Shown: piece by piece, positions 1 to 64,000 of the stretch
Layout: each line of letters opens with the position of its first letter
Position numbering within the stretch: the stretch's first letter is position 1
Assembly (NCBI GenBank): GCA_947446925.1
Contig: CANFHU010000001.1
Coordinates: forward strand, 248,001 to 312,000
Direction: 5' to 3'
DNA: 64,000 nucleotides
From: Flavobacteriia bacterium
GTDB lineage: Bacteria > Bacteroidota > Bacteroidia > Flavobacteriales_D > Crocinitomicaceae
Notes under the pieces: generated by a model
The model's database searches: none
What the model was told of the DNA's origin: nothing
Seen by the model: only the letters and a program-made list of their open reading frames with translations
Made by a program: the position numbers and the translations under genes

Positions 1-1
1 T

Positions 2-994
2 GCAATTTCTCAAATCAACAACCCAAGAGCAAAGGACGAGCAAATACTTCTTGTTGCGCAGTTGGATGAAAATAAAACAGTTGGATATCTCGGAATATTA
101 CCAGATGAAATTTACATAAATAATCAACCACATATTATCGGATGGTTAACATGTTTCTGGGTGAATGAAGAATATAAATCACAAAATGTTGCTGCAAACC
201 TTTTCTTGAGAGCAATTAGGGCTTACGATAAAAATATCTTTATTACGAATATTGTTCCGCGCTTAGAACCAGTATACCAAAAAACAAAATTGTTTTTCCC
301 AACAGGTTATAAAACAGGATATAGAGGATATTTTAGATTTAATTTAGCGGAGATACTTCCTCCTAAAAAAGCGGTATTTCAAAGAATCAAACCATTACTT
401 CAATTAGGAGATGCTATTTTAAATACCATTACAGACACTCGTTTCATTTGGAACAAACAAAAACCAATTAACAATTTTGAATACATTCAAACAATCGATC
501 ACATTTCGGATGATTTTTTCATAAAACATCAAAAACACAATTGGATCAAACGTTCCAAAAAAGAAATTAATTGGATTCTTCAATACCCTTGGTTAATGCA
601 AGGGGAAGACACTGAACAACTCGCTAAACGTTATTATTTCTCTTGTATCGAAAAAGCATTCAAAACAAAGGTCGTGCAATTTAAAAACGATAAAGATGAG
701 ATTATCGCTTTACTCATTCTAAATATTAAAAACAAACAACTTACCGTACCTTATCTTTTTGCGGAACCAAAAGATTTCCCATTGTTTTCTTCATTCCTAT
801 TTAATCTAATGTCTTCCGAAAGATTAACTATGTTTACTAGTTATCATAGTGAGTTTTGCAATTATTTAACCACCATAAAAACTCCATTTTTATTTTCAAA
901 AGAAATGAAAAAACCATATTTCATTTCGAAGAAATTTGAGGCTCTACAAAACTTAAATTTTCAAGATGGAGATGGAGATTGTGCATTTTATTGA
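2..994 (+). CDS. GNAT-like acyltransferase, 5' end outside window
   Basis: The frame is open from the first bases of the window, so the true start lies upstream; a TTG at 62 is an internal codon, not a convincing start. The visible N-terminal part (about residues 1-100) has the beta-strand pattern of a GNAT acetyltransferase domain: a strand with VGYLGI, then a strand with GWLTCFWV followed by EEYKSQNVAANLF, where the acetyl-CoA loop is expected, although the usual R/QxxGxG/A signature is not evident. The remaining about 220 residues look like a second, degenerate acyltransferase-type half. The C terminus ends in an acidic GDGDCAFY tail. The substrate cannot be told. Inference rests on motif shape only. 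Confidence 0.55.
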   Translation, partial: AISQINNPRAKDEQILLVAQLDENKTVGYLGILPDEIYINNQPHIIGWLTCFWVNEEYKSQNVAANLFLRAIRAYDKNIFITNIVPRLEPVYQKTKLFFPTGYKTGYRGYFRFNLAEILPPKKAVFQRIKPLLQLGDAILNTITDTRFIWNKQKPINNFEYIQTIDHISDDFFIKHQKHNWIKRSKKEINWILQYPWLMQGEDTEQLAKRYYFSCIEKAFKTKVVQFKNDKDEIIALLILNIKNKQLTVPYLFAEPKDFPLFSSFLFNLMSSERLTMFTSYHSEFCNYLTTIKTPFLFSKEMKKPYFISKKFEALQNLNFQDGDGDCAFY

Positions 995-1020
995 TGTTTT
1001 CTATCAATATATGTTTCAAT

Positions 1021-1082
1021 TGTTACGAATAACCCTGACAATCGTAACATTTTTGTTACGAATAAATAGTATATTCGTAACA
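1021..1082. promoter_or_regulatory. Tandem inverted-repeat operator sites ahead of the Fic gene
   Basis: Two inverted repeats with the same half-site lie back to back: TGTTACGAAT (1021-1030) with AATCGTAACA (1040-1049), 9 of 10 pairs, and TGTTACGAAT (1054-1063) with ATTCGTAACA (1073-1082), 10 of 10 pairs. Both have 9-bp spacers, and their centres are 33 bp apart, about three helical turns. The last arm ends on the A of the ATG start codon. This geometry is typical of cooperative repressor sites. Autoregulation by the winged-helix C terminus of the Fic protein is an inference. Confidence 0.7.
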
Positions 1083-2179
1083 TGTATATCTACCAACATA
1101 AAAATTGGCCACGTTGGACTTGGAATCAAACTCAAGTAAATCAATTGCTTATTGAATTAATAGGCAAGCAACAACACTTTTTAGGAAAATTAGAAGGACT
1201 TGGTTTTGATATTCGTGAAAAAACAGCATTAGAGTCAGAAATTAAAGACGTTCTCACTAACAGTGAAATAGAGGGTAACTTTCTTCAAGAATCTCAAATT
1301 CGTTCATCGATTGCTAAGAACTTAGGGATCGAAATGGAAGAATCTACAAACAAATCCATAGAAACTGAGGGAGCCATCAACCTATTCCTGGATGCTACAA
1401 GAAATTATAAAACAGTTCTAACTTCTGAACGCTTATTTGATTGGCATGCAGGATTATTTCCAACAGGTCGTTCAGCAGGGATGAAAATTGAAGTTGCAAA
1501 TTACCGTACATCCTCTGAACCTATGCAAATCGTTTCTGGTGCAATGGGAAGAGAAAAAGTACACTACGAAGCGCCCGCATCTTCAAAAGTTCCAAAAATG
1601 ATGGAGGAATTACTACGCTACATAAATACTAGCAAAGAGCATCCGTTTATCAAAGCATGTGTAGCACATCTTTGGTTTGAAGTAATACATCCTTTTGAAG
1701 ATGGAAATGGGAGATTAGGTCGCGCAATCGTGGATAAATTGCTCTGTGAAGCAGATAGTTCAACTTTTAGATACTATAGTTTCTCCAGTACCGTACTAAA
1801 ACACACGAAAGAATATTATAACGAATTAAATAATGCAAGTGTAAATTCCTTAGAAATTACACGTTGGATGAATTGGATGATGAACATCCTCATTAAAGCC
1901 ATAGAACAATCCGAAATCATTCTACAAAAAGTAGATTTCAGAAGACAATTTTGGGAGAAAAATAAAGAAATAGCGTTAAATCCTCGTCAACAAAAAGTAC
2001 TAATTAAATTATTAGATAATACAGATATTAATATCAATTCAGACCGGTGGACACGGATTGCAAAATGTACTAAAATGACGGCAACAAGAGATATTAATGA
2101 CCTGATTGAAAAGGGTATTTTCAAGAAATCGGAATCAGGAGGAAGAAGTACGTATTATCAAATAAGTTTTGGCGAATAA
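1082..2179 (+). CDS. Fic family protein (probable AMPylating enzyme) with C-terminal winged helix
   Basis: Fic enzymes transfer AMP or another phosphate-containing group from nucleotides to hydroxyl side chains of target proteins. The catalytic motif HPFEDGNGRLGR is complete at residues 203-214. The N terminus (about 1-80) resembles the DUF4172-type extension of Fic proteins, and SEIEGN near residues 61-66 matches the class II inhibitory helix, with Asn instead of Ser/Thr at its first position; the inhibitory Glu is kept, so self-inhibition is expected. Residues about 290-365 form a winged helix-turn-helix (TRDINDLIEKGIFKK). The ATG at 1082 is embedded in the second inverted repeat upstream. 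It stands alone between a GNAT-like gene and purH; no separate antitoxin gene is visible. Confidence 0.88.
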   Translation: MYIYQHKNWPRWTWNQTQVNQLLIELIGKQQHFLGKLEGLGFDIREKTALESEIKDVLTNSEIEGNFLQESQIRSSIAKNLGIEMEESTNKSIETEGAINLFLDATRNYKTVLTSERLFDWHAGLFPTGRSAGMKIEVANYRTSSEPMQIVSGAMGREKVHYEAPASSKVPKMMEELLRYINTSKEHPFIKACVAHLWFEVIHPFEDGNGRLGRAIVDKLLCEADSSTFRYYSFSSTVLKHTKEYYNELNNASVNSLEITRWMNWMMNILIKAIEQSEIILQKVDFRRQFWEKNKEIALNPRQQKVLIKLLDNTDININSDRWTRIAKCTKMTATRDINDLIEKGIFKKSESGGRSTYYQISFGE

Positions 2180-2240
2180 ATATTATTCACAATCCAACTA
2201 TTTTATCAAAACAAAGCATTAAAATCTCCTTTTTTTGCCT

Positions 2241-2248
2241 TAATTTTG
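2241..2248 (+). promoter_or_regulatory. Probable -7 element for purH
   Basis: TAATTTTG fits the Bacteroidota TAnnTTTG -7 element and lies 22 bp before the purH ATG. No good TTG -33 element is seen 19-21 bp upstream, so the call is moderate. Confidence 0.4.
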
Positions 2249-2270
2249 TACCCTATTTTACACGTCCAAA

Positions 2271-3803
2271 ATGAGTACAACTAAAACAATAAAAAGCGCA
2301 TTAATTTCGGTATATGATAAAACTGGTTTAGAGCCAATTATCAATCGTTTAAACGAACTAGGAGTAACTATTTATTCTACTGGTGGAACACAAGCTTTCG
2401 TAGAAAGTTTAGGAGTAGCAGTGGAACGTGTAGAAGACTTAACTTCTTATCCATCTATTTTGGGTGGTCGTGTAAAAACTTTACATCCAAAAGTTTTCGG
2501 TGGAATCTTAAATAGAAGAAACCATTCGGATGACCAAGGTCAAATTGCAGAATTTGAAATTCCTGAAATTGATTTGGTAATTGTGGACCTATACCCTTTC
2601 GAAGCAACCGTTGCTTCTGGTGCAAGTCATGAAGATATTATCGAAAAAATTGACATCGGTGGAATTTCCTTAATTCGTGCAGCAGCAAAAAATTACCAAG
2701 ACGTTGTAATTATTCCATCCCAAGAGCAATACGAAGATTTCTTAACTGTATTAAACTCAAATGCAGCAGGAGTTTCTACCTTGGAAGAGCGTAAAAAATT
2801 CGCGCGTGATGCGTTCCATGTTTCTTCGCATTATGACACACAAATTTTCCATTATTTCAACCAAGGGGAGAAAGTAACTTTTAATGAGAGTGTGAAAACA
2901 AACCAAGTTTTGCGTTATGGAGAAAATCCACACCAAAAAGGAATTTTCCACGGAAATTTAGACGATATATTCACGAAATTACACGGAAAAGAGTTATCTT
3001 ACAATAACTTGTTAGATGTGGATGCAGCTGTTTTGTTATTGAATGAATTCAAAGCAGACGGACCAACCTTTGCGATATTGAAACATAATAATGCGTGTGG
3101 GGTTGCGACAAGAAATACAATCAAAGAAGCATACGAAGTTGCTTTAGCAGCAGATCCTGTTTCTGCGTTTGGCGGAATTTTAATTTCTAACACAGAATTA
3201 GATTTAGAAACTGCAACGTTAATCAACGAACTTTTCTGTGAAGTAGTAATTGCGCCAGGTTTCCAAGCAGAAGCATTAGAATTATTAAAATCTAAGAAAA
3301 ATCGCGTAATCCTTCAACAAAAATTTGTACAACTACCAACAAAACAGTTTCGTACAATTTTAAATGGCGTTCTTGAACAAGACAAAGATTTATTGACCGA
3401 AACAATTGCGGATTTTAGAACGGTAACAAAAGTTGCTCCAACTACGCAAGAAATGGAAGATATGGTTTTTGCAAACAAATTAGTAAAACATACAAAATCA
3501 AATACAATCATTCTTACTAAAAACAACCAATTATTAGCAAGTGGAACAGGTCAAACGTCTCGTGTAGATGCATTGGTACAAGCAATTACCAAAGCAAAAG
3601 CATTCAACTTTGACTTAAATGGTGCTGTAATGGCATCTGATGCGTTTTTCCCTTTCCCGGACTGTGTAGAGATTGCACATAACGAAGGAATAACTGCAGT
3701 GGTACAACCGGGAGGTTCAATCAAAGATGATTTATCCGTAAACTATTGCGATGCAAATGGCTTGGCAATGGTAATGACTGGTAACAGACACTTTAAGCAC
3801 TAA
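2271..3803 (+). CDS. purH: Bifunctional AICAR formyltransferase / IMP cyclohydrolase
   Basis: Catalyses the last two steps of de novo purine synthesis, AICAR to FAICAR to IMP, in the cytoplasm. The N-terminal MGS-like cyclohydrolase domain (about residues 1-130) shows STGGT near 36-40 and GGRVKTLHPKV near 64. The transformylase domain follows, with the catalytic KHNNACG at about 271-277, SAFGG, and SDAFFPFPD with GSIKDD near the C terminus. It ends in GNRHFKH, the usual PurH terminus, and 510 residues is the normal length. It is monocistronic in this window, with mreB starting 91 bp later behind its own promoter-like sequence. Confidence 0.97.
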   Translation: MSTTKTIKSALISVYDKTGLEPIINRLNELGVTIYSTGGTQAFVESLGVAVERVEDLTSYPSILGGRVKTLHPKVFGGILNRRNHSDDQGQIAEFEIPEIDLVIVDLYPFEATVASGASHEDIIEKIDIGGISLIRAAAKNYQDVVIIPSQEQYEDFLTVLNSNAAGVSTLEERKKFARDAFHVSSHYDTQIFHYFNQGEKVTFNESVKTNQVLRYGENPHQKGIFHGNLDDIFTKLHGKELSYNNLLDVDAAVLLLNEFKADGPTFAILKHNNACGVATRNTIKEAYEVALAADPVSAFGGILISNTELDLETATLINELFCEVVIAPGFQAEALELLKSKKNRVILQQKFVQLPTKQFRTILNGVLEQDKDLLTETIADFRTVTKVAPTTQEMEDMVFANKLVKHTKSNTIILTKNNQLLASGTGQTSRVDALVQAITKAKAFNFDLNGAVMASDAFFPFPDCVEIAHNEGITAVVQPGGSIKDDLSVNYCDANGLAMVMTGNRHFKH

Positions 3804-3811
3804 AAAATAGT

Positions 3812-3843
3812 TTGCGAAAAGTGAAACAAAATTTGTGATTTTG
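3812..3843 (+). promoter_or_regulatory. Possible promoter for the mreB cluster
   Basis: TTG at 3812-3814 and TGATTTTG at 3836-3843 are 21 bp apart. The second box is one base off TAnnTTTG. It lies 51 bp before the mreB ATG. Confidence 0.35.
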
Positions 3844-3894
3844 CGATATAACAGCATTAAAAAAGTCTTTTAGTAATAGAAGCATACACAAAAA

Positions 3895-4920
3895 ATGGGA
3901 TTATTTAGTTTTTTAACACAAGAAATAGCAATCGACTTAGGTACGGCTAACACGTTGATTATCATGAATGATAAAGTGGTAGTAGATGAACCTTCTATCG
4001 TTGCTAAAGACATTCAATCCGGAAATATTGTTGCGATTGGAAAGCGTGCACAACAAATGCATGGAAAAACGCACAAATTGATTGAAACGGTACGTCCATT
4101 GAAAGATGGTGTAATCGCAGATTTCCAAAGTGCAGAAGCAATGATTCGTGGAATGATCAAAATGATCAATATTGGTAAAAGTTTCTTTACGCCGACCTTA
4201 CGTATGGTGGTTTGTATCCCTTCTGGTATTACAGAGGTAGAAAAACGTGCGGTACGAGACTCATGTGAGCACGCAGGAGCGAAAGAAGTTTACTTGATTC
4301 ACGAGCCAATGGCTGCTGCAATTGGTATTGGTATCGACGTAGAAGAACCGATGGGAAATATGATCATCGATATAGGTGGTGGTACTTCTGAAATTGCCGT
4401 AATTGCATTAGGCGGTATCGTTTGTGATAAATCCATCCGTGTAGCAGGTGATGATTTCACACAAGATATTGAAGAATACATGCGTCGTCAACATAACATC
4501 TTAATTGGTGAGCGTACGGCAGAGTTGTTAAAAATCGAAGTGGGTGCTGCAATTCCAGAATTAGAAAATCCACCAGCTGATTTCGCAGTACGTGGTCGTG
4601 ACTTAATGACTGGTATTCCTAAAGAAATTATTGTATCCTATACAGAAGTTGCACATGCATTAGATAAAACAATTTCTAAAATTGAAGAAGCGATTTTAAG
4701 TGCTTTGGAGATGACCCCGCCAGAACTTTCTGCAGATATCTACAAAACAGGTATTTATTTAGCAGGTGGTGGTTCCATGCTTCGTGGGTTGGATAAACGT
4801 ATTTCTCAAAAAACAAAACTTCCAGTACACATCGCTGAGGATCCGTTGAGAGCCGTAGCACGTGGAACAAGTATCGCCTTGAAAAATATTGATAGATTCC
4901 AATTCTTAATTAAAGACTAA
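3895..4920 (+). CDS. mreB: Rod-shape-determining actin homologue MreB
   Basis: MreB polymerises along the inner membrane and guides the elongasome that inserts lateral peptidoglycan. The actin-fold ATPase motifs are present: phosphate-1 DLGTANTL at residues 14-21, phosphate-2 DIGGGTSEIAV from residue 159, and the adenosine loop LAGGGSMLRGLD near residue 286. At 341 residues it has the family's normal length. It heads the conserved order mreB-mreC-mreD-mrdA-rodA, which encodes the core elongation machinery. The N-terminal GLFSF segment is the expected amphipathic membrane-binding helix. A hairpin lies directly downstream, before mreC. Confidence 0.97.
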   Translation: MGLFSFLTQEIAIDLGTANTLIIMNDKVVVDEPSIVAKDIQSGNIVAIGKRAQQMHGKTHKLIETVRPLKDGVIADFQSAEAMIRGMIKMINIGKSFFTPTLRMVVCIPSGITEVEKRAVRDSCEHAGAKEVYLIHEPMAAAIGIGIDVEEPMGNMIIDIGGGTSEIAVIALGGIVCDKSIRVAGDDFTQDIEEYMRRQHNILIGERTAELLKIEVGAAIPELENPPADFAVRGRDLMTGIPKEIIVSYTEVAHALDKTISKIEEAILSALEMTPPELSADIYKTGIYLAGGGSMLRGLDKRISQKTKLPVHIAEDPLRAVARGTSIALKNIDRFQFLIKD

Positions 4921-4923
4921 TAA

Positions 4924-4943
4924 AAAGTCCCGAAAGGGACTTT
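4924..4943 (+). terminator. Hairpin with GAAA tetraloop between mreB and mreC
   Basis: AAAGTCCC-GAAA-GGGACTTT is a perfect 8-bp stem closed by a GNRA-type loop, starting 4 bp after the mreB stop. A short T-rich stretch (TTTATGTTTTT) follows, so it may terminate or attenuate transcription, or mark an mRNA processing point that leaves mreB more abundant than mreC-rodA. Confidence 0.6.
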
Positions 4944-4959
4944 ATGTTTTTGCTATACT

Positions 4960-5814
4960 ATGCGTAACCTCATCGCGTTTTTTAGACGTTTTCGTATTTT
5001 CCTTTTTTTCGCATTCTTACAAGGGATAGCATTAACAACGTATTTTAATTATTTAGCATATCCTCGTTCACAATACCTTACTACTGCATCTTCTCTATCT
5101 GGAAAAATGTTGGAGTACCACAATGATATTGTTAAACATTTTCAGTTAGCATACAACAACCGTAAATTGCAATATGAAAATACATTATTGCGTAAACGCT
5201 TAGCGAATAGTTTTATTCGTGTAGATCAGCACTCTGTGCTTATCAATGATACGCTTAACGATCAACAATATGAATATATTCCTGCAGTAGTTGTTAATTC
5301 TACCATCAACAAAAGGAATAATTATTTCACCCTAAATAGTGGATGGAGAAAAGGAATCAAACGCGGAATGGGAGTGTTTTCACCAAATGGAATAGTTGGT
5401 ATCGTACACAATGTAAGTGAACATTATTCGGTTGTAAAATCTGTTTTAACAGAAGATATCAATATCGATATCATGGTGGAGTCTACAGGTATTCCAGGTT
5501 TATTAAAATGGGATGGTATGAATGCTAAAATTGGTTCTATTGCAAGTATATCGAATGATTTACCAGTAAAGAAATGGGCTAAAATTGTTACAAGAGGTGG
5601 GTCTGGAATATTTCCAAGAGGCATACCTGTTGGAAAAATTAAAGATTTTAAAATGGTTGAAGGAAAACCATTGTGGGATGTATCCATTTATTATTCAGAA
5701 GATTACCGAAAAATTCAAAATGTGTATGTAGTAAAAAACTTACTATTAAATGAACAAAACAAAATTGAGTCTACAATTCCTAAAGATATTGAAGAACAAG
5801 AAGATAATCCATGA
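4960..5814 (+). CDS. mreC: Rod-shape-determining protein MreC
   Basis: MreC is a bitopic inner-membrane protein whose periplasmic part scaffolds and activates PBP2. One transmembrane helix spans about residues 10-30 (IFLFFAFLQGIALTTYF), a coiled coil follows at about 48-90, and the periplasmic beta-barrel domain contains NNYFTLNSGWRKGIKRGMGV and RGGSGIFPRGIPVGKI, the classical MreC signatures. Its 284 residues are typical. Its last codons overlap the mreD start by 4 bp (5811-5814), which implies translational coupling. Between mreB and mreC lies a hairpin. Confidence 0.94.
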   Translation: MRNLIAFFRRFRIFLFFAFLQGIALTTYFNYLAYPRSQYLTTASSLSGKMLEYHNDIVKHFQLAYNNRKLQYENTLLRKRLANSFIRVDQHSVLINDTLNDQQYEYIPAVVVNSTINKRNNYFTLNSGWRKGIKRGMGVFSPNGIVGIVHNVSEHYSVVKSVLTEDINIDIMVESTGIPGLLKWDGMNAKIGSIASISNDLPVKKWAKIVTRGGSGIFPRGIPVGKIKDFKMVEGKPLWDVSIYYSEDYRKIQNVYVVKNLLLNEQNKIESTIPKDIEEQEDNP

Positions 5815-6326
5815 TAGAAATAATAAAACATAGTATCCGATTTGTGTTGTTCTTAATAGCACAGGCATTTATTTTTAATCAATTGGAAATAGGATTAGGA
5901 ATTCAATTAATGGTTTATCCATTATATATATTCTTACTTCCATTAGAAATGAATGTATTTCTACTTATGTTGATTTCTTTTGGTTTGGGATTTGGGATTG
6001 ATTTATTTTCTAATACCTACGGACTGCATGCCTCATCTGCACTCGTTATTGCTTATGGTAGACCTTATTTATTAAAATTATTTGAACCAAGAGATGGTTT
6101 TGATCCAGGAATAGAATTAACGATTTATTCCATGGGTTATGCATGGTTTGGTTATGTATTTGGTGCATTTTTACTAGCACACACCATGTGGTTTTTCCTA
6201 ATTGAACAATTCAAATGGAGTGAATTTTGGTATGTTGTCTTAAAAACAGTGCTTGGAGTTCCCTTGTCGTTAATTCTTTGTGTATTACTTCAATTTTTAT
6301 TCTTCAAAAAGCCTGTTAAACGATGA
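5811..6326 (+). CDS. mreD: Rod-shape-determining protein MreD
   Basis: A small, very hydrophobic integral membrane protein of 171 residues with about five transmembrane segments, fitting MreD, which joins MreC and RodA in the elongasome. Direct sequence motifs are few, so the call leans on hydropathy, length and position between mreC and mrdA. FGIDLFSNTYGLHASSALVIAY in the middle is characteristic of Bacteroidota MreD. It overlaps both neighbours by 4 bp, so mreC, mreD and mrdA are probably translated as a coupled set. Confidence 0.9.
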   Translation: MIEIIKHSIRFVLFLIAQAFIFNQLEIGLGIQLMVYPLYIFLLPLEMNVFLLMLISFGLGFGIDLFSNTYGLHASSALVIAYGRPYLLKLFEPRDGFDPGIELTIYSMGYAWFGYVFGAFLLAHTMWFFLIEQFKWSEFWYVVLKTVLGVPLSLILCVLLQFLFFKKPVKR

Positions 6327-8176
6327 ATACGGACGCACGGAGATATGTAATCATTGTATTTTTTCTATTAGTTGGTTCCATTTATGCGATCCGTTTGTTT
6401 TATATGCAAGTGATTGATGAGAGTTGGACGCTGAGAGCTCAAGAAATTGCAGAAAAAAGACAACAGATAACTCCTCCTAGAGGTGTGTTTTTTGATCGTC
6501 GCGGAAAAAAAATCGTTGCAAATAAAACCTACTTTAACCTCATGATGTGTGAGGCTAAAATGAAGGAAAAATTTGACACGAATGCATTCGCTAAATTAAT
6601 TGGTTGGACACCAATGAAAGTGAAAAGTCGCTTTTGGGAAATTAAATTAGGTGAAGGAAAATACAAAAATCCGCACACTGGTAAAACAACCTCCAATTAC
6701 CAAAAAATTAGATCCTATCCATTTGTAAAAGAAATGTCCATGGAAGAGATGGCAAATATTGCTCCCTACCTTCAAAATTTTCCTGGATTTTACGAAGAAA
6801 TCACAAGTATGCGTAGTTATCCATACGCAAATGCTGCAAATATTCTTGGCTATTTATCGGAAGTAAACGGAGAAGAGGTAAAAGAAGATCGTTTTTACCG
6901 TGCTGGAGATAACATTGGTCGTGCTGGTCTCGAACGTTTTTATGAAAAAGAATTACGAGGGGTGAAAGGAATACACTATATCGTAACCTCTGCTTTAAAC
7001 AATGCAATTGAACCTTATGCTAATGGTAAATATGATACGATTGCAAAACAGGGTCCTGCACTCCATTTAGGTGTAGACATTGTTCTACAAGCATATGGAG
7101 AGAAACTAATGAAAAACAAACGTGGTTGTATCGTTGCCATCGAACCAAGTACTGGAGAAGTCTTAGCGTTAGTTTCAGCACCAACTTTTGATCCAAACTT
7201 ATTTGTTGGAAAACGAAGTATCTCTAAAAATTATTCCAAGTTAATAACTGATCCTTCAAAACCATTATACCCACGACCATTATCTGCCGAATATCCACCA
7301 GGTTCTACGTTTAAATTGATACAAGCACTCACTGCATTACAAGAAGGAGTCATTAAACCAAGTACTGGTTTTCCTTGTACGAAAAGTATGGTGGGATGTC
7401 ATAATCACCCTCATGCACGTAACGTCGCTGAAGCCGTTCAATATTCGTGTAACCCATATTTTTATTACACTGTAAAGAAAATTATCCAACAAGGTAAACG
7501 AAAAAAAGTAACACAAGATGCGCCAATTGGTTTAGCCAAATGGACCAAATACATGAAAAGTTTTGGTTTCGGTGTAAAATTGGAAACAGATATTACTGGA
7601 ATTAGACCAGGATTAATCCCCGATCCAGCCTATTACGATAAATGGTATGGACACAACGCATGGGCATTTAGTACCATACGATCCAACTCCATTGGACAAG
7701 GAGAAGTAAAAGCAACTCCTTTACAATTAGCAAACTTAGCAGCTATATTAGCAAATAGAGGTTGGTTTATCACACCACATTTTGTAAAATCCATTGGAAG
7801 TCAAGGTCCGCTACCAATATATCGCAAAAAGCATTATACCATGATTCATCGCGAACATTTTGATCCGGTAATTGAAGGTATGCGTAAAGTAGTCAATGAA
7901 AAAGGTGGTACTGGATCCCAAGCAAGAATTAAAGATATTATCGTTTGTGGTAAAACAGGAACTGTACAAAATCCACAGGGAAAAGACCACTCCGTGTTTA
8001 TTGCATTTGCCCCAATGTATCAACCTAAAATCGCCATTGCGGTATTTATTGAAAATGCAGGTTTTGGAGGGACTTGGGCTGCTCCAATTGCCAACTTAAT
8101 GATGGAAAAATATTTAAAGAAAAAAATTACCGATAAAGAAAAAGAAGAACACATTCTGGAATCGGATTTAGATTAA
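6323..8176 (+). CDS. mrdA: Penicillin-binding protein 2, elongation transpeptidase
   Basis: Class B PBP that cross-links peptidoglycan in the periplasm during cell elongation, as partner of RodA. An N-terminal membrane anchor spans about residues 9-27. The pedestal region has RGVFFDRRGKKIVAN at about 53-67. The transpeptidase motifs are all visible: SxxK as S328-T-F-K331, SxN as S375-C-N377 and KTG at 544-546 (KTGTVQNPQGKDHS). The 617-residue length is usual. The start overlaps mreD by 4 bp. The roughly 100 bp to rodA holds a long imperfect inverted repeat. Confidence 0.96.
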   Translation: MNTDARRYVIIVFFLLVGSIYAIRLFYMQVIDESWTLRAQEIAEKRQQITPPRGVFFDRRGKKIVANKTYFNLMMCEAKMKEKFDTNAFAKLIGWTPMKVKSRFWEIKLGEGKYKNPHTGKTTSNYQKIRSYPFVKEMSMEEMANIAPYLQNFPGFYEEITSMRSYPYANAANILGYLSEVNGEEVKEDRFYRAGDNIGRAGLERFYEKELRGVKGIHYIVTSALNNAIEPYANGKYDTIAKQGPALHLGVDIVLQAYGEKLMKNKRGCIVAIEPSTGEVLALVSAPTFDPNLFVGKRSISKNYSKLITDPSKPLYPRPLSAEYPPGSTFKLIQALTALQEGVIKPSTGFPCTKSMVGCHNHPHARNVAEAVQYSCNPYFYYTVKKIIQQGKRKKVTQDAPIGLAKWTKYMKSFGFGVKLETDITGIRPGLIPDPAYYDKWYGHNAWAFSTIRSNSIGQGEVKATPLQLANLAAILANRGWFITPHFVKSIGSQGPLPIYRKKHYTMIHREHFDPVIEGMRKVVNEKGGTGSQARIKDIIVCGKTGTVQNPQGKDHSVFIAFAPMYQPKIAIAVFIENAGFGGTWAAPIANLMMEKYLKKKITDKEKEEHILESDLD

Positions 8177-8179
8177 ATC

Positions 8180-8275
8180 AGACAAAAGAAAAAAGACGGA
8201 AAGACAAAAGATTGATGATTAATTTTTCTTAGTTTAACAATCTTTATTCTTTTGTCTTTTAGTCTTTATTCTTAA
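8180..8275. repeat. Imperfect inverted repeat of AAAGACAAAAGA type between mrdA and rodA
   Basis: The left arm (about 8180-8214, with GGAAAGACAAAAGATTG) and the right arm (about 8238-8275, with CTTTATTCTTTTGTC) are mostly complementary, separated by about 23 bp. A 20-mer from the right arm, at 8242-8261, recurs with one mismatch at 61628-61647 between gltX and folB, so this is a dispersed low-complexity repeat rather than a local terminator only. Confidence 0.5.
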
Positions 8276-8279
8276 AAAT

Positions 8280-9677
8280 ATGAAAAGAGACGAATCACTT
8301 TTAGGAAATATTGATTGGGGATTATTTATTGTATTCCTAGTGATGGTATTTATGGGTGTAGCAAATGTTTATTCTGCTGCATTTAATCCTAAACACCCTG
8401 AATTATTTGATTTTTCACAAAAATATGGTAAACAAATTATGTGGGTGGGAATCTCCATGTTTTTAGGACTTCTCGTATTCTTAATCGACGCGAGTATCTA
8501 TCGAAAATTTGCCATTCCGATTTATCTTTTTTGTCTGGTACTATTAGTAATCGTACTCTTTATGCCTAGTGTAAATGGTGCGCATGCATGGCTAGGAATT
8601 GGATCACTTGGTATTCAACCGGCAGAATTTGCGAAAATAGGAACCGCCATCGCGCTAGCAAGTTATGTAAACAGTATCAATGTAAAACAACAAAACGTAA
8701 ACACAGTTATCATTGCAAATATTATCTTATTATTCCCCATGATTTTGATATTGCTACAGCCAGATGCTGGTACTTTTGTGGTATTTACTGGATTTTTATT
8801 TGTAATGTATCGAGAAGGGATTACCTATGATCCCATTGTACTTCATTTGGTAAACTTGATACCCGGTGTCCGATTCAAAAGTACCTGGGTGGGATCTCAC
8901 TTCATTCCTATCTTGTTCGTAGTCGTATTTTTATCGATCACAACGCTATTAATGAGTAATAACACCATTCATTTCTTTTTAATTCCAGGAGTTGATATTC
9001 CAGGATTTTTTGGTGTTATCGGGGCTTTATTCTTTATGGGACTAGCAACGTATGTAATTCTCCGATTCTTTGCATCTAAACGCGAGCGAAACCGTATTAC
9101 CATGATCGTAATTATTGGTTTCTTTCTTTGTTCATTAATTTCCTCCATTGTGAATTTTGGTTTTCAAGGCTTGAAAAAACACCAAAAGGACCGTATTGAA
9201 CTATTTTTAGGTTTGCGCGAAGATCCGGATGGAGAGGATTATAACCGTAACCGTGCAATGGCTGCAGTTGGTTCTGGAGGTTTTTTTGGAAAAGGCTATG
9301 GAAATGCGAGTGTAGCGAGTGTGGAATCAAATCACGTTCCAGAATCCGAAACAGATTTTATCTTTTGTCCTTTAGCAGAAGAATGGGGATTTTTCGGAAG
9401 TTTTACATTAATTTGTCTATTTATGTTCATGCTTTTCCGTATCATACAAATTGCTGAACGACAAAAATCGCGTTTTAATCGCGTGTATGCTTACTGTGTT
9501 GCAATGATATTGTTTTATCACTTCGCTGTAAACATAGGAATGGATATCGGTTTCGCACCAGTAATTGGTATTCCACTACCTTTCTTTAGTTATGGAGGTT
9601 CTTCGATGATGTCCTTTAGTGTAATGATGTTTGTCTTGTTGAAATTAGACAGTCAACGCGGGGATGTGTTAGGGTGA
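8280..9677 (+). CDS. rodA: SEDS peptidoglycan glycosyltransferase RodA
   Basis: RodA polymerises glycan strands from lipid II at the inner membrane, with PBP2 doing the cross-linking. The protein has about ten transmembrane helices. SEDS landmarks seen: NGAHAWLGIGSLGIQPAEFAK at about 98-118, LLQPDAGT near 159-166, VPESETDFIFCPLAEEWGF near 351-369, and GIPLPFFSYGGSSMM near the C terminus. At 465 residues it is longer than enterobacterial RodA because of an extra loop with helices between about 190 and 290, a feature I recall from Bacteroidota RodA proteins. It closes the mre cluster and is followed by a 54-bp palindrome. Confidence 0.95.
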   Translation: MKRDESLLGNIDWGLFIVFLVMVFMGVANVYSAAFNPKHPELFDFSQKYGKQIMWVGISMFLGLLVFLIDASIYRKFAIPIYLFCLVLLVIVLFMPSVNGAHAWLGIGSLGIQPAEFAKIGTAIALASYVNSINVKQQNVNTVIIANIILLFPMILILLQPDAGTFVVFTGFLFVMYREGITYDPIVLHLVNLIPGVRFKSTWVGSHFIPILFVVVFLSITTLLMSNNTIHFFLIPGVDIPGFFGVIGALFFMGLATYVILRFFASKRERNRITMIVIIGFFLCSLISSIVNFGFQGLKKHQKDRIELFLGLREDPDGEDYNRNRAMAAVGSGGFFGKGYGNASVASVESNHVPESETDFIFCPLAEEWGFFGSFTLICLFMFMLFRIIQIAERQKSRFNRVYAYCVAMILFYHFAVNIGMDIGFAPVIGIPLPFFSYGGSSMMSFSVMMFVLLKLDSQRGDVLG

Positions 9678-9700
9678 TTTATTTGTTTTTATGAGGGATG

Positions 9701-9754
9701 TATTAATATTTATGTAGGGATAGGGCATGCCCTATCCCTACATAAATATTAATA
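9701..9754. repeat. 54-bp perfect palindrome, GTAGGGATAGGGC type
   Basis: Every base from 9701 to 9754 pairs with its mirror; the centre is GGGCATGCCC. It fills the convergent junction between rodA and the SDR gene. The core GTAGGGATAGGGC and its complement are shared with the palindrome at 14345-14396 apart from one symmetrical base change, and the ends GTAGGG/CCCTAC also resemble the 30196 element. It may act as a bidirectional terminator and looks like a REP-type dispersed repeat. Confidence 0.85.
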
Positions 9755-9773
9755 GAAATTCAAAATTCAATTA

Positions 9774-10562
9774 TTACAATGATTTCGTTCTACCGCCATC
9801 TACAGGAACATTAATTCCATTAATATAACTTGCTGCTGGAGATGCTAAAAATGCAATTGCATTCGCCACTTCTTCTGGTTGAGCAATTCTACCCATTGGT
9901 GATTCTGCAGCCATTTCGGAAAAAATATCTTCTATCGTTTCATTTGTTTTTGCTGATTTTGCTTCTGCAATTCCTTGTAAACGAATAGTATTTGTTGCAC
10001 CTGGCAATACGTTGTTCACCGTTATATTAAAGGGTGCTAACTCAGTTGCCAATGTTTTACTCCAACTTGCTACTGCTCCACGAATTGTGTTAGAAACACC
10101 TAAATTTGGTAATGGTTGTTTAACGCTTGTTGAAATAATATTAATTATACGACCATATCCATTCTCTTTCATTATCGGGTATAAAGCCTGTACCAAGATA
10201 TGATTACAAATTAAATGTTGTGTAAACGTATCATAAAACTCATCGATTCCTGCTTCACGAATTGGTCCACCTTTTGGTCCGCCCGTGTTATTCACTAAAA
10301 TATGGCAACTAACTCCGGATGCAATGTGTTTTTCAACAGCAGTTTTCAATTCAGTAGGTTTAGTAAAATCAGCAGCAATATAGCTGTGTTTTTGTCCTAG
10401 AGGAGAAGGTAATTCTGCTAAAGTTGCTTTTAATTTATCTTCATTTCGTGCAATTAATACAATAGTTGCTCCTAAAGAAGCCATTTCTAATGCACTAGCT
10501 TTTCCAATTCCTTGTGTGCTTCCGCACACAAATGCAGTTTTATTTTCTAAGTTTAAATTCAT
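9774..10562 (-). CDS. SDR-family oxidoreductase with atypical active site
   Basis: A 262-residue short-chain dehydrogenase/reductase of FabG-like build. The Rossmann motif TQGIGKAS (about 16-23), the NNTGGP version of NNAG (about 91-96) and the C-terminal GINVPVDGG motif are present. The catalytic Tyr-x-x-x-Lys is missing: at the expected place the chain reads GVSNTIRGAV, so Tyr becomes Ser or Asn and Lys becomes Arg, although the upstream IISTS serine is kept. I recall a similar pattern in a widespread bacterial subfamily of unknown function. The gene follows nadD by 63 bp on the same strand, so it may be co-transcribed with yicC-gmk-nadD. The substrate is unknown. Confidence 0.85.
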   Translation of the reverse strand: MNLNLENKTAFVCGSTQGIGKASALEMASLGATIVLIARNEDKLKATLAELPSPLGQKHSYIAADFTKPTELKTAVEKHIASGVSCHILVNNTGGPKGGPIREAGIDEFYDTFTQHLICNHILVQALYPIMKENGYGRIINIISTSVKQPLPNLGVSNTIRGAVASWSKTLATELAPFNITVNNVLPGATNTIRLQGIAEAKSAKTNETIEDIFSEMAAESPMGRIAQPEEVANAIAFLASPAASYINGINVPVDGGRTKSL

Positions 10563-10625
10563 TTGTTTTGATTTTGATGGAACAAAGATACCAAATGAAT
10601 ACGGGAAAAGGGAAATCTAGATTTG

Positions 10626-11237
10626 CTATCTATAAAAATTCATTTCATCCACATATTTTCGTACATCTTCTGTCAATAAATAATGAACTTCTTGCTTATT
10701 TTTAATTGCATGACGAATATACGTCGAAGAAATTTTAAGCATTGGCGCATCGTAGCAAAAATGGGCATTCGGGAAATCCTTTAATAAAGTAGAATGGTCA
10801 TTCTGGAAATCATTTTGTTCCATTTCCTGAACAGTAAGTACCCGTGGATATATAAACATCGGATAATTGTTGCGGATTACGTCATAGTTTTTCCACTTTG
10901 TAAATCCGCGTAAATTATCTTCTCCAAGTATTAATGCAAATGCATGTTTGGGGTGTTTTTCTTTTAGAAATGCTAAGGTATCTATGGTATAATTAGGTTT
11001 TGGCATTTTAAATTCGATGTCACTAGCCTTGAGTTTATCATTCGCTTCAATCGCGAGTTCTACCAAGGCCAAACGGTGGTGATCTGCAAGCAGGGTTGCT
11101 TTTTGTTTTAAGGGATTTTGCGGCGTAACAACCAACCAAACCTGATCTAAGTCTGGTAGATTGGCAAAGTAATTAGCAATAACTAAATGACCTACATGAA
11201 TCGGATTAAACGTACCAAAAAATAATCCTACGCGCAT
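10626..11237 (-). CDS. nadD: Nicotinate-nucleotide adenylyltransferase
   Basis: Adenylates nicotinate mononucleotide to deamido-NAD, the penultimate step of NAD synthesis. The nucleotidyltransferase signature GTFNPIHVGH sits at residues 8-17, and SSTYIRHAIKN near the C terminus is the ISSTxIR motif that contacts ATP. At 203 residues it matches the family. The start is 1 bp past the gmk stop, in the order yicC-gmk-nadD that is common in Bacteroidota, which points to one transcript. Confidence 0.95.
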   Translation of the reverse strand: MRVGLFFGTFNPIHVGHLVIANYFANLPDLDQVWLVVTPQNPLKQKATLLADHHRLALVELAIEANDKLKASDIEFKMPKPNYTIDTLAFLKEKHPKHAFALILGEDNLRGFTKWKNYDVIRNNYPMFIYPRVLTVQEMEQNDFQNDHSTLLKDFPNAHFCYDAPMLKISSTYIRHAIKNKQEVHYLLTEDVRKYVDEMNFYR

Positions 11238-11238
11238 T

Positions 11239-11820
11239 TTATCGGTTTAAAAAATTAGTGACAATTGTTTCTGCCTTCGTACAGGCATTTTCTAAATTAT
11301 CGTTTTCTAAAATCACATCAAATTTATATGCTAATGCCAATTCTTCTTCAGCACGCGCCATACGCATTTGTATTTTTTCCTCTGTTTCCGTGCTTCTTGC
11401 ACGTAAACGACGCTCTAACTCTCCAATAGAAGGTGCTTGCACAAAAATGGAAAGTGCTTGATCCCCCAACTTACTTTTTATATTTATTCCTCCCAACACA
11501 TCTACATCAAAAACAACCACTTTTCCCTCACTCCATAATTTTTCAACTACTTCGTGTAAGGTTCCATAATAATTGTTTGCATATACTTCTTCCCATTCCA
11601 AAAATGCATCCGCTTCGATTTTTTGCTTAAAGCCTTCCACACCTAAAAAATGGTAATCTTTTCCATCCACTTCTCCCGGTCTTGGATCTCTACTACATGC
11701 AGAAATGGAAAAAACTAAATTTGGAAAACGTTCCAATAAATAACGAACAATCGTAGTCTTCCCCGCACCGGATGGAGCAGAAAACAAGATACTTTTACCA
11801 GTAATTTTTGGTGTACTCAT
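11239..11820 (-). CDS. gmk: Guanylate kinase
   Basis: Phosphorylates GMP to GDP with ATP. The P-loop SAPSGAGKTTIV is at about residues 14-25 and the GMP-binding stretch ISACSRDPRPGEVDGKDYHFL follows at about 39-59. The lid region with RLRARSTETEEKIQMR is also present. Its 193 residues are normal. It lies 3 bp after yicC and 1 bp before nadD, which supports operon expression. Confidence 0.96.
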   Translation of the reverse strand: MSTPKITGKSILFSAPSGAGKTTIVRYLLERFPNLVFSISACSRDPRPGEVDGKDYHFLGVEGFKQKIEADAFLEWEEVYANNYYGTLHEVVEKLWSEGKVVVFDVDVLGGINIKSKLGDQALSIFVQAPSIGELERRLRARSTETEEKIQMRMARAEEELALAYKFDVILENDNLENACTKAETIVTNFLNR

Positions 11821-11823
11821 AAT

Positions 11824-12696
11824 TTATAATGTATTCAATACCTGTTCTTTAATCTTTTCGAGTGCGTCTTTCATATCCACCACGATTTTTTGTAATTCTA
11901 CATGGTAACTTTTACTGCCTAAGGTATTTATCTCACGACCTAACTCTTGGGTGATAAATCCTAATTTTTTTCCTGCTGCAGGAAGTACCATTGTTTCTAA
12001 AAAATAATCCAAATGATTCGCTAAACGCATTTTTTCTTCGGAAACATCTAATTTTTCAATATAAAAAATCAATTCTTGTTGGAAACGATTTTCATCAAAA
12101 CCAACGACAGAACCTGCTTCTTCTAATCCTTTTCGCATACGTTCTTTAATGATATCAATGCGCACAGATTCGTAGGTATCTACTTGTTTCAACAAACTTC
12201 TAATATCTTCAATACGCTCTGTAAATTCTTTCTCCAAAGCTTGTCCTTCCTGACGACGAAACGTATTCAAATTCAAACAAGCATCTGCCACAATGGTATG
12301 CACGAAAGCAAATTCCTCCTCACTTACAGTAGTATCTTTCGTTTGAGTATAAATCTCTGGCATACGTAAAACCATGGCTAAATAATCCGAACTAGACTCA
12401 CCAATTAACGCATTCGTTTCTTTTAAATCTTGGTAATATGCTTGTGCGAGCACTTTATTGATTTCCACCGATTTTGAAACACCAATACTTTCAATTTGAA
12501 TGTTTAGTTCTACTTTTCCTCTATCCAAGGCATTGGTCACATATTGACGGATTTCTAATTCTTTTTCACGGTAAGGACTTGCAATACGCGTGTACAAATC
12601 CATACTTTTACTATTCAACGATCTAATCTCTACGCTGATTTTTTTATCTTCAAAGGATCCGGATGCTTTTCCATATCCCGTCATTGAATGTAACAT
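11824..12696 (-). CDS. yicC: YicC family endoribonuclease-like protein
   Basis: A 290-residue YicC/YloC protein. The N terminus MLHSMTGYGKASGSF is the family signature, and the C-terminal DUF1732 part contains EKLDVSEEKMRLANHLDYF and GKKLGFITQELGREINTLGSK, which is very conserved. Members of the family have been shown to act as endoribonucleases in E. coli and B. subtilis; the role here is inferred. It is the first gene of the yicC-gmk-nadD cluster. The 151-bp gap to the divergent metF should carry both promoters. Confidence 0.93.
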   Translation of the reverse strand: MLHSMTGYGKASGSFEDKKISVEIRSLNSKSMDLYTRIASPYREKELEIRQYVTNALDRGKVELNIQIESIGVSKSVEINKVLAQAYYQDLKETNALIGESSSDYLAMVLRMPEIYTQTKDTTVSEEEFAFVHTIVADACLNLNTFRRQEGQALEKEFTERIEDIRSLLKQVDTYESVRIDIIKERMRKGLEEAGSVVGFDENRFQQELIFYIEKLDVSEEKMRLANHLDYFLETMVLPAAGKKLGFITQELGREINTLGSKSYHVELQKIVVDMKDALEKIKEQVLNTL

Positions 12697-12847
12697 ATTT
12701 CCTCTATTTTGAGAGTAAAATTACCACAAAGAATAACTTTTTGAACGCATCGACAAAACTATTTTTTAGGATAGTTGTTTTTCACGTGTTCGACTTCCTA
12801 CATATTTCGTAATTTAGTGGCATAATCTGAATTTTTAATAGACAGAA

Positions 12848-13798
12848 ATGAAAGTTATAGATCACTTAAACGAAGCAAAATCAACCCTATTTTCATTTGA
12901 AATTTTACCTCCTTTAAAAGGAAAAAGTATTCAATCTATCTTTGATGGTATCGATCCTTTAATGGAATTCAAGCCAAAATATATTAACGTAACCTACCAC
13001 CGTGAGGAATATATTTTTAAAGAACGAGATAATGGCCTACTTGAAAAAATAGCCATTCGTAAACGTCCAGGTACCGTAGGTATTTGTGCTGCTATTATGA
13101 ATAAATACCAAGTAGATGCGGTACCTCACTTAATTTGTGGAGGATTTAGTAAAGAAGAAACGGAAAACGCTTTAATTGATCTACAATTTTTAGGCATAGA
13201 CAATGTACTTGCTTTACGTGGTGATTCCATCAAAACAGAAAGTGCATTTAGACCTCATCCTGAAGGCCACTCCTATGCTGTTGATTTGATTAAACAAGTA
13301 GTAGAGATGAATTCTGGAAAATACATCACGGAAGACTTCCAATTAGAACCTACTAACTATTGCATCGGAGCAGCTGGATATCCCGAAAAGCATTTTGAAG
13401 CGATGAATTTAAGTACAGACTTACTTTACTTAAAAGCGAAAGTAGATGCAGGCGCTGAATATATCGTAACACAAATGTTTTTTGATAACCAAAAATACTT
13501 TGACTTTGTAGATGCTTGTCGTGCGATTGGAATTACGGTTCCTATTATTCCAGGAATTAAACCGATAAAAACATTAAATCATACTACTTTCCTGCCTAAA
13601 TTATTTCATATTGACTATCCGGAAGCATTAGCGAAAGAATTGTTAAAATGTAAAAATAACGATGCCGTGAAGCATTTGGGGATAGAATGGGGAATTCAAC
13701 AATCGAAAGAATTGAAAGCTCAAAATGTACCTGGTATTCACTACTATACCATGTCTAATTCAGATGAAGTAAAAGCGATTGCTTCCCAAGTTTTTTAA
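12848..13798 (+). CDS. metF: 5,10-methylenetetrahydrofolate reductase
   Basis: Flavoenzyme that reduces 5,10-methylene-THF to 5-methyl-THF, the methyl donor for methionine synthesis. Seen: FSFEILPPLKGKS at about 15-27 with the catalytic Glu, NVTYHREE, an LALRGD motif near residue 120-126 that binds FAD, GAAGYPEKH near 175, and AGAEYIVTQMFFDNQKYFDF near 203-222. The 316-residue length fits bacterial MetF without a regulatory domain. No methionine synthase gene is in the window. A small secreted-protein gene follows after 8 bp. Confidence 0.95.
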   Translation: MKVIDHLNEAKSTLFSFEILPPLKGKSIQSIFDGIDPLMEFKPKYINVTYHREEYIFKERDNGLLEKIAIRKRPGTVGICAAIMNKYQVDAVPHLICGGFSKEETENALIDLQFLGIDNVLALRGDSIKTESAFRPHPEGHSYAVDLIKQVVEMNSGKYITEDFQLEPTNYCIGAAGYPEKHFEAMNLSTDLLYLKAKVDAGAEYIVTQMFFDNQKYFDFVDACRAIGITVPIIPGIKPIKTLNHTTFLPKLFHIDYPEALAKELLKCKNNDAVKHLGIEWGIQQSKELKAQNVPGIHYYTMSNSDEVKAIASQVF

Positions 13799-13806
13799 TT
13801 TTTATT

Positions 13807-14346
13807 ATGCGTAACTACTTCCTATTGTGCTTACTAATCTTGATTGGTAGCAGCTCTTTTTCCCAAAATAAGCACATTCAACTAAGCAATGGATTAATTG
13901 TAGCACAATTAGACAGACCTGAAGAAAAATTTTCGTTAGAAATAAACTTAGCAGAATTGTTTTCGAATGAGGGTGTTCAAGTTATCCCATCCTTAAACAT
14001 TCTAAAACAAGGTGAAATTCCTTCCGTATTAGCTTCTGATTCGATTATTCGACTTCTTAAATCTAAAAATGTAGATACCTATATTTTAGTATCTATCCGT
14101 GGGTTTGATAAAAATTTTAAACCATCCACTCATTTTGAAAGTTTAGCAAACGAGTTAGGATCGAGTCACCTTTTTCCTTTATTCCGAGATGAAATTATGT
14201 CTGTCACTTTTGAATTCACATTTTATCGAAATGGACAAGTAATTGCCAATGAATTACTTCGTTTAAAAAATGTAGATTCTAAGGATAAAGTGATGAAAAA
14301 ACTTCGTAAGAAATTACCGAAGTTAATTTCGAAATGGAAGTTGTGA
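13807..14346 (+). CDS. Small secreted protein of unknown function
   Basis: 179 residues beginning with a clear Sec signal peptide (MRNYFLLCLLILIGSSSFSQ, cleavage probably after SFS or SQ), so the product is exported to the periplasm or beyond. I recognise no domain in the mature part, which is a mixed alpha/beta sequence with a lysine-rich C-terminal helix. It starts 8 bp after metF and is likely co-transcribed with it, but a functional link is not evident. Its stop codon lies inside the 52-bp palindrome that separates it from sprA. Confidence 0.75.
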   Translation: MRNYFLLCLLILIGSSSFSQNKHIQLSNGLIVAQLDRPEEKFSLEINLAELFSNEGVQVIPSLNILKQGEIPSVLASDSIIRLLKSKNVDTYILVSIRGFDKNFKPSTHFESLANELGSSHLFPLFRDEIMSVTFEFTFYRNGQVIANELLRLKNVDSKDKVMKKLRKKLPKLISKWKL

Positions 14347-14396
14347 TTTTAATAGTGTAGGGATATGGCATGCCATATCCCTACACTATTAAAATC
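14345..14396. repeat. 52-bp perfect palindrome covering both stop codons of a convergent pair
   Basis: All 26 base pairs match between 14345 and 14396, with centre GGCATGCC and the GTAGGGATATGGC core. Its ends include part of the stop codon of the upstream plus-strand gene (TGA, 14344-14346) and of sprA on the minus strand (TAG, complement of 14396-14398). The whole intergenic space is thus one palindrome, a candidate bidirectional terminator of the same family as 9701-9754. Confidence 0.87.
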
Positions 14397-17300
14397 TATA
14401 TCCCCGCTAAATTCAACCTTAATTTCAATCCTGCACTCGTATTAGAAGTCGGATAAGAGGTTGCTACTTTCGGCCTGTTGATTACCTGATCATAATACAT
14501 CATCAATGTTAAATTCGGTCCTAGATTATAATCCATCGATGACTTAATGGAAATAACCATTTGTCCAGCAGTAGCCTGATTTGTATTTTCTACTATCTTA
14601 CGAATCACTGTATAATTATCTCTAAAAGAGAAATCAAAACGTATATTCAGATCGTTTTCAGGAATTTTTCCTTGTATTTTGAAAGGGAATTTTACTTTAG
14701 AGAATTTTACTCCGGAGCCAATCACCCATTCTTTCGAGAGAATTTCTGTCACTTGTTGGTTGCTTAATGCCAACGATGCATTACGGTCTTTTTTGTATTC
14801 TATTTTCGTAATTAGCCCTTGCCCCAAGAAATTCCAAGTAGCATCAAAACCAATTAAAGGAGAAAAACGTTCTGTTAATGCTACATTTTGAATTTGACGT
14901 TCCGCGATGAAATTCGAATTTAAATCCATGGTAGATGGATTGCCATTTACATCCACCTGTGCTTTTAAATTAGTTTGTATCCCTGAAATACTGACACTAG
15001 AAGAGTACGCATGACGTAAAGTAATGTTTTTAGTGCGTTTTTTGAAAAACTCCATTTTTGAAAAACCATTATAATTAATCGACCAATTTGGCAATGGTAT
15101 CGCTGCTATTGGATTAATATTTCTAGTTGACATCTTATTATTCGTGTAGGAAGTCAAGAATGAGCCTACTAATACTTCTTGTTGCGTAGCACCATATCCT
15201 TTCGCATAGCCACTTGTAACGACATTAGAATTTGGATTTTTATTTCCTAATAACTGACTAACCTCCTCCCGATTATTACGAAGGGCTGTGAATGAAGAAG
15301 ATTCATAACTAGTTCCCGAAGAAATAAACGAGGATCGTAAAGCAATGGTAGAGTATGTCAATGTTCCAGTTTCTACCAAACTTTGATTCTGATAACTTTG
15401 CGTAGAATCGTTCCAACGGAAAAAATCGCTAGAATTCATTGCATAATTTCGGTTGAAGTTTAATTCTATCGAAACATCTTTCAAAGGTTCTACCGTCATT
15501 CTACCCGAAATGTTTTGCGAATGCGTGAGTGTGTGTTGTTTATTTAATGCTTGATTTTTAACTAACCAACCATTATCCGCTGCACTTCTTGCAAAATCAT
15601 AGGCTGTTTTTTGACCATAAATGTCATACGTTTGTTGTCCAAATAAAAAACCTGTCAATGCACTTGGCGAAGTTGCAGGCATACCTAAATAACGTGTTTC
15701 TAAATTATATCCTGGCAATAAAGTTCCGTCGTTTAAAGCATAAGTTCCAGAAACTGAACGCACACTCATTACCGCACGACCAACCGTAGCAACCACACTA
15801 TTAACCGGTTCTTTTTCCCGCTTTGCTTTTTTTGCTTCTCTTTTTTCTTTTCGTAATATTTTACGTCTTCTTCGATCCTCCTTGCGTTTTTCTTTTTTGG
15901 TTAATTGATCATACGGTTTATTAAACATGGTGATGTTTGGATCAAATTTAGTTTGTTTTTTCTCTGTAGTTTGAGCGTTTGATCCCACTTGAACACGTGT
16001 ATTTGTTTTTCCACTTTCGATAATTTTCTTTAAATACGGAACTTTGGAGTAAAAATTCGTCATGTTTAATGTAGTAGTAAGATTTACTACACGGCTATTT
16101 TGAACTGTATTACCAAATTGACTTTGTCCTAAGGGAGCGCGCTGCCAGTTGAAAGTTCCGCTATATTTAGCAGATGCAGTAATAAAATCTACCAAAGGAA
16201 TTTTGTCGAAAGGCACGTTATAACTAAATGCATAATCATGGGTATAATCCATCGTTTTACCTAACGTATTCAATTGGCGTTTGATGGTATCTAAAAAGAT
16301 TTTATATCCTACAGGATCTACTTTTTTATCTACACGACCATTCGATTCATCAAAGATTGCGCGATCTGATGCATTAAACGTAAACTTCAAGTTTTTGGTA
16401 ATATCATACCCTAAACTATAGGAACGGTTCCACGTAAATGATTTCACATAAACAGGCGTAAATTCATAGGTAGGTGCTAAATTATTACGTACTTTCCGTT
16501 CATTGTAATTGCGCAAAACATCGTTATTTATCGAAATAGTTTTTGGCGTCAAATATAAATTGGCATCTTTTATAATATTCCACCACTTAGACTTCTGCAT
16601 AAACTTCACCTTCTTGAAAGGCTCAATCGGTTTTGCAGCAAAACTATAACTGTATGTTAAAGCACTTTTCCAACTTCTCGTACGATCGTACTCTAAATTA
16701 AAATCGCGCTTGTAAGTTTCATTATATCCATAGGTAGCTGAGAAATTAGATAAATTCCAAAAACGTGCTTTTGCGTCTGGATTTGCTTCTTTTCGGACAT
16801 TCGTGAAGTTATACGATTTTCGTTCCGTAAAATCTTGACCCGATTTAGCACGCTGATTTTTTTCTGCTAATGGATAATCATTCAATTTAATATCTGGGTT
16901 AAATGGATCATATTCTGGATTGATAATTCCTAGATTATACCCATAAAAAAATGGTAAAGAAACCTTAAATTTATTACCTAAAAATTGACCTAATTGCATG
17001 GTGGTATTGAAATCGAATCCAATTTGTTCGTTTCGTTGTCTTTCTTGCACGCGACTCTCAATCGAACCCCAATTTACACTGGAATAATTACCAGATACCG
17101 AAACATTCGCAAAATCAGCGGCTTGCACCTGCATTCTTCCAACAGCCGCTGTACCACCATTACTTTGGAAATCGGTTAATCGTAATTCATTAATCCAAAC
17201 ATTCCCACATTTTGCTAGTCCATCATCACTCCATATTTTGTTATTATCTATTGCTGGATTACGCACACCTATCATGATCGTTTTGATACCTTGTAAATTA

Positions 17301-20300
17301 GGACTTCCTTTTACCTTAATGTAGCGTGTTGGATTAGCAGGATCTACCATCACATACTCCGTTGTATTCGTAGTAGTTGAGTTAGGGTTTTCTGTAACAC
17401 TATTTCTTTTCTTCTTCACTAAAAGAAGGTTGTCGAAATCAATTTCCATGTTGTTTACGTCTGGCCAAATTTCATTTGGATTTGAAACTGGAGACCCTTT
17501 TAAGGCTGTTTCGTTCCAAACCGTAGTTGCCAACGGCATTTCATATTCATAATAGTTATCCGTGAAATCAGAACCTAAACGAACGAATAATGTAAGATCA
17601 TTAGATTTTAACGGATTAGATTTCGTTATTTCTTCCGCATGTACAAACATTTTTAATTTCTTGTAAGTACGCACATCAAATTGTACATTTTTGTATGCTG
17701 CCCGTGCAGAACCGTCTTTTAAATTACACACCTCAAAAGATAGAGATTGTTCATTCATTTGACGTTGTTGCACTTGGGAAGGATCTATCTCACGTAATAT
17801 TCCTGGAGGTAAAACGTATTTTACAGGTGTTCTTTCAGCATTTTCTTCAAAGTTTACTGCAGAAATATTAAAAGTTGTCAAATTTGGATCCGTTTGAAAC
17901 GTTTCACCTGGTAAATTTAAATCACCTAAATATTTTCTCCATTCCCCACGAATAAATTCTAAACGTGCAAAACGTACCACTACTTCTTCATTAAAATCTT
18001 TTAAAAACATACGCATAAAACGTATGGAACGGAAATCAGAAATACCATTAACAACTTTCTGTGGTTCACGAACTGGAATCTTAAATTGTATCCATTTTTC
18101 CACTTTATTACCTACTGGTACATCTACAATATTGGTAATATAATTTTTACCAACTTCTAAATCTTTGGAACGTAAACTCACTTTATATTGATAATAACTC
18201 TCTGATTCTGAAAGGTTATTATCTTGATTTAAATCTTCTACATCTGGTAAGTTAGTTGCTTGCGTAGTATATCCAGCAGCATTTATCTTTGCCGACATTT
18301 CTAAAGAAGGTGAGTTTCCTTGGTGTCTATTAAAACGTTTATAACGTGTTAAAATATCTGCTTTTTCACTGTCATACCCATCACTTCTATAATACGTATA
18401 ATCATCATTGGATGGATCAGAAAGCATTTTATCTTTTACCGCAGGATCTAAAATTGGATTGTTTTTTACCCAATTGACATACGTTTTATAATTGGATGCT
18501 TCCGCATCATTATTCCAACCGTCTAATCCAATATCTTGGTATTCCAAACTAGTTGGACTTGGATCAAATGCATTTACCACCACGTTTTGTGTAGATACAC
18601 GCGCCCATTGTGTGATATCAATATTATCGGTCGAAGTTGTTGTAGCAATTGGTAAACCGTTTTCAAACTCTTTGCGAGAATCCGGTAGTACATCCTCCGA
18701 GATATTTCCTAGATTAAAGTATAAATCTCCACCTGAATGAAGTGAATTTGGATCCACTTTTTCCGCATCCTCATTAAACGGGTTTAGGATCCAAAATTGG
18801 ATATATTCAATGTTGGATAACTCAAAATCATTGGTACTTAAAGAGCGCATAATTCCACCCCATTTGGATGCGGGGTTTTGAAAATGACCTAGTTTATCTA
18901 ATATCGATGTAGAATCATAATTGTAAATACCACGTTCTTTTGGATAATAAGCCAAATCTAGAACAGGAATATTTTGAAAGGTACCTGTTTGTTGCTGTAG
19001 ATTTGGAAATAATTCTTTTTGGTACACAACCCGCATTCTACTATCTGATAACATTTGTGGATTATCAATAATATGTTTCGGCGTAGAAGCACCGGCTTGA
19101 TAAAACATTGGATCAATCAAATACCAAGCGATATTCGCACGTTTAAATCCCGCGCTTAAATCTTTATTTGCTGCTTCTGGAAATAAATCTGGTTGGTACT
19201 GTGGAATAGAAGCTAATTTCCAAGCAGTTTGTGTTCGTAAATCAATTGTACTTTGACTTCCTTCAAAATCATCTACATACGAAATACCAGTAGCAGAAAT
19301 TGCTTTTGGTGTTCCTGGAATTAAATGTGCCACTTCTCCGGTAAAAGAAATGGAAGATTTAGCACGTGTTGAAAGCATCGGTAAAAAATCTACCGCTTTT
19401 GTTAGAAATGGAAGATCATGTTTAAACGCTATGTCTAAACCAATCATATTATTTTTAAATGGTTCAGAACCAATATCCACTTTTTGCGTAATTGGTCTTT
19501 CGGTCATACGCATCCACGTAGCACCTAAATTAAAGTCTTTATTAAAACGATAATTTACGTGTGTTCCAATCATAGAACGCGCTTGGAAACCAAAAACAGA
19601 ATTACTTTCAACCGAAACTTTAATTGGAGTGTTTGATTCTAATACCCCAGTATTCAATATTTTAACGCGACCTAAATTGTAATCTACCGAATAATCTGTA
19701 CCCTCAACCAATTTTATTCCTCCGGCAGTTACAGACACCGCTCCTTGCGGTACATTTAAAGCATTTAAGGGAATATCTGAACTTACCGAAGATTGATACT
19801 GGCCTTTGAAAATGAATCTATTTTTGGCAGGAAGTTGTTGTGCTGCTGTTTTGGTGGAGTCGTATAATTCTGTAAACGCAATTTTATCTACAGTGCTAAT
19901 TGGTATGCCTTTGGCTAACATTTTCTGACGCAAGGTTTGACCAAAAGGTTCAATGGTAGAAAAATATACACGCCCATTTTTTGGATTAATGGTTCCCCCA
20001 TTGTCTGCCTTATTTCCATTGAAATTTACTGGAGCAAAGTCAAATAATCCATCTGAAAATGGTTGATTATTGACATTCATTTTATCCATTCCCAACAAGG
20101 AAACCAATTGTTCTTTGTCTAAACCTTCGTATGGGAAAAAGTTAACAGGCAAACTTGTTGCTGGATTATTATACATCACATCCAAACGAAATCCATTTCT
20201 ATCCAAGGAATAAGCACCTATCGAATAGACATTTTTCATCATCAAATCCCAAATTTTATTTTTTGGATTAGTCAAAGTTGGTTTCAATAATTTTAAGAAA

Positions 20301-21763
20301 AGTGCACTTTTACCATCTACACCGTCTGTAGAAAATTGACCTACTTGATAGGTTTTTCCTTGGTAGGTATATTCATACGCAATAGCAAGTACCTCATCGT
20401 TAATAATGGGTTGATTTAGAGAAATATACCCTAATAAAGCGTTATAAGAATATTCTTGGTCTGTTAATTTACGTGCGTTTTCAACCTTTTCGTACTCTAC
20501 TGTTTGTTTAAATGGTCCTGGTGCAGTTATTACATTAGACAAAGTCGTCACTGCATTTGAAAACCCTTTTATTTGATCTTGGGTCAACAACCAGGAATAC
20601 AAACCATTCGAATTGTTGTCTGGGAATATGGAAGAAGAAAAATTACTAGGTCCAGGATTTGCACCTTGCACATCTTGTGGTAATGCTTCCCCTAAATCGG
20701 TAAATGCGACAATATTACGTGTGTTTAAAGTGCTATTTACACGGTTTGTTAACCACACTTCCATTCGTGTGATATTAATTTGAGAATTTACGATTGGCAA
20801 CTGAGCCATCGCTGTATCGTACGTATTTCGAAAGTAATGCCCAATAAAATAATGGCGATTTGCTTCGTAATTATCCGCAGATAATTCAAAATTTTGAATT
20901 TGTGCTTTTCCAGAAACATTTATTTCTGTTTTTTTCCCTTTGGAGGAAGCGATCACATTATCGATAGTTAATTTTCCAAATTTCCATTGTGTCTTAACCC
21001 CAAATAACGTCTGTGAACCTTGAATTAAAGAAGTAGTTAATGGTAACGAGACATTCCCAAGTTCGATTTTTTGTAGAATTTGATCTTCATCTCCTGTGTA
21101 GCCAAGTTTGGTTATATTCTCAAAATCAAACGAAGCCTGGCTATTGTAACTGGTACTCAATTTTAATTTTGTTCCAATTTGACCTACCAGATTGATTTGC
21201 ATATTCTGCTGAAAATCAAAACGTGTTAAACTTCTTTGTGCGACAGGTAAAATTGGATTATCTAAACGCGAGTGATTGAATCCCATCGATACCTCCACTG
21301 AACCCTGAGGTTTGATGCTAATTTCATCCGAACCAAAAAAGTTAGCAAACCCTTTTCCTCCAACTTTAATTGGTGGAACTAATGGTTGACCAGATTCTGT
21401 TTGTGCATCTATTTTATCTTTCCAGTTATTTACTAACGATTTTTTACGTTCGTATTCTAAATATTCCTTCAAAGTCATCATCGAAGGATTACGATAATTG
21501 ATTTTTAAAGAATCTCCTAAAGTCTCTTTAAATACATACTTACGTAATACTGGATCATAAACTATCGTTTGTTTTACCTTACTTGGATCCCCTAAGTCAA
21601 ACCGTTGTGGGCCAGATTCTGAGGGATCATACGTTTTCTTTATTGGAAAAGGTAAGGGTTTAATGGAGTCCTGTGCAAATAAACTGCTATAAAACAAAGA
21701 TAGCAAGGTAATAATAATCACCTTGCTACAATACTGTTTATAGCACGTTATCCGCTTACTCAA
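14396..21763 (-). CDS. sprA: SprA, giant outer-membrane translocon of the type IX secretion system
   Basis: A 2455-residue protein; SprA (Sov in Porphyromonas) forms the large outer-membrane beta-barrel that is the type IX secretion pore and is needed for gliding. A signal peptide of about 30 residues ends in SLFAQ. Visible landmarks: GGKGFANFFGSDEISIKPQG-type N-terminal barrel strands, YVDDFEGSQSTIDLR around residue 830, WINELRLTDF around 1520, and a long run of amphipathic barrel strands to the C terminus. Size and content match flavobacterial SprA. A basic KKEKRKEDRRRRKILRKEKR patch near residue 1950 lies in a loop. The start is 3 bp after ruvA in the order maeB-ruvA-sprA, which is seen in flavobacteria. 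Confidence 0.95.
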   Translation of the reverse strand: MSKRITCYKQYCSKVIIITLLSLFYSSLFAQDSIKPLPFPIKKTYDPSESGPQRFDLGDPSKVKQTIVYDPVLRKYVFKETLGDSLKINYRNPSMMTLKEYLEYERKKSLVNNWKDKIDAQTESGQPLVPPIKVGGKGFANFFGSDEISIKPQGSVEVSMGFNHSRLDNPILPVAQRSLTRFDFQQNMQINLVGQIGTKLKLSTSYNSQASFDFENITKLGYTGDEDQILQKIELGNVSLPLTTSLIQGSQTLFGVKTQWKFGKLTIDNVIASSKGKKTEINVSGKAQIQNFELSADNYEANRHYFIGHYFRNTYDTAMAQLPIVNSQINITRMEVWLTNRVNSTLNTRNIVAFTDLGEALPQDVQGANPGPSNFSSSIFPDNNSNGLYSWLLTQDQIKGFSNAVTTLSNVITAPGPFKQTVEYEKVENARKLTDQEYSYNALLGYISLNQPIINDEVLAIAYEYTYQGKTYQVGQFSTDGVDGKSALFLKLLKPTLTNPKNKIWDLMMKNVYSIGAYSLDRNGFRLDVMYNNPATSLPVNFFPYEGLDKEQLVSLLGMDKMNVNNQPFSDGLFDFAPVNFNGNKADNGGTINPKNGRVYFSTIEPFGQTLRQKMLAKGIPISTVDKIAFTELYDSTKTAAQQLPAKNRFIFKGQYQSSVSSDIPLNALNVPQGAVSVTAGGIKLVEGTDYSVDYNLGRVKILNTGVLESNTPIKVSVESNSVFGFQARSMIGTHVNYRFNKDFNLGATWMRMTERPITQKVDIGSEPFKNNMIGLDIAFKHDLPFLTKAVDFLPMLSTRAKSSISFTGEVAHLIPGTPKAISATGISYVDDFEGSQSTIDLRTQTAWKLASIPQYQPDLFPEAANKDLSAGFKRANIAWYLIDPMFYQAGASTPKHIIDNPQMLSDSRMRVVYQKELFPNLQQQTGTFQNIPVLDLAYYPKERGIYNYDSTSILDKLGHFQNPASKWGGIMRSLSTNDFELSNIEYIQFWILNPFNEDAEKVDPNSLHSGGDLYFNLGNISEDVLPDSRKEFENGLPIATTTSTDNIDITQWARVSTQNVVVNAFDPSPTSLEYQDIGLDGWNNDAEASNYKTYVNWVKNNPILDPAVKDKMLSDPSNDDYTYYRSDGYDSEKADILTRYKRFNRHQGNSPSLEMSAKINAAGYTTQATNLPDVEDLNQDNNLSESESYYQYKVSLRSKDLEVGKNYITNIVDVPVGNKVEKWIQFKIPVREPQKVVNGISDFRSIRFMRMFLKDFNEEVVVRFARLEFIRGEWRKYLGDLNLPGETFQTDPNLTTFNISAVNFEENAERTPVKYVLPPGILREIDPSQVQQRQMNEQSLSFEVCNLKDGSARAAYKNVQFDVRTYKKLKMFVHAEEITKSNPLKSNDLTLFVRLGSDFTDNYYEYEMPLATTVWNETALKGSPVSNPNEIWPDVNNMEIDFDNLLLVKKKRNSVTENPNSTTTNTTEYVMVDPANPTRYIKVKGSPNLQGIKTIMIGVRNPAIDNNKIWSDDGLAKCGNVWINELRLTDFQSNGGTAAVGRMQVQAADFANVSVSGNYSSVNWGSIESRVQERQRNEQIGFDFNTTMQLGQFLGNKFKVSLPFFYGYNLGIINPEYDPFNPDIKLNDYPLAEKNQRAKSGQDFTERKSYNFTNVRKEANPDAKARFWNLSNFSATYGYNETYKRDFNLEYDRTRSWKSALTYSYSFAAKPIEPFKKVKFMQKSKWWNIIKDANLYLTPKTISINNDVLRNYNERKVRNNLAPTYEFTPVYVKSFTWNRSYSLGYDITKNLKFTFNASDRAIFDESNGRVDKKVDPVGYKIFLDTIKRQLNTLGKTMDYTHDYAFSYNVPFDKIPLVDFITASAKYSGTFNWQRAPLGQSQFGNTVQNSRVVNLTTTLNMTNFYSKVPYLKKIIESGKTNTRVQVGSNAQTTEKKQTKFDPNITMFNKPYDQLTKKEKRKEDRRRRKILRKEKREAKKAKREKEPVNSVVATVGRAVMSVRSVSGTYALNDGTLLPGYNLETRYLGMPATSPSALTGFLFGQQTYDIYGQKTAYDFARSAADNGWLVKNQALNKQHTLTHSQNISGRMTVEPLKDVSIELNFNRNYAMNSSDFFRWNDSTQSYQNQSLVETGTLTYSTIALRSSFISSGTSYESSSFTALRNNREEVSQLLGNKNPNSNVVTSGYAKGYGATQQEVLVGSFLTSYTNNKMSTRNINPIAAIPLPNWSINYNGFSKMEFFKKRTKNITLRHAYSSSVSISGIQTNLKAQVDVNGNPSTMDLNSNFIAERQIQNVALTERFSPLIGFDATWNFLGQGLITKIEYKKDRNASLALSNQQVTEILSKEWVIGSGVKFSKVKFPFKIQGKIPENDLNIRFDFSFRDNYTVIRKIVENTNQATAGQMVISIKSSMDYNLGPNLTLMMYYDQVINRPKVATSYPTSNTSAGLKLRLNLAGI

Positions 21764-21766
21764 TGG

Positions 21767-22342
21767 TTATAATATTTTAAGTGCCCCTTTGATGATTTGT
21801 TCTACCGTCTCATCCCCTTGACTAACTTTTTCGATTGCTTTTTCCGCATTCTTTTTATCAAATCCTAACGAAACCAAAGCAGTTAACGCATCAAATCGAT
21901 TTGTATTGTGTCCAACAGAAGAAATTTGAGCAGAAAAACTCATCTTCACCATTTTATCCTTTAAATCAATAATTACTCGTTGTGCTGTTTTTACACCTAT
22001 ACCCTTGATACTTTGGATTGTACGTACATCTTCTACTTGAATAGCATGAGCAATTTCTTCTGGAACTAACGAAGAAAGCATAATCATCGCCGTATTAGGC
22101 CCTATACCAGATACCGAAATCAAATGATTAAACATTTCACGCTCTTCTTTGGTAGCAAACCCATATAACAATTGAGCATCCTCACGCACAATAAACTGGG
22201 TATATACTTTCACCGCCTCTTCCGAACCGATAGTAGAAAATGTATTTAACGAAATCTTCACTTCGTAACCCAAACCATTACACTCTATAATAAGTGTTGT
22301 AGGATTTTTTTCTACTAATTTTCCATTTATGTGCGCGATCAT
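21767..22342 (-). CDS. ruvA: Holliday junction branch-migration protein RuvA
   Basis: RuvA tetramers bind four-way DNA junctions and load the RuvB motor. The OB-fold N terminus (MIAHINGKLVEKNPTTLIIE, about 1-60) is followed by two helix-hairpin-helix motifs (SGIGPNTAMIML and KGIGVKTAQRVIIDLKDK, about 74-125) and a C-terminal domain III with ALVSLGFDKKNAEKAI, which contacts RuvB. 191 residues is normal. It is tightly packed between maeB (3 bp) and sprA (3 bp). ruvB and ruvC are not in the window. Confidence 0.96.
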   Translation of the reverse strand: MIAHINGKLVEKNPTTLIIECNGLGYEVKISLNTFSTIGSEEAVKVYTQFIVREDAQLLYGFATKEEREMFNHLISVSGIGPNTAMIMLSSLVPEEIAHAIQVEDVRTIQSIKGIGVKTAQRVIIDLKDKMVKMSFSAQISSVGHNTNRFDALTALVSLGFDKKNAEKAIEKVSQGDETVEQIIKGALKIL

Positions 22343-22345
22343 CTA

Positions 22346-24613
22346 TTATTTGTTTTGAGCATCTACTACTGCTACCTTCACCATGTTAACGATCTCACGC
22401 ACAGAAGCACCCATTTGAACTACATGCACCGATTTTTTTAAACCAACTAAAATTGGACCAATTGCCTCACCTTCAATCATTTCTTGCAATAATTTATACG
22501 CAATATTTCCTGAAGATAAGTTTGGGAAAATCAAGGTGTTGACTTGCTTATTTGCTAATGAAGAGAATGAAAACTTCTCATTCATCAAATCGTTGTTTAA
22601 CGCAAAATTTGCTTGCACTTCCCCATCTACCACAAGGGAAGGATATTTTTCATGGAGAATATCAACCGCTTGTGCCATTTTAATCGAATCTTTCCCAGGA
22701 GACGAACCGAAGTTTGAATAACTCAACAAAGCAATTTTCGGAATCACTTTAAATTTACGAATCGTTTTCGCTACATTATTCGTAATCTCCGCAATTTCCT
22801 CCGCAGTTGGATCCATATTAATTGTAGTATCTGCTAAAAACAGCGGACCTCTTTTAGTCATCAAAATGTACAATCCAGCGATTGTTTTCACATCTTTTTG
22901 TGTGCCTATTGTTTGTAAAGCAGGTTTAACTACATCTTTATAGTTGCGTGTAGCGCCCGAAATCATGGCGTCTGCATCCCCTCTTTCTACCATCATGGCA
23001 CCAAAATGGTTTCGCTCACGCATGATTTGTATCGACTCAAATTCCGTAAATCCTTTGCGTTTGCGTTTTTCAAAAAACGCTTTTCCGTAGGCAATACGTC
23101 GTTCTTGCTCTTCTTCGGATTTCGGATCTACGATTTCAAAATCCGTAAACTCTAACGCATATTCATTAATAATTGCTTCAATGCGTTTTCTGTTACCTAA
23201 TAATATTGGGAATGCAACTGCTTCTTCACTCGCAAATTGCGCTGCTTTTAATACTTTATAATTATCCGCTTCTGCGAAAACAACACGTTTTGGATTACTT
23301 TGCGCTTTTACCGTAATATTTCGTAATAACTTATTATCTAATCCTAAACGGTTTTTCAATTCCATTTCATACGCATCCCAATCTTTAATTGGATTTTGTG
23401 CTACACCTGAATCCATGGCAGCTTTCGCCACTGCTGGAGCAACGTAATATATCAAACGTGTATCTAAAGGCTTTGGAATTATTTGCTCTCTACCAAAAGA
23501 AATACTTTTATCCCCGTACGCTTCAATCACCTCTTCTGGAATTGTCTCTTTCGCTAAAGAAGCAATCGCCTTCACTGCAGCCAACTTCATTTCCTCATTA
23601 ATCGTAGTTGCTCGAACATCCAATGCACCACGGAAAATGAATGGGAATCCCAACACATTGTTCACTTGATTAGGATGGTCCGAACGACCAGTTGCCATGA
23701 TAATGTCTTTTCGTACTGAAACAGCATCTTTATAGGAAATCTCCGGTTCAGGATTCGCTAATGCAAACACGATTGGATCATTTGCCATCGAAGCAATCAT
23801 TTCTTTCGAAACTAAATTACCTTTCGATAATCCAAGAAAAACATCTGCGTTAACAAACATTTCTTCCAGAGATTTATCACCTGTTGTATGTTGACCAAAA
23901 ATTAACTTATTGTCTTCCAAATCTTTTCTTCCTGCATGAAGTAATCCTTTACTGTCATACATGAATATTTTTTTAACGTCAGCACCTAAGGAAATATATA
24001 ATTTAGCACAAGACATTGCTGCTGCACCTGCACCTGAAATAACGATGACAACATCTCCAATTTTTTTATCTGCTAACTCTAAAGCATTTAATAGTGCTGC
24101 AGAAGAAATAATCGCGGTACCATGTTGGTCATCATGCATGATAGGAATATTCAACTCTTCTTTCAAACGTCGCTCGATCTCAAATGCTTCTGGTGCTTTG
24201 ATATCTTCTAAATTGATTCCGCCAAAAGTTGGAGCAATCGCTTTTACAGTTTGAATAAATAATTCAGGATCAGATGCATCTACCTCTATATCAAACACAT
24301 CAATATCTGCGAAAATTTTGAATAGGACTCCCTTACCCTCCATTACTGGTTTAGAAGCCAAAGGACCTATGTTTCCAAGACCTAAAACGGCTGTACCATT
24401 TGAAATTACAGCAACTAAATTTCCTTTTGCGGTATATTTATATACATCATCTGCATTTTCAGCAATTTTAATACAAGGCTCAGCTACACCCGGTGAATAT
24501 GCTAGGGATAAATCACGTGGTGAGGCATATGGTTTTGTAGGAATTACTTGCACTTTTCCTGGACGTCCACTGGAGTGGTAATCTAATGCGTCTTGTTTGC
24601 GAATTTTTGCCAT
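22346..24613 (-). CDS. maeB: NADP-dependent malic enzyme with phosphotransacetylase-like domain
   Basis: Oxidatively decarboxylates malate to pyruvate, making NADPH. The first about 420 residues hold the malic enzyme N-terminal domain (YSPGVAEPC near 39-47, MEGKGVLFK), the metal/substrate region with HDDQHGTA near 160-167 and the dinucleotide motif GAGAAA near 194. Residues about 430-755 are a phosphate acetyltransferase-like domain ([30 protein letters not shown]) that in MaeB proteins is usually a regulatory acetyl-CoA sensor without transferase activity. 755 residues fits the fusion family. It heads the maeB-ruvA-sprA transcript. Confidence 0.94.
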
Positions 24614-24636
24614 AATCTATTGGATATTTTTCAAAA

Positions 24637-24644
24637 CAAAAATA
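24637..24644 (-). promoter_or_regulatory. Probable -7 element for maeB-ruvA-sprA
   Basis: On the minus strand the sequence reads TATTTTTG, a match to TAnnTTTG, 23 bp before the maeB ATG. A CAA (TTG on the minus strand) at 24668 is 23 bp away, somewhat far. Confidence 0.4.
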
Positions 24645-24718
24645 ACAAAAAACAAGGAGTATAGAAGCAAAAAAAGGAAATAAAAAAGGAAGTAGAATTT
24701 TGAATTAAACTCTTACTA

Positions 24719-25042
24719 TCAGTGTCTTACTACAAATCTAGTAGTTTGTACTAACACTTCATTGGAATAAATATTTACCAAATAAACATTATTCTTAAAA
24801 TCAGATAAATCAATTTTTTTGAAACTATCTAATTCATCTGCGTAGATTTCTGTGCCTAAAGCACTAAAGATTTTAATCGTACCTTTTGTTAAACCACCTT
24901 TGATATTGATGTTTAAAAATTCAGAAGCTGGATTTGGATATATAGCAACAGAAACATCGTCATTATCTACAACTTTAGCATTAGACTGCGCGAACAATCC
25001 AACGGAAAAGAAAAGAAATGATATAACAACAAAAAGTTTCAT
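24719..25042 (-). CDS. Small secreted protein with type IX sorting domain
   Basis: 107 residues, nearly all of it two modules: a signal peptide (MKLFVVISFLFFSVGLFAQS) and a C-terminal sorting domain of type A (VAIYPNPASEFLNI, GTIKIFSALGTEIY, NVYLVNIYSNEVLVQTTRFVVRH). There is practically no cargo between them, so this is either a minimal surface-anchored peptide or the remains of a larger cargo gene. The start at 25042 is preferred over an upstream in-frame ATG at 25180, because the signal peptide begins here and a promoter lies at 25061-25090. SprA, encoded nearby, would be the export channel. Confidence 0.82.
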   Translation of the reverse strand: MKLFVVISFLFFSVGLFAQSNAKVVDNDDVSVAIYPNPASEFLNINIKGGLTKGTIKIFSALGTEIYADELDSFKKIDLSDFKNNVYLVNIYSNEVLVQTTRFVVRH

Positions 25043-25060
25043 GGCCAAAATTGATTTACC

Positions 25061-25090
25061 CAAATATATAAAATAAAGTTTGAAAAACAA
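25061..25090 (-). promoter_or_regulatory. Promoter of the small sorting-domain gene
   Basis: On the minus strand TTG (25088-25090) is followed after exactly 19 bp by TATATTTG (25061-25068), the Bacteroidota promoter form. It lies 18 bp before the ATG at 25042, which confirms that start over the longer reading frame. Confidence 0.7.
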
Positions 25091-25215
25091 AGAATTAGTG
25101 AAAAAACTTTCGTGATTTCGTGATTTGATATATCCAGTGTGGTAAAAACCCATATTTCTCATACGATTTCTTATTTTCATCCGTTATGTATACATTTAAA
25201 ATACATTAAAACAAA

Positions 25216-28200
25216 ATGTTGCCTATGAAAACGATTGGTCTATTTATATTCATTCTGTTCTCATTTATCGGAAGCGGATTTACTCAAAACAATGAAAGTA
25301 CTTTTTCTGAAAAATTACTCTTTGTAAAAAACAACGAAAGCATTGATATAGAAAATGTTGCAATCGACGTGAAAATCGTTGGGTCGATAGCCATAACTAC
25401 GTTCGACATCGTTTTTAGAAATCCTAACAACCGAATATTAGAAGGTGAACTTCATTTTCCTTTAGGAGAAGGTCAGTCAGTGACACGATTTGCAATGGAT
25501 GTAAATGGTAAATTACGCGAAGCCGTTCCGGTAGAAAAAGAAAAAGGTCAACAAGTGTTTGAAGAAATTGTCAATCGAAAAGTGGATCCAGGATTATTAG
25601 AAAAAGTCCTCGGAAATAATTACAAAGCAAGGGTTTATCCAATTCCTGCCAATGGCACCAAACACATTGTGATCGCGTATGAACAAGAAATCAAGCCTTC
25701 AAAAAATGGATTTATCTATGTATTGCCTCTAAATTTCACGAAAAAGATTGGACAGTTTTCTATCCATATTGAGGTATTGCAATCTGATGTAAGACCTAAA
25801 ATTGAGAAAAATGACTTGGAAAATTTCTCTTTCGAAAAATGGCAAGATTACTACAAAGCAACATTTGAAGAAACAAATTTTAACCCATCTTCACCCATCA
25901 TCATCTCGATACCCGCTAAAAAAGAAACGCAAAACGTAGTTGTAAGTCACGGTATAAAAAATCCTAACACCCACTTTTTTTATGGATACGTACAACCTGA
26001 AATTCAACAACGTCCTAAAAAACTCCCTTCAAAAATTACCTTGATTTGGGATGTCTCCACTTCCAATACTACAAAAAACAACGAGCGTATTCTTCAATTA
26101 TTAGAAAACTATTTCAATAAATTAAATGCTGTTTCTGTGCAATTCGTGACTTTTAGCAATGTAATTCATTCGGAAGAAAAAATTGAAATTAGTAACGGAA
26201 ATTGGACTGCTTTAAAAACAAAAATTGAACAATTAAAATATGATGGCGGAACTCAATTGGGTTGTTTAGACTTAACAAAATATTTGGCTGAAGAACAAAT
26301 CTTAGTCTCTGATGGATTATCCAATTTTGGGGAAAATGAAATTACCCTTTCCGATGCCCCTTTGTATGTCATTAATCAAAATCAATCTGCTGATCACGCC
26401 TATTTGAACTATATAAGTGCAACTACAGGAGGTAATTATATTAATTTACTACGACAAACGAACGAACAAGCCATCGAAATATTAGCAAATCAAGCGTTTC
26501 AATTCATCTCAGCAACGTATAATCCTTCTGAATTAACGGAAGTTTATCCAACGATTCCAACGTTGGTGAATCAAGAATTTACGTTTACTGGTAAACTTTT
26601 GAAAAACAAAACAAACATTACCCTCCATTATGGTTTTGGGAAAGAAATTACTTCTTCCATCACCCTAACAATTGATACTACGAATCAAGAAACATCCGGA
26701 TTAACAGAAAGACTTTGGGCAGTAAAAAAAATCAATGAACTCGATATACAATTCGAAAAAAATAAAACAACTATTGCCGAACTAGGGAAACAATTCGGTA
26801 TTGTTACACGTAACACTTCCTTAATCATTTTGGAAACGTTAGACGATTATTTACGCTACAACATCGAACCACCTGTTGAATTTCAACAAGAATTTGCAAC
26901 TCAAATGCATCTTCGTAAACTGGAACAAACAAATCGAACGCAAGAACAACTTGAACAATGTGTTAAGGATTTTCAGAATAGGTTGAATTGGTATCATAAA
27001 GAATACAACCCTTCTCCAAAAATCGGCGGTACATGGGTAACGCAAAAAGGAAATTCAATTACACTTCAAGGTGGAGTAATTCAAGGCACTGTATATGATG
27101 CACTTACTAATGAACCGATCCGTAATGCCAATGTATTAATAGGTACAACCGGTAATGGTGTAAGTACAGATGGAAATGGAAACTTTTCGTTAGTTCTCCC
27201 TAAGAATATTAGTACGCTAGTAATTAAAGCGTCCGGAATTCAAACGAAAACAATTCAAGTTTCAGCAGATAAAATAGTTGTTTGGATGGAAAAAATGAAA
27301 TATAAATCTTCCAAAGAAAAGTTAGTTAGTTTTTTACCTCCTGTAATCGTTGAAAGAGAAGTAGCTTATGATGATATGGTTGAATCAAAAGACCAAGAAG
27401 GAGAAGTCATATATGAAGTTTCTGAACACTTTAATGTAAGTAATGCTCCTCAAAATTCTCGAATAAATGCCGATGGAGAACGTGAATTAGATGCTGTCAA
27501 GTTAAAAAAGAAAGAGAGCAATACGAATTCAGTTCAAAACAATGGTGCTATCAAATTAACTACTTGGAATCCAGACACGTCTTATCTAACAAAAATCAAA
27601 GAAGCAACTGAAGGAGAAATGTATTCGGTTTACTTAACACAAAAAGAAGAATATGGTAACTCCCCATCGTTCTTCATGGATGTTGCAGACTATTTTTTCT
27701 CCAAAAACAAAAAAACAGAAGGTTTACGCATTCTTTCGAATTTAGCGGAGATTAGTCAACAAAATCACCAAATACTTCGAGTACTTGCGCATCGCTTGGA
27801 ACAACTCAAATACACGAAATATGCAATTTATGTATTTGAAGAAGTGTTAAAAATTCGTCGTGAAGAACCACAATCCTATCGCGACTTAGCAGCAGTATAT
27901 GCAGCAGATGGTCAATACCAAAGAGCAATAGATACCATATATAACGTAGTATTAAAATCGTGGAATGATCGCTTCCCAGAAATAGGAGTAATTACGAGCG
28001 AAGAAATGAATGCCATCATCGCCAAAGCAAACCAACAAAAACAAACGCTCAACTTTGACAAGATTGACAAACGATTATTGGCACATATCCCTATGGACAT
28101 ACGTGTCGTTTTAAATTGGGATACTGACAACTGTGATATCGATTTATGGGTGACCGATCCTCGCGGAGAAAAATGTGACTATTCTCACAATCGAACCAAC

Positions 28201-28458
28201 ATTGGCGGAACAATATCTAGTGATTTTACAGGTGGTTATGGTCCGGAGGAGTTCCTCATCAAACATGCGATACCAGGAAAATATATCATACAAGCAAATT
28301 ATTATGGTTCGTCTGCTCAAACACTAATGGGGCCAACTACCATACAACTCGACCTGTATACGCGTTATATGGACAATACCGAAAAGAAAGAAACAGTGAC
28401 CTTGCGCCTCACTCAAAACAAAGAAATTCTAAAAATCGCTGAATTTGACTTTAAATAA
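25216..28458 (+). CDS. Secreted VIT/von Willebrand A protein with TPR and DUF2135-like domains
   Basis: 1080 residues with a signal peptide (to about residue 24, ending SGFTQ). Domains in order: VIT (about 30-160; FRNPNNRILEGELHFPLGEG, NYKARVYPIPANGTK), a vWA-like domain (about 270-420; ITLIWDVSTSN replaces the usual DxSxS, so the metal site is altered), a carboxypeptidase-regulatory-like beta domain (about 630-700; GTVYDALTNEPIRNANVLI), a low-complexity linker, TPR-like helices (about 800-930), and a C-terminal DUF2135-like domain (about 955-1050; VVLNWDTDNCDIDLWVTDP). The ATG at 25225 (MKTIGLF) is an alternative start. The role is unknown; the modules suggest protein contacts at the cell surface or periplasm. 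Confidence 0.85.
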   Translation: MLPMKTIGLFIFILFSFIGSGFTQNNESTFSEKLLFVKNNESIDIENVAIDVKIVGSIAITTFDIVFRNPNNRILEGELHFPLGEGQSVTRFAMDVNGKLREAVPVEKEKGQQVFEEIVNRKVDPGLLEKVLGNNYKARVYPIPANGTKHIVIAYEQEIKPSKNGFIYVLPLNFTKKIGQFSIHIEVLQSDVRPKIEKNDLENFSFEKWQDYYKATFEETNFNPSSPIIISIPAKKETQNVVVSHGIKNPNTHFFYGYVQPEIQQRPKKLPSKITLIWDVSTSNTTKNNERILQLLENYFNKLNAVSVQFVTFSNVIHSEEKIEISNGNWTALKTKIEQLKYDGGTQLGCLDLTKYLAEEQILVSDGLSNFGENEITLSDAPLYVINQNQSADHAYLNYISATTGGNYINLLRQTNEQAIEILANQAFQFISATYNPSELTEVYPTIPTLVNQEFTFTGKLLKNKTNITLHYGFGKEITSSITLTIDTTNQETSGLTERLWAVKKINELDIQFEKNKTTIAELGKQFGIVTRNTSLIILETLDDYLRYNIEPPVEFQQEFATQMHLRKLEQTNRTQEQLEQCVKDFQNRLNWYHKEYNPSPKIGGTWVTQKGNSITLQGGVIQGTVYDALTNEPIRNANVLIGTTGNGVSTDGNGNFSLVLPKNISTLVIKASGIQTKTIQVSADKIVVWMEKMKYKSSKEKLVSFLPPVIVEREVAYDDMVESKDQEGEVIYEVSEHFNVSNAPQNSRINADGERELDAVKLKKKESNTNSVQNNGAIKLTTWNPDTSYLTKIKEATEGEMYSVYLTQKEEYGNSPSFFMDVADYFFSKNKKTEGLRILSNLAEISQQNHQILRVLAHRLEQLKYTKYAIYVFEEVLKIRREEPQSYRDLAAVYAADGQYQRAIDTIYNVVLKSWNDRFPEIGVITSEEMNAIIAKANQQKQTLNFDKIDKRLLAHIPMDIRVVLNWDTDNCDIDLWVTDPRGEKCDYSHNRTNIGGTISSDFTGGYGPEEFLIKHAIPGKYIIQANYYGSSAQTLMGPTTIQLDLYTRYMDNTEKKETVTLRLTQNKEILKIAEFDFK

Positions 28459-28498
28459 ATTAAGCAAAACTTTCTAAATAAAAAAATTCAATTTATTC

Positions 28499-28528
28499 TT
28501 GCTGTTTAAAAAATTAACTCTACTTTTG
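28499..28528 (+). promoter_or_regulatory. Promoter of bcp
   Basis: TTG at 28499-28501, a 19-bp spacer and TACTTTTG at 28521-28528 match the TTG-19-TAnnTTTG form. It lies 35 bp before the bcp start codon. Confidence 0.7.
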
Positions 28529-28563
28529 ATTAAATAATAATCGTATTTGTTTAAAATATAAGC

Positions 28564-29034
28564 ATGAAACATTTAAAAGTAAACGACAAAGCACCTGCAT
28601 TCGAAAGTATTGACCAACATGGGAATGCGTTTTCATCGGTAACATTAACTGGGAAAAAGTTTGTTCTATATTTCTATCCGAAAGATTTAACACCTGGTTG
28701 CACAGCACAAGCATGTAACTTGCGTGATAACTATACAGAACTTCAAGCACAAGGAATCGAAATTATCGGTGTAAGTATGGATGATGAAAAATTACATACA
28801 CGTTTCATCACGAAATATGAACTTCCATTCACCCTATTAGCAGATACTGACCGTAAAGTAATCGAAACATACGGTGTTTGGGGATACAAAAAATTTATGG
28901 GTAAAGAATATGACGGAATTCACCGTACTACGTTTGTAGTAAACGAAGCAGGTACCATCGTCGGAATTATAGATAAACCGAATACGAAAGACCATACCAG
29001 AGAAATTTTAGAAATTTATTCCAATCTGAAGTAG
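28564..29034 (+). CDS. bcp: Thioredoxin-dependent peroxiredoxin, Bcp/PrxQ type
   Basis: Reduces hydrogen peroxide and organic hydroperoxides in the cytoplasm. The peroxidatic Cys46 sits in DLTPGCTAQAC, with the resolving Cys51 five residues on, the atypical 2-Cys layout of the BCP/PrxQ subfamily; the FYPKDLTPGC context is typical. No signal peptide. 156 residues is normal. It has its own promoter at 28499-28528 and is followed by recA on the same strand after 95 bp, behind a separate -7 element, so the two stress genes are adjacent but probably separately transcribed. Confidence 0.95.
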   Translation: MKHLKVNDKAPAFESIDQHGNAFSSVTLTGKKFVLYFYPKDLTPGCTAQACNLRDNYTELQAQGIEIIGVSMDDEKLHTRFITKYELPFTLLADTDRKVIETYGVWGYKKFMGKEYDGIHRTTFVVNEAGTIVGIIDKPNTKDHTREILEIYSNLK

Positions 29035-29063
29035 TACGTAAATAGATTACGTTTTACAGCACA

Positions 29064-29071
29064 TACCTTTG
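29064..29071 (+). promoter_or_regulatory. Probable -7 element for recA
   Basis: TACCTTTG matches TAnnTTTG and lies 58 bp before the recA ATG. No TTG is seen at the expected 19-20 bp upstream. I see no clear LexA-type palindrome beside it. Confidence 0.45.
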
Positions 29072-29129
29072 TCAAAAGAAACGCTAAAAAGCGAACTAAA
29101 CTGTAAAAACAAATTAAAAAATAAAGACC

Positions 29130-30170
29130 ATGGCAAAAGAAGCAAACAAAGAAGTGAACTTAGAAAAATTAAAAGCGCTTCAACTTACAATGGATAAGTT
29201 AGATAAAACTTACGGTAAAGGAAGTGTGATGAAATTAGGAGATTCACCAATCGAAGAAGTAGAAGTAATCCCTTCAGGTTCCATAACCTTAGACCTTGCG
29301 TTAGGCGTAAATGGTTTTCCAAAAGGAAGAATTGTTGAAATATACGGACCTGAATCATCCGGTAAAACAACTTTAGCAATTCACGCAATTGCGGAATGTC
29401 AAAAAAATGGAGGAATCGCTGCTTTTATCGATGCTGAACACGCGTTCGATCAATTTTATGCAAAAAGATTAGGGGTAGATATTGATAATCTATTAATCTC
29501 TCAACCAGATAATGGAGAGCAAGCATTAGAAATCGCGGATAACTTGATTCGTTCCGGTGCAATCGATTTAATCGTTGTCGATTCTGTAGCAGCATTAACA
29601 CCAAAAGCAGAAATCGAAGGTGAAATGGGAGATTCTCAAATGGGTCTACAAGCACGATTAATGTCAAAAGCGCTAAGAAAATTGACAGGTTCAATTTCAA
29701 AAGCAAAATGTTCTTGCATCTTTATCAATCAATTACGTGATAAAATCGGTGTAATGTTTGGTAACCCTGAAACGACAACCGGTGGAAACGCATTAAAATT
29801 CTATGCATCTGTACGTTTAGATATTCGTCGCGCTACGCAATTAAAAGATGGAGAAGAAGTAATCGGTAACCGTGTGAAAGTGAAAGTAGTAAAAAACAAA
29901 GTAGCTCCACCATTCCGTAAAGCGGAATTTGATATCATGTATGGTGCAGGTATATCCAAAGTAGGTGAAATCATTGACTTAGGTGTAGATTTAAACATCA
30001 TCAAGAAAAGTGGATCTTGGTTCTCCTATGGAGAAACAAAGTTAGGTCAAGGAAGAGATTCTGTAAAATCCATCTTATCCGATAATCCTGAACTAATGTT
30101 AGAATTAGAAGGATTAATCAAAGATGCATTAAGAAAACCAGAAGCACAAGAATTAGTGTTAGGAGAATAG
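29130..30170 (+). CDS. recA: Recombinase RecA
   Basis: ATP-dependent strand-exchange protein for homologous recombination and for SOS co-protease activity. Walker A GPESSGKT is at residues 73-80, Walker [11 protein letters not shown] near 146-155, the L2/DNA-binding loop region has [24 protein letters not shown] near 211-234, and the N-terminal [13 protein letters not shown] is typical. 346 residues is the usual length. The gene ends at a junction with the convergent aspartokinase gene, where a 42-bp palindrome and an extra half copy lie. Confidence 0.98.
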
Positions 30171-30180
30171 GTTTCAAAAT

Positions 30181-30237
30181 CAGTAGAGCCACAATAAAAC
30201 CAGTAGAGCCACAATGCATTGTGGCTCTACTGGTTTT
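30181..30237. repeat. 42-bp perfect palindrome with a duplicated half-site
   Basis: Positions 30196-30237 form a perfect 21-bp inverted repeat centred on ATGCAT, with the arm CAGTAGAGCCACAAT. The same 15 bases also occur at 30181-30195, exactly 20 bp before the left arm, as a direct repeat. It lies between convergent recA and aspartokinase genes. The GTAGAG...CTCTAC ends recall the GTAGGG...CCCTAC ends of the two other palindromes. T-rich sequence after the right arm would allow termination of recA transcripts. Confidence 0.83.
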
Positions 30238-30245
30238 TATCGTTT

Positions 30246-31511
30246 TTATCGCATCAATATACGAGCAGTCTGTTCCGACTTTTGAATCAAAACAATATGT
30301 TTGTCTACCGTTACACGGTCAATCGTTTGTTGATCATAATGACGAATAGTAACCAACTCAAAACCTTCCTCCACGGAAATAACATACTCTTTCTCTAAGT
30401 TTTGAAACAAGTCTTTAATGACATTTTGTTTATTGTCGATCACAAAATCAAAACTAATCGCTGAATTTTGCATCAGATTAATATGTACTCCAGCACGGGA
30501 CAAAACATCAAAAAGATGGCTTAAATTTTCTTCGGCAATGAATGAAAAATCTTTCGGAATAATACTCACTTTAGTTTGATCCATTTTAAAAATAAAAGAT
30601 GGTACTAAGTGATCAAATTCCGTAGAAGCAGAAATTTGAGTTCCTTCAGCATGTGGATCAATGAAAGATTTCACATACAATGGAATATTTTTATTTTGTA
30701 AAGGTTTAATCGTTTTTGGATGTATCACGGTAGCTCCATAATAAGCCAACTCAATCGCTTCTTGAAACGAAATTTGTTTCAACTTAATGGTTTCATCAAA
30801 CCATTTAGGATCGGCATTAAGCATTCCTGGAACATCTTTCCAAATCGTGACACTTTTAGCTTCTAAACAATATGCAAAAATACCTGCTGTATAATCCGAA
30901 CCTTCTCTACCAAGCGTAGTAGTTAAACCTTCAGTAGTAGAACCTATAAAACCTTGCGTAATAATAGTATCCGAAGTTTTTACTAAAGGTTGTACAGCGG
31001 CAGTTATTAATTCTTGTGTTTTTGACCAATCCACCGAACCATTGCGGTAGGTATTGTCCGTACGAATACACAAACGAGCATCTAACCATATGGCTTTTTC
31101 GGTTTGTTCTAATAAGTAACTTTCTACAATTTTAGTGGAAAGAATTTCACCCAAAGAAACAATTTGATCATACACAAAATCAAAATTTTCAGAAAGTGGC
31201 TGAGAAATTTTCGCTAATAAATTTTCAAATAAACTGTCAATAAATGTATTTAATTTTTCATGTTGCTCCGGAAATAATTTAAGGCAGATATCCACATGGT
31301 ATTGATAAACTTGGTCAACTAAATAGCGAAATGACTCATTGTTTTTTGTCCACAAAGCATCGACAATTTCTTCCATCGCATTCGTCGTTTTTCCCATAGC
31401 AGAAATAACGACTAACTTCTTCTCCTTTGGAAATAAGGAAATAATTTTCGCAACATTTTTAACCGCATCCGCGTTCTTCACGGAAGCACCACCGAATTTA
31501 AAAACTAACAT
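30246..31511 (-). CDS. Aspartate kinase
   Basis: Phosphorylates aspartate, the entry to lysine, threonine and methionine synthesis. The N terminus MLVFKFGGASVKN carries the KFGG nucleotide-binding motif, and GREGSDYTAGIFAY near residue 213 and the YYGATVIHPKTIKPL stretch near 268 are typical amino-acid-kinase-fold signatures. The C-terminal about 130 residues resemble paired ACT domains (GVHINLMQNSAISFDFVI), so feedback control is likely. No homoserine dehydrogenase domain is fused. The ATG at 31511 matches the family start; an in-frame ATG at 31523 would add four residues. The gene is the last in its strand run, converging with recA. Confidence 0.88.
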   Translation of the reverse strand: MLVFKFGGASVKNADAVKNVAKIISLFPKEKKLVVISAMGKTTNAMEEIVDALWTKNNESFRYLVDQVYQYHVDICLKLFPEQHEKLNTFIDSLFENLLAKISQPLSENFDFVYDQIVSLGEILSTKIVESYLLEQTEKAIWLDARLCIRTDNTYRNGSVDWSKTQELITAAVQPLVKTSDTIITQGFIGSTTEGLTTTLGREGSDYTAGIFAYCLEAKSVTIWKDVPGMLNADPKWFDETIKLKQISFQEAIELAYYGATVIHPKTIKPLQNKNIPLYVKSFIDPHAEGTQISASTEFDHLVPSFIFKMDQTKVSIIPKDFSFIAEENLSHLFDVLSRAGVHINLMQNSAISFDFVIDNKQNVIKDLFQNLEKEYVISVEEGFELVTIRHYDQQTIDRVTVDKHIVLIQKSEQTARILMR

Positions 31512-31561
31512 ATAACTAATCATTACAAATTAATATAAAATGAAATAACAGCAATATTCTA

Positions 31562-32080
31562 TTATTTCTTCCAATCGAAATTACGATATTGAACCAATAC
31601 AAATCGCAATGTCATAAAAAAAGTATTACAAGGGAAATTTGTCGTAGTGCGACTTAAAAAATTGTACCCTGTTTGCATGTGTAACTGTCCTATTTTATAC
31701 CCAACAACAGGAGCAAAACCAATTGCGTTGTGCGTGTAATCTGTTCTGAAAATTGCGTTCACTCCATAGGTTAAATTTAATCTTCCTGCTTTATACCAAT
31801 AACCCAAATCATACCCGAGTAAATTATTGTAAAAATTGTAATTAAAACCAAGATGAACTGAATGTGTCGTTGGACGAATCCATTTAATATTCTTATGTTG
31901 GAATTCTGCCCCAAACTCAATACTTGAATATTTACCCTGTTGCAAACCAATGTATGGTCCAAACTTATTTACATCCAATTCAACATTTGATATATCCAAT
32001 ACATGCTTAAAATTTAGTTCTTGCGCATTCCCTAAAAAAGCAAGCAGAACGAAGACAAGAAGAAAAATCTTATTTTTCAT
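31562..32080 (-). CDS. Secreted beta-rich protein, possibly outer-membrane
   Basis: 172 residues with a signal peptide (MKNKIFLLVFVLLAFLGNAQ). The mature part alternates aromatic and polar residues in strand-like stretches (VHLGFNYNFYNNLLGYDLGYWYKAG, LHMQTGYNFLSRTT), which suggests a small outer-membrane barrel, but it is short for one and does not end in a clear aromatic C terminus. I do not recognise the family. Its first 11 bp overlap the end of the CvpA gene, so the two are probably translated from one message. Confidence 0.72.
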   Translation of the reverse strand: MKNKIFLLVFVLLAFLGNAQELNFKHVLDISNVELDVNKFGPYIGLQQGKYSSIEFGAEFQHKNIKWIRPTTHSVHLGFNYNFYNNLLGYDLGYWYKAGRLNLTYGVNAIFRTDYTHNAIGFAPVVGYKIGQLHMQTGYNFLSRTTTNFPCNTFFMTLRFVLVQYRNFDWKK

Positions 32081-32699
32081 ACGTAAAAAAAAGATTTCGT
32101 AATTCTACAGAATCGGTAGTCACAATTCCTAAACTATCCGCTAAAAATTGTGCACGTAAAACATCTCGGTCAGTATAGGTAGATGTATCCGTTTGCATTG
32201 CGTTTTTCAAAAAAATTGCACTTTCTTTCAAAGATGGAATCGTAGTAGTAGAGACTTTCAAAATAGGAGAATATAACAATGAATCTTGTTTAACCTTTGC
32301 CGGGAAAAATGCTAATTTTTCATCGTAGGATTCTACAATTACTAATAGCGTACTCAACATGTAAACATATTTAAGCAGTGAAAAAAATACACCTGCAAAT
32401 TTATTCAATGGTGTCAGCGCTGTGATTTTAATCAACTTTTCAATTGTTTTACCAAGAAAGAAGACCATTGCACCAACTGCTAAAAATGTGATTGTAAATG
32501 CAATAATTGGTAAATACTTCGAATTTAACCCTACATATTCACGCAACAAACACGCAGTAAAATCCGAAAAATGGATACCAACATAAATCCCAACAAATAA
32601 AGCCAAAAGCGTAAATACCTCAATGATTAAACCGTGCTTAAATCCTTTCCATGCACCATAAATAAGTGGTATAATCAATAAAATATCAATTGAATTCAT
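32070..32699 (-). CDS. CvpA family inner-membrane protein
   Basis: 209 residues. The first about 150 form four hydrophobic helices, starting MNSIDILLIIPLIYGAWKGFKHGLI, the N-terminal signature of CvpA family proteins; the next helix, EVFTLLALFVGIYVGIHF, also fits. CvpA is required for colicin V export in E. coli and is otherwise linked to envelope homeostasis; its biochemical role is unknown. The C-terminal about 60 residues are hydrophilic. It overlaps the downstream small secreted-protein gene by 11 bp. Confidence 0.85.
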   Translation of the reverse strand: MNSIDILLIIPLIYGAWKGFKHGLIIEVFTLLALFVGIYVGIHFSDFTACLLREYVGLNSKYLPIIAFTITFLAVGAMVFFLGKTIEKLIKITALTPLNKFAGVFFSLLKYVYMLSTLLVIVESYDEKLAFFPAKVKQDSLLYSPILKVSTTTIPSLKESAIFLKNAMQTDTSTYTDRDVLRAQFLADSLGIVTTDSVELRNLFFTYEK

Positions 32700-32783
32700 G
32701 CTTTAAAATTTAGATAAAAATAAGCGATTCTAGTAAATCAAGATGCAACGAATTAAAAACTTCTGCACTAAAACTTGTTAAAC

Positions 32784-32814
32784 AAAAAAGGCTGTTTCCA
32801 ATGAAACAGCCTTT
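32784..32814 (-). terminator. Rho-independent terminator of the peroxiredoxin gene
   Basis: A 12-bp perfect stem (AAAGGCTGTTTC with GAAACAGCCTTT, 32787-32798 and 32803-32814) with a 4-base loop. Read on the minus strand it is followed by a run of six T (32784-32789 on the plus strand are A). It begins 20 bp after the peroxiredoxin stop. Confidence 0.88.
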
Positions 32815-32834
32815 CCAAGTAATAAAAGTATTAA

Positions 32835-33467
32835 TTAGTGTTTCGCTAAGTAATCCGCTACACCATCAAAAGAAGCTTTCATTCCTTCGTCTCCTTTTGT
32901 CCAGTTTGCAGGACAAACCTCTCCATTTTCTTCGAAGAATTGTAAAGCATCTACCATACGAAGTGCTTCATCCACGTTTCTTCCCAATGGGAAATTATTA
33001 ACTAATTGATGCATTACTACACCATTCTTGTCAATTAAAAACAATCCACGGTAAGCAATCATTGGTCCTGTAGCATATAAATTACCATCTACATCATAAT
33101 CGTATTCACCAGCCAAAACACCGTAAGCTTCAGAAATAGTTTTAGATGTATCCGCAATAATTGGGTAAGTTACCCCTTCGATTCCACCTTTATTTTTAGC
33201 TACTTGTAACCATCCCCAGTGTGACTCTTCTGTGTCTGTAGAACAAGCAACTACTTTTGCTCCTCTTGCTTCGAAATCTGCTATTTTCGCTTGGAAAGCA
33301 TGTAATTCAGAAGGACAAACAAATGTAAAATCTTTCGGATAGAAAAATAAAACAACTGGGTTTTTTCCTACGTATTGGTCTAATGAAAAACCAGAAACAA
33401 CTTCACCACCATTAATAACTGCTCCAGCAGAAAAATGAGGTGCTTTTTTACCTACTAATACACTCAT
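32835..33467 (-). CDS. Typical 2-Cys peroxiredoxin (AhpC/Prx1 class)
   Basis: Thiol peroxidase of the Prx1/AhpC subfamily. The peroxidatic Cys51 is in FYPKDFTFVCPSELHAFQ and the resolving Cys185 in GEVCPANW, as in typical 2-Cys dimeric enzymes. LVNNFPLGRNVDEALRMVDALQFFEENGEVCP is the expected region just before it. 210 residues; the C-terminal tail with Tyr-Leu (VADYLAKH) resembles the sensitivity-type YF motif region. The gene is monocistronic, with a -7 element at 33508-33515 and a strong terminator at 32784-32814. The second peroxiredoxin of the window, Bcp, belongs to another class. Confidence 0.93.
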   Translation of the reverse strand: MSVLVGKKAPHFSAGAVINGGEVVSGFSLDQYVGKNPVVLFFYPKDFTFVCPSELHAFQAKIADFEARGAKVVACSTDTEESHWGWLQVAKNKGGIEGVTYPIIADTSKTISEAYGVLAGEYDYDVDGNLYATGPMIAYRGLFLIDKNGVVMHQLVNNFPLGRNVDEALRMVDALQFFEENGEVCPANWTKGDEGMKASFDGVADYLAKH

Positions 33468-33507
33468 GTTAATTTATTTTTAGATTTAATTTAGCGTGTT
33501 ATGCATG

Positions 33508-33515
33508 CAAATTTA
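33508..33515 (-). promoter_or_regulatory. Probable -7 element of the peroxiredoxin gene
   Basis: The minus strand reads TAAATTTG, a match to TAnnTTTG, 41 bp before the ATG at 33467. No TTG lies at the ideal distance. Confidence 0.4.
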
Positions 33516-33607
33516 CAAATTGATTTGTGGATAGACTAAAAATAAATCGTAAAACCGTCGAATAAATTTTAACCCAAAGAGTACTAAATAATTCAAGTCG
33601 TTTTTTA

Positions 33608-33637
33608 TTGTTTTAAGAACATTTTCCTTTATTTTTG
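33608..33637 (+). promoter_or_regulatory. Promoter of the threonine dehydrogenase gene
   Basis: TTG at 33608-33610, 19 bp, then TATTTTTG at 33630-33637, in the Bacteroidota form. It ends 22 bp before the ATG. Confidence 0.72.
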
Positions 33638-33659
33638 CGCCTTACATTAGTTAGGAAAC

Positions 33660-34610
33660 ATGAAGAAAATTTTAGTTATCGGTGCAGGAGGACAAATTGG
33701 TACAGAATTAGTACTAGAACTACGCAAAAGACATGGTGTAAATCATGTAATTGCTGCGGATGTAAAAGAAGAATGCACAGATGCACTAAAAGACGGTCCA
33801 TATGTAAAAATGGATGTTTTAGATAAAGAAACAGTACAATCCTATATCCGTGCTGAAAGACCAGATGACGTTTATTTATTAGCGGCATTACTTTCTGCAA
33901 CCGCTGAAAAACATCCTGAATTTGCTTGGAAGCTAAACATGGAAGGATTGTTTACAATTTTAGACTTAGCAAAAGAAGGTGCTATTAAAAAAATATTTTG
34001 GCCAAGTTCTATTGCGGTATTTGGTCCTACAACTCCACGTGTTGAAACTCCACAATATACAGTTATGGAACCAACAACGGTATACGGAATTTCTAAATTA
34101 GCAGGAGAACGTTGGTGTGAATACTATTACAGTAAATTTGGTGTGGATGTTCGCTCCATTCGTTACCCTGGTTTAATCTCCTATACAAGTCTTCCTGGTG
34201 GCGGAACAACCGATTATGCCGTTGATATCTTCTATCATGCAAAAAAGAATGGAGAATATACTTCCTTTTTAAATAAAGATAGTGCGCTTCCAATGATGTA
34301 TATGGAAGATGCAATCCGTGCAACAATTGAGTTAATGGATGCACCGAAAGAAAACGTAAAAATCCGATCTAGTTATAATTTAGCTGGTATTTCTTTCACT
34401 CCTGAACAATTAGCACTTGCTATTCAAGAAAATTTACCTACATTTAAAATGATGTACAATCCAGATTTTCGCCAAGATATCGCGGATAGTTGGCCAGACT
34501 CGATTGACGACACGGCTGCTAAACAAGATTGGGGATGGAAAGAAAAGTACGATTTGAAGGCAATGGTGGAAACGATGTTGAAAAATGTTGACCCTTCAAA
34601 GTTAAATTAA
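33660..34610 (+). CDS. SDR-type L-threonine 3-dehydrogenase
   Basis: Oxidises L-threonine to 2-amino-3-ketobutyrate with NAD. The protein is an extended SDR, not the zinc-dependent Tdh: the Rossmann motif GAGGQIG is at residues 8-14, the catalytic pair is Tyr142-x-x-x-Lys146 (YGISK), and WPSSIAVFGPTTP precedes it with the catalytic Ser. RYPGLISYTSLPGGGTTDYAVDIFYHA and LPMMYMEDAIRATIELM are characteristic of SDR-type threonine dehydrogenases, the form I recall from Flavobacterium frigidimaris. 316 residues fits. A generic epimerase cannot be fully excluded. Its own promoter precedes it, and a separate one lies at 34588-34618 for the next gene. Confidence 0.88.
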   Translation: MKKILVIGAGGQIGTELVLELRKRHGVNHVIAADVKEECTDALKDGPYVKMDVLDKETVQSYIRAERPDDVYLLAALLSATAEKHPEFAWKLNMEGLFTILDLAKEGAIKKIFWPSSIAVFGPTTPRVETPQYTVMEPTTVYGISKLAGERWCEYYYSKFGVDVRSIRYPGLISYTSLPGGGTTDYAVDIFYHAKKNGEYTSFLNKDSALPMMYMEDAIRATIELMDAPKENVKIRSSYNLAGISFTPEQLALAIQENLPTFKMMYNPDFRQDIADSWPDSIDDTAAKQDWGWKEKYDLKAMVETMLKNVDPSKLN

Positions 34611-34618
34611 TATATTTG
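34588..34618 (+). promoter_or_regulatory. Promoter of the YwqK-like gene
   Basis: TTG at 34588-34590, a 20-bp spacer and TATATTTG at 34611-34618, starting one base after the threonine dehydrogenase stop; the -33 element lies within that coding region. Confidence 0.6.
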
Positions 34619-34648
34619 CTCATCAAACTTTTGAGATTTAAGCATTAA

Positions 34649-35536
34649 ATGACTCTTATTAAAGTAACGAATTCCTTTTTTTTAAAACTATGCATTCTAT
34701 GTATGGTGTTTTTTAGTGGAATAACTTTTGCTCAAAAAATCAATAAAAAAGACGATCAAGGAAAAAAACAAGGCCATTGGATTTACTTCGGTAAAGATAG
34801 ACCAGGTACTGGTTTTCCAGAAGAAGGAAAGGTAGAAGAAGGTGATTATAAAGATGACCGTAAAGAAGGTATTTGGATTAAATACCACACCGATGGGAAA
34901 ACTCCTAAATTAAAAGGAGAATACGAAAACAATAGACCTAAAGGTAATTACACAAAATATTATGAAAACGGTCAGGTAAAAGAAGACGGTAGATTTGAGC
35001 GTGATTTATATTTAGATACATTAAAACGTTTTCACGAAAATGGGCAATTAGAATATATTGCTAAATATAACCCATCTGGGAAAGAAGAAGGGAAGGTGGC
35101 CTATTACTATGCAAATGGACAAGAAGAGTTTGTATACACCTCCAATAACGGAAAACCAAGTGGAAAAGCAACACGTTATTATCCGAATGGGGATATAAAA
35201 GAAATTATCACATTTAATGCAGATGGTGGTGTGGATGAAGGAGGTGTCGTGAAAAAGGAACCTGTTAGACCAATGGTCAATGTGGAAGATCCAGGCGCAT
35301 CTAAAGTAACTTCTAAACCTGTTGTTTCTCCTATTGTACAAGACAACGGCGGTAAATTTAATCCGAACGGATATAATAAGGTATACAATAAAAATCGCGA
35401 TATATTCCAAGATGGTATTTTCAAAGATGGTAGATTATTTGATGGAAAACTTTACGTGTATGATTCGGATGGTATTTTATTAAAAGTGCAAATCTACAAG
35501 GAAGGTAGATATCACTCAGATGGGGTATTAAACTAA
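34649..35536 (+). CDS. Secreted YwqK/MORN-like repeat protein
   Basis: 295 residues with a hydrophobic N-terminal segment ending GITFAQ, probably a signal peptide. The mature chain carries at least five degenerate repeats of the MORN/YwqK kind: KKQGHWIYFGKD, KEGIWIKYHTDG, PKGNYTKYYENGQVKEDG, DTLKRFHENGQLEYIA and SGKATRYYPNGDIKEI. Databases label related proteins as YwqK-family antitoxins, but with a signal peptide and no adjacent toxin such a role is doubtful here; in Bacteroidota these are common envelope proteins. It ends at a strong bidirectional hairpin. Confidence 0.8.
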   Translation: MTLIKVTNSFFLKLCILCMVFFSGITFAQKINKKDDQGKKQGHWIYFGKDRPGTGFPEEGKVEEGDYKDDRKEGIWIKYHTDGKTPKLKGEYENNRPKGNYTKYYENGQVKEDGRFERDLYLDTLKRFHENGQLEYIAKYNPSGKEEGKVAYYYANGQEEFVYTSNNGKPSGKATRYYPNGDIKEIITFNADGGVDEGGVVKKEPVRPMVNVEDPGASKVTSKPVVSPIVQDNGGKFNPNGYNKVYNKNRDIFQDGIFKDGRLFDGKLYVYDSDGILLKVQIYKEGRYHSDGVLN

Positions 35537-35538
35537 CT

Positions 35539-35571
35539 AAAAAAGCCAGCTTGAATCAAGCTGGCTTTTTT
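35539..35571. terminator. Bidirectional terminator between convergent genes
   Basis: A 16-bp perfect stem (AAAAAAGCCAGCTTGA and its complement) around a single central A. A runs on one side and T runs on the other serve both strands, ending the YwqK-like gene (plus) and the Cys/Met enzyme gene (minus). Confidence 0.9.
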
Positions 35572-35587
35572 ATTGGTATTAGTTTAT

Positions 35588-36838
35588 TTAATCAACACAT
35601 GCTAAAGCCTGGTTTATATCCGTAATCAAATCGTTGTAATTCTCCACTCCTACCGACAAACGAATTAACTTCTCCGTGATATGCATGATGCGTTTATCCT
35701 CCATAGGAACGTCTGCATGTGTCATCGTTTGTGGGTGCTCTGCAAGACTTTCTGTTCCTCCTAAACTTACTGCTAATTTGATTAGTTTTAATGAATCCAA
35801 AAACTGAAACGCTTCTTTCTCACCACCAACAATATCAAAAGAAATCATTGCTCCGTTGGAAGTAAATTGTCTCGCCAAAAGTTCTTTGTCTTTTTCGCTT
35901 TCTAAAAAACCTAGATAATACACCTTTTCTACTTTTGGATGCGCTAACAAAAAGTCTGCTACTTCTTTTGCATTTCTGGCTTGTTCGTCCATACGAACTT
36001 TCAATGTTTCTAAACTACGCATGAGTAACCAGCCTGTCCATGGTCCAGCCATATTTCCTAAAAATGTACGTAATCCTTTCACCCTTCCCATCAGTTCTTT
36101 CGAACCCAAACATGCACCAGCAATAACATCGGAATGTCCGCCAATATATTTCGTAGCAGAATATAATACCAAATCAGCACAATGTTTTAATGGGTGTTGC
36201 CAAATTGGTCCCATATACGTATTATCTACCGATAACACAATCGGTTTTTCTGGTGTAGTAAAATAGTTCTTTACTTCTGCACATAATTCAATGTCTATCA
36301 ATGCATTCGTTGGATTTGCAGGTGTTTCGATATGAATCATCGTCAATCTATCTGCTCTTCCAGATTGTTTTACACGTTCAATAATTTCTTCTTTCGTATC
36401 CGTAGCGTAAAAACCAATCGATTCAATGTTTAACTTTTTCAAAAAATGATTGATAAAATGGTCTGTTCCTCCATACACTGGTCGAGAATACAATAGTAAA
36501 TCACCAGGTGCCATAAACTCCATCAATGCCGTAGAAATAGCCGACATACCACTTTCAAAAACTGCACAATCTTCTGCACCATCCCACAAACACAAACGAT
36601 TTTCTAGGATTTCTAAATCTGGGTTGTTTAATCGACTGTATATCAAGCCTAACTCTTCCCCTTTATCTTTTTCACGTAAGCCATACGCTAATTCAAAAAA
36701 GCGCTTTCCTTCCATCGCAGAATTGAAAACGAATGTGGATGTTTGAAAAATTGGGCATTTTATAGCGCCTTCGGATAAGGAAGGTTTATACCCATAACTC
36801 ATCATCAAACTTTCTGGTTGCATTGATTTGTAATCCAT
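35588..36838 (-). CDS. PLP-dependent Cys/Met metabolism enzyme (methionine gamma-lyase-like)
   Basis: A 416-residue fold-type I PLP enzyme of the cystathionine gamma-synthase/lyase family. The PLP lysine is in YSATKYIGGHSDVIAG near residues 221-236, GMSAISTALM and RPVYGGTDHF are cofactor and active-site segments, and LAVSLGGTESLAEHPQTMTHADVP is the family's C-terminal signature. Which reaction it performs (methionine gamma-lyase, cystathionine gamma-lyase or gamma-synthase) cannot be settled from sequence by eye. The divergent Lrp/AsnC gene begins 146 bp away, the common layout of an amino-acid catabolic gene with its own regulator, which slightly favours a degradative role. Confidence 0.86.
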   Translation of the reverse strand: MDYKSMQPESLMMSYGYKPSLSEGAIKCPIFQTSTFVFNSAMEGKRFFELAYGLREKDKGEELGLIYSRLNNPDLEILENRLCLWDGAEDCAVFESGMSAISTALMEFMAPGDLLLYSRPVYGGTDHFINHFLKKLNIESIGFYATDTKEEIIERVKQSGRADRLTMIHIETPANPTNALIDIELCAEVKNYFTTPEKPIVLSVDNTYMGPIWQHPLKHCADLVLYSATKYIGGHSDVIAGACLGSKELMGRVKGLRTFLGNMAGPWTGWLLMRSLETLKVRMDEQARNAKEVADFLLAHPKVEKVYYLGFLESEKDKELLARQFTSNGAMISFDIVGGEKEAFQFLDSLKLIKLAVSLGGTESLAEHPQTMTHADVPMEDKRIMHITEKLIRLSVGVENYNDLITDINQALACVD

Positions 36839-36984
36839 AATTATTCTTTATTTTTAATTAAAAGTATATGAATTGACTTATAAGTGTATATTCAAAAGAA
36901 AAACATTCTATAATAATAAAAAAATTATGTTTTTTATACTTTTTACACCTTTAATATATTGAGAAAATAGTAAACTATACTACC

Positions 36985-37428
36985 ATGCTTCAACTAGATA
37001 CAATCGATTTAAAAATTGTTGCTGTTTTGAAAGAAAATTCAAAGTTGAGTTACAAAGAAATTGCAGATAAAATTGGATTGAGCACTACTCCAACTTATGA
37101 ACGTATCAAGCGTTTGGAAAAAAACAAGGTAATCCTCCAATATACCATCCTAGAAAATAAAACGTTATTACATAAAGGGATGAAAATTTATTGTCATGTT
37201 TCGTTGAAATCTCACCATTTAGAATCAATAGAACTTTTTGAAAATCAAATTATTAAATTAGAAGAAGTCGTTCAATGTCAACATATAGCAGGAGACATGG
37301 ATTACCTACTATTTGTAGAAGTGAAAGACATGGATGCGTATCAAGTGTTTTTGAGAACCAAACTGGCATCTATCCCTAATATAGCGAATGTGCAATCGTC
37401 TTTTGTGATGAAAAGTTTAAAAAATTAA
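36985..37428 (+). CDS. Lrp/AsnC family transcriptional regulator
   Basis: 147 residues: an N-terminal helix-turn-helix (LDTIDLKIVAVLKENSKLSYKEIADKIGLSTTPTYERIKRLEKNKVI, about 4-50) and a C-terminal RAM/ACT ligand-binding domain (about 65-145) with GDMDYLLFVEVKDMDAYQVFL. Lrp-type proteins sense amino acids and often control the divergent gene, here the PLP-dependent Cys/Met enzyme. The 146-bp shared upstream region is very AT-rich with loose dyads such as AAGTATAT and ATTC-rich halves, but no operator can be fixed with confidence. Confidence 0.93.
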   Translation: MLQLDTIDLKIVAVLKENSKLSYKEIADKIGLSTTPTYERIKRLEKNKVILQYTILENKTLLHKGMKIYCHVSLKSHHLESIELFENQIIKLEEVVQCQHIAGDMDYLLFVEVKDMDAYQVFLRTKLASIPNIANVQSSFVMKSLKN

Positions 37429-37459
37429 AAAAGGATGTCTCCAACAGAAACATCCTTTT
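37429..37459. terminator. Bidirectional terminator between Lrp gene and LRR gene
   Basis: AAAAGGATGT (37429-37438) pairs perfectly with ACATCCTTTT (37450-37459) around an 11-base loop, starting on the base after the Lrp stop codon and 18 bp from the convergent LRR gene stop. A and T runs flank both sides. Confidence 0.8.
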
Positions 37460-37477
37460 CTAAAACTTAAAATTACA

Positions 37478-40078
37478 TTATTTTTTCACCACTTTGATTA
37501 CTTCTGAAGAGGTATCGCTCACCACGTTTAAAAAGTACAATCCAGGTGTGTAAGCGCTTACGTCGATCGAATGATTTGTCGTGTTTTCTATAGTCGTAGC
37601 ATACACTTCTTGTCCGTTTACATTCAACATTTGAACAGTCAATTTAGCATTCGATGCAGTTGCTCTTTCCAACGTAATTATTGTCTCCGTTGGATTTGGA
37701 TATACACGTAAAGTACTTTCTTTTTTCTGTTCTAAACCTGCACTTTTGTTTGCTTTACTAATGGTTGTGTTAGTAACAACTGCTTCATTAAAGTCAAAGT
37801 AAATGTAGGCAGTATTTTTAATTTGATCTGATTCAGCAATCGCTTTTTTAGGCTTGATTCGGTATTGAATAAATCCGTGAGATGCCTTTTCGTTCGAAGT
37901 GCTATCCAACAAGTGAATGTTGTTGTAGAACACTTGCATAATATTTCCTTTTAATTCCACACGATTTGCATGACTATAGTTCAATACTTCAAATGTAGAC
38001 AAATCCAATTGTGAATCTAACGTATCTAATAAACGGATGTTAAACGCTGGTGCAGAACCTGTATTTTGAAAGTGAACTGTGTACGTTAAATACCCATCAT
38101 AACCAGGTTTGAAGTTCGCTGGGAATACTTCTTTTAAGTTTGGATCGTGCGAGTTAACCACTGAATAACAAAAAGAATATTGGTTATTCGCTAAATTAAA
38201 ATCACCTGAAGTCGTCGTAATCTGCGCTTCTATACAAATTTGATCTCCTGCTTGTGCTGTAGTTTCTGTTTCAAATTCTATTCCGAAATCTTCTGTAAAA
38301 TTCACGTTGCCAAAATCAGCGATTTCATAGGTATACACATTTCCTGTTATGATTGGTGTCAATGCTCCACCAATAATTCCTTTGTAAACAACAGGTCCAG
38401 AAATTGTTAGCTGTAATTTTCCAGCGGTACCTGCAGCGCAATGCATATTATACCAATTACTCATATCTCCTGCAGCAACGGTTAATATATGCGATTGCCC
38501 AGGGAAAATGATTCCTGTAGTCGAAATGGAACGCACACCAACATCTATTCCATCTTTACATGTCAAGCTAAAGTTTACCTCTTTTGCATACGTTTGATTT
38601 GTTAAGTCAACTGCTTGTTTATCGTTACACGCAACGGCAAAAGGAATGTTGTCTTTGTCTAGTTGAACTTGGTAAGTCGTAGCATCTAATGAAGAGAATT
38701 GATACACCCCATTTTCAGCGGTTATAGTTTGCGCAATTACATTGTTATTTGCATCTAACAACATCATTGGAAGGTTAGAAATACCTTTCTCTTTCTCATC
38801 TTTTTTACAATCTGCATTTTCATCTTTTGAAGTAAATCCTACGATTCCTTCTTCAGCACTTGGACAACCACTTGTATTTCCTTCCGTACATAAAGGATAG
38901 GACAAAGTCACTTTATCCATACAAGGAAGGTAGTTTGGAAGGCACGTAAAAGGATTGTTTGAGATATTTATAGATGTTAAAGATTTAGGAAATTTAGGGA
39001 AACAAGTTATTTTGCTATTAAAACAAGATAAAGAAATCAAGGTATTAGGTAATTCTGGTAAAGTACTCAGTTGATTTAAACTACAGCCTAAAAATTCTAA
39101 TTTAGGAGGTAATGAAGGTAAAGTACTCAAACCACATCTTGAAGCAGTTAAGAGTGTTAAAGAAAATGGTAATAATGGTAATCCTCCTAATGGATTTTCA
39201 TCCAAAATCACTCTACTAATACCACCTGGTAACTCAGGTAAAGTAGTAATAAAATTGGTATTACAATCTAAATCAATTAATGAAGTTGGAAGAACTGGAA
39301 GAGCTTTTAATTGATTATAACTACACGTTAACTCAGTTAAGGTATTAGGCAGTTGAGGTAAAGAAGTAAGTAAATTCTTATGACATCTTAGAATTACTAA
39401 TGATTCTGGTAACTGTGGTAAAGAAGTGATTTGATTTTCTGCACATACAAAATGAATCAATGAATTTGGAAGTTGTGGTAATGAAGTTAATTGATTGGTA
39501 TAGCACGAAAACCACATCAATTTTTGTGGTAATTCAGGTAAATCTATTAACTGATTCATATAACATTGTAAATTTATTAACGAAGTTGGTAATTGAGGTA
39601 AATGTACCAGCTGGTTACTATTACAATCTAAATAAGTTAACGTTTCTGGTAATATAGGAAGTGTTGTAAGGGAATTGGAATAACATTTTAGTATAGAAAG
39701 TTGCTTTGGCAATATTGGTAATGAAACTAAGCCCGTGTTTCCACATATTAAAGTCTTTAAATTCTCAGGTAAGTTTGGTAATGTAGAAAATTGATTTTTA
39801 TTAATGTCAGCTATTTGATATTCATTTCCAACATCCAAGGTTTCTAAATTTGTAAAATATTCAACCCCTGTGATGTCTTTAATTTGAAGTGCTTCTGCAA
39901 CAATTGTCTTTTTGTTTATTACTGCATCACTTGAAATATCGAGTTGGTCACCATTCATTGCGGAAGGAACAGAATCCCTCAACCACTTCGCGAAATTTGC
40001 GTCTGGAATCGTTACGTATGTTTGCGCGAACGTACTTGTTACAAGTAGTAAAAACGCTGTTAATAAAATTGTTTTCAT
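37478..40078 (-). CDS. Leucine-rich-repeat surface protein with type IX sorting domain
   Basis: 866 residues. A signal peptide (MKTILLTAFLLLVTSTFAQ) is followed by about 16 leucine-rich repeats (about residues 90-390) of the short LP-type, pattern LPxLPxxLxxLxCxxNxLxx, each exactly 20 residues, so the DNA repeats every 60 bp. This is the repeat form of YopM/IpaH-like and other bacterial LRR proteins. Then comes a cysteine-flanked stretch, a SdrD/B-like beta domain (about 410-500), a DUF11/DUF7619-like region (FKPGYDGYLTYTVHFQNTGSAP, about 655-775), and a type A sorting domain (LRVYPNPTETIITLE to the end). Likely exported by SprA and anchored at the surface for binding; the ligand is unknown. 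Confidence 0.9.
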   Translation of the reverse strand: MKTILLTAFLLLVTSTFAQTYVTIPDANFAKWLRDSVPSAMNGDQLDISSDAVINKKTIVAEALQIKDITGVEYFTNLETLDVGNEYQIADINKNQFSTLPNLPENLKTLICGNTGLVSLPILPKQLSILKCYSNSLTTLPILPETLTYLDCNSNQLVHLPQLPTSLINLQCYMNQLIDLPELPQKLMWFSCYTNQLTSLPQLPNSLIHFVCAENQITSLPQLPESLVILRCHKNLLTSLPQLPNTLTELTCSYNQLKALPVLPTSLIDLDCNTNFITTLPELPGGISRVILDENPLGGLPLLPFSLTLLTASRCGLSTLPSLPPKLEFLGCSLNQLSTLPELPNTLISLSCFNSKITCFPKFPKSLTSINISNNPFTCLPNYLPCMDKVTLSYPLCTEGNTSGCPSAEEGIVGFTSKDENADCKKDEKEKGISNLPMMLLDANNNVIAQTITAENGVYQFSSLDATTYQVQLDKDNIPFAVACNDKQAVDLTNQTYAKEVNFSLTCKDGIDVGVRSISTTGIIFPGQSHILTVAAGDMSNWYNMHCAAGTAGKLQLTISGPVVYKGIIGGALTPIITGNVYTYEIADFGNVNFTEDFGIEFETETTAQAGDQICIEAQITTTSGDFNLANNQYSFCYSVVNSHDPNLKEVFPANFKPGYDGYLTYTVHFQNTGSAPAFNIRLLDTLDSQLDLSTFEVLNYSHANRVELKGNIMQVFYNNIHLLDSTSNEKASHGFIQYRIKPKKAIAESDQIKNTAYIYFDFNEAVVTNTTISKANKSAGLEQKKESTLRVYPNPTETIITLERATASNAKLTVQMLNVNGQEVYATTIENTTNHSIDVSAYTPGLYFLNVVSDTSSEVIKVVKK

Positions 40079-40100
40079 AGCTTTTTGATTTTGATTTACT

Positions 40101-40108
40101 CAAAAGTA
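40101..40108 (-). promoter_or_regulatory. Probable -7 element of the LRR protein gene
   Basis: The minus strand reads TACTTTTG, matching TAnnTTTG, 23 bp before the ATG at 40078. Confidence 0.45.
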
Positions 40109-40191
40109 TACCGAGCATATCGATATTAAAAGAACAATCTAGAATTCGTCGGGTTTGAATTAGAATTCGTCGTAAAACAGTGTTTTCTCAC

Positions 40192-40199
40192 TATCTTTG
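40192..40199 (+). promoter_or_regulatory. Probable -7 element of the DUF3754 gene
   Basis: TATCTTTG matches TAnnTTTG and lies 27 bp before the ATG at 40227. It overlaps a TTG at 40197 that could otherwise be mistaken for the start codon. Confidence 0.5.
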
Positions 40200-40226
40200 A
40201 AGCACAAAATCTCATTTTCACAAGAC

Positions 40227-41450
40227 ATGAAAAAAGAAAATTACATACCATTTAGTAAAGAAATCTTGTTGGAAAAACAATTGGAACAATCCTACACCAA
40301 CGACACGGATGCAACCAATTTCAAACGCTTATTTCATATTCTTGAACACTATTTTCACTACGAAGGTTTTGGATTAAATCAACAATTAAAACTCAATTAC
40401 GCACATTTCGATCCCGACCGTTTACCAGAAGAACGTGCTTTATATGCTCATAAAAGCAATCTAAAAAGTTTTCATACCATTTTCAAAAAAGTATTGGAGC
40501 GCGGGAACTTTGAAAAGATTGATGATGAAGTGCTTCACAAAGCCATTAATACTTCTGATTTAGTAGGGCTAAACTTACATATTGACTTTGATAACTACGA
40601 CGAATATTATTTATATGCCCGTGGACTTACAAAAACGAAAGAACAAGTAAAGCGCCTTATCTTTTGGAAAAAAGAGGTGGAAATTGAATATTACGATCGA
40701 GTTGTAATTTACCTTCATTACAAAGACACTACATATTTTGAAGCGAATAAAATAGATCCAGAAAAACTGCATATCGATCCAAATAGTATCGTACTTAAAA
40801 TCTTCAAACGCGTACCCAAAAACGACTTGGAAACCATTTTTCCGAATGCCGAACCGAAAATGTCGTTGACAGATAAGTTATTGCTTTGGATTCCTGGAAT
40901 AGGGGGTGGTGTTCCGATAATTTCTGCAAAAGTGATACCAGCCTTACTAAAAATTGAATCTGTTTATAAATCCGGGAACTTATTACACTTACAAAACATA
41001 AAAACGTCGCTTATACAAGCTGGCGTTGCTTTAGGTGTACTTGGATTGTATCTTTTCAAACAATACAAAGGGTATATCAACAAGAAAAACAATTTCAAAA
41101 AGATGTTGACCGATTCTTTGTATTTCAAGAATTTAGGCAACAACGGAGGTGTCTTTCACTCCTTAATTGATGCTTCAGAAGAAGAAGAAATGAAAGAAAG
41201 TATGTTGGCCTATTCGTTTTTGTTGCAAAATAATCAACCGACAAGCGCTGAAGTGCTCGACCAACAAATTGAAACGTGGTTTGCACAAGAATTTAAGTGC
41301 CACCTCGACTTTGATGTAAAAGATGCATTGGCAAAATTACAACACATTGGTTTGGCGCAAGAGCATAATTTGCAATGGACCGTACTACCAATAGAGAAGG
41401 CTCTGCAACGGGTGGATGAAATCTGGGATGGGATTTTTGAGTATAATTGA
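40227..41450 (+). CDS. DUF3754 / TMEM143-like membrane protein
   Basis: 407 residues. The central and C-terminal parts match the DUF3754 (TMEM143-like) family as I know it: YYDRVVIYLHY, LKIFKRVPKNDLETIFPNAEPKMSL, then two hydrophobic segments (LLWIPGIGGGVPIISAKVIPALL and SLIQAGVALGVLGLYLFKQY) and KKMLTDSLYFKNLGNNGGVFHSLIDASEEEE. The function is unknown; the family occurs in mitochondria-bearing eukaryotes and many bacteria. The ATG at 40227 is preferred to a TTG ten codons earlier, because that TTG lies in the -7 promoter box. The gene converges with ilvA with one base between their stops. Confidence 0.85.
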   Translation: MKKENYIPFSKEILLEKQLEQSYTNDTDATNFKRLFHILEHYFHYEGFGLNQQLKLNYAHFDPDRLPEERALYAHKSNLKSFHTIFKKVLERGNFEKIDDEVLHKAINTSDLVGLNLHIDFDNYDEYYLYARGLTKTKEQVKRLIFWKKEVEIEYYDRVVIYLHYKDTTYFEANKIDPEKLHIDPNSIVLKIFKRVPKNDLETIFPNAEPKMSLTDKLLLWIPGIGGGVPIISAKVIPALLKIESVYKSGNLLHLQNIKTSLIQAGVALGVLGLYLFKQYKGYINKKNNFKKMLTDSLYFKNLGNNGGVFHSLIDASEEEEMKESMLAYSFLLQNNQPTSAEVLDQQIETWFAQEFKCHLDFDVKDALAKLQHIGLAQEHNLQWTVLPIEKALQRVDEIWDGIFEYN

Positions 41451-41451
41451 A

Positions 41452-42696
41452 TTACCCCACCAACAATCCAAACAAGGTCGGATTATTATTTAAGTACTCG
41501 AACGTAAAATTCAATGCGTTTAGTTTATCGCAAATTCCTTGGAAATCTTCTTTGTTTTTTAACTCGATACCAACAACTACAGGTCCGCTCTCACGACTAT
41601 TTTTCTTAGAGAATTGAAAATACGTAATGTCGTCTTCCTGACCCAATACTTCGTTTACGAATGCTTTCAAAGCTCCTGGACGTTGAGGAAATTGAATCAT
41701 AAAGTAATGTTTCAAACCTTCGTACACCAATGAACGTTCTTTGATTTCTTCGGTACGCGTAATATCGTTGTTACTTCCAGAAACGATGCATACAACATTC
41801 TTCCCTTTAATCTCTTCTTTGAAAAAATCCAAGGCGGATATTGTCAACGCTCCTGCTGGTTCTACCACCATTGCTTCTTCGTTGTACAAACTTAAAATGG
41901 TACTACACACTTTTCCCTCCGGAATGGTTATCACTTGATTTAAGACATCCTTACAGATTTCAAAATTTAAATCGCCTACACGTTTAACCGCAGCTCCATC
42001 TACAAATTTGTCGATGTGCTCTAAGGTCGTAACTTTTCCATTTTCTATCGATGTTTTCATCGAAGGAGCCCCTTCTGGTTCTACACCGATAATGATGGTA
42101 TTTGGGCTTAATTCTTTGAATACCGTACAAACTCCTGCAGCTAAGCCGCCGCCGCCAATTGGTACGAATAAATAATCGATTGGTTCTTCCGCATCTGCTA
42201 ATACCTCTAATGCTACCGTTCCTTGACCGGCGATAACCATCGGATCATCGAATGGGTGAATAAACGTCAAATTGTTTGCTTTACCATATGTTACCGCTTC
42301 CTGGTATGCATCGTCAAAGGTATCACCTGCCAAAACGATTTTAACTTTCGATTTTCCGAATAATTCTACTTGTCTGATTTTTTGTTTTGGAGTAGTGGAA
42401 GGCATGTATATGGTACCTTGAATTCCCAACACCATACAGGAATAAGCAACTCCTTGCGCATGATTTCCTGCACTCGCACATACAATTCCGTTTTGTTTTT
42501 GTTCTTCGGAAAGATTACACATTTTGTTATACGCTCCACGTAGTTTGTAGGAACGCACCAATTGTAAATCTTCTCTTTTTAACAAAATTTTCGAAGCAAA
42601 TCGATCGGATAAGTTAAGACTTTTCATCAAAGGAGTTTTGTAGGCTACTCCTTCTAATTTATTTTTTGCTTCTTGAACGTGTTGTAGTGTTATCAT
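41452..42696 (-). CDS. ilvA: Threonine ammonia-lyase (threonine deaminase)
   Basis: Deaminates threonine to 2-oxobutanoate, the first step committed to isoleucine. The PLP lysine lies in LVRSYKLRGAYN near residue 50, CASAGNHAQGVAYS and the PLP-phosphate loop PIGGGGLAAGV near 177-187 are present, and a C-terminal ACT-like segment (GLKHYFMIQFPQRPGALKAFVNEVL, from about 330) marks the biosynthetic form of about 415 residues with one regulatory domain. It lies 94 bp downstream of ilvC on the same strand, with a GC-rich inverted repeat between them. Feedback by isoleucine is expected from the regulatory domain but not shown. Confidence 0.93.
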   Translation of the reverse strand: MITLQHVQEAKNKLEGVAYKTPLMKSLNLSDRFASKILLKREDLQLVRSYKLRGAYNKMCNLSEEQKQNGIVCASAGNHAQGVAYSCMVLGIQGTIYMPSTTPKQKIRQVELFGKSKVKIVLAGDTFDDAYQEAVTYGKANNLTFIHPFDDPMVIAGQGTVALEVLADAEEPIDYLFVPIGGGGLAAGVCTVFKELSPNTIIIGVEPEGAPSMKTSIENGKVTTLEHIDKFVDGAAVKRVGDLNFEICKDVLNQVITIPEGKVCSTILSLYNEEAMVVEPAGALTISALDFFKEEIKGKNVVCIVSGSNNDITRTEEIKERSLVYEGLKHYFMIQFPQRPGALKAFVNEVLGQEDDITYFQFSKKNSRESGPVVVGIELKNKEDFQGICDKLNALNFTFEYLNNNPTLFGLLVG

Positions 42697-42711
42697 AGTT
42701 TTGCGGTTCTT

Positions 42712-42790
42712 GTTTCCCCCTTTGAAGGGGGACTAAGGGGGATGATAACGAAATGTCCTCCCCCTCGATCCCCCTCCAAAGGGGGAAGAA
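42712..42790. repeat. CCCCCTTTGAAGGGGG-type inverted repeat between ilvC and ilvA
   Basis: Two arms of about 35 bp (42712-42746 and 42756-42790) are largely complementary. Each arm has TTCCCCCTTTG, then AGGGGG blocks, and a GATGA or TCCTC edge. A third single arm lies at 51671-51706. The elements stand out as GC-rich islands in AT-rich DNA and resemble dispersed repeats in Bacteroidota genomes. A transcript would fold into a strong hairpin before ilvA. Confidence 0.75.
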
Positions 42791-44299
42791 TTATATCTCG
42801 GCAGTTTCTAAATTACCAGTTGTAATTGTATTTATTACCTTCATGTCTGTCATTGCAGCACGCAATACATCTCCAACTTTTTCAATCGTGTGGGAACGTA
42901 ATACCTTGTTTACAGCGATGATTTCTTTATTATCTACTCCATTGTCTTTTCCGTCGTTGAAGTTTTTACCAATTACATCGGTATCGATTTTTGCCATGAA
43001 ATCAGCTAATAACGGTTTACAAGCGTGGTCGAATAAATAACATCCGTACTCTGCTGTATCCGAAATTACACGGTTCATTTCAAACAATTTTTTACGCGCG
43101 ATAGTATTCGCGATTAGTGGTGCTTCGTGCAACGATTCGTAGTAAGCAGATTCTTCTTTGATTCCTGTTTCTACCATTACTTCAAATGCTAATTCAACAC
43201 CTGCTCTTACCAAGGCAACCATCAATAAACCATTATCGAAGAATTCTTGTTCTGTAATTTTTGCAGTAGCTTCTGATTTCTCAAACGCTGTATTTCCTGT
43301 TGCTGCTCTCCACGTCAATAAGTCTTTATCGTTGTTAGCCCAATCCTCCATCATAGTTTTAGAGAAATGTCCACTCATGATATCGTCTTGGTGTTTTTCA
43401 AACAACGGACGCAGGATTGTTTTCAATTCGTTAGAAAGTTCAAACGCTTTGATTTTTGCTGGGTTCGATAAACGATCCATCATCGCAGTGATACCCCCTT
43501 GTTTCAAGGCTTCGGTAATTACTTCCCAACCGTATTGAATTAAAGTAGAAGCATAACCACTCTCAATTCCTTTTTCAATCATTTTGTCAAAACAAAGGAT
43601 AGATCCTGTTTGTAACACCCCACACAAAATGGTTTGTTCTCCCATTAAATCCGATTTTACCTCTGCAACAAAAGATGATTTTAAAACACCCGCTTTGTGT
43701 CCACCTGTACCAGCAGCATATGCTTTTGCCAATGTCCATCCTTTTCCTTCTGGATCATTTTCTGGGTGAACAGCAATTAATGTTGGTACACCAAAACCTC
43801 TTTTGTATTCCTCACGTACTTCTGTACCAGGACATTTTGGAGCAACCATAATTACGGTAATGTCTTTACGAACTTGCATTCCTTCTTCCACGATGTTGAA
43901 TCCATGCGAATACGATAAGGTAGCGCCTTGTTTCATCAATGGCATAATTGCAGAAACAACACTTGTATGTTGTTTGTCTGGCGTAAGGTTGATTACTAAA
44001 TCAGCTGTTGGAATTAATTCTTCGTACGTTCCAACTTCAAAACCATTGTCCGTAGCGTTTTTCCAAGAAGCGCGTTTTGTTTCGATAGCTTCTTTACGTA
44101 AGGTATATTTCACGTCCAACCCTGAATCTCTCAAGTTTAATCCTTGGTTTAAACCTTGTGCACCGCAACCAACGATGACAATTTTTTTACCGATTAAAGC
44201 ATTCACACCATCCGCAAACTGGTTGATGTCCATAAATTCACAAACCCCTAATTGGTTTAATTGTTCTCTTAATGATAGAGAGTTAAAATAATTTGCCAT
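42791..44299 (-). CDS. ilvC: Ketol-acid reductoisomerase, class II (long form)
   Basis: Second common enzyme of isoleucine/valine synthesis: isomerises and reduces acetolactate or acetohydroxybutyrate with NADPH and Mg. The Rossmann motif [18 protein letters not shown] lies near residues 43-60 and [31 protein letters not shown] near 152-182 is a KARI signature. At 502 residues, with a duplicated knotted C-terminal domain ([13 protein letters not shown] in the first copy), it is the class II long form as in E. coli IlvC rather than the short form of about 330 residues. A -7 element lies at 44347-44354. Confidence 0.96.
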
Positions 44300-44346
44300 T
44301 GTTTTTCTATGTTTTGTTCTTTTAGAATACTCATTTTTAAGCTACA

Positions 44347-44354
44347 CAAATATA
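44347..44354 (-). promoter_or_regulatory. Probable -7 element of ilvC
   Basis: The minus strand reads TATATTTG, matching TAnnTTTG, 48 bp before the ilvC ATG. No leader peptide with Ile/Val codons was found in this shorter leader, unlike ahead of ilvE. Confidence 0.45.
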
Positions 44355-44382
44355 AGTTATTTCAGAATGATTAGTTTACAAT

Positions 44383-45393
44383 TTAACCATCAAGTTGATT
44401 TAATTCAAATGCATATTCATAACTGATTACGCGTTTATTTTTTTCATTTTGTTTCCAAGCTTCTTCTAAATGACTCAAAGTAATAATGTCATTAGTGCTC
44501 GTTTCTTTAAAAACATCTGCTACTTTTTCAAGGGTTTCTAATTCATTTTTTGTAAATAAATTAGCATTAAAAGATCTGTCTTTTTTTGCCATAAATTGCT
44601 CTCCTGTATATCCTTGTGGAAATTCTGTTGTATAAATATCTAAATAATTATTATTCGCTAAATATTCAAATATACTTTGAAAATTAGTTGGCACAGGACC
44701 CATATCTATCGCTTTATATCGGACTCCACTAATCGAAAAACAACTTTGTTTAAACATTAAAAAATCAGCATAGAATAACAATTTATTCATCTTTGTTTTG
44801 AATGGTGATAGTTTTTCAGAAAAAAACACAACCATTTCCGTGAACTTTTCAAAGTTAGGATTTCTATAACCTGAATAAATATCTGCAAGATGGTTACCCA
44901 GTAAGTATTCCTTGAAATTTAACTTAAATAGATTTCTATTCTTTTCTTCCGATAAAATTCGTGCTTTTTGAATATACTTTTCTTTCGTTTTTAAATCAAT
45001 GGTTGAGCATAATTCCACCATTTCAATAAATATGTTGGGATCATCTATCATTTGAATTAACTTGGCATTCGCAACACTCGGCATTTCCCCGGATTCATAG
45101 TGTCGAAAACTATTCACGCCAAAACCTAAGATTTCTGAAATTTTAGATGCTCGCAAATCATATTTTTCACGAATTCTTTTTATTTCATCTGGAAATAAAA
45201 TATTAAATTTTTCACGATATCGATTATAAACTTGGTTCATATTTACCTCATCTAATGCTGTTGTAGTAAATTGTTCTCCACTGTCGATACATTTAAAATA
45301 ATGAAAGATAATTTCATACGTTTCTTTTCTGAAGGTCATTGACCTACGTTCTTTAAACAACAGCATTTCTTTGCCTGTAATTGGACTTTTCAT
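44383..45393 (-). CDS. Panacea (DUF4065/SocA-like) antitoxin with HTH domain
   Basis: 336 residues, second gene of a toxin-antitoxin-like pair. The N-terminal about 50 residues correspond to the MqsA/YgiT zinc-finger segment, but the zinc ligands are nearly all gone: MKSPITGKEM replaces CPxCG and only one Cys remains in FKCIDSGEQF. An XRE-like helix-turn-helix follows (about 65-115; RASKISEILGFGVNSFRHYESGEMPSVANA). Residues about 190-300 match the Panacea domain (KLLFYADFLMF, GVRYKAIDMGPVPTNFQSIFEYL), a domain known to neutralise diverse toxins. It starts 6 bp after the toxin gene. It may also repress the pair via the dyad at 45742-45762. Confidence 0.85.
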   Translation of the reverse strand: MKSPITGKEMLLFKERRSMTFRKETYEIIFHYFKCIDSGEQFTTTALDEVNMNQVYNRYREKFNILFPDEIKRIREKYDLRASKISEILGFGVNSFRHYESGEMPSVANAKLIQMIDDPNIFIEMVELCSTIDLKTKEKYIQKARILSEEKNRNLFKLNFKEYLLGNHLADIYSGYRNPNFEKFTEMVVFFSEKLSPFKTKMNKLLFYADFLMFKQSCFSISGVRYKAIDMGPVPTNFQSIFEYLANNNYLDIYTTEFPQGYTGEQFMAKKDRSFNANLFTKNELETLEKVADVFKETSTNDIITLSHLEEAWKQNEKNKRVISYEYAFELNQLDG

Positions 45394-45399
45394 TCTGTT

Positions 45400-45747
45400 T
45401 TATTTTAAAGGATAATTCATTTTGTGCTCTGCTATGTGAAATGATATACAAATAACGCTGCTTCCCATCGCCCCTAATGTAATCTTGATATACACTTCTT
45501 TTTTCTTTACAATAGTACCAAACATCCACATATCTGTACCGCCATACAATTTTTCTTCCAGCGGACCTTCACTGTAATCGTTCACTTGTAAAGTCTCTAA
45601 TGTTTTTTTTCGATCAATTGGTCGAAGTTCCAATTCTATTAAAGCTTGTGCATTTTTTCCTCTTTCATCACGAAAAAGCACATCCCAAAACTTCATTTTT
45701 TCTTTGAAATCCTTTAAAAAAGCCGCAACCTCTTCTTCTTTTCTCAT
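45400..45747 (-). CDS. MqsR-like toxin candidate
   Basis: 115 residues with the pattern FWDVLFRDERGKNAQALIELELRP, then LQVNDYSEGPLEE, DMWMFGTIVKKKEVYIKI and VICISFHIAEHKMNYPLK. The order of the last elements resembles MqsR, an mRNA interferase of the BECR fold (xSDFYxS, then IWQDVYR, GQVYLKI and VLIVSF in E. coli MqsR), so an RNase toxin is likely but not proved. It precedes the antitoxin gene by 6 bp; toxin-first order is also that of mqsRA. A -7 element and a dyad lie directly upstream. The pair sits in the accessory patch that splits the ilv genes. Confidence 0.72.
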   Translation of the reverse strand: MRKEEEVAAFLKDFKEKMKFWDVLFRDERGKNAQALIELELRPIDRKKTLETLQVNDYSEGPLEEKLYGGTDMWMFGTIVKKKEVYIKITLGAMGSSVICISFHIAEHKMNYPLK

Positions 45748-45762
45748 ACATTATACATGAGA
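45742..45762. promoter_or_regulatory. Dyad at the toxin start codon, possible autoregulatory operator
   Basis: TCTCAT (45742-45747) and ATGAGA (45757-45762) form a 6-bp inverted repeat with a 9-bp spacer; one arm contains the toxin start codon. It lies 11 bp inside the -7 element at 45773-45780, a suitable place for repression by the HTH antitoxin. Confidence 0.4.
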
Positions 45763-45772
45763 TATAAAATTA

Positions 45773-45780
45773 CAAAATTA
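45773..45780 (-). promoter_or_regulatory. Probable -7 element of the toxin-antitoxin pair
   Basis: The minus strand reads TAATTTTG, a match to TAnnTTTG, 26 bp before the toxin ATG. Confidence 0.42.
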
Positions 45781-45942
45781 TTTTACAAAACAACTTTAAG
45801 GTTGAAAAAATAATTAAAACATGTTGAATAACGACTTTAAAGTAGTTTAAAATTATCAGTAAATGTGACAAGATGAATTCAACAGGATATGTCCGAAGTA
45901 ATCGGACGTTTGGAAATGAAAGTAATAACTGCTTTATTGATT

Positions 45943-46352
45943 TTAAACTAACTCTAATCCTTTCTTACTATTCAATTCAATACCATAATAATTAAAATCA
46001 TTCTCTGTAGGATTTTCGGATTCGATCATGTCCAAAATACAATCTTCATTAGGAATAGATTCAAAATATAAGCTGAAAAATTGCCAATCTGCCTTAGATT
46101 GAAAATTGATTCTATTTGGAGAAATCGCTATTCCTTCCGCTTCTAAAAGCGAATATTTTTTAGCTGTATTGTTTGTTATCAAATAAGTTTTTGGAGAAAT
46201 TTTAATCCATCCACCATTTTTATAATACCAAGGTGCTGTATACCCAAAGTCAATACGTGTATGTTTATCTGTTAAACAATGCGAAGCATTTTAGGATTTT
46301 GTTTTTCTAAGTCTTCTATCTCAAAAAGAAAAGGGGTTGCAACTTTTTCCAT
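45943..46352 (-). pseudogene. Frameshifted paralogue of the gene at 47433-47909
   Basis: Read on the minus strand from the ATG at 46352, a frame gives MEKVATPFLFEIEDLEKQ and stops at 46272. A second frame, open from about 46290 to 45943, continues with HTRIDFGYTAPWYYKNGGW, the LEAEGIAISP segment and a FNYYGIEL end. The second part aligns along its length with the intact protein at 47433-47909 (YTRIEFIY, ENGGWIQ, IKTEGIPLAPSKHYFRSKG, YFNFYNM). One indel between about 46275 and 46292 therefore breaks the gene. It would start 2 bp past the WYL regulator stop, as an operon partner. A sequencing error cannot be excluded. Confidence 0.75.
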
Positions 46353-46354
46353 CG

Positions 46355-47338
46355 CTATTTCAGTTTTTTAGTAAATTCTACAAACCAACTCGGGGAGATG
46401 ATAGACACATGATGTCCATGTGAAAGAAATAATCTTGTTAATTCAATGGTTGGTATCAATTCAAAGTGAATAATAGCATTACCGTGTGGTTGCTTTTCTA
46501 CTACCTGACTAGTATGTATGGGATATGCAAGAAAATAATTGGTTGCCAAAGCACTTGCTTCAATTTTAACTATTTGTTTGGGTTGCTTTGGAATCGGAAA
46601 TACCCCATAATAATCCAGCTGCATACTTTCTATCGTTGAATCATCCAATTTTATAAACTTTTTACGAAGAACTAAAGGGGAAAAAATGCGATCCATACCA
46701 AAGGTTCTAACTTCTTTATGTTTTTCTGAAAATCCAACAACATACCATTTGTTCTCAAATTCTTTAATCAAAGAGGGATGAATAATTATAGATGAAAAAG
46801 TGCGCTTTTTATAGGAATAATGAATAAAAGAAACGGGTTGTTTGTGGATACACGCAGTATAAAACAAATCAAAATGTTCAAATCCGCGCGAGGGTGGTGG
46901 AACCATCGTTTGCACGTGTTTTTCACGTTGTTTGTGGGAAGGAAATTCTTCTAGTACGGTGGTAAGTATTTTTTCAATCGCGCTATTAAATTTTTCACTC
47001 ACACGAGAACCACCAACTAATTGCAAGAGTTCTGCTGATTCTTTAATAGTTTCAATGTCTAAATCGGATAATTGTACCCCAAGTAGGGAAAATTCAGGAT
47101 TGGAGTATTCATATCCACCTTTGGAACGATTATACCGAATCGGAGCATCAAAGCCATCTGGAGGAGACATTCGCATGTGTGCAATATCTTTTTGGATGGT
47201 TTCAATGGAAATATCTAGCCCTAATTTATCATAACAAGCATCTATAATTTCTTGCATGGTAGGATAGCGTTTCATCGTGTTTTTAAGTAACATATCTATT
47301 ACTTTATACCTTCGAAAAGCACTTTTATTAATTGGCAT
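46355..47338 (-). CDS. WYL-domain transcriptional regulator
   Basis: 327 residues with an N-terminal winged helix (about 1-60; MQEIIDACYDKLGLDISIETIQKDIAHMR), a WYL domain (about 140-215; KQPVSFIHYSYKKRTFSSIIIHPSLIKEFENKWYVVGFSEKHKEVRTFGMDRI) and a C-terminal WCX-type extension. WYL proteins bind small ligands or nucleic acids and often control defence or stress genes. A 7-bp dyad, TCCGTAT...ATACGGA, lies in the 94-bp gap to the divergent gene at 47433, so the regulator may control both directions. The gene directly downstream is a frameshifted paralogue of that divergent gene. Confidence 0.87.
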   Translation of the reverse strand: MPINKSAFRRYKVIDMLLKNTMKRYPTMQEIIDACYDKLGLDISIETIQKDIAHMRMSPPDGFDAPIRYNRSKGGYEYSNPEFSLLGVQLSDLDIETIKESAELLQLVGGSRVSEKFNSAIEKILTTVLEEFPSHKQREKHVQTMVPPPSRGFEHFDLFYTACIHKQPVSFIHYSYKKRTFSSIIIHPSLIKEFENKWYVVGFSEKHKEVRTFGMDRIFSPLVLRKKFIKLDDSTIESMQLDYYGVFPIPKQPKQIVKIEASALATNYFLAYPIHTSQVVEKQPHGNAIIHFELIPTIELTRLFLSHGHHVSIISPSWFVEFTKKLK

Positions 47339-47376
47339 TTAAATTTTTTATTACTAAAATACACTTTATTATTTAC

Positions 47377-47395
47377 TCCGTATATTGAATACGGA
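47377..47395. promoter_or_regulatory. Dyad in the divergent WYL promoter region
   Basis: TCCGTAT (47377-47383) and ATACGGA (47389-47395) are a perfect 7-bp inverted repeat with a 5-bp spacer, 38 bp before the WYL regulator start and 37 bp before the divergent gene. Central placement suggests an operator for the WYL regulator (inference). Confidence 0.5.
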
Positions 47396-47432
47396 ATACG
47401 TTTATTTCTTTGTTACATAAAACTAAAAAACA

Positions 47433-47909
47433 ATGGAAGTAAAAATTGAAAAATGGGTAGAAGTAATCCGCGAATCAGAGGTTTCAAAATCAATTAAATT
47501 GTATAATCCAGCAGCCTTGGATTTTAAATCTAATCACCGAATGAAAAGTATTGAGTTATCGGAGGAATATACGCGTATTGAATTTATTTATCGGTCTTCG
47601 GTCATTTGGGAAAATGGTGGTTGGATACAAATGGATCCGAATGCATTTATTAGGCCTGTTGGTTCTTCGATGAAATATCGTTTGATAAAAACAGAAGGAA
47701 TACCGTTAGCTCCATCCAAACATTATTTCAGAAGTAAAGGGGAATACCACACGTACACCTTAATTTTTCCTGCACTACCGGGAAATACAAAACAGATAGA
47801 TATTATTGAACGAGAAGCAACAGGTACGTATTTCAATTTTTACAATATGGATTATTCAACATGGATGAAAATTCCGCACCCGATGGATGTACAAAGGTCT
47901 ACTAATTAA
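47433..47909 (+). CDS. Conserved protein of unknown function, divergent from WYL regulator
   Basis: 158 residues without signal peptide or membrane helix, mostly beta-rich. Landmarks: EEYTRIEFIYRSS, ENGGWIQMDPNAFIRP, LIKTEGIPLAPSKHYFRSKGEYHTYTLIFPALP and IDIIEREATGTYFNFYNMDY. I recognise the YFNFYxM/I ending as a motif of several uncharacterised Bacteroidota proteins but no function. A frameshifted paralogue lies on the other side of the WYL regulator (45943-46352), so the regulator is flanked by two versions of the same protein. It is the first of four genes packed on the plus strand to 49045. Confidence 0.75.
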   Translation: MEVKIEKWVEVIRESEVSKSIKLYNPAALDFKSNHRMKSIELSEEYTRIEFIYRSSVIWENGGWIQMDPNAFIRPVGSSMKYRLIKTEGIPLAPSKHYFRSKGEYHTYTLIFPALPGNTKQIDIIEREATGTYFNFYNMDYSTWMKIPHPMDVQRSTN

Positions 47910-47916
47910 CCAATGC

Positions 47917-48441
47917 ATGAAAAGGAAGAATACACTTGGTAAACTGTTAATTGGTGGCTTAATTATTACCAGTTGCCAGCAAAAAAGTAAACATCAAAAA
48001 ATAATAAGCGCTTTTGAAAATTGGAAAAACACTCAACTCAGTATTGGAAATTACCAAACAAAAAACAGTGAATTAGGACAAGGATTTCCGGATGAAATAA
48101 TCGTTTTTTATACCGACTTAAATCAAGATGAAAACGTGGATGCGATTATCTGTTTCAATCCAATTTTGTTTGGCGGCGGGAATGCATTAATGAACGCACA
48201 AGAAAAATTAATGATTGTTTCAAAAAATGAAAATTACGAAGTGGATGATTCGACACTGTCTAACCTGGAACGTACATTAAAATCTGGTTGGATACATGTT
48301 ACCAATGCAAGTAATGGTGTAATTTCAGGAGATTATTACGATTATAAAAAGAAAGATGGTCGGTGTTGTCCAAGCATACACAAACAAGTGGAAATGAATG
48401 TGATAAATAAAAAAGTATCTTTAACTTTTAAACTAAAATAA
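47917..48441 (+). CDS. Putative lipoprotein of unknown function
   Basis: 174 residues. The ATG at 47917 begins MKRKNTLGKLLIGGLIITSC, a lipoprotein signal with lipobox IITS-C, so the mature N-terminal Cys would be lipidated. An upstream in-frame ATG at 47887 overlaps the preceding gene and would put ten residues before the basic signal-peptide start, so it was not chosen. The mature part (IISAFENWKN, GFPDEIIVFYTDLNQDENVDAIICFNP) has a DLNQDENVDA calcium-loop-like stretch. The gene is 7 bp after its neighbour and 1 bp before the next small gene. The function is unknown. Confidence 0.75.
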   Translation: MKRKNTLGKLLIGGLIITSCQQKSKHQKIISAFENWKNTQLSIGNYQTKNSELGQGFPDEIIVFYTDLNQDENVDAIICFNPILFGGGNALMNAQEKLMIVSKNENYEVDDSTLSNLERTLKSGWIHVTNASNGVISGDYYDYKKKDGRCCPSIHKQVEMNVINKKVSLTFKLK

Positions 48442-48442
48442 A

Positions 48443-48622
48443 ATGACAGAAAAAAACAACTCAAAAAGAAAAGTAGAACTTCAATGCGAATTGGAAAAAT
48501 GGAAAGATCTAAAAAATGATGCGGTTAAACAGCAACGGTATGAAGATGCAGCAAACCTAAGAGAAAAACAACGAGAAGTTGAAATAGCTTTGAAAGAGAT
48601 CGAAGATGAAGAACTGAAATAA
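48443..48622 (+). CDS. 59-residue coiled-coil protein with UVR-like motif
   Basis: A short open frame, MTEKNNSKRKVELQCELEKW to EDEELK, fully open between its neighbours with a 1-bp gap upstream and 6 bp downstream. The middle, AVKQQRYEDAANLREKQREV, follows the UVR-motif pattern (AxxxxxYExAAxLRDxI) found in UvrB, UvrC, ClpC and McsA, where it mediates protein-protein contact. The rest is a charged, helix-forming sequence. It is probably a real gene because of its fit in the operon and its family-like motif. Its partner is unknown. Confidence 0.72.
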   Translation: MTEKNNSKRKVELQCELEKWKDLKNDAVKQQRYEDAANLREKQREVEIALKEIEDEELK

Positions 48623-48628
48623 AGACTG

Positions 48629-49045
48629 ATGAAACTATTTACTTTAAATCAAAGCAATCCTTTCATTGAATTCATATTAAATTCAAAGGAAAGTTACATT
48701 ACCATTAAAAGTATTCATTTACAATATAAGGGTAACGATACTACGCAATGGATGGAAGAATTTTCAAAAATGAAATTGCTGGTAACCCATCATTCCCTTG
48801 TCTTCACCACTGAATCATTCGTCGATGAAAGAACGCTAGACTATACGATTTTATTATTTCCTGAAATTAATCAAAGTCAGCCTATCATTCATTTGAATCA
48901 AACCATTAAAAATGATGTTTTAAAAATAGGGTGGAATTCTTCGGAGAAATTTTATACTTCGTTAAAATTAGAAATTCAACACATCAAGGAAACATTCGAT
49001 GTTCTTCTCGATATTGATTTATTTGAGGTAGCGAAAAAGTGCTGA
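48629..49045 (+). CDS. Hypothetical protein
   Basis: 138 residues, no signal peptide, no recognised domain. The chain alternates beta-type stretches (LDYTILLFPEINQSQPIIHL, DVLKIGWNSSEKFYTSLKLEI) and ends in a helix. It follows the UVR-motif mini-protein after 6 bp and closes the four-gene plus-strand run that begins at 47433. No promoter is seen within the run. The gap to convergent ilvN holds a hairpin at 49069-49131. Confidence 0.65.
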   Translation: MKLFTLNQSNPFIEFILNSKESYITIKSIHLQYKGNDTTQWMEEFSKMKLLVTHHSLVFTTESFVDERTLDYTILLFPEINQSQPIIHLNQTIKNDVLKIGWNSSEKFYTSLKLEIQHIKETFDVLLDIDLFEVAKKC

Positions 49046-49063
49046 TTTGACATTCCTAAAAAC

Positions 49064-49131
49064 AAAAAATCCGATTGAATTAACTGCGTTACCTACTCAC
49101 AAGATAAGTACTACATTCAATCCAATCGGAT
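49064..49131 (-). terminator. Possible terminator of the ilvE-ilvN run
   Basis: ATCCGATTG (49069-49077) pairs perfectly with CAATCGGAT (49123-49131), and the minus-strand read is followed by six T. The 45-base loop is unusually long for a terminator, so confidence is moderate. It lies 22 bp after the ilvN stop. Confidence 0.45.
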
Positions 49132-49153
49132 AATAAAAAAAGAATAATTACTC

Positions 49154-49693
49154 CTACAAAATAATCTTCTCGTTATTCATATCTTCTATATGCTCTTCCA
49201 ATGTTTTCATTGGTTTAGAAATTGCTACACGACCGGAACGCACAAACTCTAACAAACCAAATGGTTTCAACTCGGTGAACAATTCTTTGATTTCGTCTGG
49301 GTAACCTGTTTTCTCCAAAATGGTAAATTCAGATTCAATCGTTAAAATACGTGCATGGTGCGCACGCACAATACGTTCTGCATCTCCCCCACTTGCTAAT
49401 GCAATCGTTGGTAATTTATATAACGCGATTTCTTGGTAAACGACCTCATCATCCGAATGGTAAAAAGCTTTTACCACATCGATTTGTTTTTCAATTTGTG
49501 AAATCACTTTACGCACTGTTTCTTTCGGTTCATTCACCACAATCGTATAACGGTGAATTCCTTCGATTTCAGATTCGGAAGCAGTAATACTTTCGATGTT
49601 AATATTTCTACGTGTGAAAATGATCGTGATACGATTCAACATCCCAACGCTATTTTCTGTAAATACGGATATATTATATGTGTTACTTTCCAT
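49154..49693 (-). CDS. ilvN: Acetolactate synthase small (regulatory) subunit
   Basis: Regulatory subunit that activates the catalytic IlvB subunit and gives valine feedback. The N-terminal ACT domain has YNISVFTENSVGMLNRITIIFTRRNINIESITASESE (about 5-42), the canonical AHAS small-subunit motif; the C-terminal domain contains ALASGGDAERIV and LEFVRSGRVAISK. Its 179 residues fit the IlvN/IlvH group. It lies 6 bp after ilvB and is the last gene of the ilvE-ilvD-ilvB-ilvN run. The alternative symbol is ilvH. Confidence 0.95.
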   Translation of the reverse strand: MESNTYNISVFTENSVGMLNRITIIFTRRNINIESITASESEIEGIHRYTIVVNEPKETVRKVISQIEKQIDVVKAFYHSDDEVVYQEIALYKLPTIALASGGDAERIVRAHHARILTIESEFTILEKTGYPDEIKELFTELKPFGLLEFVRSGRVAISKPMKTLEEHIEDMNNEKIIL

Positions 49694-49699
49694 CTTTTC

Positions 49700-51388
49700 T
49701 TAGTTTAAACGAATTTCAGATACGGAAGCGCCTGTTGCTACCATTGGGAATACATTCTCTTCTTGCTCTACAACTACCTCTAATAAATAAGCTGCTTTAC
49801 TTGACAACATGGTGTCTAATGCTTCACTTAATTCAACACGTTGATCTATTTTTTTCGCTTCGATGTCGTATCCTTTCGCAATTTGTGTAAAGTTAGGATT
49901 CACGATATCTGTAAATGAATAACGTTTTTCGAAGAACAATTCTTGCCATTGACGCACCATTCCAAGGAAGTTATTATTTAAAATCAAGATCTTAATGTCT
50001 ATTTTAAATTGTAAAATCGTACCTAACTCTTGGATGGTCATTTGGAAACCACCATCTCCAATAATTGCTACAACTGTTTTGGAAGGGTTACCCAACTTTG
50101 CGCCTATAGCAGCTGGTAATGCAAATCCCATTGTACCCAAACCACCAGAAGTAACATTGGTATTGTGTGCTTTGTATTGGTAATAGCGCGAAGTAACCAT
50201 TTGGTGTTGACCAACATCCGTTACAATAATTGCCTGCCCTTCTGTTTTTTCAGAAAGCATATTTACCACTTCCGCCATTTGTAAACGGTCGTGTTTTGGG
50301 TGAATTGCATCTTCAATTACAGCTTCAACTTCCAATTTTTCAGCATCTCTAAATTCTTGTATCCACGATTCGTGTGTACGTTTTTCCACTTTCGTAGTCA
50401 ACAATGCCAATGCTTCTTTTGCATCTGCGTGTATAGAAACCTCGTTTGTTACAATTTTATTTAATTCTGCAAAGTCAATATCAATGTGAATGATTTTTGC
50501 TTGTTTCGCATAACGACTAACATCTCCTGTTACTCGGTCATCAAAACGCATACCCACTGCAATCAATACATCGCATTCATTGGTTTTAATGTTCGGTGCG
50601 TAATTTCCATGCATTCCTAAATAACCAACATATTGTGGGTGATTTGGTGGGAATGCACCTAAACCCAATAAAGTAGAGGCAACAGGAATTCCTGATTTCT
50701 CAGCAAATTCTAACAGTTCTTGTTCCGCATTCGCTAAGGTAATTCCTTGACCTATTAAAATATATGGTTTTTTAGCAGTATTCAATAACGCCGCTGCATC
50801 GTCAATTTTCGTAGCATCCATCACTGGATTTGGGAAATAACTACGAATGTCTTTGCATGCTTCGTAATTAAAGTCCATCATTCCAAACTGTGCATCTTTG
50901 GTAATATCAACCAATACTGGACCTGGACGACCAGAACGCGCAATGAAAAATGCTTTTGCTAAAGCCGCAGGAATATCTTCCGCTCTTTTTACTTGTACGT
51001 TCCATTTCGTAACAGGCATCGAAATACCAATTACATCTGTTTCTTGGAATGCATCTGTTCCTAACAAATGAGACGCTACTTGTCCTGTGATACAAACCAC
51101 CGGTGTAGAATCAATCATTGCATCTGCTAATCCTGTAATTAAATTGGTTGCTCCCGGACCAGAAGTTGCAAAACATACACCACATGTTTCGGATGTACGC
51201 GCAAATCCTTGTGCAGCATGAATCGCACCTTGTTCGTGACGCACCAAGATATGATTTACTTGTTCTTTGTAATCATACAATGCATCGTAGATTGGCATGA
51301 TTGCACCTCCAGGGTAACCAAAGATGGTGTGAACTCCTTCGGCTACAAGGCTTTTTATTACGGCTTCTGAACCTGTTATCTGACTCAT
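49700..51388 (-). CDS. ilvB: Acetolactate synthase large (catalytic) subunit
   Basis: Thiamine-diphosphate enzyme that condenses pyruvate with pyruvate or 2-oxobutanoate, the first common step of valine and isoleucine synthesis. The catalytic Glu is in RHEQGAIHAAQGFAR near residue 47-61, GPGATNLITGLADA follows, and the ThDP motif is GDGGFQMTIQELGTILQFKIDIKILILNNN near 431-460. SALTOGETHER the 562-residue length and FAD-binding middle domain fit AHAS. The neighbours are ilvN (6 bp) downstream and ilvD upstream across a 372-bp spacer full of repeats, so transcription from the ilvE promoter may not be the only source. Confidence 0.95.
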   Translation of the reverse strand: MSQITGSEAVIKSLVAEGVHTIFGYPGGAIMPIYDALYDYKEQVNHILVRHEQGAIHAAQGFARTSETCGVCFATSGPGATNLITGLADAMIDSTPVVCITGQVASHLLGTDAFQETDVIGISMPVTKWNVQVKRAEDIPAALAKAFFIARSGRPGPVLVDITKDAQFGMMDFNYEACKDIRSYFPNPVMDATKIDDAAALLNTAKKPYILIGQGITLANAEQELLEFAEKSGIPVASTLLGLGAFPPNHPQYVGYLGMHGNYAPNIKTNECDVLIAVGMRFDDRVTGDVSRYAKQAKIIHIDIDFAELNKIVTNEVSIHADAKEALALLTTKVEKRTHESWIQEFRDAEKLEVEAVIEDAIHPKHDRLQMAEVVNMLSEKTEGQAIIVTDVGQHQMVTSRYYQYKAHNTNVTSGGLGTMGFALPAAIGAKLGNPSKTVVAIIGDGGFQMTIQELGTILQFKIDIKILILNNNFLGMVRQWQELFFEKRYSFTDIVNPNFTQIAKGYDIEAKKIDQRVELSEALDTMLSSKAAYLLEVVVEQEENVFPMVATGASVSEIRLN

Positions 51389-51420
51389 AGTTTTTATTCT
51401 AAACGGATATTAAAATTTGC

Positions 51421-51645
51421 TTATTCTTCGTTCAACTGCAAAAAATATCGTTTCATTTACTGGTGTAAACTCAACTCAATTTTTCTTGTTTGCCTCAACT
51501 AATCAAATTTCTCTATCCTTAATTTATATTTTATTTTTTAGATAATGTATTTACTCTTCGTTCGACTGCAAAAAATATCGTTTCATTTACTGGAGTAAAC
51601 TCAACTCAATTTTTCTTATCTGCCTCGATTAAACACATTTTCTAT
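51421..51645. repeat. Direct repeat pair of about 95 bp between ilvD and ilvB
   Basis: Copies at about 51421-51515 and 51551-51645 share long identical blocks such as CTGCAAAAAATATCGTTTCA and AAACTCAACTCAATTTTTCT, with scattered differences. Each contains a small hairpin, TTTACTGGTGTAAA or TTTACTGGAGTAAA, in which the stem is preserved or extended. Edges of the unit (CTTTTCGTTCAACT and TTCTTGTCTGCCTCAATTAA) recur at about 53469-53567, in the ilvE-ilvD spacer, with a different middle. Confidence 0.8.
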
Positions 51646-51670
51646 CTCTCTATTTTTCCTTAGTTATTTT

Positions 51671-51706
51671 TGTCATCCCCCTTTGTCCCCCTTCAAAGGG
51701 GGAAAG
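51671..51706. repeat. Single CCCCCTTTGAAGGGGG-type repeat arm
   Basis: Complement of the arm found twice at 42712-42790: GTCATCCCCCTTTGTCCCCC, then TTCAAAGGGGGAAAGAAG. It folds into a short GC-rich hairpin by itself. Confidence 0.7.
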
Positions 51707-51739
51707 AAGAATATCAATTTCTATTTAATTTCTCCATTT

Positions 51740-51764
51740 GTAGCCTGAGGCTCTCGAAGGCTAC
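51740..51764 (-). repeat. Hairpin with CTGAGRCTCTCGAA loop at the ilvD stop
   Basis: GTAGCC and GGCTAC pair around a loop with CTGAGGCTCTCGAA; the right arm includes the ilvD stop codon. The same loop sequence with one change and an unrelated stem (TTATTC/GAATAA) lies at 58510-58531, also directly after a minus-strand gene. Confidence 0.6.
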
Positions 51765-53434
51765 TTATCCGTGATACATCCTTCGGTAGCAGTTGCAACG
51801 CATTTTGCATATTTATACAAAACACCTTGTGTTGCTTTTAAGGCTGGTTGTTTCCAATTTTTTCTTCGTTCTGCTAATTCTTCGTCGCTTACTTTTAATG
51901 TTAATGTGTTGTTAACAGCATCGATTACTATGCTATCTCCATCTTCCACCAATGCAATGTTTCCACCATCAATTGCTTCCGGAGTAATGTGACCAACTAC
52001 AAATCCGTGTGTTCCTCCAGAGAAACGTCCATCTGTAATTAATGCAACACTATTTCCTAAACCAGCACCCATAATTGCCGATGTTGGTTTCAACATTTCT
52101 GGCATTCCTGGCCCACCTTTTGGTCCACACATACGAATGACAACTACCGAACCTGCTTTAATACGGCCATCGTTCAATCCGTCAATCACCGTAAATTCAT
52201 CTTCAAAAACAACTGCTGTTCCTTCAAAAAATTCACCTTCGTGTCCGCTGATTTTAGCAACGGAACCTTGTGGAGCTAAGTTACCATACAATACTTGTAA
52301 ATGTCCTGTTGGCTTGATTGCTTTTTCAATTGGTAAGAAAATTTCTTGTCCTACTTGAAATGATGGAAGTTCTGCTAAATTTTCAGCAACCGTTTTACCT
52401 GTTACAGTTAAACAATCGCCGTGTAACATACCATGTTCTAACATGTATTTCATCACCGCTGGTGTTCCACCTACGTTATGTAAATCTTCCATCAACGATT
52501 TACCAGAAGGTTTTAAGTCTGCAAGAACAGGAGTAATATCACTCAATTTTTGAACATCATCAATCGTTAATGTGATACCAACAGAATGTGCCATTGCTAT
52601 TAAATGTAATACCGCATTTGTAGACCCACCCAATACTAATACAATACGAATCGCATTTTCAAATGCTTTCATCGTCATGATATCGCGCGGTTTGATATCT
52701 TTTTCTAATAATACACGAATCGCTCTTCCTGCTGCATCACACTCGTGTTTTTTATCTGCACTCAATGCTGGGTTGGAAGAACTATAAGGTAAACTCATCC
52801 CTAAAGCTTCAATTGCAGATGCCATTGTGTTTGCGGTATACATACCACCACAAGCACCTGCACCAGGACATGCATGTTTGATGATACCTTTAAAATCCTC
52901 CGGTGAAATTGCATTATTCATTTTTTTACCCAAGGCTTCAAAAGCAGAAACAATGTTTAATTGTTCCCCTTTCCAATTTCCAGGAGCAATCGTTCCACCA
53001 TATACCATGATTGCAGGACGATTTAATCTTCCCATTGCGATTAGGGAACCTGGCATGTTTTTATCACAGCCCATTACAGCAATTAGTCCATCATAATACT
53101 GTGCTCCACAAACTGTTTCAATGGAATCCGCAATAATATCGCGAGAAACTAATGAATAACGCATACCATCCAACCCATTTGACATACCATCACTCACACC
53201 GATCGTATTAAAAATTAATCCAACCATATCAGCAGCTTGAATCGATTTTTTAATGTCTTTCGATAGATCATTCAAATGCATGTTACACGTGTTACCTTCA
53301 TAACCAGCACTTGCAATACCTACTTGTGCTTTACGCATATCCTCATCTGTCAAACCGATACCGTACAACATTGCTTGTCCAGCAGGTTGAGTTTCGTTTT
53401 GGGTGATGTTTCGGGAGTATTTATTGATTTCCAT
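51761..53434 (-). CDS. ilvD: Dihydroxy-acid dehydratase
   Basis: Iron-sulfur enzyme that dehydrates dihydroxy acids to the 2-oxo acid precursors of valine and isoleucine. Cluster and metal ligands are seen in [11 protein letters not shown] (near 45-55), [10 protein letters not shown] (near 119-128) and [18 protein letters not shown] (near 187-204). [14 protein letters not shown] and [20 protein letters not shown] are family signatures. 557 residues is normal. It lies 167 bp after ilvE; the spacer has remnants of the repeat unit found between ilvD and ilvB. Confidence 0.96.
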
Positions 53435-53468
53435 ATATTTTAATTTTTAGATTTAAAAATTAACTTGC

Positions 53469-53567
53469 TTTTCGTTCAACTTCAAAATTCAATTTAGCTT
53501 CGCTGAGACTTCGTGTTCTCATATGCAACAGCACACTGCTGATTAAATTTCTTGTCTGCCTCAATTA
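53469..53567. repeat. Diverged copy of the ilv spacer repeat
   Basis: Starts with CTTTTCGTTCAACT and ends with TTCTTGTCTGCCTCAATTAA, matching the edges of the repeats at 51421-51645, while the middle differs and contains a CAGCA...TGCTG hairpin. It lies between ilvE and ilvD. Confidence 0.5.
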
Positions 53568-53601
53568 AGTCAATTTTGAAATCTAAAGTTTCTATTACTT
53601 A

Positions 53602-54483
53602 TTATACTAGCTCCAAATCCTTATTTACAACTAAATTCATATAATTTTTCTGAATAATAGCTCCTTTTGTATCTTTCCATGCTTTTGGGAAAACATAATC
53701 GTCTACCGATTCAATGCCTGCAACTTCCGCTGCTGTTCCACAATAGAAAGCTGCATCTGCTGTTTTTATTTCTTCTGGTGTAAAGAATTTTTCTTCAATT
53801 TCGATTCCTAATTTTTTTGCTAAATCAATCACTGTTGCTCGTGTAATTCCTGCTAAAATATTTCCAAGCGGTGCCGTAAATAACTTTCCATCTTTTTCTA
53901 AGAAGAAATTAGCACCAGGACCTTCAGCAACATTTCCATGCATATCTGTCAATAAAGCTTCATCGTACCCATTTTGTTTTGCTTCCGTAGATGCTAAAAT
54001 AGAATTGATATAATGACCAACTACTTTTGCTTCTACATGACACGATTTAGGATTTGGACGTTGGTAAGAAGAAATACCTAAACGCAATAATTTGTCTCCT
54101 AATAATTTACCCCAATCCCAAGCCATGATAACCACATGTACTTCATCGGTTGGTAATAAAGACATATTTGCACCTAAATATACTAGTGGACGAATATATG
54201 CGTCTTTCAAATTATTACGTTTCAATACTTCATAGGTAATTTCTTCCAATTCTTGCCACGTATAATTTAACTTGATGTGCATCTTCTCTGCAGAGTAATG
54301 CAAACGATCATAATGTTCTTTTGCTTTAAAAATTTTTGTTCCTTCTGCTGTGTCATACGAACGAATACCTTCAAACACACCATTTCCATAATGCATAGTT
54401 TGGTTGTACAAGTTCACCCCAGAATCCGAAGCTTTTACATATTTTCCATCTAAAAAGATAATTGTTTCGTCGTTAAAATACAT
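53602..54483 (-). CDS. ilvE: Branched-chain amino acid aminotransferase
   Basis: Fold-type IV PLP aminotransferase that makes or degrades Leu, Ile and Val with glutamate/2-oxoglutarate. Seen: YFNDETIIFLDGKYVKASDSGVNLYNQTMHYGNGVFEGIRSY at the N terminus, the PLP lysine in SCHVEAKVVGHYINSI near residue 152, EALLTDMHGNVAEGPGANFF near 175-194 and FYCGTAAEVAGIESVD near 250. 293 residues matches the short bacterial form. It is the first gene after the attenuator leader at 54507-54657, so its expression and that of the downstream ilv genes should depend on Ile/Val charging. Confidence 0.95.
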   Translation of the reverse strand: MYFNDETIIFLDGKYVKASDSGVNLYNQTMHYGNGVFEGIRSYDTAEGTKIFKAKEHYDRLHYSAEKMHIKLNYTWQELEEITYEVLKRNNLKDAYIRPLVYLGANMSLLPTDEVHVVIMAWDWGKLLGDKLLRLGISSYQRPNPKSCHVEAKVVGHYINSILASTEAKQNGYDEALLTDMHGNVAEGPGANFFLEKDGKLFTAPLGNILAGITRATVIDLAKKLGIEIEEKFFTPEEIKTADAAFYCGTAAEVAGIESVDDYVFPKAWKDTKGAIIQKNYMNLVVNKDLELV

Positions 54484-54506
54484 AGTTTAAATTTTAATTT
54501 TCTGTC

Positions 54507-54544
54507 AAAAAAAAAGCCTTTCTGTGGTTAGACGAGAAAGGCTT
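54507..54544 (-). terminator. Attenuator terminator of the ilv leader
   Basis: On the minus strand AAGCCTTTCT (54544-54535) pairs perfectly with AGAAAGGCTT (54523-54514) across an 11-base loop, and nine T follow (plus-strand A at 54507-54515). It lies 24 bp before ilvE and after the leader peptide, so it must be bypassed for ilvE expression. Confidence 0.92.
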
Positions 54545-54575
54545 AGTATATCTATAATACCCTATCTCGTCAGGT
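54534..54575 (-). promoter_or_regulatory. Antiterminator alternative to the ilv terminator
   Basis: In the leader RNA, GACGAGATAGG (just at the leader stop, complement of about 54561-54571) can pair with CCTTTCTCGTC (complement of about 54531-54541) in 10 of 11 positions. The second strand overlaps the 5' arm of the terminator, so the two folds exclude each other. A ribosome at the leader stop codon would cover the first strand and let the terminator form. Confidence 0.8.
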
Positions 54576-54623
54576 TGTCCAGACAATAATAGTGTTGATA
54601 ATAATGACAGTGTTGTTATACAT
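54570..54623 (-). CDS. ilv operon leader peptide, MYNNTVIIINTIIVWTT
   Basis: A 17-codon open frame with ATG at 54623 and TGA at 54570, of sequence MYNNTVIIINTIIVWTT. Seven of 17 residues are Ile (five) or Val (two), with runs VIII and IIV, as expected of a control peptide for branched-chain amino acid synthesis. It sits between a TATATTTG promoter box and a terminator with an alternative antiterminator, 87 bp before ilvE. Scarcity of Ile- or Val-tRNA should stall the ribosome on these codons and free the antiterminator strand. It is too short for ordinary gene finding; the call rests on codon content and RNA context. Confidence 0.88.
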   Translation of the reverse strand: MYNNTVIIINTIIVWTT

Positions 54624-54649
54624 ACTAATTCTACTTTTTACAAGCGTAG

Positions 54650-54657
54650 CAAATATA
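54650..54657 (-). promoter_or_regulatory. -7 element of the ilvE leader transcript
   Basis: The minus strand reads TATATTTG, matching TAnnTTTG. It lies 26 bp before the leader ATG, so the whole leader, antiterminator and terminator would be transcribed. No good -33 TTG is present. Confidence 0.55.
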
Positions 54658-54754
54658 TAAAATTTGAAGTAAATAGTAAGAAATTAGGTAAATTTATTTT
54701 GATAGTGTTTTGACTATCTCAACTTTTTCACTAAATTAAATAAGAAAAGTGAAC

Positions 54755-55261
54755 ATGGAACTATCAATTATTCATGAAAGAATACATGAAATCAGAGGTA
54801 AAAAAGTAATTCTAGACAAAGATTTAGCGGAATTGTATGGGGTAGAGACAAGAGTATTAAAACAAGCTGTTCGAAGAAATATTCAACGTTTCCCAGAGGA
54901 TTTTATGTTTGAGATAAATGAAGATGAAATTCAAAAGATGGTATCACAAATTGTGATACCATCTAAACAATACTTTGGTGGTGCAAAACCTTTTGCATTC
55001 ACAGAACAAGGTATTGCGATGCTCTCAAGTGTGCTACATTCCGAAAAAGCAATTCAAGTAAACATTGCAATTATGCGTGCTTTTGTGCTAATGAGACAAT
55101 ATGCATTAAATTTCCAAGAACTTGCTCTGAAAATTCAGGAACTTGAAAAAACGTATGATAAAACATTTGATGATGTATTTGATGTATTAAATCATTTACT
55201 CAAAAAAGACAAGCAATTGGAACAACAAACAAAAAGGGAAAAGATTGGATTTAAGAAATAA
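54755..55261 (+). CDS. ORF6N domain protein
   Basis: 168 residues from the ATG at 54755 (a GTG two codons upstream is possible). The N-terminal about 100 residues match the ORF6N DNA-binding-type domain, shared with phage antirepressor-like proteins: IHEIRGKKVILDKDLAELYGVETRVLKQAVRRNIQRFPEDFMFEINEDE and KPFAFTEQGIAMLSSVLHSEKAIQVNIAIMRAFV. The tail is a coiled coil (about 115-165). A 29-bp palindrome lies inside the gene (54936-54964) and a related one just after it (55272-55290), perhaps its own binding sites. No other phage genes are nearby, so this is a solitary chromosomal copy. Confidence 0.88.
   Translation: MELSIIHERIHEIRGKKVILDKDLAELYGVETRVLKQAVRRNIQRFPEDFMFEINEDEIQKMVSQIVIPSKQYFGGAKPFAFTEQGIAMLSSVLHSEKAIQVNIAIMRAFVLMRQYALNFQELALKIQELEKTYDKTFDDVFDVLNHLLKKDKQLEQQTKREKIGFKK
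54936..54964. promoter_or_regulatory. 29-bp palindrome inside the ORF6N gene
   Basis: AGATGGTATCACAA and its complement form 14-bp perfect arms around a single A. The palindrome encodes KMVSQIVIPSK without disturbing the reading frame. The core TCACAAATTGTGA recurs at 55272-55290. Confidence 0.65.
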
Positions 55262-55271
55262 ATATTTTCTA

Positions 55272-55290
55272 AGGTCACAAATTGTGACCT
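55272..55290. promoter_or_regulatory. 19-bp palindrome after the ORF6N gene
   Basis: AGGTCACAA-A-TTGTGACCT, 9-bp perfect arms around one A, between the ORF6N gene and the convergent nucleotidyltransferase gene. It shares the 13-bp core TCACAAATTGTGA with the palindrome inside the ORF6N gene. It could be a protein site or a weak terminator. Confidence 0.6.
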
Positions 55291-55294
55291 CAAG

Positions 55295-55777
55295 TTAGTC
55301 TTTATTTTTATGTCTAACCAACTCTTGAATATCTAATAAATCCTTTGGTCTGCCTGATTTTATCTTACTTAAAATTAAGTCATCTAAATTTAAAACACGC
55401 CAACTTAAAAATTCATGACCTTCAACCAATACTTTTACCCCTTCGTTATATGCTTCTTCAAAGGATTTATTAATAGAAAAACTTGTTATTAATTCTACAT
55501 ATACGCCAACAGGTGAAAATTTTAATGAAATGTTTTGTTCTCCTTTCAATATAGTATCCGGAAATTCATGATTTTCAAATCCCATTTCTGATAATACATT
55601 CTTTAATTTTTGAAGATTTTCTTCTGATAAATCTAACCAAAAATCTACATCCGCTGAATGTCGTTGGTATCCATGAAAATTCACAGCACCACCGCCCACC
55701 ATCACCATTCTTACATCGTGTTTTGCTGCTAATTCTAAAAAAAGATAAACCTCTTTATCCCAATTTTCATTTATCAT
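55295..55777 (-). CDS. Nucleotidyltransferase-fold protein (DUF6036/AbiEii-like)
   Basis: 160 residues with the polymerase-beta-like nucleotidyltransferase pattern: MVGGGAVNFHGYQRHSADVDFWLD, i.e. the glycine loop at 28-30 and Asp43/Asp45 as a metal pair, and a C-terminal NLDDLILSKIKSGRPKDLLDIQEL helix typical of this antitoxin/toxin-like class. Relatives occur in AbiE-type and MenAT-like systems, but a stand-alone role is possible. It overlaps the small upstream gene by 11 bp, so the two are translationally coupled and probably form a pair. Confidence 0.78.
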   Translation of the reverse strand: MINENWDKEVYLFLELAAKHDVRMVMVGGGAVNFHGYQRHSADVDFWLDLSEENLQKLKNVLSEMGFENHEFPDTILKGEQNISLKFSPVGVYVELITSFSINKSFEEAYNEGVKVLVEGHEFLSWRVLNLDDLILSKIKSGRPKDLLDIQELVRHKNKD

Positions 55778-55955
55778 TTTTCTTCAATTCTAACACAAAA
55801 TTATCTTTAGTGTCATAAGGTTTGGTTGTTGGAAATTGCATGAATTGTTCGGATAACCGTAAAAAGTTTATCACACGTTCTGCTGGAGAAAGATTTAAAA
55901 ATGCTTCCTCTTGTAATTTTTTACTTTCTTCTTTGGTAGTAAAACGAATCTCCAT
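55767..55955 (-). CDS. Small helical partner of the nucleotidyltransferase
   Basis: 62 residues from the ATG at 55955 (MEIRFTTKEESKKLQEEAFLNLSPAERVINFLRLSEQF). This start is preferred to an ATG at 56018, which lies inside the divergent holB gene. The chain is highly helical and charged with no known motif. FLNLSPAERVINFLRLSE is a pattern I have seen next to nucleotidyltransferase genes in Bacteroidota. Its end overlaps the nucleotidyltransferase start by 11 bp. The gene pair is divergent from holB, only 36 bp away. Confidence 0.65.
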   Translation of the reverse strand: MEIRFTTKEESKKLQEEAFLNLSPAERVINFLRLSEQFMQFPTTKPYDTKDNFVLELKKNDK

Positions 55956-55991
55956 AGAATAAAGATATGAAAAAATTTCTACCTTTAACCT

Positions 55992-57110
55992 ATGCAATTC
56001 AAAGATATCATTGGTCAAGATGAACTAAAGCAACACTTCATACAAGAGGTGAATGAAGATCGTATTAGTCATGCTCAATTATTTTTAGGTAACCCAGGTT
56101 TTGGGGGATTACCATTAGCAATAAGCTTTGTTCAATATTTATTTTGTCAACATAAAACACCACAAGATAGTTGTGGTACTTGCCCTTCTTGTCGTAAAAT
56201 TCAAGAATTACAACATCCAGATGTTCATTTTTCCTTTCCTGTTGTTCAAGCAATAGATAAACGAAGTGATACTTTTTTGCCGGAATGGCGTAAAATGATC
56301 AAAGAAAATGCATACTTCAATTTAAATCAATGGTCGAGCTTTATCGATGAAAAAGGTAGAAAACCAATTATCGGAACGGAAGAGAGCGGAGAAATTATCA
56401 AAAAATTGAGTTTAAAATCTTATGAAGGAGGTTATAAAGTCATGGTAATTTGGATGTCGGAAGAAATGAATACAACTTGTTCCAATAAATTATTAAAGAT
56501 TTTAGAAGAACCACCAAAAAATACCCTATTCATTTTATTAGCTGAATCGCAAGATGCTATGCTTCAAACCATTTTATCACGAACCCAAATTGTAAAAATT
56601 CCACGTTTATCGATAGATGAACTCAGTAAACATTTAGCAGCAAATAATCCTGTAACAAGTTCAGATGCTATATCCATCGCAGCACAAGCAGAAGGAAATT
56701 ACATTGAAGCTTTAGACCTAATTGGTACACACGAAGAAAAAGACCAAAATAGAGAATTGTTTATTAAAATGATGCGTGTGAGTTATAAAAAATCAGTGAT
56801 TGATATGTTGGACTGGTCGAATGAAGTTGCTGCATTAGGAAAAGAAAAACAAAAAACCTATTTGAAATATGCGTTACACATGTTTCGTCAAAGCCTATTG
56901 AAAAACTATACACAAAACCAATTAACCAGAACTTCTAAAGAAGAAGATGAATTCCTTTCTAAATTTTCAAAATTCATTACTGGAAATAACATACAAGATT
57001 TTATGACACATTTCAACGATGCACATTACCACATCGATCGAAATGCAAATCCTAAAATCTTATTTACAGAATTATGTTTTAAAACGATGCGCTATATTCA
57101 TTTTGCATAA
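55992..57110 (+). CDS. holB: DNA polymerase III delta-prime subunit
   Basis: Clamp-loader subunit of the replicative polymerase. The AAA+ N-terminal domain has a degenerate P-loop, LGNPGFGGLPLA (about 32-43), without the GKT/S, as expected for the ATPase-inactive delta-prime. The zinc module is complete: C-x8-CGTCPSC in the region 53-68. KLLKILEEPPKNTLFILLAESQDAMLQTILSRTQIV near 165-200 includes the sensor-1/SRC-like motif, here LSRTQ. 372 residues is right. It begins 36 bp from the divergent small gene. Confidence 0.93.
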   Translation: MQFKDIIGQDELKQHFIQEVNEDRISHAQLFLGNPGFGGLPLAISFVQYLFCQHKTPQDSCGTCPSCRKIQELQHPDVHFSFPVVQAIDKRSDTFLPEWRKMIKENAYFNLNQWSSFIDEKGRKPIIGTEESGEIIKKLSLKSYEGGYKVMVIWMSEEMNTTCSNKLLKILEEPPKNTLFILLAESQDAMLQTILSRTQIVKIPRLSIDELSKHLAANNPVTSSDAISIAAQAEGNYIEALDLIGTHEEKDQNRELFIKMMRVSYKKSVIDMLDWSNEVAALGKEKQKTYLKYALHMFRQSLLKNYTQNQLTRTSKEEDEFLSKFSKFITGNNIQDFMTHFNDAHYHIDRNANPKILFTELCFKTMRYIHFA

Positions 57111-57142
57111 TGATATATTATTAACACATCAATTTATAATCC

Positions 57143-57898
57143 TTAAATAGTATTTATTCTTCCAAACAATTCATCTTTGTATGAACCACCAATTGGTAGA
57201 ATGTGGTTATCATTTTCCAAACGTAAATTTGGTAACTCAATACTTTCAATTTTATCTAAACGAACAATAAATGAACGATGGATTCGTACAAATTCTTTCG
57301 TACCTAATTTACTTTCGATGTCTTTCATCGTTGTATGAATCGTAAACTTTTTTTCATCCGAATGTAAAATCACATAATCTTTTAATGCTTCAACAAATAA
57401 AATTTTCTCTTTTTTTATTTTTACTAATTTACTCGAAGCTCTTACATAAATTTCATTGGAAGAAACATCTCCATTTTCAACAATGGTAGACAATAAATCA
57501 CGTTCACGTTCTACTTCCATTTCTTTCGTATGTTTATATACGGCTAATTCAATAGAAGTTTGTAAATCCACCACTTTAAATGGTTTAATGATATATCCAT
57601 AGGATTCGGCACGTTTGGCACGCTCTAATGTCGCTGAATCTGCATATGCAGTCAAGAAAATAACGGGTATCTTAAAATCCTTACGAATTATTTCTGCAGC
57701 TTCTATACCACTATCCCCTCCACGCAACATGATATCCATCAATACTATGTCTGGTTGATTTTTTTCTACTAATTCAATCGCTTCAGATACATCACTCGCT
57801 AAACCTACAACTTCAAAATTGATGCGTTCCAAACTGTGTTTTATATCCTTTGCAACGATCAATTCATCTTCCACAATTAGTACTTTGTAATTTCCCAT
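57143..57898 (-). CDS. LytTR-family response regulator
   Basis: 251 residues: a receiver domain (about 1-125) with the acidic pair E10/D11, the phospho-acceptor Asp55 in DIVLMDIMLRGG, and TAYAD and IIKPF motifs, then a LytTR DNA-binding domain (about 150-251) with FVRIHRSFIVRLDKIE. It therefore probably activates transcription when phosphorylated by a histidine kinase, but no kinase gene is adjacent, so the partner lies elsewhere. Its upstream region is the 640-bp AT-rich gap, unusually long for a single regulator gene. Confidence 0.93.
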   Translation of the reverse strand: MGNYKVLIVEDELIVAKDIKHSLERINFEVVGLASDVSEAIELVEKNQPDIVLMDIMLRGGDSGIEAAEIIRKDFKIPVIFLTAYADSATLERAKRAESYGYIIKPFKVVDLQTSIELAVYKHTKEMEVERERDLLSTIVENGDVSSNEIYVRASSKLVKIKKEKILFVEALKDYVILHSDEKKFTIHTTMKDIESKLGTKEFVRIHRSFIVRLDKIESIELPNLRLENDNHILPIGGSYKDELFGRINTI

Positions 57899-58538
57899 TT
57901 TTTAAGTATTTAACTATCTAATAAATAACATATTAAATAAAATTTATATCTAAGATACACCAAAATTTCAAAAAACAAAACTTTCTGTAAATTTCCTTTT
58001 TTAATATAAAAAGAAAAGAAAAAATTTATAAAGATTTACTTCTTCTTTTTATTAAGGCTGTTAATATGTGTATAACAAATCGATTATGAATTATGAATTA
58101 TGAGTTATGAAGAAAAAAAACTACTTTATACACAATTCAAATTTGTTTAATCTATTATTTATTAAATATTTATACTGCTATTAACAATTTTATACATTTT
58201 CAACTATTGGATAACTTTTAAAGTTGATTTTAGTTGTTTCTGTTATTATCTCTGTGTGCATTTTACCTAAAACTTACCAAAACTTTACTTGTATATGAAC
58301 AAACTTATATGGTTTGTAAATATTAATGTAATATGCAAGTATTATTTTTTAGATTCTTTCAACAGCTATTAACATTCTATACATGTTTATTACCCATATC
58401 TTTTTTCTATAACCCCTTATTTTAGGTTAATTTTAATAGGATATTCTATAGAATGTGAATAACTACCCCTATTTGTTAATTCAAATCCGTCACTTCATCA
58501 CTTCGAAATTTATTCTGAGACTCTCGAATAACTTTTCA
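57899..58538. other. AT-rich 640-bp gap with DnaA-box-like sites, replication-origin candidate
   Basis: No credible gene. The gap holds three exact matches to TTATNCACA: TTATACACA at 58126-58134 (plus) and 58067-58075 (minus), and TTATTCACA at 58454-58462 (minus). Weaker forms such as TTATACATT and GGATAA also occur, as do long AT stretches that could unwind, and a heptamer repeat (GAATTAT three times near 58087-58107). By a rough base-composition estimate well under one such 9-mer is expected here. holB is next door but dnaA is not in the window. GC-skew data would decide. Confidence 0.4.
58510..58531 (-). repeat. Hairpin with CTGAGRCTCTCGAA loop
   Basis: TTATTC and GAATAA pair around TGAGACTCTC, giving TTATTCTGAGACTC then TCGAATAA. 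The loop matches the hairpin at 51740-51764 although the stem differs. It is 8 bp after the end of the minus-strand gene at 58539. Confidence 0.55.
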
Positions 58539-59336
58539 TTAAAATCTTACTCCAAAAACTACATTTCCTTGTATCCAACCAAATTGTTGTTTTGCTTTAT
58601 CTTCTACATGCATGGTAGTTCGTATATCTGGCATATTGATATATCCTGTTTTTCCTTCTGCTTGAATAAAAAAATGATTCCAAAATTCTACATTTACTCC
58701 AACCATTGCCCCTAATCCAAATCCAGCTAAATGAAATTGATCATAACGTGGGTAATTTAATAACGTTGTATTTGTACGCGGTAAAAGTATACCAGCACCA
58801 ATTCCTTCTATAAGATTTAAACTTGTTTTTTTGTATTGGTATAGTTTGTCTTGTCTACGTAATTCAACGTTTAAATAATTTAATCCATCCGTATGTTCGA
58901 ATTTTAAAAAATTTGGTTCTATATTAAATGATTTATTTGAATAATTTCCATCATAAGTAGATCCAGTAGTTATTTTTCCATCTATAGTTGTTGTTTGATA
59001 TCCAACCATCACATATTTCATATGATCAACGCCAAATGAGAGTGAGTATTTTTCGGTTAAGAAATAACCAATTCTTAGGTTGTATTGCGGAATAGTTACA
59101 CTTTTAAAATAGGTATCAAAAGCAAACGGACTTTGTCTGTCTTTTGCTTGCACATCTTGTAAAGTAAAATCGTAATTTGTACCTTGAAAATGAATGTCTG
59201 AATTCGTATAGGCTGCACGATTCCATCCCCAATACACAAAAAACGTTCCCTTGTTTTTGGTAGTACGCTTCACTAATGTATCTTGACTAAAAGAAAAGGT
59301 ACTTACTAACAAGCTTAAGAATAGTAGTTTTTTCAT
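58539..59336 (-). CDS. Putative outer-membrane beta-barrel protein
   Basis: 265 residues from the ATG at 59336 (MKKLLFLSLLVSTFSFSQ, signal peptide); an ATG ten codons upstream would place extra residues before the signal. The mature chain shows alternating strands (FFVYWGWNRAAYTNSDIHF, YNLRIGYFLTEKYSLSFGVDHMKYVMVGY, GFGLGAMVGVNVEFWNHFFIQAEGKTGYI) and ends in an aromatic-terminated strand, GNVVFGVRF, as outer-membrane barrels do. The function is not recognised. It is flanked by untranscribed-looking AT-rich gaps on both sides. Confidence 0.8.
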   Translation of the reverse strand: MKKLLFLSLLVSTFSFSQDTLVKRTTKNKGTFFVYWGWNRAAYTNSDIHFQGTNYDFTLQDVQAKDRQSPFAFDTYFKSVTIPQYNLRIGYFLTEKYSLSFGVDHMKYVMVGYQTTTIDGKITTGSTYDGNYSNKSFNIEPNFLKFEHTDGLNYLNVELRRQDKLYQYKKTSLNLIEGIGAGILLPRTNTTLLNYPRYDQFHLAGFGLGAMVGVNVEFWNHFFIQAEGKTGYINMPDIRTTMHVEDKAKQQFGWIQGNVVFGVRF

Positions 59337-59680
59337 GATTCCATTTTTTTTGTAAATGTAAATCAATCCTATTTATACTATTCTAATACTTTCATTTTGT
59401 TATTAAGGGTAAGCGTTGAATAACTTATGTTGTTGACAATTTGAACGGAAAAACGCTATTGGTTAAATTTTTGATAATTTTTTAACGGATGGGGTTTTTA
59501 TGAAATTCATCTAAAATGATGCCACTATTTTTTAGTAAAAAATAAAATGAAACAAAAATAGAACAATTAGTTCAAGAACTATTGATAGAATGTTTGAACG
59601 ATTACTAGAAAATGGAGTGCTTAAAAAAATAACACATCGGACTTATGAGAAATCTATTCAATGAGAATTAACATTTATTA
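59337..59680. other. 344-bp gap, mostly empty
   Basis: Apart from the short winged-helix-like remnant at 59551-59664 nothing gene-like is seen. The first 200 bp are AT-rich and should carry the promoter of the minus-strand barrel gene, but no TAnnTTTG match was found. Confidence 0.5.
59551..59664 (+). pseudogene. Remnant of a winged-helix domain
   Basis: A 37-codon frame following a stop reads RTIDRMFERLLENGVLKK and continues to YEKSIQ, which looks like the recognition helix and wing of a wHTH, compare RDINDLIEKGIFKK at the end of the Fic protein of this window. There is no start region or upstream domain, so it is at best a gene scar. Confidence 0.3.
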
Positions 59681-60115
59681 TTAGTTATCGACTAGGTTTA
59701 CTATGTTAAATTGACAAAAGTAATTACATAATTTTCCGTTTTCGTAATCTTGTAGAAACCATGTTATTATATTTTTATTCAAATCGACACAAAACAAAGA
59801 TTTTAAACCTCGACTATCCTGAATTTCATATTGTATCGAATTATCATTCATTGTTTCATTACTTAATACTCTATATTTATCAACTTTAAGTTTACCTGAT
59901 TTATCTTTGCAACTCCAAGTAAAAAACGCTTCTTCTTGAGTACCTTTTAATAACCAAATGTGCGTGTTTTTACTAGTACCTACATCTTTATAACCTTCAT
60001 CCGTTAATTTCTTTATCAAATACGAATTGCAATTGAAGCTTATATTAATAGTTGATTGTGAAAACACGATTAAGTATGTAAAACAAAGTGTAATTGTTAG
60101 GAGTGTTTTTTTCAT
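59681..60115 (-). CDS. Hypothetical secreted protein
   Basis: 144 residues starting with a signal peptide (MKKTLLTITLCFTYLIVFSQ). The mature part has cysteines at several places (FNCNSYL, TWSCKDK, LFCVDL, KLCNYFCQF) and beta-type stretches; no domain is recognised. It follows another short secreted-protein gene after 19 bp on the same strand, and the two have similar size and composition, so they may belong to one transcript. AT content is even higher than in the housekeeping genes, which hints at an accessory pair. Confidence 0.65.
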   Translation of the reverse strand: MKKTLLTITLCFTYLIVFSQSTINISFNCNSYLIKKLTDEGYKDVGTSKNTHIWLLKGTQEEAFFTWSCKDKSGKLKVDKYRVLSNETMNDNSIQYEIQDSRGLKSLFCVDLNKNIITWFLQDYENGKLCNYFCQFNIVNLVDN

Positions 60116-60134
60116 TTTACTTTATCATTGAATA

Positions 60135-60539
60135 TTATTGAAATTTAAAAATGTCATTAATTAACCAACCAGTTGAAAAATAAATTTCACCTATTTGATT
60201 GTTTTTATCAGATGGTGTTTTAATAATAAATCTTGAAATACCAAACATATTTTCATATAATTCACACCAGGTTTCCCCGTTTTTTACCTCAATTTGTTTA
60301 ATTTGAAAAGTAAAGCCATCAAAAAATCTAGATATAGTTATTTCGTTTTTTGATTTGTTGTAATTAAAATATATAAAATCGTTTTCATTGTTTTTCTCGA
60401 ATCTAATTCTTTCAATTCTCAAATTTAAGTCTTGCCTTGTGTATTGATAAACTTTATATTTTATAAAATTCTCGGTAGAATTTTGAGAATTTATGTAATT
60501 GAAGAAAAATATAAAAAATATAATTATTGAAGTTTTCAC
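60135..60539 (-). CDS. Hypothetical secreted protein
   Basis: 134 residues with a signal peptide (MKTSIIIFFIFFFNYINSQ). The rest is rich in Asn, Ile, Lys and Phe and beta-like (FIYFNYNKSKNEITISRFFDGFTFQIKQIEV); no domain is recognised. A -7 element lies at 60564-60571. It is divergent from the small XRE regulator, whose start is 49 bp away, so the regulator may control this pair of secreted-protein genes (inference). Confidence 0.65.
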   Translation of the reverse strand: MKTSIIIFFIFFFNYINSQNSTENFIKYKVYQYTRQDLNLRIERIRFEKNNENDFIYFNYNKSKNEITISRFFDGFTFQIKQIEVKNGETWCELYENMFGISRFIIKTPSDKNNQIGEIYFSTGWLINDIFKFQ

Positions 60540-60563
60540 TTGTATAGATTTATATGTCTATTA

Positions 60564-60571
60564 CAAAATTA
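60564..60571 (-). promoter_or_regulatory. Probable -7 element of the secreted-protein pair
   Basis: The minus strand reads TAATTTTG, matching TAnnTTTG, 24 bp before the ATG at 60539. Confidence 0.45.
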
Positions 60572-60587
60572 TAAATTAATCTCATAA

Positions 60588-60824
60588 TTGTATGTGGTTA
60601 ATGAAGAAAAAAATAAATACTTAAAAATGTTAGGTAGTCGAGTTGCACAATTTCGTAAACAGAAAGGTTTTTCTCAATCTCAACTTTCTGATATTGTTGA
60701 ACTCGATGTAATGACCATAAGCAGAATAGAAAGAGGTTTATTAAACATAAGTATCGTTAACGCTTATAATTTATCAAAAGCACTAGGTATTACACAAAAA
60801 GAGTTATTTGATTTTGATTTATAA
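60588..60824 (+). CDS. XRE-family HTH regulator
   Basis: 78 residues, a single Cro/C1-type helix-turn-helix: LGSRVAQFRKQKGFSQSQLSDIVELDVMTISRIERGLLNISIVNAYNLSKALGITQKELFDF, complete from helix 1 to helix 5. The start is uncertain: a TTG at 60588 or a GTG at 60594 gives a full domain, while the first in-frame ATG (60627) would cut into the N-terminal helix. There is no partner toxin gene directly downstream; the tRNA-Cys gene and its terminator follow. It is divergent from two secreted-protein genes. Confidence 0.85.
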   Translation: MYVVNEEKNKYLKMLGSRVAQFRKQKGFSQSQLSDIVELDVMTISRIERGLLNISIVNAYNLSKALGITQKELFDFDL

Positions 60825-60850
60825 TTTTTAAGAGTTTAATTTATAATACC

Positions 60851-60878
60851 AAAAAACCCCAACTTTTCAGTCGGGGTT
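60851..60878 (-). terminator. Terminator of tRNA-Cys
   Basis: AACCCC (60855-60860) pairs with GGGGTT (60873-60878); with an AAC/GT extension inside. On the minus strand the stem is followed by six T. It lies 13 bp after the tRNA 3' end. Confidence 0.7.
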
Positions 60879-60891
60879 CTTTTCACAAATT

Positions 60892-60965
60892 TGGAGGTCT
60901 CGAGCGGATTCGAACCGCTGTAGACGGTTTTGCAGACCGGTGCCTAGCCGCTCGGCCACAAGACC
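60892..60965 (-). tRNA. tRNA-Cys(GCA)
   Basis: On the minus strand the sequence folds into a standard cloverleaf. The acceptor stem is GGTCTTG with CGAGACC (one G-U pair), the anticodon arm CGGTCTGCAAAACCG shows anticodon GCA, and the T arm has GCGGTTCGAATCCGC. The discriminator base is U, as usual in tRNA-Cys, and CCA is encoded (60892-60894). A TTG-19-TAACTTTG promoter lies directly upstream and a terminator downstream, so it is a single-gene unit. Confidence 0.96.
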
Positions 60966-60977
60966 ATTTTCGAGTTA

Positions 60978-61007
60978 CAAAGTTAATAACATTTTTCGTT
61001 GTTGCAA
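60978..61007 (-). promoter_or_regulatory. Promoter of tRNA-Cys
   Basis: On the minus strand TTG (61005-61007), a 19-bp spacer and TAACTTTG (60978-60985) match the Bacteroidota form exactly, 12 bp before the tRNA. Confidence 0.75.
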
Positions 61008-61071
61008 ATGGTAAGAAAATTTATTTTTTTCAATTAACTTGTTTCACGATCATTTTCAAATTAGAATTTTA

Positions 61072-61107
61072 CCCTGAGCTTAGTTTACTTTGAGCTTACC
61101 GAAAGGA
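61072..61107 (-). repeat. CCTGAGCTT...GAAAGG-type dispersed repeat after folB
   Basis: ACCCTGAGCTTAG at the left and ACCGAAAGGAAGGGT at the right form an imperfect hairpin with an internal second TGAGCTT. The ends recall the CCTGAGCTTGTCGAAGG-like repeats that are common in flavobacterial spacers. Confidence 0.4.
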
Positions 61108-61111
61108 AGGG

Positions 61112-61465
61112 TTATCGCTCAATGATTATCGCAACATTCTCCACATCGCCGTTTATTGGAGGACAAATTTTGGTTATTTTAATACGTATACCCTCTAAGT
61201 TTTTTAATTCACTTTCCATACGAACTAAAATACGTTGCCCTACATGTTCTATTAATTTACTCGGGATTGCCATTTCCTCTTTTACGATACGATTCACGTC
61301 TACATAATCAATCGTATCTTCTAAGGTATCTTCTTCTGCAGCTTTCTGAAAATTGGTCACCATATGTACATCTACTAAATAGTGTCCACCAATTTTTGTT
61401 TCCTCTGGAAGACATCCATGAAAGGCATAAAGTTTAATTCCGTTTACTTCTATTGTGTGTTTCAT
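61112..61465 (-). CDS. folB: Dihydroneopterin aldolase
   Basis: Cleaves dihydroneopterin to hydroxymethyl-dihydropterin in folate synthesis. 117 residues, with the family landmarks IKLYAFHGCLPEETKIGGHYLVDVHM (about 10-35) including the catalytic-region Glu, EDTIDYVDVNRIVKEEM (about 46-62), KLIEHVGQRIL and the C-terminal K-x-x-PPINGDVENVAI, where KICPPI corresponds to the KPxAP motif. Homo-octameric enzymes of this size are usual. The gene follows gltX on the same strand after 212 bp of AT-rich sequence. Confidence 0.92.
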   Translation of the reverse strand: MKHTIEVNGIKLYAFHGCLPEETKIGGHYLVDVHMVTNFQKAAEEDTLEDTIDYVDVNRIVKEEMAIPSKLIEHVGQRILVRMESELKNLEGIRIKITKICPPINGDVENVAIIIER

Positions 61466-61677
61466 GTTTTTATAGATGAAAGATTTTTAGTCAAAAGAGG
61501 ATAGACTTTTTTGATGTTTTACTTCTTATTTTATCTATCTAATTTTTATATTTTAAGTAATAATTTTAGGTCCTTTCTACAAAAAATAAAAGAAGAAAAA
61601 CGTTAAAAATAGTATCTAATTTTAAGTCTTTCTTCTTTTGTCTTTTACTTTTGAGTTTACGAAAAAGTGTCTTTTAT

Positions 61678-63189
61678 CTAACGCAACTTTTCCATCCCAA
61701 CTTTCATACGTTCGATCACTTCTTCTTTCCCTAAAAAAGTGGCAATGTCAAACATACTTGGTCCCATTCCAACACCTGTTAATAATAATCTAAAAAGTGG
61801 AAGCACCGCTCCAATTCCCAAATTCTTTTCTGTCAAAAATGTTTTGAATGTTGCTTCGATGGTTGGTGCATCAAACGTCGAAATGCTTTCTAAAATGGTT
61901 GTCCATTCACCCATCAATGCTGGTGCATTTTCATTCCATTTTTTACTTACCGTTTGTGCATCAAACTCTGTAGGTCGCGCTAACAAATAAGCACCTTCTT
62001 TTAAGATGTCATCCGGGAATGTAGCACGTTCTTTCATTAAACCACAAATCGATGTTAATGTGTTTAAATCGTATTTTTCAGTTGAATTTTGCGAAATTAT
62101 ATCTGCTAAACGTTCATTCGAAGTGTTTTTCAAATGTTGTTGTTGGAACCATTTTGTCTTCTCAGCGTCGAATTTTGCACCCGCTTTTCCTACTCTTTCT
62201 AGGCTAAAAGCTTCCTCTAATTCTGCTAATGAAAACAACTCTTGGTGGGTTCCTGGGTTCCATCCAAGGAAGGCTAACATGTTAATAAATGCTTCTGGTA
62301 AATATCCTTTTTCACGGTATCCAGAATACAATTCTCCTTCGGACGTTGTCCAGTTTGTAGGGAATACTGGAAAGCCTAAACGGTCACCATCACGCTTCGA
62401 TAATTTACCATTTCCATCCGGACGAAGTAATAAAGGTAGGTGTGCAAATTTTGGACAATCCCATCCAAATGCTTCGTATAATAATACGTGTAAAGGAGCA
62501 GATGGTAACCACTCTTCTCCACGAATCACATGACTAATTTCCATCAAATGATCGTCCACAATATTTGCTAAATGGTAGGTTGGCATACCATCACTTTTGA
62601 ACAAAACTTTATCGTCCAAATTGTTTGTATTTACCAATACCCATCCACGGATAATATCCTCAAAACGCACGTCATGATTACGTGGCATTTTCATACGAAT
62701 CACATATGCGTCACCTGCTTCTAATCTTCGTTGAACTTCATCTGCAGGAAGTGTCAAAGAGTTTTTTAAGGATGCTCTTGTTACACTATTATATTGCCAG
62801 TTCGGCATACCCATTTCTTTCGCTTGCTCACGCACTTTGTCTAACTCTTCAGGAGTATCAAATGCATAATATGCTTTGTCATTTGCAACCAACTCTTCTG
62901 CATAAGGACGATACATTGCTTTACGTTCGGATTGAACATATGGTCCGAATTCACCTCCAATTCCTGGTCCTTCAGTAGGATTTATTCCACACCAGTTTAA
63001 GGCATCCATTATATACTCTTGTGCACCTTCAACGAAACGTGTTTGATCGGTATCCTCTACCCGAAGTATAAAAGTTCCATTGTTCTTTTTAGCAAACAAA
63101 TAATTATATAAAGCAGTACGAACTCCTCCCATGTGTAATGGTCCTGTTGGAGACGGTGCAAATCTTACGCGAACTGGTTTTTCTGACAT
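61678..63189 (-). CDS. gltX: Glutamyl-tRNA synthetase
   Basis: Class I aminoacyl-tRNA synthetase that charges tRNA-Glu. The HIGH motif appears as HMGG in RFAPSPTGPLHMGGVRTALYNYLFA (about 9-33), and the KMSKS motif as KLSKRDG near residue 265. The C-terminal anticodon-binding helical domain is complete. The ATG at 63189 (MSEKPVRVRFAPSPTG) is chosen; a TTG six codons earlier lies inside the TATCTTTG promoter element. 503 residues is the usual length. Upstream is a tandem repeat. Confidence 0.96.
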   Translation of the reverse strand: MSEKPVRVRFAPSPTGPLHMGGVRTALYNYLFAKKNNGTFILRVEDTDQTRFVEGAQEYIMDALNWCGINPTEGPGIGGEFGPYVQSERKAMYRPYAEELVANDKAYYAFDTPEELDKVREQAKEMGMPNWQYNSVTRASLKNSLTLPADEVQRRLEAGDAYVIRMKMPRNHDVRFEDIIRGWVLVNTNNLDDKVLFKSDGMPTYHLANIVDDHLMEISHVIRGEEWLPSAPLHVLLYEAFGWDCPKFAHLPLLLRPDGNGKLSKRDGDRLGFPVFPTNWTTSEGELYSGYREKGYLPEAFINMLAFLGWNPGTHQELFSLAELEEAFSLERVGKAGAKFDAEKTKWFQQQHLKNTSNERLADIISQNSTEKYDLNTLTSICGLMKERATFPDDILKEGAYLLARPTEFDAQTVSKKWNENAPALMGEWTTILESISTFDAPTIEATFKTFLTEKNLGIGAVLPLFRLLLTGVGMGPSMFDIATFLGKEEVIERMKVGMEKLR

Positions 63190-63204
63190 TTTTTTAATTT
63201 TTGA

Positions 63205-63212
63205 CAAAGATA
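63205..63212 (-). promoter_or_regulatory. Probable -7 element of gltX
   Basis: The minus strand reads TATCTTTG, matching TAnnTTTG, 15 bp before the ATG at 63189. It overlaps the TTG that would be an alternative start at 63207. Confidence 0.55.
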
Positions 63213-63221
63213 ATTTTTTTT

Positions 63222-63560
63222 AACCATTAAGAAATTTAGGTCTTATATATGTGTGTAACGTTTATAGAAAATTAAAGTTTCTTTTCTATAGATAACAATG
63301 TTTAATTAATTTTTACCCCTTTTTTACCCCCTTCGTATCTTAATTTCTCCATATTCTTAATGGTAACATCCACTCAACCGTCACTTTTTTAACCATTAAG
63401 GAATTTAGGACGTATTCATATGTAAGGTACATAGAACATTAGGTTTTCTTATCCATCGCAAAGCGATTCTTAGTGAATCTTTTATCCCTTTTCTACGCCC
63501 TCTTCGTATCTTAATTTCTCCATATTCTTAATGGTAACCTCCACTCAACCGTCACTTTTT
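63222..63560. repeat. Two tandem 169-bp repeats with inverted ends
   Basis: Unit A 63222-63390 and unit B 63391-63560. Both begin AACCATTAAGRAATTTAGG and end with CTTCGTATCTTAATTTCTCC, CATATTCTTAATGGTAAC and CCACTCAACCGTCACTTTTT. Each unit carries ACCATTAAG near its start and CTTAATGGT near its end, so the unit has inverted termini. The middles differ more. No coding capacity is seen. Mobile-element derived or structural DNA; function unknown. Confidence 0.8.
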
Positions 63561-63591
63561 TATATCTTAGTACATTGTTCACATTTTTATT

Positions 63592-64000
63592 ATGAATTCA
63601 TACGAATTACTATTAAATCAAATAGACGCTTTTATTCGTAAATATTATAAAAATCAACTTTTAAAAGGGTTGTTTTTAACGTTTTTAGTGCTATTGATTT
63701 CATTTTTGTTGGTAACTCTTCTTGAGTATTTCGGAAGGTTTAATTCATTCATTCGTGCAATTCTATTTTTTTCTTTTATTGCCGTAAATTCTTTTATTTC
63801 ATATACATATTTAGTAATCCCAATATTTAAGTTATTTTCCTTTGGTCAACGAATTTCTCACAAACAAGCAGCTATCATTATTGGTGATTTTTTCCCACAA
63901 ATTTCAGATCGTTTATTAAATACGATTCAATTACATGATACTTTAGCTTTAGAAGGTGCTAATTATGAATTGATTAAAGCCAGTATAAATCAACGTTCGC
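63592..64000 (+). CDS. DUF4175-like membrane protein, 3' end outside window
   Basis: An open frame from the ATG at 63592 runs off the window. The visible 136 residues start MNSYELLLNQIDAFIRKYYK, then show two transmembrane helices (about 24-43 and 55-80) and FSFGQRISHKQAAIIIGDFFPQISDRLLNTIQL. This is the N-terminal pattern I know from the large DUF4175 proteins of Bacteroidota, which exceed 1000 residues. The function is unknown. Its promoter region is formed by the end of the second tandem repeat. Confidence 0.78.
   Translation, partial: MNSYELLLNQIDAFIRKYYKNQLLKGLFLTFLVLLISFLLVTLLEYFGRFNSFIRAILFFSFIAVNSFISYTYLVIPIFKLFSFGQRISHKQAAIIIGDFFPQISDRLLNTIQLHDTLALEGANYELIKASINQRS

Follow-up and report, generated by a model that had tools for sequence, protein, structure and literature searches.

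How is transcription of the ilv operon controlled in this member of the Crocinitomicaceae, and does the short ORF upstream of ilvE take part in that control? In the window, i.e., the whole stretch of 64,000 nucleotides analyzed here, the minus strand carries the first structural gene, ilvE, which encodes a branched-chain aminotransferase (53602–54483; NCBIfam TIGR01122), together with ilvD (dihydroxy-acid dehydratase, 51761–53434; NCBIfam TIGR00110), ilvB (acetolactate synthase large subunit, 49700–51388; NCBIfam TIGR00118), and ilvN (acetolactate synthase small subunit, 49154–49693; NCBIfam TIGR00119). The same strand bears ilvC about 5 kb further (ketol-acid reductoisomerase, 42791–44299; NCBIfam TIGR00465) and ilvA (threonine ammonia-lyase, 41452–42696; NCBIfam TIGR02079). 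A preliminary description of this DNA had read the region before ilvE as a complete leader-peptide attenuator for isoleucine and valine synthesis. Our analysis leads to much the same answer: the element very probably controls ilvE-ilvD-ilvB-ilvN by ribosome-mediated attenuation of transcription, as in the trp/his/ilv type.

Several features of the surroundings were also observed. Unrelated genes occupy the interval between ilvN and ilvC (44383–49045) and were apparently inserted into the ilv cluster; an MqsA-family antitoxin-like protein (44383–45393) and an adjoining small ORF (45400–45747) lie in this interval. Two copies of an intergenic repeat that bears TTGAGGCARAYAAGAAA and GTTGAACGAA motifs are present in the ilvD–ilvB gap (51400–51640, minus strand), and the repeat has 10 matches in its own genome, the query itself counted; similar motifs are present in the ilvE–ilvD gap (53468–53564, minus strand). 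On the other side, the leader adjoins a divergent ORF (54749–55261, plus strand; 170 aa from a GTG), which has no NCBIfam match and which we take to resemble an ORF6N-type phage antirepressor.

The whole attenuator is encoded on the minus strand, within the 265 bp that separate this divergent ORF from the ilvE ATG (54483). Its ORF, its stems, their exclusive pairings, and their conservation emerge from the sequence and from computed folds. At the 5′ side is the box TATATTTG (54650–54657), which fits the TAnnTTTG consensus of the Bacteroidota −7 element, and which is the only such match within 350 nt before ilvE. The leader-peptide ORF, MYNNTVIIINTIIVWTT, extends from ATG to TGA (54570–54623) and has seven Ile/Val among 17 residues, in the order V, I, I, I, I, I, V; GTC (54608–54606 and 54584–54582) is the codon for each of the two Val. 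Strand 2, GACGAGATAGG (54561–54571), starts at the second base of the TGA leader stop codon and pairs with strand 1 or strand 3, while strand 3, CCTTTCTCGTC (54531–54541), pairs with strand 2 or, through its first part, with strand 4. The antiterminator duplex 2:3 (GACGAGATAGG/CCTTTCTCGTC) covers 11 positions, with 10 pairs and one T.T mismatch. The intrinsic terminator (54507–54544; −12.8 kcal/mol) consists of the 10-bp stem 3:4, with arms AAGCCTTTCT (54544–54535) and AGAAAGGCTT (54523–54514), and a run of nine T (54515–54507), the last of which is 24 positions from the ilvE ATG, i.e., with 23 bases between. Since the upstream gene is divergent (54749, plus strand), this terminator has no same-strand upstream gene to end. 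It is absent from the list of a generic scanner, presumably since that scanner allows only loops of 3–8. In all these parts, namely the promoter box, the leader with its seven Ile/Val codons, the antiterminator that begins at the leader stop, the terminator, and the mutual exclusion of two folds that both use strand 3, the preliminary description was borne out.

Its claim of a complete attenuator held for the leader, the antiterminator, and the terminator, but it had missed the 1:2 hairpin. Strand 1, the 5′ arm of this anti-antiterminator hairpin (54579–54592), is made up of the codons ATT ATT GTC TGG (Ile12, Ile13, Val14, Trp15) and the bases that precede them. Positions 54592–54588, 54586–54582, and 54580–54579 pair with 54574–54573 and 54571–54562 (as RNA, CUAUU-A-UUGUC-U-GG with CC-U-GACGA-GAUAG), and strand 2 is thereby occupied except for its last base. 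With this predicted hairpin, the element has all four strands of a classical trp-type attenuator. The leader region as a whole folds with z = −3.26 and the 2:3 duplex with z = −3.5, the latter giving p = 0.12 on a stricter contiguous-helix measure; the 1:2 hairpin has modest support and does not surpass a codon-preserving control (p = 0.105), and the wider 1:2 region has z = −1.1 against dinucleotide shuffles.

From this arrangement we infer a start site, a mode of termination and stalling, and a response to starvation. Transcription would start just 3′ of TATATTTG, to give a leader RNA of about 135–140 nt. If Ile-tRNA and Val-tRNA are plentiful, the ribosome would reach the UGA stop and cover strand 2; 3:4 would then form, and RNA polymerase would terminate 23 nt before ilvE. 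Under a shortage of charged Ile- or Val-tRNA, the ribosome would wait at the Ile-Ile-Val codons 12–14 or at Ile9 and so cover strand 1, leaving strand 2 free to form 2:3, and the polymerase would read through. In an untranslated leader, both 1:2 and 3:4 would form, and transcription would stop.

Fold models of the window leader agree with part of this scheme. At equilibrium, the full-length RNA without a ribosome has a terminator probability of 1.00 and a 1:2 probability of 0.98, and with a ribosome masking the stop codon, the terminator is again at 1.00. Also at equilibrium, the antiterminator attains 0.33–0.77 only for A-site positions at codons 10–14 (12-nt footprint) or 9–13 (15-nt footprint); with the 15-nt footprint, a stall at Val14 leads to the terminator. 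In the model of the RNA before strand 4 is made, 2:3 has a probability of 0.86 versus 0.13 for 1:2 without a ribosome, and 2:3 reaches 0.99 with stalls at codons 1–14 (12-nt footprint). Since 2:3 beats 1:2 in this model before strand 4 is made, any sequestering role of 1:2 would depend on 1:2 forming first.

Conservation of the leader and its stems in close relatives had been named as a check on the proposal. A search of 12 same-genus genomes found ilvE at the cut-off in eight, and one contig begins inside ilvE, which leaves seven loci with DNA upstream of the gene. All seven retain the terminator and the last part of the leader frame, and strand 2 is nearly unchanged in six. The seventh, L021, has an altered strand 2, a weaker 2:3 duplex (−10.6 kcal/mol, z = −2.0), and no leader-plus-terminator layout by the stricter count described below; it has lost the first Val-Ile run and kept the Ile-Ile-Val before the stop, a run at which read-through was obtained in the fold model of the window. 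The box TATATTTG is present in the six loci with enough upstream DNA, at −174 from ilvE in five of them, as in the window, and 8 nt further, at −182, in L021. A codon at which the equilibrium test permits read-through was found only in the window and in L019 among the seven genus members tested. The seven aligned genus leaders (the window and six loci) are too alike for pair counting. Several MAG records whose IlvE is 86–99% identical to that of the window are titled Chitinophaga pinensis, Chryseobacterium gleum, or Planktophila (L017, L018, and L022 among them); these unlikely names look wrong, since several of the next-nearest IlvE records are titled Crocinitomicaceae.

A similar arrangement recurs well beyond the genus. 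Eighty ilvE loci were taken from named records, most of whose titles name Bacteroidota (the MAGs L022, L067, L093, and L095 are titled with other groups or none), and 77 of these, with the window, have at least 300 nt upstream, giving 78. Two loci in which ilvE is cut by a contig end (L033 and L086) were left out of every count, and L020, with 137 nt upstream, out of the layout count. The layout was defined as an ATG ORF that includes a stretch of 8 residues with 5 or more Ile/Val and that ends 12–50 nt before a terminator. It was found before ilvE in 63 of 78 loci, and in 66 when relaxed to 4 Ile/Val in 8; at the stricter setting, 15 loci lack it. None of 390 dinucleotide shuffles had the same layout, which occurred at 2 of 292 other gene starts and in 1 of 78 reverse complements; Ile/Val leaders alone, at the stricter setting, were found in 65 of 78 ilvE upstream regions versus 7 of 390 shuffles. 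The layout recurs, with different stem sequences, in four orders whose assignment was checked by taxonomy for one genus each, the Flavobacteriales, Cytophagales (Fulvivirga), Sphingobacteriales (Pedobacter), and Chitinophagales, and the distance from leader stop to terminator is mostly about 20–30 nt across clades.

These controls bear on the view that a constitutive weak terminator merely follows a chance ORF, and that ilvE is transcribed from another, downstream promoter. Terminator-like hairpins do arise by chance, in 16 of 390 shuffles, and a TAnnTTTG box lies within 90 nt upstream of only 21 of 67 leaders (shuffle rate 0.07), so that the promoter is not clear everywhere. However, the near absence of leader plus terminator from the shuffles and from other gene starts argues against coincidence, and in the window the T run is separated from ilvE by only 23 nt, and the sole TAnnTTTG match within 350 nt before ilvE lies 5′ of the leader. 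We consider this explanation very improbable.

The pairings themselves were then assessed locus by locus, because 25 leaders aligned with MAFFT matched too poorly at strand 2 for pairs to be counted. Of 67 loci, 47 have a 2:3 duplex with z < −1.5, and the contiguous helix has p < 0.05 in 34 of 62, a measure from which L017 and L031 were left out as near-duplicates. Since 36 different strand-3 words are involved, the pairing is kept as the sequence changes. In many Chitinophagaceae, strand 2 is inside the last leader codons and not after the stop. The 1:2 hairpin reached p < 0.05 against the codon-preserving control in 10 of 64 loci, most strongly in Flavobacterium/Tenacibaculum types, and the wider 1:2 region had a mean z of −0.58 against dinucleotide shuffles, with 14 of 67 loci below −1.5. 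(L038, L052, non-ATG, and off-spacing pairs were left out of the codon, 1:2, fold-model, and stricter helix tests.) At equilibrium, terminator probability exceeded 0.8 in all 64 leaders, whether the ribosome was absent or placed at the stop, and only 19 of the 64 loci have any codon at which it falls below 0.6. Ile/Val codons are enriched at these permissive positions (58/111 versus 573/1562; reached in none of 2000 permutations), a result that rests on 19 loci. With so few loci having a permissive codon at equilibrium, read-through would have to rest on the order of folding.

Leaders of the same kind precede other amino-acid operons. A survey of 18 genomes detected hisG in 11, and a His leader lies upstream in all 11; in 10 of them this is an ATG ORF in which 3 or more His fall within 7 residues, with a detected terminator, and the eleventh locus, L133, has a leader with four His. 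Two or more Trp are present in the leader of each of the 12 strong trpE loci (L164–L175), and a terminator was detected for 11 of these; six weaker matches of the trpE domain have no Trp leader. The chance rate of such ORFs is 11 in 500 shuffles of these regions for His and 24 in 600 for Trp. The RF01692 model matches only two of the 12 trpE loci with Trp leaders, both with leaders that read WWW, and this Rfam family thus covers a small part of its kind. For thrA, the case for leader attenuation is weak: Thr-rich leaders with Ile or Ser were found in 7 of 13 regions (L189 being mostly Ser/Thr), and a well-placed terminator in only one, L182. Leader residues fit the pathway, with Ile/Val before ilvE, His before hisG, and Trp before trpE. 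Neither hisG nor trpE had a match in the genome of the window or in four same-genus genomes (0/5 each), four of which five encode a homoserine dehydrogenase, and auxotrophy for histidine and tryptophan is possible in these bacteria. Given the lack of hisG and trpE matches, ilv may be among the few pathways left under leader control in this genus.

This fit of residue to pathway is one of several arguments against another reading, in which the leader ORF encodes a small trans-acting peptide, the terminator merely yields a small RNA, and the richness in Ile/Val reflects a membrane-like peptide. Leader peptides can indeed act in trans, as is reported for peTrpL (PMC7298713), and the longer leaders of the Chitinophagaceae have a common C-terminal part (IIIVVVIIIPALNGGGA and the like). 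However, many Chitinophagaceae use precisely these C-terminal codons as strand 2, the N-terminal parts vary freely (as in L021), and what persists is the stop–terminator distance of mostly about 20–30 nt and a stop-proximal pairing that is kept while its sequence changes. A peptide function of this kind is thus most unlikely to account for the element. Least probable of all is a metabolite- or tRNA-binding RNA, either a riboswitch or a T-box, with an incidental ORF: a terminator and an alternative fold are present, as in such elements, but the only Rfam family at gathering score in the window is a distant tRNA, no T-box or riboswitch family match was found there (a riboswitch hit on the other strand scored 24.9 against a cut-off of 45), the conserved features are an Ile/Val frame and short stems with no large common fold seen (without a covariance model), and since the permissive hits at the site, some of them on the other strand, are far below cut-off, this reading is set aside.

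Among the control codons of these leaders, one is strongly favored. In 64 ilvE leaders, GTC was observed 87 times versus 11.0 expected from genes at the same loci, and the Ile codon ATA was avoided (30 observed versus 73.3 expected); in 45 ORFs of the window, GTC is rare and accounts for 50 of 1137 Val codons. Of the 11 clades with Val codons in their leaders, 9 show an excess of GTC (p < 0.01, with related codons counted as independent; the clades were hand-made from names and leader likeness). The choice also depends on position, since GTC makes up 61 of 81 leader Val codons directly before Ile versus 26 of 121 elsewhere; the corresponding figure for GTC before ATT in genes is 40/355. A purely structural need is not taken to be the usual cause, because one GTC of the window is in the 1:2 hairpin and the other is outside it.

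The tRNA complement was surveyed in two genomes for an isoacceptor that would serve GTC separately. No tRNA-Val(GAC) was found among 31 Rfam matches in the genome of the window, for which the best 150 of 305 candidates were scored; this list is incomplete, since tRNA-Ile(GAU) and tRNA-Ala are also missing from it. Nor was tRNA-Val(GAC) found in a one-contig genome (G037; best 150 of 258 candidates scored), where 33 of 34 tRNA matches were resolved and the remaining one, 82 nt long, was left out. The sole tRNA-Val found in both of these incomplete lists is tRNA-Val(UAC). We read the over-use of GTC as selection for a slow, sensitive Val codon; given that the enrichment is position-dependent, it may instead stem from an RNA-level or codon-pair motif, or from common descent from one ancestor. 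No report of GTC over-use in leaders was found in the literature searched.

A second particularity is that attenuators may stand in series. Two or three complete units, each with leader, antiterminator, and terminator, precede ilvE in 9 of 77 loci, a count that stands without a separate chance control. Three units were found in L037 (Flavobacterium limnosediminis), L046 (Aequorivita sinensis), and L062 (Myroides phaeus), and two in L035, L036, L053, L058, L064, and L070; in L058, a further terminator-like stem upstream suggests a third unit. By record title, we take all nine to be Flavobacteriaceae, an assignment that was checked by taxonomy for Myroides. The TACATTTG box (TAnnTTTG) is only before the first unit in L046 and L062, an extra TAnnTTTG match lies between units in L037, and three serial loci have no such box. 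At a trpE locus, L165, a terminator likewise follows each of two Trp leaders. Serial attenuators with leader peptides were not described in the literature searched; the passages on tandem elements in PMC2965389 and PMC9413887 concern a tandem terminator of the rimP leader and tandem arrangements of transcription start sites, of histidine codons, and of T-boxes. A series of attenuators would offer an unusual natural means of sharpening a starvation response.

Taken further, these observations lead to a broader proposal, which we advance tentatively and to which we give somewhat less than an even chance. The window copy would belong to an old, Bacteroidota-wide family of ilv attenuators with a GTC-ATT-ATT core; GTC, which is rare in these genomes and, to judge from the two incomplete tRNA lists, seems to be decoded by tRNA-Val(UAC) alone with a poor match at the third base, would be the most sensitive Val codon; and the serial units of the Flavobacteriaceae, multiplied along a single transcript and in some species with a first unit of mixed Ile/Val and later ones of Ile only, would give a steeper or two-input response. 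If this is true, both the old family and the serial units would need tight coupling between ribosome and RNA polymerase in Bacteroidota, given that leader-peptide attenuation works only if the ribosome closely trails the polymerase through the leader. Bacteroidota initiate translation largely without Shine-Dalgarno pairing. The conserved leaders before ilvE, hisG, and trpE would be natural reporters that make coupling in this phylum directly testable. According to passages of PMC1183508, it has been proposed that control codons are chosen for their sensitivity to charged tRNA, and the GTC-ATT-ATT core offers a test of this idea outside the enterobacteria. A specialist is most likely to take an interest in the GTC core and the serial units.

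How does the element compare with known systems? In enterobacterial attenuators, the first structural gene is preceded by a leader ORF that contains cognate codons, by alternative hairpins, and by a terminator. The window has all of these. In contrast to the enterobacterial cases, its box is of the Bacteroidota type and its leader relies on Ile and Val only, with no Leu run; moreover, there is no detectable sequence kinship, since the Thr leader RF00506, the sole amino-acid-operon leader among the permissive Rfam hits at the site, scored 19.2 bits against a cut-off of 55. A comparative prediction of leader-peptide attenuators by Vitreschak et al. in 2004 (FEMS Microbiol Lett 234:357) is said to mention Bacteroidetes/Chlorobi in its abstract as well. 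For Escherichia coli and Salmonella, PMC1183508 lists the ilvGMEDA, ilvBN, leu, thr, his, trp, and pheA attenuators.

Outside the enterobacteria, a likeness in gene context is found in Actinobacteria, where candidate leader peptides and terminators before ilvB are described in PMC1262725. As in the window, a short ORF with Ile/Val/Leu codons and a terminator precede a branched-chain operon; unlike in the window, the ORF overlaps the terminator hairpin, and the paper presents the mode of regulation as unclear. It also cites work on Streptomyces coelicolor in which the regulation of ilvB was unaffected when candidate control codons upstream of it were changed, a precedent that warns against trusting sequence alone.

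Within the phylum, leader-peptide elements have been indicated for other pathways. Bacteroid-trp RNA (RF01692), presented in passages of PMC2864571 as a leader-peptide cis-regulatory RNA of Bacteroidota, is of the same phylum and type as the window element but concerns tryptophan instead of Ile/Val, and it had no hit in the window at gathering score or among the permissive hits at the site. In Flavobacterium psychrophilum, leader-peptide attenuators were suggested upstream of amino-acid operons from a mapped transcriptome, as excerpts of PMC9723704 relate; phylum, amino-acid biosynthesis operons, and structured 5′ regions are as in the window, and "ilv" has no occurrence in the main text of that paper. 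Similarly, parts of PMC7366714 mention long 5′ UTRs in B. thetaiotaomicron with sORFs "reminiscent of leader peptides." The preliminary description had supposed that such attenuators are rarely described in Bacteroidota. We found no description of an ilv case in the literature searched, mostly without subscription journals or supplements; the kind as such is known (RF01692; PMC9723704). The mechanism is classical, and in Bacteroidota it is known for trp and indicated for the amino-acid operons of F. psychrophilum; to judge from the upstream regions compared here, the attenuator of the window appears to belong to a large and little-described set in this phylum.
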